Source: an uncultured Acidimicrobiaceae bacterium (GTDB lineage: Bacteria > Actinomycetota > Acidimicrobiia > Acidimicrobiales > Poriferisodalaceae). Taken from it: a DNA stretch of 36,605 bases. The notes beneath the pieces are model-generated. The model was not told where the DNA came from and did no database searches. It saw only the letters and a list, made by a program, of their open reading frames with translations. Numbering within the stretch: the stretch's first letter is position 1; each line of letters starts with the position of its first letter. Shown here piece after piece: positions 1 through 36,605 of the stretch. The position numbers were made by a program, and so were the translations under genes. Location of the stretch: positions 1 to 36,605 of the forward strand of contig CAJWBN010000008.1 in NCBI GenBank assembly GCA_913020735.1. Reading direction: 5' to 3'.

Positions 1-280
1 ACCGCCACCGGCCAGCCGCCACTCGCCGCCACGGCCGCCCTTCGCAACGCTCACTACACCCCCTTCCCACCCCATGCCTCCCCGGCCTAGTGCACCGCGA
101 CAGCCCGACCACGACGCCGCGGCGGCCGCGCCGCCGCAGGACACGGCCACGACACCCCAGCTAAGACCTCCATTTGCCGTGCCACCGCCGCTGCCGCCGC
201 GCCGGCCTCCGCGCCGATCGGCTTCGCGCCGCCGCTGTTGCCACTGCCGCTACCTTATTTCTGACGCCTGCTTCAATTCC

Positions 281-1375
281 CTATCTAAAAATACCCATAA
301 CGTCCGCTGCGCGCCCGGGACTACCTTGAGAGGTGGTGCTGGCGGCTCCCGAGTAGCTGTCTAACCCAAGAGCTGTTCTAAAGTCCGCAGATTCATCAGC
401 GAGCCCGGCGTCAAGTTGAATTCCTGTGGCATCCGCTAGCCGATTGAGTCCCTCAAACGCCGAGACGGTGGCCGCTGCTTCGATAAGGCCATGTGTTCCC
501 ACCGCAAGCTCAACTTCTTTCCGCACGCTAGGTAGGTCGCTGTCGCCTCTGACAGCCGACTCAGCGTAGCGGACGAGTAAGTCACCGTTGGTCACCTGAG
601 CTCCTGCTTCTAGTCGGTCGATGTTTACCTCGGAGCTAAGCGCTTCGCTGCTCGCACGGAGCAACGATACATGAGCTGCCGTTCAGTAAAAACACTCATT
701 CAGCGCCGACACTGTCGACGCCAAAAGTTCCACCTGCGGCCGCGAGAGTCCCCGATCCCAAACAAGATCAGCGAACTGCGCACCTCTGCTGTAATGCATC
801 TGGACTACTTCACGCCAGAGGATTTCGGTATCTGGAACCAGAGATGCTGCGCGTGAAACGTTTGCCAGGGATTTATCTACGGCTTGACTGACCCAGGCAC
901 CAACATCTCCTACCCCGTCTGGCCTTACCTGACTTGGAGAACCGTCACCTGCTAGTGGTAAATCGCGCAGTGGCAGGTCCAAACAACGGTTGAAGCTATC
1001 GATCACGTACTGAACGCAGATCACAGTGGCTAGCTCGACATAGGCTTCCTCAGTGATCGCGTCAATCACCCGCAATGCCCAGTCGTTTGACAAACGTCCG
1101 GGATCCGTTGTCAATCTATGGATTAAGTCAATAGCCGGGGCAGGTAGGGCAGAGACGCAATCGTGGTCACCGGCAACCATCGCAGGTGTAAGAGCTTCAG
1201 ATCGGGCCTTACATAACTCGCATCTAAGCGCCTGTCTTGCCTCGGCTATTGCTGCTACTCGTTCTGCGCCCGACCACCATGTGCCGCATTCACCTAAACC
1301 TTGCCAAAGACGATCGTGACCCGATGCAAGAGTCTCATTGAGTTCAATAGCTGCCGCATCGCTCGTGAGGGTCAT
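281..1375 (-). CDS. AhpD/carboxymuconolactone decarboxylase-like selenoprotein (alkylhydroperoxidase-related), with in-frame TGA (683..685) read as selenocysteine; 364 aa
   Basis: Track ORFs 683..1375 and 281..664 are in the same frame (1375-664=711=237x3). Read-through of TGA gives ...STVSALNECFY-U-TAAHVSLLRASSEAL..., restoring the AhpD CxxCxxxH motif as CxxUxxxH. A SECIS-like hairpin follows the TGA. Confidence 0.85.
645..685 (-). promoter_or_regulatory. Bacterial SECIS-like element of the AhpD-like selenoprotein (TGA 683..685, stem-loop 645..667)
   Basis: mRNA sense after TGA: ACGGCAGCTCATGTA-TCGTTGCTC-CGTGC-GAGCAGCGA. This is a 9-bp stem (one G-U) with apical loop CGUGC starting 25 nt after UGA and G at loop position 2. 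Confidence 0.75.
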
Positions 1376-1440
1376 GAAGGGAAACTAGTCGCGCGTTAGT
1401 CATAGCTGTCAAGCCCTTTCGAAAAATCCAGCTACGTGTT

Positions 1441-3651
1441 TCATAATTGAAAGTAGCTAACTTCAACATCTTTAATTAGCTCGTCGCTAAACGCCATCGG
1501 CAGGAGCTCGCATTTCAGCCAAGCCTGCCGCTGGTCTAGATCATGCTCAGAACCTCGAACACCTGAAACACCATGGGGAACCACCCAGCCTGATTTGTCC
1601 CAATTGCTGAGGTCGAAAGCGTAACGAGCTACCGAAGCCGCATGTGCCCTCTCTCCCCGTTCTGGTATCACGGTTCCACATCGGACCGTGTCGCTATCTC
1701 CGGGACAGCCATCCACTGGGGGGTGTAGATGTTGCGCCTCTTGAATCACCGAAGCCATCAAATGAGGGGAAATCATTCGATGAAGGCGCCCCCATGTCCA
1801 TGAATCTCTATTATCGCCAAACCTGAGCTGCAGTTCTGTCAAAGTTTCGTCGACGCACGCTGAGAGCGCATGGTCTAAGTCTTCGTCTAGTTCCAGGCCC
1901 GGAATGAGTCCTTGTTTGTTGTCCGTCAGCAAGACAACAGCGGCATCTGCCAGCATTCGACTAGCGGCCTCCGCAGATGGCCAGCCCGGAGCTCCAAAGT
2001 TGGGGGTAGATACACCAAGCCGTTCTCCGACACTTTCACACCAGCGGCGTCGGATGATCGCATACATAGAGGCTTCAACAGAACTTTCCGAAAGTTCATA
2101 GTTCCAATTCGCCAGTGAATCGATCAGCCAGTCGCCCCAAGGGTGAGTGAATTTAGATGCATGATTTATGACGGACTCTATGATTTCGGGTGCTCGCAGC
2201 GAGACAACATCGCTGTGAATTCTCTCCATATCCGACATCGACGCCGCTGTGAGGGGTGCTAAGAGTTCCGAGATCCGGTCGTACCTGGCGGGTCCTGCGA
2301 AATCGAGAGAGATATAGGGACCACTATTTGAAGTTCGGTTATTGGCCGTTACTAGGTATCCCTCAGGCGGGTCAGTTATTCCGGGCAGTTCGTCAAAGGT
2401 CACCGGCTCCAGTTCCGTCCAAGGAGTAGCTGCCTCGCCGGGCACTGGGATCCATCGATTTGCGGCGGCTCGTTCAATAACTCGCCCTCTAATCTTGAAT
2501 GAAATATGCCCCTGAGTATCTGCGCTAAGCATGTTGTTTACGGGTATGACCCACGGTTCAACGGCATCTTCAAGTTCATTACAGTTCGAGGCCTTCAGCA
2601 TTGGGATTAAGGAGTCGAAGGTGGTGTCTCTGCCTACGAGCCCGGTCCAGGCTAGGGATAGGGCAATCTTGTCCGTAGGGTCTCCGATGACGACCGGGCC
2701 GCGTTCTGTTGAACCGCAATAGACCTCAAACTCACCCTCACCGCGCACCTTCAGCGTTTCAATTTCCCATTCGACTTGATCCAGATCTTTACCTTCTACA
2801 AACAGATCTGTGTCGTCGGCCATTCCGTGGGTGATACACCAAGCCGTCTCTTCGTTGTGTCCGAAATGAGGGAATCCAGGTACTCCTGGAAACGCAAGCC
2901 CTATTGCATTGAACTCAGGACATCTCATATGGAACTGGTGGTACACATTGGGGAACTCGATACCGCGGTGGGGGTCACCCGCCAAGAGCGGCATACCTGA
3001 GGCAGTTCGCGATCCGTGAACAGCCCAAGAATTAGAGCCTCCATCCACATCTACTAATGCTTCAAGTAGTTCTGAATTCGCCTCAAGAACTTCAGGTAGT
3101 CCTCCTAGGAGATCTAGGGTCGGCTTATCGAACGAAGCGATGACTGAATCATCGTTGATATTGCCTTGCATTGCTTCGACTAACTCAGGTCCACAAGTAG
3201 CCAAGAGATGCCCACGCCAAAGTTTGCGGTGAAGTGTTCCCATAAAGACGTGTCGGATTTTGTAGACAGCCAAGCAATGCCACGGCTCCCAAGTCTCCGG
3301 ACGTAAATCGTGGTAGTCGTACTCTCCAGGAAGCTGGTCATTATTCGCCTCTAGCCACCGATTGACCCCATTGGCGTAAGCCTCCGTCATTTCTTTCGTC
3401 TCAGGCGCCAAAAAAGACCAGTCAGTTATGCATTTCTCTGACAATCGCATACGTCTAAAAAACGCGTCTTCTTTGGCTCCTTTCGCACCAACTATTTCCG
3501 CCCAACGCCCTTGAGCTTTGATGCGGTCGGCGTCCATCTGCCAGATCCGGTCGTGAGCTGCTACCCAGCCTTGAGCTTCGAAGGCAGCTTGGCGATCCGG
3601 TGCTTTCACATGAGATATGCCCCAACTATCCCTACTTATCTCTATCGTCAC
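1441..3651 (-). CDS. Penicillin acylase family Ntn-hydrolase
   Basis: 736 aa ORF. N-terminal RDSWGISHVKAPDRQAAFEAQGWVAAHDRIWQMD and predicted nucleophile GG-SNSWAV (Ser206), typical of penicillin amidase/acylase. Confidence 0.9.
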   Translation of the reverse strand: MTIEISRDSWGISHVKAPDRQAAFEAQGWVAAHDRIWQMDADRIKAQGRWAEIVGAKGAKEDAFFRRMRLSEKCITDWSFLAPETKEMTEAYANGVNRWLEANNDQLPGEYDYHDLRPETWEPWHCLAVYKIRHVFMGTLHRKLWRGHLLATCGPELVEAMQGNINDDSVIASFDKPTLDLLGGLPEVLEANSELLEALVDVDGGSNSWAVHGSRTASGMPLLAGDPHRGIEFPNVYHQFHMRCPEFNAIGLAFPGVPGFPHFGHNEETAWCITHGMADDTDLFVEGKDLDQVEWEIETLKVRGEGEFEVYCGSTERGPVVIGDPTDKIALSLAWTGLVGRDTTFDSLIPMLKASNCNELEDAVEPWVIPVNNMLSADTQGHISFKIRGRVIERAAANRWIPVPGEAATPWTELEPVTFDELPGITDPPEGYLVTANNRTSNSGPYISLDFAGPARYDRISELLAPLTAASMSDMERIHSDVVSLRAPEIIESVINHASKFTHPWGDWLIDSLANWNYELSESSVEASMYAIIRRRWCESVGERLGVSTPNFGAPGWPSAEAASRMLADAAVVLLTDNKQGLIPGLELDEDLDHALSACVDETLTELQLRFGDNRDSWTWGRLHRMISPHLMASVIQEAQHLHPPVDGCPGDSDTVRCGTVIPERGERAHAASVARYAFDLSNWDKSGWVVPHGVSGVRGSEHDLDQRQAWLKCELLPMAFSDELIKDVEVSYFQL

Positions 3652-4592
3652 TCAAAAGCCTCGCTGAGCGCAGCAGCGCATTCGCGAATCAAATCCTTAG
3701 CACCTTCACAAACATTGAAGAGTTGAAACAACACGTGTGGCTGGCCCTCGAAGAGCGAATGCTGAACCATGACATCAGCTTCAGCGAGCTGCGCCGCGTA
3801 GGCGTTACCTTCGTCACGTAATGGGTCAGCGGAACAGGTAGCGACATATGCGGGTGCGAGGTTGCTATGTGATGGTGCCTTTGCCGGAGAGAAACGCCAG
3901 TCGTTCCGAACTTCTTCGCTCGAAGCGGTCCCTAAGTAGTGACCCCAAAACCATTCGATCACTTCTACCGTCAACAATGGGCCTTCCGCATTCTCTGTGA
4001 AGGACTCGTAATGCTTGGAGGCATCTGTTGCTGGATAAACCAACATTTGAAGCCTGAGGTCTATCCCTGCATCTCTCGCCATGAGCGCCATAACCGCAGA
4101 CAGATTGCCTCCCGCTGAGTCTCCCCCAACGGCAAGCCGGTCGGTATCGATCTGCAATGTCGAACCTTCGGCTGCGATCCACTTCAGTGCAGCCCACGCA
4201 TCGTCGACAGCGGCGGGGAAAGGCGCTTCTGGCGCAAGGCGGTAATCAACCGCTACCACGATGCAGTTAGCTTCGGCGCAGAGCAATCGGCACTCTTTAT
4301 CGTGGGTTTCAAGGTCTCCGATGACGAACCCGCCACCGTGATAAAAAATCAACGCTGGATGTGGTCCTTGGCCCACCGGACGATAGATCCTTATGGGGAT
4401 TGCGCCACTGGGTCCTGGGATTTCCGAGTCACTTACGCCGCCAGGCAGATCAGGGCCGCTGCCTAGAATATGCGCCATTGCTTGATAGCGATCTCTAGCA
4501 AACTCAGGTGTCTGGTCTGAGACAGCGGGGCCCTCGACTCGAGCGAGTTCGACCATTTCTACGAACGCTTTGGTGTCGGGTTGAAGTGTCAT
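3648..4592 (-). CDS. Alpha/beta hydrolase (HSL/acetyl-esterase type)
   Basis: HGGGFVIGD oxyanion motif and GDSAGGN nucleophile elbow; 4-nt ATGA overlap with the penicillin acylase gene. Confidence 0.92.
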   Translation of the reverse strand: MTLQPDTKAFVEMVELARVEGPAVSDQTPEFARDRYQAMAHILGSGPDLPGGVSDSEIPGPSGAIPIRIYRPVGQGPHPALIFYHGGGFVIGDLETHDKECRLLCAEANCIVVAVDYRLAPEAPFPAAVDDAWAALKWIAAEGSTLQIDTDRLAVGGDSAGGNLSAVMALMARDAGIDLRLQMLVYPATDASKHYESFTENAEGPLLTVEVIEWFWGHYLGTASSEEVRNDWRFSPAKAPSHSNLAPAYVATCSADPLRDEGNAYAAQLAEADVMVQHSLFEGQPHVLFQLFNVCEGAKDLIRECAAALSEAFE

Positions 4593-4629
4593 GGTCGAAA
4601 CTGTATTGGCCGTCGTTGCTTATGGTGGC

Positions 4630-5502
4630 TCAGTTCGACAAGATTCCTCTCAAAGCACCTTCAAGTTCCGGATCGTCGAACTCAAAATCGCTCTCTACGA
4701 GCGCGCCGGGGTCAAGGCGGAAAGATTCAAGCAGAAGGTTCTTACCCATTTCTCCCAAAACCAGCCTGATCGCAAAACCTGGGGTGGGTACGAAAGAAGG
4801 GCGCCTCAGCACATTCCCTAACTTCTTCGCGAATGTTCGCTGAAGTTCAGGATTGGGCGTTGCAATGTTCACAGGTCCCGAAATGTCGTGGTCAAGCAAA
4901 TGAAGCAGTGCCCGCACAGTGTCATTGATCGAAATCCAACTCCACCATTGACGTCCATTGCCGAGTGGTCCCCCTATGCAGAGTTTGGTCACTAAAGCCA
5001 GTCGCCCTAATGCACCAGGCCCGTCAGCGAGCACTATTGAAAACCGGGGAACAACTGTCCGAATACCCAGATCGGCCACGGGTTGTGCGGCAGCTTCCCA
5101 TTGCTGACACACGTCAGATAGAAACCCTTTGCCGGCAGCAGCGCTTTCATTAAGAATTACGTCACCCATATCCCCGTAGAATCCCGAAGCTGAAGCTTGA
5201 ACCAAAACCTTTGGCGGATTATCAGCGCTGGTAATTGCCGCGGCAAGCAAAGAAGTCGCCTCAACTCGGCTAGCTAAGATCCGGTCCTTTTTAGATTTGG
5301 TCCACCGTCCGGCAATTGATTCACCAGCAAGGTTTACAACCGCATCGACTTCATCAAGCAAGGAGGGCGTAACGTCCTCCCACGAAACTTGATCATCTGT
5401 GGGTGTCCGAGAAACACCTATTACGTTGTCTCCCCGACTTCGTAATGCGGTCGCCAACTCAGATCCGATAAGGCCCGTGACACCAGTGATTAGAACATTC
5501 AT
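4630..5502 (-). CDS. TIGR01777-like NAD-dependent epimerase
   Basis: MNVLITGVTGLIGSELATALRSRG Rossmann motif, VNLAGESIAGRWT, SASGFYGD, WWSWISINDTVRALLHLL. Confidence 0.9.
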   Translation of the reverse strand: MNVLITGVTGLIGSELATALRSRGDNVIGVSRTPTDDQVSWEDVTPSLLDEVDAVVNLAGESIAGRWTKSKKDRILASRVEATSLLAAAITSADNPPKVLVQASASGFYGDMGDVILNESAAAGKGFLSDVCQQWEAAAQPVADLGIRTVVPRFSIVLADGPGALGRLALVTKLCIGGPLGNGRQWWSWISINDTVRALLHLLDHDISGPVNIATPNPELQRTFAKKLGNVLRRPSFVPTPGFAIRLVLGEMGKNLLLESFRLDPGALVESDFEFDDPELEGALRGILSN

Positions 5503-5549
5503 TTAGACAGCATTTTTCTTTAGTTGGGAACGGATGGGTGATCGCTCTA

Positions 5550-6332
5550 TTACTTACCAGTGAAGTTGCCTGGACGTCGTTCGCCTACTGAAGCAATTCC
5601 TTCTTTGGCGTCGTCCGTCACAGAGAGTTCCGCCTGGATGCGAGCCTCTCGTTGCGTTATTTCTCTTACCTCGTCGCCAAGGCCCTGCCGAAGTGTCGAC
5701 TTGATGGCTCGCAACGCTAACGGAGCGTTATTGGCGATCTCTTGAGCAACTTCAAAGGCCCTATTGCGGACTTCTTCGTTCGGCACGCACTCATCAGCAA
5801 GGCCGATTTCTACGGCTTCTTCTCCCTTGTATCGCTTAGCGCTATATAGAACTTGAGCCGCCTTTGACGGACCGAGCAAGCGCGGGAGTGTGACGCTCAT
5901 CCCGAAACCCTGGTGGATACCGAGTGACGCAAAGTTCGCAGAGAACCTAGCGTCTGGGCACGTGATCCTTATGTCTGGCACCATTGCCAGTCCGAGTCCG
6001 CCACCAACAGCAGGACCATGGATGGCGCCAACAATTGGGATCGTGACGTCAAACAGCCGGCCAGACCCTTGGTATAGGGCAAGCGTTGCGTCACCTCCAA
6101 CGACTTCGTCGTCTCCGCCTCCCACTCCATCTCCTGCAAAATCCGCTCCGGCGCAAAATGATCGCCCATCTGCTGCTAGAACCGCGCAGCGGATCGACAT
6201 GTCATTTTGCATTGCATCGAGTGCGTCAGCGATGTCGTGTATTTGTTTGAAATTCAGGAAATTATGAGGCGGGCGATCCATGATCACTGCTCCTACATTG
6301 CCGTGAATTTCGACTCGAAGGCCGTCAGCCAT
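5550..6332 (-). CDS. Enoyl-CoA hydratase/isomerase family protein
   Basis: Crotonase motifs (DRPPHNFLNFKQ, GRSFCAGADF, GPAVGGGLGLAMVPDIRI). Preferred start MADGLRVE at 6332 with upstream GAGGAG rather than 6410. Confidence 0.92.
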   Translation of the reverse strand: MADGLRVEIHGNVGAVIMDRPPHNFLNFKQIHDIADALDAMQNDMSIRCAVLAADGRSFCAGADFAGDGVGGGDDEVVGGDATLALYQGSGRLFDVTIPIVGAIHGPAVGGGLGLAMVPDIRITCPDARFSANFASLGIHQGFGMSVTLPRLLGPSKAAQVLYSAKRYKGEEAVEIGLADECVPNEEVRNRAFEVAQEIANNAPLALRAIKSTLRQGLGDEVREITQREARIQAELSVTDDAKEGIASVGERRPGNFTGK

Positions 6333-6497
6333 TGGGTTCTCCTCGGATGAATTCGGAGTGCTCTTTCGAGCGCTCAAGGCCACCCTAATCCAACGTCGAG
6401 TTAAAGCCACGAGCGAGCGAACCCTCGAGGAAATGGCTATTCATCCTGAACATCTGCCACATACAGCTAAGTTGGCGGCAGCACGTTAGGGGATGTG

Positions 6498-7295
6498 ATG
6501 GATGAGAACGACGAGCAACAGGTTCATTTACGGACCGCCCACCTAGATTGGGATGACTTACTGGGCAGGCTTCAAGCACTTTTACGCATCAGGACCACGC
6601 CGATCGGCATGAAAATGTTTACGACGGTGGAAGAGATGGAATCAGTGCCTCGTATTCGGAGGCCAAATGCCATCCATACGACTGACCAAGTGGTGGGTAT
6701 GGCTAGCCGACTGAATTGGACAGTTGGCATAACTCGCGACGACTTGGTTGGTGATCAATGCGGCGCAGTGATCGGCCTTCACCCCCAAGACGACGAATGG
6801 TTATCAGGCCACCGCATGAAAGGCGTCTGGTTCGAGACCCTCGAAGACAGCTCAGCCCATCAGGAAGCCATGGACTGTGTCCCCTTTGGGTCTTTCTCTG
6901 CAATGGCAGTTTCCCCGCTGTCTGCTAAGCGTCTCGATCCTCCTGACATTTGCATGATTTACGCCACTCCAGCCCAGATGATTATTTTGATCAACGGACT
7001 CCAGTGGCGTGGCTACAAGAAACTCGAGTGGGGCTGCGTCGGAGAGTCTGCCTGTGCTGATAGTTGGGGTCGCGCCCTAAAAACTGGAGAGCCCAGCCTG
7101 TCAATTCCTTGTTTTGCTGAACGGCGGTATGGCGGAGTCATGGAGGACGAACTCTTGATGGCCTTAACCCCCGAAGATCTCCTGGTTGCCGTTGAAGGAA
7201 TGGAATATTTAGCTCGGAATGGCCTCCGTTACCCAATACCGAATTACGGTATCCAAAGTGATGCTCGAGCTGGCCTCGGCGCTAGCTACGACTGA
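6498..7295 (+). CDS. DUF169 family protein
   Basis: DUF169-like pattern: LRIRTTPIGMKMF, WGCVGESACADSWGRAL, SIPCFAERRYGGVMEDELLMALTPEDL. Confidence 0.75.
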   Translation: MDENDEQQVHLRTAHLDWDDLLGRLQALLRIRTTPIGMKMFTTVEEMESVPRIRRPNAIHTTDQVVGMASRLNWTVGITRDDLVGDQCGAVIGLHPQDDEWLSGHRMKGVWFETLEDSSAHQEAMDCVPFGSFSAMAVSPLSAKRLDPPDICMIYATPAQMIILINGLQWRGYKKLEWGCVGESACADSWGRALKTGEPSLSIPCFAERRYGGVMEDELLMALTPEDLLVAVEGMEYLARNGLRYPIPNYGIQSDARAGLGASYD

Positions 7296-7322
7296 GCAAT
7301 ACGACGACCTTAGGGAGGGCCA

Positions 7323-7727
7323 ATGGCCAACACGTTCACCAAGTCTGGTTTTGACCTAGGAATGGTTACTTCTAATGGTGACCAGATGCTTGCTTTCTAT
7401 CGAGACGTAATAGGAATGGAGTTCGAGGCAACCATCAACATGGAGGCTCTGGGTGTCGCTGCGATGCATCGCTTATGGGCCAACGAAAGTCTGTTAAAGA
7501 TCGTCGTTCCGACCAAAGAGGTTGATCCTGGAATCGGTGGCGGAATGATGGGCGCAACCGGCATGCGTTATTTCACACTTTCGGTAAGTGATGTGCAGGC
7601 GGCACTGGATTCTTGCAAGGAGGTCGGCGCTCCAATTATCTGGGATCGTCGAGAAGCCCGCCCAGGCGTCGTAGTCGGAATGGTTGAGGACCCCGACGGT
7701 AATTGGGTCGAATTTATAGAAAAGTAG
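7323..7727 (+). CDS. VOC/glyoxalase family protein
   Basis: DLGMVTSNGDQMLAFYRDVIGMEFE ... MVEDPDGNWVEFIEK. Confidence 0.88.
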   Translation: MANTFTKSGFDLGMVTSNGDQMLAFYRDVIGMEFEATINMEALGVAAMHRLWANESLLKIVVPTKEVDPGIGGGMMGATGMRYFTLSVSDVQAALDSCKEVGAPIIWDRREARPGVVVGMVEDPDGNWVEFIEK

Positions 7728-7744
7728 AGCCTGGCTGGCCTTAA

Positions 7745-8338
7745 CTAAGTTGCGTTGACTTCTTTTACAACTATCTGGGCGGCAGCGGCTGGGTCAAAAG
7801 GATGTTCAAACTTCAGGTCTGCATACTTTGAACTTGGCAGAACCAGTGACTGATGCATTGGTTCCACTGAGGTCATGAACTGCTCTTCCACGCTGTGAGG
7901 GTCTCTGCCGCGTTCTTCGACATCTCTAACCAGACGGCGAGCCAGCCTCACCTCTCTAGGGGCGTCGACAAATACCTTGAGATCTAACCTTTCACGACAT
8001 TCCTCCACTGCCATCAACAAAATACCGTCGACAATCACGAGGGGCGCAGGGTCCAGTTGATAGTTGCCACCGGGTCGCGTGTGGGTAGCCATGTCATATT
8101 TGGGGACTTTGACAGAGTTCCCCGCAGCAAGATCGTCCATGTGAGCGATGAATAGTTCAACATCTAATGCATCAGGGTGATCGTAATTAACCGCTGCTCG
8201 CTCTGAAGGAGCCATGTGTGAAAGGTCTCTGTAGTAGTCGTCGAAGGCAAGCAACGTGGCTGGGCCACTTATCTGCAGAACGGCCTTCGCCAGTGTTGTT
8301 TTACCTGAGCAAGATCCGCCACTAAATCCGATCAGCAC
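7745..8338 (-). CDS. Uridine kinase-like P-loop kinase
   Basis: GFSGGSCSGKTTLAKAV Walker A, FDDYY, NYDHPDALD, VIVDGILL. GTG start immediately follows the upstream ACAD stop. Confidence 0.85.
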   Translation of the reverse strand: MLIGFSGGSCSGKTTLAKAVLQISGPATLLAFDDYYRDLSHMAPSERAAVNYDHPDALDVELFIAHMDDLAAGNSVKVPKYDMATHTRPGGNYQLDPAPLVIVDGILLMAVEECRERLDLKVFVDAPREVRLARRLVRDVEERGRDPHSVEEQFMTSVEPMHQSLVLPSSKYADLKFEHPFDPAAAAQIVVKEVNAT

Positions 8339-8339
8339 T

Positions 8340-9590
8340 TCAACGCAGGGTTTCGTTCCAAGGGCCTTCGTCCGCTCGCGGCTCTTTTGGTAAACCTAAA
8401 ACGCGTTCTCCGATGATGTTGCGTTGGACTTGACTGGTCCCTGCGTAAATAGTTCCTGACCGTGCCGCCAAAAAACTATTTATCCAAGCGGAAGTGGTAT
8501 TGGGAGTTCCTGCATCGGCAGCTCCTAGCCCAGCCGCATACGCGGTGTCACCCTCCATGATCATGGCATCTGCGCCGAGGATGTCCAGGGAAAGTTCAGT
8601 CACTGTTCTGTGGTATTCGCTCCAATTCAGTTTGCCGATGGAGCTCTTCGGGCCCGGTGCTTCTCCGTTCAAAAATGAAGTCAAAACTTGTTGCCCTAAC
8701 CAACGCATTATTTCAACTTTGCTATGGCACCATGCCAGGCGTTGCCTAATGCTTTGATCTTCGGTCCGACCCTTAGCTTGCGCCATCTCAACTAGACGGT
8801 CCAACTCGGAGCGATAACGAAAATAAGTAGTTGTAGCCCCAAAGCCCCGCTCATACCCAAGAAGCGTCATAGCAACCGCCCAACCACCGTTGACTTGCCC
8901 GATGACATTTTCTTTTGGAACTCGAGCATCAGAAAAGAACACTTCGTTGAAGTGGCTGTGCCCAGCGATATTCACAATGGGTCGGACTTCAATCCCGGCC
9001 TGGTCCATTGGGCAAAGAAAAAAAGTGATGCCCTGGTGTTTAGCGTCTTCGGGAGCGGTGCGGCCCAGCACAAAGATCCAGTTTGCTAAATGCCCACTAG
9101 AGGTCCAAATCTTCTGTCCGTTGAGGACCCATTCGTCGCCATCCAACTCAGCCTTGCAACCTAGATTTGCCAAGTCAGATCCAGCGCCGGGTTCGGAGTA
9201 TCCCTGACACCAAAGATCGTCGCCATCGAGGATACGCGGCAAGTAATGCTTCTTCTGTTCCTCGGTACCCCATTCGATCAATGTGTTTCCGACCATGCCA
9301 ATTCCGAATCCATCATTGGAACCACCCGTCGGTAGGCCCGCCTTAGTGAATTCTTCAGCGATAATGACGTTTTCATTCGCAGACAAACCAGGGCCTCCGT
9401 AATCTTTGGGCCACATAGTTGCTAACAATTCGTTATCACTCAGAATCCGACGCCACTCACCCACGAATTCTGCTTTAGCATCGCCAGTCAAAGACCCGAT
9501 GCCCTGCCAATTAGCAGGAAGGTTTTCGCTTATAAACTTTTGGATCTTGTCGCGATAGGACTCTGCTTCTTCGGAATACGTCGGCTGCAT
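8340..9590 (-). CDS. Acyl-CoA dehydrogenase
   Basis: QGYSEPGAGSDLANL, GQKIWTSSGHLANW, AGTSQVQRNIIGERVLGLPK. Confidence 0.95.
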   Translation of the reverse strand: MQPTYSEEAESYRDKIQKFISENLPANWQGIGSLTGDAKAEFVGEWRRILSDNELLATMWPKDYGGPGLSANENVIIAEEFTKAGLPTGGSNDGFGIGMVGNTLIEWGTEEQKKHYLPRILDGDDLWCQGYSEPGAGSDLANLGCKAELDGDEWVLNGQKIWTSSGHLANWIFVLGRTAPEDAKHQGITFFLCPMDQAGIEVRPIVNIAGHSHFNEVFFSDARVPKENVIGQVNGGWAVAMTLLGYERGFGATTTYFRYRSELDRLVEMAQAKGRTEDQSIRQRLAWCHSKVEIMRWLGQQVLTSFLNGEAPGPKSSIGKLNWSEYHRTVTELSLDILGADAMIMEGDTAYAAGLGAADAGTPNTTSAWINSFLAARSGTIYAGTSQVQRNIIGERVLGLPKEPRADEGPWNETLR

Positions 9591-9624
9591 ACCCAGGACA
9601 GTACAGCCATCAACGACCAGATGA

Positions 9625-10230
9625 TTATTTCAGTGGCTCTTCATCACCGTTAGCCATCGACATTTTCTCAATTACTCGGTCAAAAAACTCGTCATCCTGC
9701 AGGCCCGGCACCATGAGTTTGTTATCAATGACCCAACTCGGAGTTCCAGTCGCTCCCCATGCATGCGCACGTTCCATCGAAGAAATCACTGCTGGCCACA
9801 ATTCATCATTGGTGACCACTCTTTCGATTAATTCAGGGGGTACATCGAGGTCCCGCGCCAGGGTTGACAAAAATGCAGGGTCTTCGATATCTCGTTCTTC
9901 CACCCATATGGCTGCGAAAAGACGGTCATGATAGGTCTCTATAGCTTCGGGCGAGATATGTTCCACAACCAGAGCTGCTTGGTGTGCTTTCTTAGTTGGC
10001 TGAAACCGACTTGGCGGATTCATGACTACGCCGAGCTCATCAGCAATCGGCCGCAACGCCGAAAACTTTCGCTCATTTGGGCTACCACCAGCGGGAATCT
10101 CAGGGTGAAGTTCGTACGGAAGCCACGAAATATCGACATCCTGCCGCTCATTTAAACGGGCCGCCCGGGCCCGCGCCAGATGACACCAAGGTCAAAGAAA
10201 GTCGGACCAGACGATAATTGGCAGCGCCAT
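9625..10230 (-). CDS. DsbA/FrnE-like thioredoxin-fold selenoprotein with U-P-W-C active site; 201 aa; in-frame TGA 10192..10194
   Basis: The track ORF (9625..10056) lacks the N-terminal thioredoxin motif. Reading from ATG at 10230 gives MALPIIVWSDFL-[TGA]-PWCHLARARAARLNERQDVDISWLPYELHPEIPAGGSPNERKFSALRPIADEL..., placing TGA at the first Cys of the CPWC motif. The cis-Pro region GATGTPSWVI is present. Confidence 0.88.
10148..10194 (-). promoter_or_regulatory. Bacterial SECIS-like element of the DsbA/FrnE-like selenoprotein
   Basis: mRNA sense after TGA: CCTTGGTG-TCAT-CTGGCG-CGGGCC-CGGGC-GGCCCG-TTTAA-ATGA. The upper stem is 6 bp G-C, the apical loop CGGGC starts 25 nt after UGA with G at position 2, and a lower TCAT/ATGA helix lies across an internal loop. 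Confidence 0.75.
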
Positions 10231-10258
10231 ACGCAACGACGGTATACGTTCGCACGGT

Positions 10259-11515
10259 ATGGACTTCGTTATTCCCACTGACATTCAAAAATTAATAGGC
10301 GATCTCGACGGTTTTATTGAAGACGTGATCAAGCCAATCGAAAATGAAGACGACAACATTAGGTTTTTCGACCACCGTCGAGAAGATTCCAGAACCGACT
10401 GGGAACGCGACGGTCTACCAAACGCTGAATGGGAGGCATTGCTCGGTCGGATGCGACGCGAAGCAGACGATGCTGGCTTTTTGAGGTGGCATCTCCCTAA
10501 ACGCTTCGGAGGCCAAGAAGGTACAAACCTCGGTATGGCCATCGTGCGAGAGCATTTGGCTCGACGAGGATTAGGTCTCCACAACGACCTACAAAATGAA
10601 AATTCGATCATCGGTAACTTCCCAACTGTTCTGATGATGGAGAAGTACGGATCGGTACAACAGCAAGAATATTGGATACCCAAGATGCTGGAAGGGACAG
10701 CCCGAATTGGTTTTGGTTTAACTGAACCTCTTCATGGCTCCGATGCAACCTGGATGGAAACCACCGCTGTTCGTGACGGAGACGAGTGGATCATCAGTGG
10801 GGAAAAATACTGGAACACAGGTTTGCACCATGCAACACATGACTACATCTTTGCGAGGACATCAGGCTCCCCCGGGGAAGGCCACGGCATCACTTGCTTT
10901 ATCGTTCCGGTCGACTCTCCAGGATTCAGTGTCGAGGAATTCATGTGGACTTTCAATATGCCAACGGACCACGCTCACGTGCGCCTAAGTGAGGTTCGAG
11001 TGCATAACGACGACATCCTCGGAGAAGAAGGGCGGGGTCTCCAAACAGCGCAATTATTTGTCCATGAGAACCGGATTCGCCAGGCAGCATCATCTGTCGG
11101 CGCTGGACTTCATTGCATCGATCTTGCAGTTGACTATGTGAATAACAGGACAACCTTCGGGAAGCCACTCTCCCAGAATCAAGCAATCCAATTTCCGCTA
11201 GCGGAGTTATACACCGAAGCGGAAATGATTAGGGCGCTGATCTGGAAAACAGCTTGGGAAATGGATGAAGGCGTTGACCATATGGAGATCACGGATCGCG
11301 TCGCCATGTGCAACTACCGCGGAAACCGATTCTGTTGCGATGCCGCTGATCGTGCAATGCAAAGCTGCGGCGGCATCGGATATGGCCGTAAAATGCCTTT
11401 CGAACACATCTACCGACATCATCGGCGCTATCGCATAACAGAGGGCGCTGAGGAGATCCAGATTCGCAAAGTAGCGGGCAAACTGTTCGGCTATGCGGGA
11501 CGCGCTAAAGGTTGA
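10259..11515 (+). CDS. Acyl-CoA dehydrogenase
   Basis: GFGLTEPLHGSDATWMET, GEKYWNTGLHHATH, RITEGAEEIQIRKVAGKLFG. Starts only 28 bp from the divergent selenoprotein gene. Confidence 0.93.
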   Translation: MDFVIPTDIQKLIGDLDGFIEDVIKPIENEDDNIRFFDHRREDSRTDWERDGLPNAEWEALLGRMRREADDAGFLRWHLPKRFGGQEGTNLGMAIVREHLARRGLGLHNDLQNENSIIGNFPTVLMMEKYGSVQQQEYWIPKMLEGTARIGFGLTEPLHGSDATWMETTAVRDGDEWIISGEKYWNTGLHHATHDYIFARTSGSPGEGHGITCFIVPVDSPGFSVEEFMWTFNMPTDHAHVRLSEVRVHNDDILGEEGRGLQTAQLFVHENRIRQAASSVGAGLHCIDLAVDYVNNRTTFGKPLSQNQAIQFPLAELYTEAEMIRALIWKTAWEMDEGVDHMEITDRVAMCNYRGNRFCCDAADRAMQSCGGIGYGRKMPFEHIYRHHRRYRITEGAEEIQIRKVAGKLFGYAGRAKG

Positions 11516-11520
11516 TAGAA

Positions 11521-11538
11521 GCGGCCTGCAACGGCCGC
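11521..11538. terminator. Putative hairpin terminator between convergent genes
   Basis: GCGGCC-TGCAAC-GGCCGC, a perfect 6-bp inverted repeat with 6-nt loop between the stops at 11515(+) and 11549(-). No strong U-tract. Confidence 0.5.
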
Positions 11539-11548
11539 CGGCGTAGCT

Positions 11549-11968
11549 TTAATCGACTCGAGCTGTGGCGTTACCTGTCAACACGAACTTTTCATCTTGG
11601 TTTGTCGTTGAAATAGTCAAATCAACAAGTGTCTGACCATTCTCTTCTCGAACTTCGGCTACCTCCGCTCGCGCTGTCAAAGTGTCGCCTGGCCAAACTT
11701 GGTTAACGAAACGCACGCCGTAGTAGGTAAGGCGTCCATCACCGACATAGTTAGTAACCATTCGCCCGGTCATTCCCATCGTCAGCATCCCATGAGCAAA
11801 CACCGTCGGGTATCCCGCGACCTCTGTAACGAATTTTTCGTCACTGTGCACTGGGTTGTAATCGCCGGAGGCCCCTGCGTATTGCACTATTTGAGTCCGA
11901 GTTAGGTCCTCAACAATCACTTCAGAGTATGAATCGCCGACATTGAGTTCATCTGCTTTTAATCCCAT
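11549..11968 (-). CDS. MaoC-like (R)-hydratase/dehydratase
   Basis: YAGASGDYNPVHSDEKF, FAHGMLTMGMTGR hydratase motif. Confidence 0.9.
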   Translation of the reverse strand: MGLKADELNVGDSYSEVIVEDLTRTQIVQYAGASGDYNPVHSDEKFVTEVAGYPTVFAHGMLTMGMTGRMVTNYVGDGRLTYYGVRFVNQVWPGDTLTARAEVAEVREENGQTLVDLTISTTNQDEKFVLTGNATARVD

Positions 11969-11978
11969 TGCATTTCTC

Positions 11979-12500
11979 CTACTGCTCGATGACTTTTTCT
12001 GTCACAACACCGACACTGCGGGCGGTCACAACAAGCTCGCCATCTTGGTCGCGGTATTCGGTAATACTTTCACTGAATTTCAGCACACCAGCTCTCTTAG
12101 ATTCCTTTTCCCAACTTTCGCCTGGCTTGGTTTCTGCGCTTAGGACATCGCCCGGCTTCAAGTGTCTGTGATAAGTGAAATGCTGCTCGGCATGGAGCCC
12201 TCCGGCTGAGGAACCTGATTTTTCATCATCTGATTTGGAATCATCCTCGTCCTGCTTTTTTGCCAAAGTGCCCGATGCGGTTCCTCCACTACCAAACCAC
12301 TTCTGGCCATCTTTTGGACGCAGGAAATAGTCAGGATCGAACTGTGCGCTTGCTTGAGCAAAAGTAGGGGGAGCGATTATTGACCCCGCCTCTGTGTCGG
12401 CTGCGTGTGACTCGTCTGAGTAGATCGGGTTGCTGTCACCGATTGACCTAGCGAACATCAAGATGTGCGAGGCCTCAACTGGGAACCGTTCAACTGCCAT
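11979..12500 (-). CDS. FAS1-like/MaoC N-terminal hot-dog dehydratase subunit
   Basis: FARSIGDSNPIYSDESHA, APPTFAQASAQFDPDYFLRP, EQHFTYHRHLKPGDVLSAET. Tandem with the other MaoC subunit. Confidence 0.85.
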   Translation of the reverse strand: MAVERFPVEASHILMFARSIGDSNPIYSDESHAADTEAGSIIAPPTFAQASAQFDPDYFLRPKDGQKWFGSGGTASGTLAKKQDEDDSKSDDEKSGSSAGGLHAEQHFTYHRHLKPGDVLSAETKPGESWEKESKRAGVLKFSESITEYRDQDGELVVTARSVGVVTEKVIEQ

Positions 12501-12567
12501 GCTCTCCCCTTTTCTTCAGTAGGACTTACTTGATCATGACATTTTTAGCGGACCTTGTCGCCTCGAT

Positions 12568-13356
12568 CTACTGAAGAGCCGTCAACATCATCTCGCGAAT
12601 CTGGTCGGGGGCTTCAAGCATCATCATGTGACCAATCCCTTCCAAATGCAGTAACTCAACCTCTGAAAACCCGGCAACAAGTTGGGCGGTCGCTTTAGGT
12701 GGAGTCATTTTGTCCTCGCTACCCACGATCACCGTAATGGGACATTTCACTTGTCCAGCAATATCGCCGGCTTCGTAAGAACTACAGGCAAAAAGATCGT
12801 TATAGATCACGCCATCAGCCGCTCGTTCCAGTAGTGCTTGACAACCACTTCGCATCCATAAACCCGGCGTTGGGTTGCCAGCGATGTGAGCCCGTGTTCC
12901 ATGAGCCCAAGCCGTCATCAGTTGTGGTGCGAGAATTTCATTGCGCTCAGCTGCCCCAAGTAAATCTGGGTGAACCGGCATAGCGGCAGCAGCTCCCATT
13001 AAGACCAAGCGTTCCGTTACATCGCCATGACGGGCTGCTGTTTCAAGAGCTATAAGGCATCCCATGGAATGTCCGACAAGTCGAACAGGTCCAAGATCGA
13101 GACTACGAATGAGGCCAGCTAGCCAATCAGCCATCTCATCTATGGTCGACAAAAGCTCTCCGCTCGAATCACCATGTCCCGGCAAATCGACTGCCATCGC
13201 AGAAAAGCCGTGATGCGCAAGATAACGAGTTTGCTGACTCCAAACCGTTCGGTCCATCCCAGCCCCGTGGACCATCAGAACCGGGGGTTGACTGTGATCG
13301 ATTTCGACCCCTCCGGTTGCAAAATTTACCGTTATTCCTTGAAATTCGAGATCCAC
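12568..13356 (-). CDS. Alpha/beta hydrolase
   Basis: VHGAGMDRTVW, VDLPGHGDSSG, LVGHSMGCLIALE, GIGHMMMLEAPDQI. Confidence 0.92.
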   Translation of the reverse strand: MDLEFQGITVNFATGGVEIDHSQPPVLMVHGAGMDRTVWSQQTRYLAHHGFSAMAVDLPGHGDSSGELLSTIDEMADWLAGLIRSLDLGPVRLVGHSMGCLIALETAARHGDVTERLVLMGAAAAMPVHPDLLGAAERNEILAPQLMTAWAHGTRAHIAGNPTPGLWMRSGCQALLERAADGVIYNDLFACSSYEAGDIAGQVKCPITVIVGSEDKMTPPKATAQLVAGFSEVELLHLEGIGHMMMLEAPDQIREMMLTALQ

Positions 13357-13359
13357 AAC

Positions 13360-14655
13360 TTAACCCTTCTGCGAAGCTCTAAGAGCTCTGGCTAGATCGT
13401 TGATTATGTCTTCTGGGTCTTCTAGGCCGACTGATAGACGGATCAAGTCTTCACCTACCCCAGCAGCAGCAAGGTCCTCGGCGCTTAATTGCTGGTGAGT
13501 GGTTGAAGCTGGATGTATGACCAGCGTTTTGGCATCACCAACATTCGCCACATGTGACGCCAGCTGTACGTTTTCGATGAATCTTCGTCCGGCCTCTCTG
13601 CCGCCCGTAATCCCAAATGAGAGGATGGCACCCGCCCCCTTCGGTAGTAACTCCTTAGCGAGTTCATGGTCTGGGTGACTGCTAACAGAGGGGTGACTTA
13701 CCCAAGATACGGCCTCATTTTCTTCAAGGAATTCTATTACCGCTGTGGTGTTCTCAACGTGACGTCTCATTCGCAAAGGTAAGGTCTCCACTCCCTGCAG
13801 GAGGTGAAATGCATTGGCGGGGCTCATGGCGGCACCAAAGTCTCGGAGCCCTTCTGCCCTAGCTCGCATTGAGAGAGCTTGATGTCCGTATTCCTCAGCG
13901 AAGCTGATCCCATGGTATCCGTCGTATGGCTCAGACAAAGTTGGAAACTTGTCGCTAGCAGCCCAATCAAAACGCCCTCCATCGACCACGACGCCACCTA
14001 GAGCTATCCCATGCCCACCAAGGAACTTGGTGACTGAGTGCATCACTATGTCTGCACCTAATTCGATCGGTTTCATAAGGTAAGGGGTGGTGAAGGTGGC
14101 GTCCAACATCAGAGGCAGACCATGTTCATGCGCGATTTCCGCAATTACGGGAACGTTGAGCACTTCAATGCCTGGATTCCCTAAAGTCTCAGCAAACAGA
14201 ACCCTGGTGTCGTCAGTAATAGCTGCTCGCCAAGCATCCGGATCTCGAGGATCCACAAAGGTCGTATTGATGCCAAAGCGCGGCATAGTTAGGTTCAACA
14301 TGTTGTGAGAACCGCCATAAATGTTTCGGCTAGCGACAACGTGATTCCCTGCGCTCATTATCGTCGCGCATGCCAAGTGGAAAGCTGCCATGCCGCTCGC
14401 TGTGAATACTGCCCCAACCCCACCTTCGAGAGCCGCTAGACGCTCTTCCAACACGGCGACAGTGGGATTTGAAATCCGACTATATATATGTCCCGGCTGC
14501 TCAAGGTTGAAAAGTCCCGCCGCCTGTTCCGTGTCGACAAAGCTGTACGACGTGGTCTGGTAGATGGGAACGCCCCGCGAACCAGTAGTGGGATCGGGTT
14601 CCTGACCAGCGTGAAGTGACAGTGTGTCGAATTTCAGATAATCCGGTTCAACCAT
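13360..14655 (-). CDS. O-acetylhomoserine aminocarboxypropyltransferase/sulfhydrylase-like PLP enzyme (Cys/Met metabolism)
   Basis: DTLSLHAGQEPDPTTGSRGVPIYQTTSY, DIVMHSVTKFLGGHG PLP-Lys motif, IRLSVGLEDPEDIINDL. Confidence 0.94.
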   Translation of the reverse strand: MVEPDYLKFDTLSLHAGQEPDPTTGSRGVPIYQTTSYSFVDTEQAAGLFNLEQPGHIYSRISNPTVAVLEERLAALEGGVGAVFTASGMAAFHLACATIMSAGNHVVASRNIYGGSHNMLNLTMPRFGINTTFVDPRDPDAWRAAITDDTRVLFAETLGNPGIEVLNVPVIAEIAHEHGLPLMLDATFTTPYLMKPIELGADIVMHSVTKFLGGHGIALGGVVVDGGRFDWAASDKFPTLSEPYDGYHGISFAEEYGHQALSMRARAEGLRDFGAAMSPANAFHLLQGVETLPLRMRRHVENTTAVIEFLEENEAVSWVSHPSVSSHPDHELAKELLPKGAGAILSFGITGGREAGRRFIENVQLASHVANVGDAKTLVIHPASTTHQQLSAEDLAAAGVGEDLIRLSVGLEDPEDIINDLARALRASQKG

Positions 14656-14809
14656 GCTCTTATCCTTCGTCGTTAGCTAAGGATGCTACGCCCCTATCGG
14701 CGGATCCTCAACGAGGACAGTGAGGCTGGGTGGTTACGTCGTTCGACTTTTTCAACCAGGACATCCATTTGGTTACCCCTCTGTCTTCGGCAGGGCTAGC
14801 GTCACCCTA

Positions 14810-15658
14810 ATGACCCCGTCTAACAGTCTTCACGGTCCGGCAATAGTGACCGGTGCGTCTTCAGGTATCGGTAATGCTGTCTGTAAACGTCTAGCTGCAT
14901 CGGGAAATCCAATAATCAGTATCGATATTGACCCAAAAGGTCCATCAGTGGAAGTCGAAGGGCACTACGTATGTGATCTGGGCGACGAAGGCAGTGTTCT
15001 GCAGTTATTAGCTGACATAGCCAAAGATTTCGACCTATCAACAGCGTCTTCGCTCATCAACGTGGCAGGTGTTCCCGGGACTGAAGCTGCCTCAAAGGTT
15101 CTTGAAGTCAACCTGCTCGTAGTTCGTCGACTTAGCCGCATCATCGCATCCCACTTTTCGTCAGGTAGCACGATCGTAAACGTCGGTTCCATATCGGGAA
15201 ATGGTTGGCAGCAACGCCTTGAGATTTATCAATCCCTACTGGCACTTGACGATCGAGAGGCCCGAGACTGGTGGAGGGACTGGAATAAGTCGGTCAATGT
15301 CGACCCTTACAGCTTTTCCAAAGAAGCTGCGATTGTTTGGAGCATGCTTCATGCTGGCGAGTTGCAAGGAACTGGTATCAGATGCAATGTCGTAAGTCCT
15401 GGCCCCGTCGATACACCTCTCCTGCCGACCTTTCGAGAACAAATTGGAGATGATCGCATCGATTGGGTGGTAAGTCATGCTGGGCGCGCTGCCAATCCTG
15501 ATGAGATTGCGCAAGCAATAGAATGGTTGGCAGTTGGTGCTTCTTCGTGGGTGAATGGCCATCACCTTGTGGTAGATGGCGGTTACACCTCGGGCCTGTT
15601 GTCAGGATGGGTCAATGTCGAGAATGCCCCGACGCCCAAAGTCACTCGCGTCGAATAG
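14810..15658 (+). CDS. SDR oxidoreductase (coniferyl-alcohol dehydrogenase-like)
   Basis: VTGASSGIGNAV, NVGSISGN, Y(S)FSKEA, INGHHLVVDGGYTSG-type C-terminus. Preferred start ATG 14810 (MTPSNSLHGPAIV). Confidence 0.85.
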   Translation: MTPSNSLHGPAIVTGASSGIGNAVCKRLAASGNPIISIDIDPKGPSVEVEGHYVCDLGDEGSVLQLLADIAKDFDLSTASSLINVAGVPGTEAASKVLEVNLLVVRRLSRIIASHFSSGSTIVNVGSISGNGWQQRLEIYQSLLALDDREARDWWRDWNKSVNVDPYSFSKEAAIVWSMLHAGELQGTGIRCNVVSPGPVDTPLLPTFREQIGDDRIDWVVSHAGRAANPDEIAQAIEWLAVGASSWVNGHHLVVDGGYTSGLLSGWVNVENAPTPKVTRVE

Positions 15659-15679
15659 GCCTAAACGGGGTCGATCTGC

Positions 15680-17707
15680 CTAGGTGAACTCAGCTCTGAG
15701 ATCATCAGCGTGTTCATCAAAATAAGGTGCTCGCTGAGGGTGCGGACCAGCGCCTCTAATTAGCTGGCCGACTTGGATCAGTGGCCCCCAGCCTGGTGAA
15801 TCCGCGTGCTCGCAGATCAAATCGTTCGCTGCGGCCAACTCACTTCCAACAAATCCTTTAGTTTCGACGCGGGTAAGCCCTTCGGGTCCGGACCAGAACC
15901 AATTGCCACCGTCTTCAATATAACAATGGTCTTCATCGGGCCCTTTGTAGTCAAAACCGCCTTGGTCAACTTTCGGTCTGCCGGGATAATCGACAAATTC
16001 TGCTGCTTGAGCCGCTGCAGTGGTCTGAGCAAGTGAGGTATAGACAGTTTGCGCCTCACCAGTGCGGGTTCGGTGATACATAGCTGTCACGACACCAAAA
16101 GCCGCGATGATAGGCGTTGCTGCGTCGTGGACCGGGACGGTTAAGAACACAGGTTCACCATCTCCACCCTGCGTGCTCATCATTCCACCTAGCGCTTGCA
16201 AAAGGGGGTCAAAGGCTGGTTGATCAGCGCGCGACTCATCAAATCCGTAGCCGGGACTCTTTACCAATATGAGGTCGTCGCTCACAGATCTAAGGTCATC
16301 CGGCGCACACCCGAGACGTTCAGCCACACCGGGCCGAAAATTCTCGACTACCACATCAGAAGTCGCCACCATTTTGTATAGAAATTCTCGCCCTACTTCC
16401 TCTTTCAGGTCGAGCACTACTCCGCGTTTACCTTGATTCCATCCGTTAAACATGGGGCTGAAGGTTCGGAAGGGATCACCGGAATCCGGCTCAACTTTTA
16501 TGACGTCAGCCCCCAGCATCGCTAGATGGCGAGTAATCACCGGTCCCGCAATAAATGACGCCAGATCAACCGCCCGCACACCATCTAAGGGCGACCCCCC
16601 TTGACCAGAGCCGCCGCCGGGTACGTGTTGCTCTTGCATTACCTCGTCAGTATCAGCGCCTAGTGCTGGTGCCGGGAGAATCTTTGCGGCAGGACATGCA
16701 CCAAGTTGGAGTGGCTGAGTCGGCATGGACAACTGACCCAGTTCTGGATGTTCAATGGTTTCAATAACCGAGTTGCTCTTCGCTAGGTCGGAAAGCAAAA
16801 ACTCTTGTCGAGTCTGAATTGGTTGGCAAGGAACGTCATGAAGGCGAAGCTTCTCTATCCATTCGTCTCGGTTCCGGCTCCGAAAGGCTTCTTCAAGGAT
16901 GGGCGTTACATATGCCAAGGGGTCGGGTTCTATAAGACCCCAAGGTGGGTTTTCCAACGAAGGGTTGTTGAGTAGATCCGAGCGACTGAGTGCTTCCAGC
17001 ATCCCTTTATAAAAACGCAAGGTGCCGCATGCAACAAAAAGCCAAAGGTCATCTGCTGCTTGGAACGGGCGATATACGGGCGCCCTACCCGCTGGACCGA
17101 GAGGGCTTGCCCCATCTCTTTCTTCCGGAGTGCCGGGTGACCAAAAGTCACCAATTTGCATCGCTCCAGATCCAGCCAACTCCGAGACTTCATAAGTTGG
17201 CGCTGAACCGTGAACCTCCCTTGCGTACAAACCAGCAGCTATAGCAAGCGCTCCAAGCATCCCAGCACCGTATGAGGCAAGCGGCAAAACCACGTGCACT
17301 GGTCCTTCGGTCCAACTCACCTGATTCCAGGAGATCCCCGTCGCCGCGGCAACTTGCTCCCAAGAGCCTTGCTGATCAGCTAGAGGCCCACTGGACCCCC
17401 AAGTCGGCATCGAGATAACCACAGATCCGGGGGCGATAGACCGAGCCCGATCGGCTTCTGAGGAACTATCCACCACTATGACATCAGCTGACTGCAATAA
17501 CCGACTGTCATCTTCTAAGACGACGGAACGTTTATTCCTGTTCAACACTTGAAAGCCTGGGTCGCTGCGATAGTGATCGCCAACTGTTGTTTCAGATTTA
17601 ATAACATCTGCGCCTTGATCAGCCATAAAGCGAGTCGCGTAAGGGCCGGCTATTCCTTCGGTTAATTCGACTACCCGGATGCCTTTATAAGCACCAAAGT
17701 TCCCCAC
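15680..17707 (-). CDS. Fused two-domain CaiB/BaiF family CoA-transferase
   Basis: Two tandem CaiB-type N-termini: YKGIRVVELTEGIAGPYATRFMADQGADVIKSE and LDGVRAVDLASFIAGPVITRHLAMLGADVIKVEPDSGDPFR. Confidence 0.92.
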   Translation of the reverse strand: MGNFGAYKGIRVVELTEGIAGPYATRFMADQGADVIKSETTVGDHYRSDPGFQVLNRNKRSVVLEDDSRLLQSADVIVVDSSSEADRARSIAPGSVVISMPTWGSSGPLADQQGSWEQVAAATGISWNQVSWTEGPVHVVLPLASYGAGMLGALAIAAGLYAREVHGSAPTYEVSELAGSGAMQIGDFWSPGTPEERDGASPLGPAGRAPVYRPFQAADDLWLFVACGTLRFYKGMLEALSRSDLLNNPSLENPPWGLIEPDPLAYVTPILEEAFRSRNRDEWIEKLRLHDVPCQPIQTRQEFLLSDLAKSNSVIETIEHPELGQLSMPTQPLQLGACPAAKILPAPALGADTDEVMQEQHVPGGGSGQGGSPLDGVRAVDLASFIAGPVITRHLAMLGADVIKVEPDSGDPFRTFSPMFNGWNQGKRGVVLDLKEEVGREFLYKMVATSDVVVENFRPGVAERLGCAPDDLRSVSDDLILVKSPGYGFDESRADQPAFDPLLQALGGMMSTQGGDGEPVFLTVPVHDAATPIIAAFGVVTAMYHRTRTGEAQTVYTSLAQTTAAAQAAEFVDYPGRPKVDQGGFDYKGPDEDHCYIEDGGNWFWSGPEGLTRVETKGFVGSELAAANDLICEHADSPGWGPLIQVGQLIRGAGPHPQRAPYFDEHADDLRAEFT

Positions 17708-17816
17708 TCACTCCCCCAAGTTCTGCATCAGACTTCGGTGTCTCACGATACTCAACTCTGAGCGAAACAGGCTTAACGGGATGCGCTCTCTTTTGTGAAG
17801 TTCTAAGCTCTTATTT

Positions 17817-18605
17817 ATGACCGATACTGCCGAACCTACTCAAACTATCGACCAGATGATTCCGTCAGCTCCTACTTTCGATTCAATCGAACAAGAAAGA
17901 CAGCACCGCAAGGAGCGTCTTGCTTCGGTTTTTCGTGTTTTCTCCAAGTTCGGTTTCGAGGAAGGTCTAGCTGGGCACGTAACGGCTCGAGATCCTGAAT
18001 TGGAAGACCATTTTTGGGTTAATCCTTTTGGTGTTCCCTTCGGCCATATCAAGGCCTCTGATCTTCTTCTTGTCGACCATGACGGGAACATCGTCGAAGG
18101 TCGCCATCCCTTGAACCAAGCAGCTTTTGCAATCCACAGTCGGGTACACAAAGCTCGCCCAGACGTAATAGCTGCAGCCCATACCCATTCGCTTTATGGC
18201 AAGAGTTGGTCGAGTCTCGGACGCCTACTTGATCCTCTAACTCAAGATTCTTGTGCCTTCTTCGAGGACCATGCACTATTCGACGACTTTACTGGTGTTG
18301 TTTTGGATACTGGTGAAGGGGACCGCATCGGTGAAGCCTTAGGTGACAAGAAGGCAGTAATCCTAAAAAATCATGGTCTTTTAACAGTCGGCCACACTGT
18401 TGACGAGGCCGCCTGGTGGTTCATCACAATGGAACGCACCTGCCAAAGCCAACTTTTGGCAGAAGCTGCTGGCACCCCTATTCCCATACGAGATGAAGTT
18501 GCCAAAACTACTGCCACTCAAGTCGGGAGTCACCTTGCCGGATGGTTTAGCTATCAACCGATTTACGACAAAATCCTCGCTGAAAATCCAGACTTCTTAA
18601 ATTGA
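17817..18605 (+). CDS. Class II aldolase/adducin family protein
   Basis: EEGLAGHVTARDP, AAAHTHSLYGKSWSSLGR, KNHGLLTVGHTVDEAAWWF. Confidence 0.93.
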   Translation: MTDTAEPTQTIDQMIPSAPTFDSIEQERQHRKERLASVFRVFSKFGFEEGLAGHVTARDPELEDHFWVNPFGVPFGHIKASDLLLVDHDGNIVEGRHPLNQAAFAIHSRVHKARPDVIAAAHTHSLYGKSWSSLGRLLDPLTQDSCAFFEDHALFDDFTGVVLDTGEGDRIGEALGDKKAVILKNHGLLTVGHTVDEAAWWFITMERTCQSQLLAEAAGTPIPIRDEVAKTTATQVGSHLAGWFSYQPIYDKILAENPDFLN

Positions 18606-18643
18606 TCGTCGGGGTGAGTTACATCTGCCCTCTGGCGTATGCC

Positions 18644-20230
18644 TTAGGCGAGTAACTCCGCTGCTTTTTCTCGAAGCTCCGTTTTTAGGACTTTGTTGGA
18701 GGGATTCAGCGGCAATTCATCGATCATCCAGAAGTGGCGAGGCACTTTATAGTTAGCCATCTCCTTTTTGCACCACGCCTCTAATTGATCGAGATCGGGC
18801 GGACCGGTCGGAGTTGCCACTATAAAAGCTGCCCCGACTTCGCCTAGACGCTCATCTGGCACTCCAATTACGGAAACTTGACCGACCTCCGGGTGCTCGA
18901 GCATCATGCTTTCAATTTCTGCCGGATAAGCATTGAATCCGCCATTAATGAACATGTCTTTCTTGCGGTCTGTTATGTCGATATACCCTTCAGCGTCCAT
19001 CACACAGATGTCGCCAGTTCGCATCCAGCCGTTCTCGTCAATCGTCTCCGCAGTTTGTTCTGGTTCATCCAAGTAGCCCCTCATCACCGCATAACCCTTA
19101 ACCAGTAGCTCTCCCGGTTCCCCCAACCCGACTTCGTTATCGTCTTCATCGACAAGCTTTATTTCCAGTCCAGGCAAAGCCTTACCACTGGTATTCGCTA
19201 CAACATCTGGAGGGTCATCAGCAGAGCAGATGGTCACCAAGCCATGTGTTTCAGTCATGCCATAGGCAGTGATCACAGTCTCAAAGCCCAGACGATCTCT
19301 CATGTCCACGACCGTCTCCACTGGGATACTCGCGGCCCCTGTTAGAGCGGAACGCAATGTGCTTGTGTCATAGTCATCGAGATCTTTGTGGTTGATTAGG
19401 CCTTGAAAGATGGCCGGAGGTCCCGGGAACACTGTGACTTGGTCATCCTGAATCCTCTGTAAGACGCTTGGGACATCAAACACTGGGTGGGGAAGCATCG
19501 TTGCCCCATGAATGAAACATGGATTAATGGCTCCGTTGAAGCCAAATGCATGGAAGAACGGATTCACAATTAGCATCCGGTCACCCTGACGCATTCCAAG
19601 TTCCCGGGCGTAGTGGCTGAAACCCCGAATGATGGGACCTTGTTCAACCATTACACCTTTGGGTACTCCGGTCGTTCCCGATGTGAACATAATCAGACCA
19701 AGGTCAGAGCCAGAAACATCTGCGGCTCTGTCCTCGGCTTCTGCAAAAGTCTCGCTGCTGCTGCGAGCGAGGAAATCCTCGAAAGAGATCGTTCCATCCA
19801 CTACGTCACCACGCAGCACGACAACGTCCTCTATGGACTCAACCTGTTGGCCGGATTCCCTTAAGTCAGAGACATAGTCATTGCCCAAAAAACCAACAAC
19901 CGTAAACAGAACCTTCACGTTTGCCTTTTCAAGGACAAAAGCGGCTTCTCTTCCTTTAAATCTTGTATTAACCGGCACTAAGACAGCTCCGACTCGGAAC
20001 ACCGCCATTGCAGCGACCACCCATTCCCATGAGTTAGGGGCCCACACGGCGACCCGATCACCTCTATCCACTCCAGACGCGACTAGAGCCCCTGCTGCCT
20101 GTTTAATTTGTTGCCCTAACTCCGAAAAGTTCAGGCTGGTCTCTCCGTCAGAGATAGCCTCAGTTGAGGCGAATTCTCTCGCAGCCCGGTCGACCAGAGC
20201 GGGGAAGTTGTCAGGAATTGGCCCCGTCAT
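18644..20230 (-). CDS. AMP-dependent acyl-CoA synthetase/ligase (FadD3-like)
   Basis: MFTSGTTGVPKGVMVEQG, TAYGMTETHGLVT, WMRTGDICVMDAEGYIDITDRKKDMFINGGFNAYPAEIE. Confidence 0.93.
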   Translation of the reverse strand: MTGPIPDNFPALVDRAAREFASTEAISDGETSLNFSELGQQIKQAAGALVASGVDRGDRVAVWAPNSWEWVVAAMAVFRVGAVLVPVNTRFKGREAAFVLEKANVKVLFTVVGFLGNDYVSDLRESGQQVESIEDVVVLRGDVVDGTISFEDFLARSSSETFAEAEDRAADVSGSDLGLIMFTSGTTGVPKGVMVEQGPIIRGFSHYARELGMRQGDRMLIVNPFFHAFGFNGAINPCFIHGATMLPHPVFDVPSVLQRIQDDQVTVFPGPPAIFQGLINHKDLDDYDTSTLRSALTGAASIPVETVVDMRDRLGFETVITAYGMTETHGLVTICSADDPPDVVANTSGKALPGLEIKLVDEDDNEVGLGEPGELLVKGYAVMRGYLDEPEQTAETIDENGWMRTGDICVMDAEGYIDITDRKKDMFINGGFNAYPAEIESMMLEHPEVGQVSVIGVPDERLGEVGAAFIVATPTGPPDLDQLEAWCKKEMANYKVPRHFWMIDELPLNPSNKVLKTELREKAAELLA

Positions 20231-20258
20231 ATCTGCTTCTTTCTTTCAAGAACAATAA

Positions 20259-21068
20259 TCATTGGACTGTTGCGATTGCTTCGCCGTTGATGAACTGGAA
20301 ATAGCCATCTGGGTGGGCTGCCCAATTGCGCCAGCCCTCTGATATAGCTTCCAATTCCTCCCAAGTCGCGTAACCATACTCCATCGCTTGGGTCGGGAAG
20401 CTGGTAGTGAGACATCGGTCCGCCCATGACAGGCCCCAATTCTCTCGTTCTTCTTTTGTCGCATAAACCCCAGCCGTCGCGGAGCACTTGACTTCATACA
20501 GCCCAGCTTGATGGAACCAACTCAACAGATGTCTTCCTGCATCTGGTTCGGCCCCGTTATGTCGAGCAACTAGATGGTAAATACGCCTCCATTCATCAAT
20601 AATCTCAGATTCTGGGCTGCACGACATCGTGTAATAGTCCGCGTCGCGCACTGCCACATGCCCGCCCGGACGAGTGACTCTTGCCATTTCTCGTATTGCT
20701 AACACTGGGTTCGCCAAATGTTGCAAAACTTGATGCGCATAAGTCAGGTCAAATGAGCTATCGGCATAGGGCAGCTCATAAACGGACGCCTCTTCTAGCG
20801 AAATATTTGAACATCCCGCTTGGTCTACTGCTTGTTGCGCCATCTCAAGGATTTCTAAACCGACGTCTATACCGATAACAGAACCCTCAGCAGCCCATTG
20901 AGCGAGGCCGACCGTGATGGAACCCGGACCACACCCAACATCCAAAATTTTTGCCTGCGGCGAAATCATCGGACGAACAAATTGAGCGCAGCTTTCGGCT
21001 GTTCTCTTAGCATGTTGGTTTACCGCTGCGGGTTGATGCCCATGGGTGTATACGTCTCGTTTGACCAT
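20259..21068 (-). CDS. Class I SAM-dependent methyltransferase
   Basis: AKILDVGCGPGSITVGLAQ, YAHQVLQHLANPVLAIREMARVTRPGGHVAVRD. Confidence 0.92.
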   Translation of the reverse strand: MVKRDVYTHGHQPAAVNQHAKRTAESCAQFVRPMISPQAKILDVGCGPGSITVGLAQWAAEGSVIGIDVGLEILEMAQQAVDQAGCSNISLEEASVYELPYADSSFDLTYAHQVLQHLANPVLAIREMARVTRPGGHVAVRDADYYTMSCSPESEIIDEWRRIYHLVARHNGAEPDAGRHLLSWFHQAGLYEVKCSATAGVYATKEERENWGLSWADRCLTTSFPTQAMEYGYATWEELEAISEGWRNWAAHPDGYFQFINGEAIATVQ

Positions 21069-21186
21069 TAACTAAACCTAGAAGATTTTAGGCTGACTAG
21101 TCACTTGTGAACCATGTCAGGTCTTGAGATTCTTCTTGACTACGGTTACTGCATGTACAGCTCTCCCCCTAGCGGGTCAACGTTCC

Positions 21187-21198
21187 GGGACTAGTCCC
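21187..21198. promoter_or_regulatory. Perfect palindrome GGGACTAGTCCC upstream of the carnitine operon (candidate operator)
   Basis: 12-bp perfect palindrome. Its core GACTAGTC recurs at 21095..21102 in the same divergent intergenic region. Confidence 0.4.
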
Positions 21199-21221
21199 TC
21201 AAGGAAGCGTCTAGGCCTGCC

Positions 21222-22439
21222 ATGCTCCAACCAATAACTCCTGATTATTACGATTATGAGTGGACTGCCATCGAATCAGTCTCTTGTTCCAACGACGGAG
21301 GAGCAGTAGTCGTCTGGGAGGACGGCAAGAAGCTCAAGTGTCACCCGTTATGGCTCCGCGAAAATGCTCTAGGGCCTGGCGGCATCGATCCGCGATCGAA
21401 AGAAAACGACTTAAACATTGTCGACTTGAACCTAGGAACACGGATTGCTCAGGCTTATCTCGAAGATGGGGCCTTAGTAGTTCAATTCGAACCAGGGGGG
21501 CGTCAAGCTAGCTTTCACCCTGGTTGGCTAAGACACGTTGCAGAAGGGGAACATCAGCCCTTCGCATCGTTACCCGAACCTCAAATTTGGCGGGCGACCG
21601 ACCTTACTGAACCTCCGACACATGACGGCTGCTCGGTCTTAGAGTCCGACGAAGCATTGGCGGAGTGGCTCGATGATCTCCTTGGCTACGGATTAGCCCG
21701 TCTTACTGGGCTACCAACCAATATCCAAACAGTGGCCTCGGTAGCCCGTCGGGTCGGTGTGCTTCGCGAGACCAATTTCGGTGCAACATGGCACGTGAGC
21801 GTAGATCTCAATCCAAATTCAACTGCGAACACGAATGCAGAGCTACCAGCACATAGTGACTTACCGTCACGAGAAACCCCGCCTGGTTTCCAATTGTTGC
21901 ATTGCCTGGAGAACACGGTGAGTGGAGGCGACTCCACGATGACTGACGGTCTCGCGGTAGCAGAGCACCTTCAAACCAAAGAACCCGATGTATTCAAACT
22001 ACTGACCTTAAGGAAGTGGACGTTTTCTAACCGAGATGAGGGCGAAGATCACCGGTGGACTGGTCCGGTCATAGACAAAGGCGATGGAAGGGTGCCTTGG
22101 ACCTTTAGAGCGTTCCACCCCGTCCGCGGATTTCCAGCAATGCCATACAAAGAAATAAACGACGCCTATTCCGCGCTCCAATACTTAGGCCATGTCTCTA
22201 ATAGCGACGAGTTTCAGATCCGGTATCAACTGGTGCCTGGTGATCTGATCGCCTTCGATAATCGTCGTGTGTTACACGGACGAACGGCATTCGATTCGAC
22301 ATCGGGTATTAGGAAATTACAGGGCACTTATCTCGATTCTGACGAGGTCTACTCAAGAGCGCGCGTTCTGCGGCGCCGACTAGCCGACGTTGATTCACAA
22401 AAAAGTATTCACGCAGCACGAAAGGACAGCAATGCCTGA
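21222..22439 (+). CDS. Gamma-butyrobetaine hydroxylase-like Fe(II)/2OG dioxygenase (TauD/TfdA family)
   Basis: AHSDLPSRETPPGFQLLHCLENTVSGGDSTMTDGLAVAE (HxD) and FDNRRVLHGRTAFD (distal His); BBOX-like N-terminal domain CHPLWLREN. Confidence 0.9.
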   Translation: MLQPITPDYYDYEWTAIESVSCSNDGGAVVVWEDGKKLKCHPLWLRENALGPGGIDPRSKENDLNIVDLNLGTRIAQAYLEDGALVVQFEPGGRQASFHPGWLRHVAEGEHQPFASLPEPQIWRATDLTEPPTHDGCSVLESDEALAEWLDDLLGYGLARLTGLPTNIQTVASVARRVGVLRETNFGATWHVSVDLNPNSTANTNAELPAHSDLPSRETPPGFQLLHCLENTVSGGDSTMTDGLAVAEHLQTKEPDVFKLLTLRKWTFSNRDEGEDHRWTGPVIDKGDGRVPWTFRAFHPVRGFPAMPYKEINDAYSALQYLGHVSNSDEFQIRYQLVPGDLIAFDNRRVLHGRTAFDSTSGIRKLQGTYLDSDEVYSRARVLRRRLADVDSQKSIHAARKDSNA

Positions 22440-23325
22440 AGTTTTCATCACTTGTGCGGTAACAGGAGCCGGTGACACTGTCGGAAAGTCCGACAAGGTT
22501 CCCTTTACCCCAGAAGCAATCGCTAACGACGTTCTTGCAGCTGCGGCCGCAGGCGCTGCAATTGCACACATACACGTCAGAGACCCGATAACAGGAGACC
22601 CAGACCGCAATATCGACTACTACCAAGAGGTCGTAGAACGCGTTAGGGCTTCCGATACTGACGTCATCATCAATCTCACAGCAGGTATGGGCGGTGATTT
22701 GGTTATTGGCTCAGTTGAAGAGCCAGTGCCTCTTGATCCAAATCAAACCGATCTGGCAGGCGCCACGGAACGGCTTGATCACGTTCGACTTTTACACCCT
22801 GAGATCTGCACCCTCGATTGTGGAACTATGAACTTTGGGGAAGGGAACTACGTAGCTACCAACACACATGACACTCTCGCCGAAATGGCCCGACAAATTA
22901 AGAGCATTGGCGTGCGACCTGAAATCGAAGTCTTCGATACCGGCCAGCTCTGGGAAGCAAAGGCCCTTGTCAACCAAGAACTGATCGAATCTCCCGTGAT
23001 GGTTCAACTCTGCATGGGGGTCAGGTGGGGTGCACCCAACGATCTGAATACTTTCATGGCGATGATCAACAATGTTCCGCAAGATTGGACTTTTTCAGCG
23101 TTTTCTCTCGGCCGAGAACAACTGCCGTACGTTGCCCTTGCAGCGATAGCGGGCGGAAACGCTCGAGTTGGCCTAGAGGACAACCTGTATCTAGACCGCG
23201 GAGAGTTAGCTACGAATGAAACTCTCACAGCCAGGGCTAAAAAGATTTTGGAAGCCATGAACTTCGACGTGATAGGACCGGACCGAGTGCGCGAGAAATT
23301 GGAACTCACGAAATGGACTCCGTAG
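22432..23325 (+). CDS. BKACE (DUF849) family enzyme, probable 3-dehydrocarnitine:acetyl-CoA trimethylamine transferase-type cleavage enzyme
   Basis: VFITCAVTGAG, AAIAHIHVRDP, TLDCGTMNFG, VRVGLEDN-type motif (ARVGLEDNLYLDRG). Preferred start ATG 22432, overlapping the BBOX stop. Confidence 0.9.
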   Translation: MPEVFITCAVTGAGDTVGKSDKVPFTPEAIANDVLAAAAAGAAIAHIHVRDPITGDPDRNIDYYQEVVERVRASDTDVIINLTAGMGGDLVIGSVEEPVPLDPNQTDLAGATERLDHVRLLHPEICTLDCGTMNFGEGNYVATNTHDTLAEMARQIKSIGVRPEIEVFDTGQLWEAKALVNQELIESPVMVQLCMGVRWGAPNDLNTFMAMINNVPQDWTFSAFSLGREQLPYVALAAIAGGNARVGLEDNLYLDRGELATNETLTARAKKILEAMNFDVIGPDRVREKLELTKWTP

Positions 23326-24302
23326 AGCACGGGTCGCCCCCACAACAAGTAGCAATAATCGGAGCTGGAGTTATCGGAGCTGCCTGGGCCGCTCGCTGGC
23401 TGCTGCGTGGGTGCGACGTAATGCTCTACGACCCGTCCAGTGAGACTCCGCAGATAGTGGACGAGGTCTTAGGAAACGCCCGATATGCGTGGAAAAGGTT
23501 GGGGCTGACACCCCAAAGCGAAGGCTCTCTTACCTATGCAAAGACCTTGGCTGAAGCCGTACAGAATGCTGAATTAATCCAAGAAAGCGCTCCAGAGGAC
23601 CTACAGACCAAGAAATTCATACTCAGCGAAATTGAGCGATCCGCTAACCAAGGTGCTCTAATCGCATCTTCGACCTCGGGCCTACTTCCCACAAAGCTTC
23701 AAGATGAAATGCAACACCCAGAACGTCTAGTAATCGGACATCCCTTCAACCCGGTCTACCTAATCCCGATGGTCGAAGTCGTGGGCGGAAAGCACACTTC
23801 CTCCGAGTCAATTTCAAAGGCTATGTCTTTCTATGTTCACGCTGGAATGAAGCCATTACATGTCCGCGTTGAGATAGATGCATTCATCGCCGATCGTCTT
23901 CTTGAAGCTGTCTGGCGTGAGGCGCTATGGCTGGTCGAAGACGAAATAGCCACCACACAAGAAATCGACGACGTTATCCGTTTCGGGTTTGGGCTTCGGT
24001 GGGCACAGATGGGTCTATTCGAGAGTTACCGAATAGCCGGAGGCCAGGGCGGAATGGAACACTTTATTAGACAATTTGGACCATCTCTTGACTGGCCCTG
24101 GTCCAAATTGACCAACACGCCGGAAATGAGCGAGGAATTGATTCAACGAATTAGCGATCAATCAGAAGCTCAATCAGGCCACTACTCAGTTCGAGAACTC
24201 GAAAAAATCCGAGATGCAAACTTGGTTGACATGATGCTTGCCTTAGAGAAAAACGCGTGGGGAGCTGGACTCGTCATCCGTGAACTACGAGATGAAAGCT
24301 AG
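23313..24302 (+). CDS. L-carnitine dehydrogenase (3-hydroxyacyl-CoA dehydrogenase family)
   Basis: VAIIGAGVIGAAWAARWLLRGCDVMLYDP, GHPFNPVYLIPMVEVVGG, FGFGLRWAQMGLFESYRIAGGQGGM. Overlaps the BKACE gene by 13 nt. Confidence 0.9.
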   Translation: MDSVEHGSPPQQVAIIGAGVIGAAWAARWLLRGCDVMLYDPSSETPQIVDEVLGNARYAWKRLGLTPQSEGSLTYAKTLAEAVQNAELIQESAPEDLQTKKFILSEIERSANQGALIASSTSGLLPTKLQDEMQHPERLVIGHPFNPVYLIPMVEVVGGKHTSSESISKAMSFYVHAGMKPLHVRVEIDAFIADRLLEAVWREALWLVEDEIATTQEIDDVIRFGFGLRWAQMGLFESYRIAGGQGGMEHFIRQFGPSLDWPWSKLTNTPEMSEELIQRISDQSEAQSGHYSVRELEKIRDANLVDMMLALEKNAWGAGLVIRELRDES

Positions 24303-24309
24303 CTACTGC

Positions 24310-24504
24310 CTATTCCTCAATCGAAATCGCGAATTCGGGGCAATTGGCTACTGCCAATCTCGCCTTGTCCTCGAGATCATCCGGCACAAGTCCATCTTCT
24401 AGCTCGGTCGCATACCCATAGTCATCAACATCAAATAACTCAACGGCAAGCGAAAAACATCGGTTGTGTCCCTGGCATTTTTCGGTGTCCACTCGCACTC
24501 GCAT
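24310..24504 (-). CDS. Small ferredoxin of the P450-associated [3Fe-4S] type
   Basis: MRVRVDTEKCQGHNRCFSLAVELFDVDDYGYA...VANCPEFAISIEE, matching CxxHxxC...CP. Preferred start 24504 rather than 24552. Confidence 0.85.
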   Translation of the reverse strand: MRVRVDTEKCQGHNRCFSLAVELFDVDDYGYATELEDGLVPDDLEDKARLAVANCPEFAISIEE

Positions 24505-24661
24505 CGCAATTCCCCTTAACCCCATCAAGTGTTCCAACCAAGGTAGCGGCATTTACTCAGACACTCTCGTTGAAGCGACCACTTTGCGACCTTCCCTGTT
24601 TCCTAGATGGATCCAACCGCCGCTCGGCATCTAAGATGTCAACAGGGGAAGGAATTCAGCA

Positions 24662-26959
24662 GTGAACGATTCTGAGGCAGAAGTACCGATAACCGAGGAA
24701 ACAGATCCGACAAAGCAGTGGCACAAAACCGCGTGCGTGCTCTGCTCGGCCAATTGTGGAATCGAAGTTCGAATCGACGGCCGAGAGATAACGAGAGTCC
24801 GAGGCGACAAAGAACACCCAGCGAGTAAGGGATACACCTGCGAAAAGGGTCTCAGAGTTAACCACTACCAAAATGGTCGAGACCGTCTTACATCGCCAAT
24901 GAAACGCATGGAAGATGGAACTTTTATCGAAATTGGATGGGACCAGGCAATCAAGGAAGTTGCTGACCGACTGGTGGGTATTCGAGACAACTTCGGTGGC
25001 GACAAGATCATGTACTACGGAGGCGGAGGCCAAGGAAACCACTTCCCTGGTGCTTATGCCCGAAGTGTCTTACAGACCCTAGGGGTGCAATATAGAAGCA
25101 ATGCTTTAGCCCAAGAGAAAACCGGCATGTATTGGGTGCAAGGAAAGTTCTTCGGCCGTCAAGACATTGGCGCATCGCCTGACTTTCATCACACCGACTG
25201 TGCCGTTTTCATCGGGAAAAACCCCTGGCATAGCCATGGTTTCCCTGAGGCTCGAAACGTATTAAACGCGATCAAAAATGACGAGGACCGAAAGATTGTC
25301 GTCTTTGACCCTCGCATTTCAGAAACTGCCAATATTTCGGACCATCACCTCCGAGTGAAGCCAGGAACAGATGCCTGGGCTCTAGCCGCAGTGTTGGCCA
25401 CAATGGTTGACGAAGCACTGACCGACGAAAAGTTTCTGAAAGAACAGTGCGTCGGCTGGGAGGATCTCAAACCTCTCCTCAAAGAAGTGGACATTTCTGA
25501 CTACGCGCGCAAATGCGGAATCAACGAAGAAGAGATCAGGGCAGCTGCTCGAACAATGGCTAATGCCCGCTCAATGGCGACAGAAGAAGATCTGGGGATC
25601 GAAATGGCGCCACATTCAACTCTGAACAGTTGGCTCCAACGACTCCTCTATCTCCTTACGGGCAACTTCGGAAATGAAGGGGGCATGAACATCCCTAACC
25701 GGCTGGCTCCCATATGTGGCCATAGCGCCGACGGAGCGACCGAACCAGTCACTGGAACCCCTTTGCTTTGCGGACTGGTCGCTTGTGCCGCCATTCCTGA
25801 TGCAATTGACACCGACCACCCGGACCGATTTAGGGGCATGATCGTCGAATCATCCAATCCGATTCACTCTTTGCCAGACTCCAAGCGGTTCCGAGACGCC
25901 TTTGCCAAGCTGGATTGCTTGGTCGTAATTGATGTCGCAATGACAGAAACAGCACGGCAGGCAGATTATGTATTGCCCGCCTGTTCCCAGTACGAAAAAG
26001 CCGAGGCAACGTTCTTTGCCGGTGAGATGCCCTCCAACTACTTCCACATCAGGCAACCGATTTTCGAGCCTTTAGGCGACACGCTGCCCGAAGCCGAAAT
26101 ACACGCTCGGCTAGTGGAAGCAATGGGTGGAGAACCAGAAGGTGTTCAGGAGTTAACAGAAGCCGCAGAGGAAAGTCGTGAAGCTTTTGTTGAAACCTTT
26201 ACACGACTCTCTGCTGAGAATCCTGATCTCGGTGCCAAACTTCCAACGGCCTTATACCGCTCGCTCGGTCGGAGCCTCGGAGAAATGGGTCCTGCAGCCG
26301 TAATGTTTGGTTCAGCGATGCAAGCCTCCATGCGCTTTCCAGATGCCATTAGAGCCGCTGGGGTAAAAGGGGACGGCTTAGAGCTAGCAAGCAACCTATT
26401 CGACGCTCTACTCGAAGCTAAATCGGGCATGGTGTTTAGCACCAGCGAATATTCGACGAGCTTTGATCGGATCAAGACTCCTGATGGCAAGATTCATCTT
26501 CATATAGAAGAACTAGTAGAAGAGTTGCAAGGTCTAGCTTCAGAAGAGCCGGCCTCACCCACGGATGCTTACCCGTTTGTTCTGACAGCTGGAGAACATC
26601 GCGGTTCGACAGTTAATGACGTTATCCGAGACCCCTCTTGGCGTAAGAAGGATAAAGACGGTGCACTGCGGATCAATCCTGTCGACGCGGAGCGAATAGG
26701 GGTTATCGATGGCCAGAGAGTTCGGGTTGTAACCAAACGAGGTGAAGCCGAAGCCCCTGCCGATATCACAGACACCATGATGGAAGGCCAAGTCAGTTTG
26801 CCTCATGGTTTCGGCATGGAATATCCCGACGAAACTGGCGAACACAAGATCCATGGAGTCGCAGTAAACGAACTGACTGACCTAGAGGACCGTGACTGGC
26901 TTGCTCTAACACCCCACCATAAACACGTGAGGGCTCGACTGGAAGCTGTGCCCGGTTAA
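24662..26959 (+). CDS. Molybdopterin-dependent oxidoreductase (DMSO reductase superfamily)
   Basis: N-terminal CVLCSANCGIEV...GYTCEKG [4Fe-4S] motif; VVIDVAMTETARQADYVLPACSQYEKAEATFF; C-terminal molydopterin-binding domain. GTG start. Confidence 0.93.
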   Translation: MNDSEAEVPITEETDPTKQWHKTACVLCSANCGIEVRIDGREITRVRGDKEHPASKGYTCEKGLRVNHYQNGRDRLTSPMKRMEDGTFIEIGWDQAIKEVADRLVGIRDNFGGDKIMYYGGGGQGNHFPGAYARSVLQTLGVQYRSNALAQEKTGMYWVQGKFFGRQDIGASPDFHHTDCAVFIGKNPWHSHGFPEARNVLNAIKNDEDRKIVVFDPRISETANISDHHLRVKPGTDAWALAAVLATMVDEALTDEKFLKEQCVGWEDLKPLLKEVDISDYARKCGINEEEIRAAARTMANARSMATEEDLGIEMAPHSTLNSWLQRLLYLLTGNFGNEGGMNIPNRLAPICGHSADGATEPVTGTPLLCGLVACAAIPDAIDTDHPDRFRGMIVESSNPIHSLPDSKRFRDAFAKLDCLVVIDVAMTETARQADYVLPACSQYEKAEATFFAGEMPSNYFHIRQPIFEPLGDTLPEAEIHARLVEAMGGEPEGVQELTEAAEESREAFVETFTRLSAENPDLGAKLPTALYRSLGRSLGEMGPAAVMFGSAMQASMRFPDAIRAAGVKGDGLELASNLFDALLEAKSGMVFSTSEYSTSFDRIKTPDGKIHLHIEELVEELQGLASEEPASPTDAYPFVLTAGEHRGSTVNDVIRDPSWRKKDKDGALRINPVDAERIGVIDGQRVRVVTKRGEAEAPADITDTMMEGQVSLPHGFGMEYPDETGEHKIHGVAVNELTDLEDRDWLALTPHHKHVRARLEAVPG

Positions 26960-26963
26960 CTGT

Positions 26964-27752
26964 TTATTCGTAGCCTTGCCATGTATCTGAAAGCGGCAAC
27001 GGAACACCGCCGCGAATTGCCGCATGTCGTTCACGAATTTGCTTTGGAATATGAGCTCGGACGTATTCCACCTCTTGACCCAAAACTAAGTCAACCAACT
27101 CCAACCTGTCCGGGGTTTGCTTCCAAGCAATCGGCACGTAAATGGGAAGTTCGAAACGACGCAACCTGTCCAAACCAAGATAAATGGCTTTCTGATACTT
27201 GAAGCGATCCTCCCAGTCCCAATGACCAGGAGCGAACCCGGTTCCAGGGTCTAGAACTAACCGATCCCTTATACCCCATCTAGTCGCTCGCTCTAGTTGC
27301 AGATCAAACCAATCAACCATTACTTGGACCGGATCGCCTTCAACATGCTTGAGGTGCCGGGGATCAGGCCCGAGCATGAAAGGCAACACAACTTGAATCT
27401 CTCGTTCAGCTGCTAGTTCGATCATTTCGTCGGACTGCAAAGCATCAGCAGCATTAAGAACAACCGCACCAGCGTCAAGCGCCCTCCTAGCAGTATCTAC
27501 TTGCCAGGTGTCGATAGCTACATCTACGCCAAGAGAAAGAAGGCCTTTCAATGGTTTCTCGAGGATTGACCACTCTTCGTCAGGGTCAACGAAACTTGCG
27601 TCTGCATGAGATGCCTGAGCTCCAAGATCCAAGTGGTCTGCGCCTTGTGAGAGAAGCTCCGCACCATACTTTCTGGCTTCTTCTTCGTTGGACACCACTG
27701 AAAACTGCGCCAACGAATCTGAAGATGCGTTAACGACTCCAAAGATCTCCAT
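26964..27752 (-). CDS. Divergent dihydropteroate synthase-like (pterin-binding) TIM-barrel protein
   Basis: GVVNASSDSLAQFSVV, GADHLDLGAQASHADA, VAIDTWQVDTARRALDAGAVVLN, LVLDPGTGFAPG resemble DHPS motifs but are diverged. Confidence 0.75.
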   Translation of the reverse strand: MEIFGVVNASSDSLAQFSVVSNEEEARKYGAELLSQGADHLDLGAQASHADASFVDPDEEWSILEKPLKGLLSLGVDVAIDTWQVDTARRALDAGAVVLNAADALQSDEMIELAAEREIQVVLPFMLGPDPRHLKHVEGDPVQVMVDWFDLQLERATRWGIRDRLVLDPGTGFAPGHWDWEDRFKYQKAIYLGLDRLRRFELPIYVPIAWKQTPDRLELVDLVLGQEVEYVRAHIPKQIRERHAAIRGGVPLPLSDTWQGYE

Positions 27753-27761
27753 ATTTGGAAC

Positions 27762-29000
27762 CTACCTTGCCTGCTCTATCGACATAGCTTGAGCGTCCAC
27801 CTTTGTTCTATACACACTGGCTGAAACTATCCCCACAATCACAACGACCAACCCCATAGATATCAAGGTCTTTCTGAGCCCAAAGTTGTCAGCGCATATC
27901 CCAAGAGGCAAAGCCGCTACACCAAAGAGGTTGAAACCCAACTGAAGCAGGGATTGCATTCGACCGTGATACGCCGCCTCGCTGCTAGCTAATGTCAACG
28001 TCGCATTCATGGACTGAAAGGCCGCAGTTGCGGCGCCAAGGCCAAACATAACAACCATCGCGACCCCAAATGATGGAGCTGCACCCAGAGCGGCAATACC
28101 GACCCCAAATCCAACAACCGCCGAATTGTGAATTTTCCAGGCAACATTTCCTCTAGCTCTACCCGCTATGGCAAGGGCGGCCGAAAGGCCTCCCACTGCC
28201 CCAACTGCTGATAGCCACGCGTATCCGGTGTTGCCTGAAGAAAACAGATCCTCTGACACACTCGGCAGAAATGCAACGTACGGAAAGCCGAAGAACAAAG
28301 CAAAGGCCGAAGTCATCAGTAGTAGCGGAACTGGCCACGTTGCAAACCCATATCTAATTCCGTCAAGGAGGTCAGTGCCAGCTGAGGGTGCAGGTGACTT
28401 CGATTGCGGGTGACCCACAGGCAAGGAAACAAAGAAGAGCGCACTCGAAGCCGTAATCGCACTACTAACCCAGTAGACAGCGCCGATACCAAGAGTGGGG
28501 AGACCCAAGAAAACGCCGGCTATAACTGGCCCGATAACTCTGTTCAGGTTCATCGAGATCTGCGACAGGACGATGCCATTCGCCAAACGGCTAGGCCCCA
28601 CAAGCTCAGCAGTAAAGGCCATTCTGGCCGGCAATAAACCGCTGAATCCAGCAGATTGAATCGCAGATGCCACTAACAACATCCAAAAGGTGACGAAATT
28701 GAACTGGACGGCTACCGCTATCCATAACGAGGAAGCGAAAAGTAGGCCTGTCGAAATCATCAGCATCCGGCGCTTCGGAAACCGGTCTGCTGCTACTCCA
28801 CCAAGCGGAGTTGTGATTAACCCTGTCAACCCAAACGCCAGCGTCACCGCACCTAATGCAGCATTGCTACCTTCAAGGTCTTTTGCAAGCGCTCCGCGTG
28901 CAACCATTTGGGCGAAGATTGCGAGGGAGAACAGGTAGCCGCCAGCCCACAAACGCCGAAATGAAGGGATGGACAAACTCTCGAAGGTAGCCCCACTCAT
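27762..29000 (-). CDS. MFS transporter
   Basis: ~12 hydrophobic segments; GGVAADRFPKRRMLMISTGLLFASSL MFS loop motif. Confidence 0.9.
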   Translation of the reverse strand: MSGATFESLSIPSFRRLWAGGYLFSLAIFAQMVARGALAKDLEGSNAALGAVTLAFGLTGLITTPLGGVAADRFPKRRMLMISTGLLFASSLWIAVAVQFNFVTFWMLLVASAIQSAGFSGLLPARMAFTAELVGPSRLANGIVLSQISMNLNRVIGPVIAGVFLGLPTLGIGAVYWVSSAITASSALFFVSLPVGHPQSKSPAPSAGTDLLDGIRYGFATWPVPLLLMTSAFALFFGFPYVAFLPSVSEDLFSSGNTGYAWLSAVGAVGGLSAALAIAGRARGNVAWKIHNSAVVGFGVGIAALGAAPSFGVAMVVMFGLGAATAAFQSMNATLTLASSEAAYHGRMQSLLQLGFNLFGVAALPLGICADNFGLRKTLISMGLVVVIVGIVSASVYRTKVDAQAMSIEQAR

Positions 29001-29015
29001 CGTCGGGGCTTGGCG

Positions 29016-30851
29016 TTACTCAAATGCACTGAGGTCGCGAACAGCTCCCTTATCTGCGCTGGTAGCCATCAACCCATATGCTTTCAAAGCAGTAGAAACC
29101 TTGCGCGGTCGCTGCATCTCAGGCTTCCAACCCATTTCATCTTGGAATTTACGGCGTTCTACCAGTTGGCTTTCAGATACATCAAGACGGATTGATCGGT
29201 TCGGAATATCGATGTGAATAATGTCGCCGTCTCTAACTAGTCCTATGGTGCCGCCCGCGGCAGCTTCCGGCGAAACATGACCGATAGAAAGTCCAGAAGT
29301 ACCTCCCGAGAACCTTCCATCAGTCAGCAGGGCACAAGCCTTACCAAGCCCTTTCGATTTCAGGTATGAAGTTGGGTACAACATTTCTTGCATACCAGGC
29401 CCGCCACGCGGTCCTTCATAGCGCACCACCACGACAGACCCCGCTACCACCTTGTCATTCAAAATGTGATCGACAGCCTCATCTTGACTTTCAACCACGT
29501 GGGCAGTTCCCGTAAAGACCAGATTCGAATCATCTACCCCAGCCGTCTTTACAACACAACCATCTTCAGCCAGGTTGCCATATAGAACAGCGAGCCCGCC
29601 GTCGGCACTATAAGCATGTTCGACTGAACGGATGCAGCCGTTTTGGCGATCAAGATCTAGTTTCTTGTAGCGCTCATCTTGACTAAAGGCCACCTGAGTA
29701 GGAATCCCTGCTGGACCCGCTCGATAGAAGGTGTGTAAATCTGCATCGTCATTTGTCGCAACGTCATACTTTGCCAACGCTTCGGACAGGCTCGGTTCAT
29801 GAACCGTTGGGACCTGACTGTTGAGCAATCCAGCTCGATCCAGCTCAGCCAGGATCGCCATCACTCCCCCAGCGCGATGCACATCTTCAACGTGATACAA
29901 CTCCGTCGCCGGCGCTACCTTACAAACATTGGGAACCTGTTTCGAAAGCCTGTCAATGTCCGACATGGTGAAGTCAACTCCACCTTCCTGCGCTGCAGCC
30001 AAAAGGTGCAAGATGGTGTTAGTGGAGCCACCCATAGCAATATCGAGACACATCGCATTCTCGAAAGCGGCAAAACTTGCGACATTCCTAGGGAGAACAG
30101 AATCATCGTCGTCTCCGTAATATCGACCGCAAAGTTCCACCGCTAGACGTCCCGCTCTCAGAAATAACTCTCTTCGATCTGCGTGGGTTGCCACAACCGT
30201 TCCATTACCTGGAAGAGAAAGCCCTAAAGCTTCCGTTAAGCAGTTCATTGAGTTAGCGGTAAACATGCCTGAACATGAGCCGCATGTCGGGCAGCCAGAG
30301 CGCTCCATTTCAGCTACGTCTTCATCACTCACAGATTCATCTGCGGCAACGATCATGACGTTAATTAAGTCGACTTTGTTTTCAGCCAGCTTTGTTTTCC
30401 CAGCCTCCATTGGTCCGCCAGAAACGAAAACTGTCGGAATGTTCAAGCGCATAGCGGCGTTGAGCATCCCGGGAGTTATCTTGTCGCAGTTGCTGATACA
30501 TACCATCGCGTCAGCGCAGTGCGCCTCGACCATGTATTCAACCGAATCAGCAATCAAGTCTCGACTCGGGAGACTGTAAAGCATGCCGTCATGACCCATT
30601 GCAATACCATCATCTACTGCGATGGTATTGAACTCTTTCGCAACTCCGCCTGCTGCCTCAATTTCACGGGCTACTAGCTGACCCATGTCTTTCAAGTGCA
30701 CATGCCCTGGAACGAACTGGGTAAATGAGTTTGCTACCGCGATAATTGGTTTGTGAAAATCTTCATCTGTCATCCCGGTGGCGCGCCAAAGAGCCCGAGC
30801 GCCGGCCATGTTCCGGCCGGCAGTGGATGTCGCTGAACGATACTGAGGCAT
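29016..30851 (-). CDS. ilvD: Dihydroxy-acid dehydratase
   Basis: [74 protein letters not shown]. Confidence 0.97.
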
Positions 30852-30907
30852 ACTTTAATTCTAGAACCTTGGCGGGCTTGACGGGCTTAAATGTTCTCCT
30901 TCGGTCA

Positions 30908-31312
30908 CTAGCTTTGATTATTTAGAGCTTCACTCAGTAGTTCCAGAAATCGCCGAAAAGCCGGGTAATAAAGCCAGTAGGCAGCTCGATCCCCTGTCCT
31001 AGTTAGTGCTTCACCACGATTAATAATCCCCGTGAAATCAGCTCGAGCTTTGGGGTTAACAAGAATCTTTTTCCAGGCCCAACAGGGAGCATCAAAACCA
31101 AACTCTCCTTCGCCGTATTCTTCTTTTCCTTCGATTTTGGTTACTGAAACTAGAGCACCGGTATCAAAGGTAAAGCGAACAGACTTATCATCGACTCCTA
31201 GCCGGAAGGCACCCGTCCAAAATCTCGTTGCCTGCCGAAAGGCTTCGTCCGAGCTGCAAGTATCGCCAACTCGGACAGCAGCCCGAATCACAACACTCGC
31301 TGTCGAGTTCAC
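30908..31312 (-). CDS. SCP2 sterol-binding-domain-like small protein
   Basis: SVRFTFDTGALVSVTKIEGKEEYGEG...PCWAWKKILVNPKARADFTGIINRGEALTRTGDRAAY; ATGA-type overlap with the upstream SDR stop. Confidence 0.6.
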   Translation of the reverse strand: MNSTASVVIRAAVRVGDTCSSDEAFRQATRFWTGAFRLGVDDKSVRFTFDTGALVSVTKIEGKEEYGEGEFGFDAPCWAWKKILVNPKARADFTGIINRGEALTRTGDRAAYWLYYPAFRRFLELLSEALNNQS

Positions 31313-32073
31313 GACATCCGCATTCCATTGCTTATCGCCATAGTTTGACCCGTCATTCCCGAAGACTCATCGCCACCGAGATAAACGGCCAGGTTCGCTA
31401 TCTCATCAGGCGAAAGGATGCGGCCCATAGGCGTCCTCTTGGCCAATTGTTTTCGGAGTTCCTCAGATTCGGCTCCGACCAGGTCAGCAAATCCGTCAAG
31501 CATAGGTGTGTCTACGAAACCAGGACAGATGGCATTGCACGTAACACCGCTTGAGGCCAACTCGAGAGCCATGCACCGCGTCAGCCCAACCGTTCCATGT
31601 TTCGAAGCGTTGTAGGGAGCCTGGCCCGGTGATTCGAAAAGTCCAGCGGTTGAAGCAATATTGACAATGCTCCCACGCTGTCTATCAATCATTCCGCTCA
31701 GGAATGCCTGACTCACACGGACAACACCCACAACGTTCACTTCGTAAAGAAGGGAGTATGTTTCTGGCTTGATGTCAATGAAACGGCCTGCTGCATGAAT
31801 ACCGGCATTATTGACGACGATGTCCGCTCCGCCTAGTTCCTGATGGACAAAAGCGGCCATTGCATCGACAGAATCGCCTTCCGAAACATCGCAGGCTATT
31901 GGGAGAACGCTTCCCGGAGGTGCTTCTGCAGCTGTCGCCTCTAGGTCCTCAAATTGCCTGCTGGTGATGACGCATTGGGCCCCTTCTTTGGCGTAAGCCA
32001 AAGCTATAGCCCTACCTATACCTCGTCCGCCGCCAGTTATGACTGCGCGTTTGCCCTTTAGTCTTTCGCTCAT
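31309..32073 (-). CDS. SDR family oxidoreductase
   Basis: KRAVITGGGRGIGRAIALAYAKEGA, VVNNAGIHAAG, NIASTAG...YNASKHGTVGLTR. Confidence 0.95.
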   Translation of the reverse strand: MSERLKGKRAVITGGGRGIGRAIALAYAKEGAQCVITSRQFEDLEATAAEAPPGSVLPIACDVSEGDSVDAMAAFVHQELGGADIVVNNAGIHAAGRFIDIKPETYSLLYEVNVVGVVRVSQAFLSGMIDRQRGSIVNIASTAGLFESPGQAPYNASKHGTVGLTRCMALELASSGVTCNAICPGFVDTPMLDGFADLVGAESEELRKQLAKRTPMGRILSPDEIANLAVYLGGDESSGMTGQTMAISNGMRMS

Positions 32074-32109
32074 TCTTTTGTTCTTCCTGTGTTACGGAGA
32101 TTAAGACCG

Positions 32110-32613
32110 TTATCCCGGAACGGACATTGTCTGACCGACCTGGTCCGGGATCTCTAACTCACTATGACTTTTCCAAATTTCTCCCAAACGAAGAAATGCG
32201 CTGTCTTCCATTTCCGAGACTCGACGAGTCTCCTCTGACACATGAAGCGACATCACTTCACACGTAGCTGCGACAAAATCTTCATCCGAGTTCCACATGA
32301 CTTGAATCGCGTGTATCCGTTTTCGATCGAATCCCAAAAGTTGGGTGGTAACTCTCAAGTTTGCACCTTCTTGGACTTCACGCAGATAGGTCACATGATT
32401 CTGGGCTGAGAAGGTGGTTACGTGATGAACGTCGCGGTGCGCTCGGCCGAGCCCAATGAAGTCCATCCAAGTTTCAATGGCGTCATCGAAACAGACCAGA
32501 TAGAAGCCTGCGTTGAAATGACCGTTGAAGTCGATCCACTCAGGCTTAACCACGGCCCCATATCCATCGAAAGGTCCCTGCGCCTTATCCAAGCTCCGAT
32601 CTTGGCTCACCAT
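32110..32613 (-). CDS. Hot-dog thioesterase, probable betainyl-CoA thioesterase (CdhB-like)
   Basis: VVKPEWIDFNGHFNAGFYLVCFDDAIETWMDFIGL...HVTYLREVQEGANLRVTTQLLGFDRKRIHAIQVM resembles the thioesterases linked to carnitine dehydrogenase. Confidence 0.75.
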   Translation of the reverse strand: MVSQDRSLDKAQGPFDGYGAVVKPEWIDFNGHFNAGFYLVCFDDAIETWMDFIGLGRAHRDVHHVTTFSAQNHVTYLREVQEGANLRVTTQLLGFDRKRIHAIQVMWNSDEDFVAATCEVMSLHVSEETRRVSEMEDSAFLRLGEIWKSHSELEIPDQVGQTMSVPG

Positions 32614-32745
32614 CTCACCTCAGTCTCTAATACCATCGGCCTTTAGCCGTTCTAACAATTTCCTCTTGTCTTCATTTAGCACGATTAAACCAAGAAGACA
32701 GAGTTAGATTGAGTGAATAACCGGCTGTCCGAAGAAACGACCGAT

Positions 32746-33897
32746 ATGCGATTTACCCCAACCGAGCTAACTAAACAAGAATTAGAACTTCAAGGAGAGG
32801 TTCGAGATTTTCTCCTTGAGGAGCTGCCACCAGGCTCACATGAGCCTTGCCTCGGAATGGCTGCCCGAAAAAACAAAGAGTTTTCACTGAAGATGGCAGA
32901 CCGAGGTTGGGTCGGCATGGCCCTACCTACAGAATGGGGTGGATCGGACCGCACCGCTGTTGACCGCTTCATCGTCGTAGAAGAGATGCTTCGGTGGGGT
33001 GCGCCAGTGGGTCACCATTGGGTAGCGGACCGACAAACAGGAAACGTGATCCTCAAATTCGGCACAGAAGAACAGCGAGAACGATTTCTTCCTGCGATCT
33101 GCCGAGGTGAGCTCGGGTTCTCAATCGGAATGAGCGAACCAGACAGCGGTTCTGACTTGGCCTCCGTAAGCACGAAAGCGGAAGCAACAACAGGCGGTTG
33201 GATTATAAACGGAACAAAAATATGGACATCCGGCGCCCACGAGAATGACTGGTTTGTATGCCTTTTGCGCACCTCACCGCTGGAGGATGGCAATAAGCAC
33301 GCCGGATTGTCCCAGTTTCTGATCGACTTAAAATCACCCGGACTGGAAATTAGCCCCATCCCGTTTCTTGACGGATCACATCATTTCAACGAAGTTACCT
33401 TCAACGAAGTATTTGTTCCCGAAACTAACGTTGTCGGTGACCTCGGAATGGGCTGGCACCAGAACACCACCGAGATGGCCTACGAGAGGGGCGGCCCGGA
33501 TCGCTGGCTCTCCCCATTCTCGACAGTCGAACAGTTACTCCGCGAGGCGCGCGGCACAGATTTAGAGCCGGTAGTCAGTGACTTATTCGGTGAACTCATT
33601 GCTAGGTGGTGGGGAATCCGCAACCTATCTCTCTCAGTTGCGAGGCTCATCGATACCGGCGAAGCTCCTTCAGTTGAATCATCTTTGGTCAAAGAGATGG
33701 GAACACGATTCGAACAAGAGGTAATCGAAAAACTGGTCCATCTAATAGACCTCGAATATTCGCCTGACTCAGATTCTTTGTTCGAAAGACTGTTAGCGCA
33801 ATGTGTGGTCACGTTTCCGGGCAACACAATTAGGGGCGGGACTATAGAGATCCTTCGCTCGGTCGCTTCCAAAGGGTTGAAAGGACTACCAGCATGA
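32746..33897 (+). CDS. Acyl-CoA dehydrogenase (probable alpha subunit of a heteromeric pair)
   Basis: GMSEPDSGSDLASV, GTKIWTSGAHENDWFV. GTG alternative start at 32713. Ends in a 4-nt overlap with the next ACAD. Confidence 0.92.
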   Translation: MRFTPTELTKQELELQGEVRDFLLEELPPGSHEPCLGMAARKNKEFSLKMADRGWVGMALPTEWGGSDRTAVDRFIVVEEMLRWGAPVGHHWVADRQTGNVILKFGTEEQRERFLPAICRGELGFSIGMSEPDSGSDLASVSTKAEATTGGWIINGTKIWTSGAHENDWFVCLLRTSPLEDGNKHAGLSQFLIDLKSPGLEISPIPFLDGSHHFNEVTFNEVFVPETNVVGDLGMGWHQNTTEMAYERGGPDRWLSPFSTVEQLLREARGTDLEPVVSDLFGELIARWWGIRNLSLSVARLIDTGEAPSVESSLVKEMGTRFEQEVIEKLVHLIDLEYSPDSDSLFERLLAQCVVTFPGNTIRGGTIEILRSVASKGLKGLPA

Positions 33898-34973
33898 GTG
33901 ATGTTTCCGAGGTAGATCCCCTAATCACCGATACTGCAGACCGGCTCTTCTCCCAAGTGTGCGATCACGAGTCAATCCAAAAGGCTGAAGCAGACGGCCA
34001 GGCTTCAGACATTTGGAGCGCCTTCGCCGACACTGGGTTTCCCTGGATATCAATCAGCGAGGAGTCTGGGGGTTCCGGAGGGACCTTGTTGGACGCCCTA
34101 GAAGTACTTCGTTTAGTCGGATATCACGCGGCACCAATTCCTGCCGCGGAGACCGGTATTCTCGGCGGATGGCTAATGTCCAAAGCTGGACTAGAGCTAC
34201 CATCAGGAATCGTTACCGTCCTTCCAAATGGCAGCCAAGGGCTTGCAGTAGAACGAACAGGTGACCGTCTAACCATAAGCGGCCGCGGCCTGCGTGTCCC
34301 TTGGGCCCGCGTCGCCGAAACCATAGTGGTGCCTTTAGAGATTGACGGCCAGACCTTCGCCGCTGCGATCGACTCAAGTGAATGCCAGATTAGCCGCATG
34401 ACCAACATGGCCGGAGAGCCCAGAGATACCGTCGACTTCGAGAATGTCGACGTTTTTGCTGCAGTCTTACCTTCAGAAATCAACCTTGAAACATTTCGCT
34501 TCCGGGGTGCCTTATCGAGAACAGCGTTGATGGCAGGTGCTATTGAAAAAATGAGTCAACTAACGGTCTCGTACACGAATGACCGTGTTCAGTTCGGTCG
34601 CCCTGTCGCCAAATTTCAAGCTGTCCAACAGCATCTGGTCTGGGGGGCACAAGACGCTGCGCTTGCTCGAATGGCCGCAGAGTCCGCTGGCCGCGAAGCC
34701 AATAGGGGCCCGGCATTATTCGAAATTGCTGCCGCAAAATTGATCGCAAATCAGGCAGCCGCCCGGGCAACAAAAGCTTGTCACCAAGCTCACGGAGCAA
34801 TGGGCATGACACAGGAGTACCCGCTTCACCATCTGAGTCGGCGCCTTTGGTCTTGGCGTAAAGAATACGGTGGAGACGCTGAGTGGAGTTCCTGGCTAGG
34901 GCGTGTTGCCGTAGCTCAGGATGCCGACGGGCTTTACCCGTTGATAACTGGCGGGTCAGCCGTTTTAAGCTGA
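33894..34973 (+). CDS. Acyl-CoA dehydrogenase-like protein (probable beta subunit of a heteromeric pair)
   Basis: Degenerate N-terminal half; C-terminal DRVQFGRPVAKFQAVQQHLVWGAQDAALARMAAE...HQAHGAMGMTQEYPLHHLSRRLWSWR. Confidence 0.9.
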   Translation: MSDVSEVDPLITDTADRLFSQVCDHESIQKAEADGQASDIWSAFADTGFPWISISEESGGSGGTLLDALEVLRLVGYHAAPIPAAETGILGGWLMSKAGLELPSGIVTVLPNGSQGLAVERTGDRLTISGRGLRVPWARVAETIVVPLEIDGQTFAAAIDSSECQISRMTNMAGEPRDTVDFENVDVFAAVLPSEINLETFRFRGALSRTALMAGAIEKMSQLTVSYTNDRVQFGRPVAKFQAVQQHLVWGAQDAALARMAAESAGREANRGPALFEIAAAKLIANQAAARATKACHQAHGAMGMTQEYPLHHLSRRLWSWRKEYGGDAEWSSWLGRVAVAQDADGLYPLITGGSAVLS

Positions 34974-35023
34974 GGGTCACGCCTTTAGTCGCAACAACCG
35001 CCGATCAGACCTAGCATCAGGAC

Positions 35024-35824
35024 ATGACTGAATTCGGTGTATATGGCGATTTACATGTTTCGATAGAGGGACACGTTGCAACGGCGGAAATACGACGCCC
35101 TCCAAACAACTTCTTCGACCTCGAGCTAATTGATGGCTTAGTTTCGTCCTTTACCGACCTTGACCAAGAGGATGCCTGCAGGGCAATCGTTCTTTGCGCA
35201 GAAGGTAAGAACTTCTGCGCCGGCGCACAATTCCACAATGACGGCAGTAGAGGCGGTGAAATTACCGCCAAGAACCCAGATGGCTCAGCGCGTCATCTTT
35301 ATGACGCTGCATTCGATCTTTTCAGTTGCAAGACTCCAGTCGTCGCCGCAATTCAAGGAGCGGCCGTCGGGGGTGGTCTGGGAGTTGCATGCTTTGCTGA
35401 CTTTCGAGTCGCCGCCCCAGAAGCTCGCTTCACCGCAAACTTTGCACGTCTCGGGTTCCATCATGGATTTGGATTAACAGTTACTCTGCCTTCGCTAGTT
35501 GGCCAACAAAAGGCTTTGGAACTTCTGTACACCGGGGCTCGAATCAAAGGCGAAGAAGCAGCTGAGATCGGACTAGTGGATAAATTGGCCCCGCTTTCTG
35601 ATCTCCGTGCCGCCGCTAACGACCTGGCGGTTGAGATAGCAACTTCAGCACCACTCGCTGTCGAATCAATCCGAGAGACAATGCGGGGGCATCTTCCGAA
35701 CGCTATAAGACTTGCGACTGACCGCGAAAAGGAAGAACAAGATCGATTACGCACCACAGACGACTGGAAGGAAGGAGTCAACGCTATGAATGAGCGTCGC
35801 CTCCCATCTTTCTCGAGAAAATAG
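35024..35824 (+). CDS. Enoyl-CoA hydratase/isomerase family protein
   Basis: RPPNNFFDLELIDGL, GKNFCAGAQF, GAAVGGGLGVACFADFRVAAPEARF. Confidence 0.93.
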   Translation: MTEFGVYGDLHVSIEGHVATAEIRRPPNNFFDLELIDGLVSSFTDLDQEDACRAIVLCAEGKNFCAGAQFHNDGSRGGEITAKNPDGSARHLYDAAFDLFSCKTPVVAAIQGAAVGGGLGVACFADFRVAAPEARFTANFARLGFHHGFGLTVTLPSLVGQQKALELLYTGARIKGEEAAEIGLVDKLAPLSDLRAAANDLAVEIATSAPLAVESIRETMRGHLPNAIRLATDREKEEQDRLRTTDDWKEGVNAMNERRLPSFSRK

Positions 35825-35848
35825 AAAGCCACCGGGAAGAACATTGTT

Positions 35849-36605
35849 ATGAGTGACCTCAACGAAGATGATATTCGCTCTGCTCTCGACATGGTCCTCG
35901 AACGACGTAACGCTGACACTCGGCTAACCACTATGGGGGCAGGGTCTGACGACCTTGATGCCGGTCGCAGGTATCTCGCTAGCACGGTGACTAAAGGATG
36001 GCATGTTCCGGCTTGGCCCTCCGAACATGGAGGCAGGAATGCTTCTGCGAGTCAGAACGCACTCATCGGCCGTGTATTGCGAGAATTCATAGTCCCTGAC
36101 CTTTACCCATTCGCGATTGGGCTAGGTATGGTCGGCCCAGCCTTATTGGCTCACGGCACCCAAAGCCAGCAAAACGAATGGCTCAGACCAATAGCTTCGG
36201 GTGCATCAATTTGGTGCCAGATGTTCTCAGAACCCGAAGCTGGTTCGGATCTCGCCAACGTTGCCCTGCAAGCCAAACAGGACGGCGAAGAATGGATCCT
36301 CGAAGGACAGAAGACTTGGACTAGTAGGGCAATGTGGGCTGATTGGGCAATTTGCCTCGCTAGGACTGACCCTGGGCAACCAAAACATAAAGGCCTAACA
36401 ATGTTTGCCCTACCAATGTCACTTCCCGGAGTCCAAATTCGACCCTTAATGCAAATGAATCGAGATGCTCACTTCAGCGAAGTATTTGTTGACGATGCTC
36501 GCCTCAAGGATGAATGGCGGGTAGGCGAAGTTGGAGAAGGGTGGCGGGTCGCCATGACAGTACTGGCACACGAACGCGCCGGTGGAGGGAGCCGCGGCGG
36601 CGGTG
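35849..36605 (+). CDS. Acyl-CoA dehydrogenase, truncated by window end
   Basis: ATG 35849 MSDLNEDDIRSALDMVLERRNADTR...WCQMFSEPEAGSDLANVALQAKQDGEEWILEGQKTWTSRAMWADWAICLARTDP..., open to the window end; absent from the ORF track because no stop is reached. Confidence 0.9.
   Translation, partial: MSDLNEDDIRSALDMVLERRNADTRLTTMGAGSDDLDAGRRYLASTVTKGWHVPAWPSEHGGRNASASQNALIGRVLREFIVPDLYPFAIGLGMVGPALLAHGTQSQQNEWLRPIASGASIWCQMFSEPEAGSDLANVALQAKQDGEEWILEGQKTWTSRAMWADWAICLARTDPGQPKHKGLTMFALPMSLPGVQIRPLMQMNRDAHFSEVFVDDARLKDEWRVGEVGEGWRVAMTVLAHERAGGGSRGGG

Follow-up and report, generated by a model that had tools for sequence, protein, structure and literature searches.

The locus examined here raises the question of whether a DsbA-like gene (DsbA1), in which an in-frame TGA is followed by a hairpin, makes a selenoprotein by means of an ordinary bacterial SECIS element, or whether the likeness of its loop to that of a second gene in the same stretch (AhpD1) reflects a recognition code peculiar to the lineage. 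The window, i.e. the whole stretch of 36,605 nucleotides that was analysed, belongs to a marine Acidimicrobiia MAG, whose best named relatives include Acidimicrobiaceae SP219 (98%) and MedAcidi-G3 (82%). The features of DsbA1 are the following, in window positions:

9625..10230, minus strand: DsbA-like selenoprotein gene (DsbA1; FrnE/2-hydroxychromene-2-carboxylate isomerase type), assigned by PF01323
10192..10194, minus strand: in-frame TGA, read as a putative Sec codon for the first residue of the CxxC motif (UPWC), conserved in orthologs
10156..10174, minus strand: predicted SECIS hairpin with a 7-bp upper stem (+18..24 with +30..36) and the pentaloop CGGGC, from RNAfold and RNAalifold
10148..10183, minus strand: proposed lower helix TCAT/ATGA (TCAT 10183-10180, ATGA 10151-10148), present in the minimum-energy fold and not conserved

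The gene starts with the ATG at 10230 and closes with the 3'-end stop TGA/TAA at 9627-9625. Reading through the TGA at 10194 yields a product of 201 aa, MALPIIVWSDFL-U-PWCHLARARAARL..., in which U is followed by PWCHLARARA..., with a match to the DSBA domain PF01323 (E 4e-25) and with FrnE (5cnw/5cp1) and SCO1869 (3gl5) as its nearest solved relatives. Ordinary gene calling recovers only a 143-aa fragment from a TTG, and DsbA1 would otherwise be mis-annotated as this fragment or as two pieces. The TGA occupies the same site in 30 out of 30 close ortholog loci fetched (39 genomes of the GTDB family), within the context WSD[FY][LIM]-U-PWC. More distant homologs (L215-L217) read CPWC, i.e. they have Cys where DsbA1 has the UGA, and no equivalent +25 hairpin was found in them.

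Counted from the TGA, the stem strand CGGGCC lies at +19..24 (10173-10168), the loop CGGGC at +25..29 (10167-10163), with a G at loop position 2, and the stem strand GGCCCG at +30..35 (10162-10157). For the window sequence, RNAfold gives the six G-C pairs and the one G-U pair of the upper stem P = 0.96-1.00, and the minimum free energy is -13.7 kcal/mol for the hairpin alone and -15.8 for the region; an Rfam search of the window returned no match. An earlier sequence-only reading had described this same hairpin, CGGGCC-CGGGC-GGCCCG with its loop at +25 and G in second place, above a TCAT/ATGA lower helix, and its coordinates proved exact, with the feature reaching 10148. As for the lower helix, TCAT (+9..12) and ATGA (+41..44) do pair within the minimum-energy fold of the window's DsbA1 sequence, but among 27 ortholog sequences only 53% of the cells are paired, and owing to this lack of conservation we rejected a functional role for it.

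In the upper helix, 90.5% of the cells are paired in the consensus helix (27 ortholog sequences), and the G at loop position 2 is present in all of the ortholog sequences. Covariation in the stem stayed within that of shuffles (one upper-stem pair, columns 24/36, with 6 both-side changes), and because it is this weak, the case for the stem is carried by synonymous constraint. When 68 conserved degenerate codon columns were compared in 28 aligned orthologs, the two lowest entropies belonged to Ala GCC (+22-24) and Ala GCG (+28-30). The third bases of these two codons make up the loop-closing pair C24-G30, and the constraint is centred on precisely this pair (p = 2e-4, 4/6-fold codons). It is concentrated likewise in the AhpD paralogs.

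Furthermore, the source genome encodes a SelB that scores above its curated cut-off, a SelA directly upstream of it, a tRNA-Sec that reaches 64.3 bits and has the anticodon UCA, and SelD, the gene of which itself contains an in-frame TGA. Comparison of the SelB C-terminus with the C-terminal domain of E. coli SelB gave a weak, separate aligned stretch that includes RK...TRRR. The DsbA1 element and the Sec machinery are present and conserved, with selection acting at synonymous sites, and the predicted decoding of the DsbA1 UGA as Sec is well supported by these comparisons. Very probably, DsbA1 carries an ordinary bacterial SECIS element giving Sec at this UGA, and the likeness of its hairpin to that of AhpD1 would follow from a general loop requirement, namely a short loop with G in second position, placed 16-37 nt downstream of the UGA. 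By analogy with known systems, we infer that a SelB-GTP-Sec-tRNA complex would bind the apical loop through the C-terminal winged-helix domain of SelB, that SelB would contact the second loop base, a G, and that selenocysteine would be delivered at the UGA to give the UPWC redox motif.

One alternative is that the real SelB-binding hairpin of DsbA1 lies further downstream, at about +30 and with the loop GGUCC/GGUUC, the +25 hairpin being incidental. Of the 10 members of genus g6, 7 have this structure as the one preferred by RNAfold (P 0.5-1.0), and the GGU in its loop would agree with that of other selenoprotein genes. However, its P is 0.0 in the window species, where the loop would be GGCCC, without the U; it leaves the invariant C24 unexplained, and RNAalifold chooses the +25 hairpin for the DsbA1 orthologs. 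We regard the downstream hairpin as a very unlikely site of SelB binding.

Two further observations concern the position of such hairpins in relatives. For several relatives, RNAfold favours a fold other than the +25 hairpin. In the DsbA1 orthologs of genus g6 (L038-L047), the predicted fold is mostly the +30 structure just described, with the loop GGUCC, which may represent a shift of the SECIS element within the gene. In a further ortholog (L035, from genome G036), the +25 stem is broken and a hairpin with a GGUC tetraloop is found at +21, suggesting turnover in the position of the element.

The second gene of interest lies on the same strand of the window:

281..1375, minus strand: AhpD-related CFYUT selenoprotein gene (AhpD1), NCBIfam NF041238 equivalog (E 2e-108)
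683..685, minus strand: in-frame TGA of AhpD1 (CFYU), one TGA in the orthologs
645..667, minus strand: predicted SECIS hairpin of AhpD1 with a 9-bp stem and the loop CGUGC at +25..29 (658-654), from RNAfold

Its TGA is kept in all close orthologs, and CTC-CGTGC-GAG is near-invariant among the main ones. In most relatives, too, AhpD1 and DsbA1 share a strand and are some 9-10 kb apart (e.g. G011:C1:140217 and 149108), and the neighbourhood is therefore conserved.

Whether the two loops follow a code of the lineage was addressed with the other selenoprotein genes of the source genome. It holds at least ten, comprising three AhpD CFYUT paralogs, two complete DsbA-like genes, SelD, two peroxiredoxins and two WUPPC proteins (contigs C5, C23, C10, C7, C19, C84, C108 and C100; loci L125, L148, L185, L251, L234, L239, L244 and L249), and the survey of loops and spacings covers the ten that were gathered by targeted searches:

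AhpD1: loop CGUGC at +25
DsbA1: loop CGGGC at +25
AhpD3: loop CGUGC at +25
AhpD2: loop GGUCU at +25
SelD: loop CGUGU at +33
DsbA3 (DPIUPWC): loop CGUUG at +22
Peroxiredoxin TPGUT: loop CGUGACC at +22
Two WUPPC thioredoxin-like proteins: loops GGUCG and GGUCC, both at +21
BCP-like peroxiredoxin TPGUS (contig C84): a clear SECIS hairpin was sought downstream and none recognised

An additional gene, DsbA2, is cut by a contig end in the source genome, and in relatives it has the loop CGUGC or GGUNC at +21. Among the BCP-like peroxiredoxins (TPGUS/TPGUT, 152 aa; L239-L243), we also observed a conserved in-frame TGA without recognisable bSECIS, possibly accompanied by a non-standard element.

The sequence-only reading was right that both AhpD1 and DsbA1 carry SECIS hairpins and that their proteins are unrelated (PF02627 and PF01323, respectively). 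It also correctly argued against two chance stop mutations, as TGA is present in all close orthologs (~30 genomes) alongside the full Sec-decoding machinery. Its central proposal, a lineage-specific loop CGNGC at +25, fails: it had suggested examining the genome's own selenoprotein genes for this loop and had named deviating loops and spacings as the outcome that would speak against it, and these are what the survey returned. A SelB that recognises a specific C-G-N-G-C pentaloop at a fixed spacing of +25 could account for three of the ten genes (AhpD1, AhpD3 and DsbA1), two of which, however, owe their identical loops partly to descent because they are paralogs. Against it stand the seven other genes, which differ in loop and/or spacing, one of them without a clear hairpin, and the variation among the DsbA1 orthologs themselves, of which 4 in 30 have CGU and one has A at loop position 1. 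Such a SelB rule is very unlikely, and as a strict consensus of the lineage, CGNGC at +25 is ruled out by the other selenoprotein genes of the source genome.

What recurs in the source genome is a loop start of C or G, followed by G and then U (G only in DsbA1); nine of the ten genes have G at position 2, and eight of these nine have U at position 3. A covariance model of the +25 elements, searched in four genomes, gave 16 matches below 1e-8, all to AhpD1/2/3 and DsbA1, with the next best at 0.04; its source families match by construction, and the result shows only that no further such +25 element stands out. The general bacterial SECIS rule suffices for the loops of this genome, and the likeness between AhpD1 and DsbA1 is no special lineage code. 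A milder version, in which the SelB of marine Acidimicrobiia would have a somewhat retuned preference for S-G-U-N-N pentaloops, while also admitting loops whose base is a C.C mismatch (CGNGC) and discrete spacings of 21, 22, 25 and 33 nt, is unlikely, although less so than the fixed rule; if true, the clade would depart modestly from the bacterial SECIS code in both loop and spacing. The SECIS set of one genome provides a useful natural panel for SelB tolerance.

Regarding chance, bSECIS-like hairpins whose stem reaches 6 bp or more turn up at ~15% of the positions in the window and in 26% of the randomised versions of the DsbA1 stretch (protein fixed, synonymous codons redrawn at the codon usage of the window), and since such hairpins are this common, the one in DsbA1 is weak evidence by itself. 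Stems of this length that carry a pentaloop exactly at +25 are rarer, with 0.28% of the positions in the window; the figure falls to 0.07% if the second loop base is to be G, and to 0.004% if the loop is to read CGNGC. In the synonymous redraws, the stem length observed at +25 is reached with P = 0.03 in DsbA1 and P = 0.005 in AhpD1. Throughout the source genome, the pattern TGA-N23-C-CGNGC-G has 28 matches (10 in the reversed control), and stems of 5 bp or more are seen only in those of AhpD1, DsbA1 and AhpD3. That the DsbA1 TGA is a sequencing error, the mark of a decayed gene or a true stop, followed by a chance hairpin, can draw on the 15% and 26% given above but is exceedingly improbable given a TGA kept across a whole family of genomes, a complete Sec machinery, the synonymous constraint and the Cys that distant homologs have at this site.

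Recognising the hairpin as an ordinary SECIS element adds a Sec-using disulphide oxidoreductase to this group of uncultured marine actinobacteria. A literature search on selenoproteins of MedAcidi/Acidimicrobiales found no paper specific to them in the collection searched, and for this reason the size of the selenoproteome may be undescribed for the group.

Among known systems, the loop of the E. coli fdhF element is AGGUCU, which DsbA1 does not strictly resemble; AhpD2 of the source genome has GGUCU. The bSECIS model describes a loop of 3-9 nt, an upper stem of 4-16 bp, 16-37 nt from UGA to loop and an energy of at most -7.5 kcal/mol, and requires that one or both of the first two loop bases be G, frequently with G or U as the next base (PMC13188914). 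The DsbA1 hairpin falls within this description: its 5-nt loop has G in second place and is separated from the UGA by 24 nt, its stem has 7 bp, and its energy is -13.7 kcal/mol. As in bSECIS elements of the E. coli fdhF type (PMC13188914), its hairpin sits inside the coding region directly 3' of the Sec-UGA, and its G in second position is followed by another G. In contrast to the commonest loop of the model, N1-G-[G/U]-N-N2 with N1 and N2 paired (PMC13188914), the two ends of the DsbA1 loop, C...C, do not pair.

With respect to the proteins, the Sargasso Sea study of 2005 described selenoproteins of both the DsbA-like UxxC and the AhpD-like CxxU type (PMC1088965), and 'DsbA 1' was commoner in marine samples in the GOS study of 2008 (PMC2398784). 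DsbA1 shares with these DsbA-like proteins (PMC1088965, PMC2398784) the PF01323 domain, a Sec that opens the CxxC motif, where homologs have Cys, and a marine bacterial origin; no difference from them was found at the level of family and motif. NF041238 corresponds to 'hypothetical protein 1' of the Sargasso Sea work (PMC1088965 / PMC13188914), and AhpD1 (281-1375) agrees with this CFYUT family in its equivalog match and CFYU motif. The lineage differs from the family as known in having up to three Sec-containing members per genome, one of them with a GGUCU loop. Each selenoprotein family encountered here, and the SECIS signal, is of a known kind.
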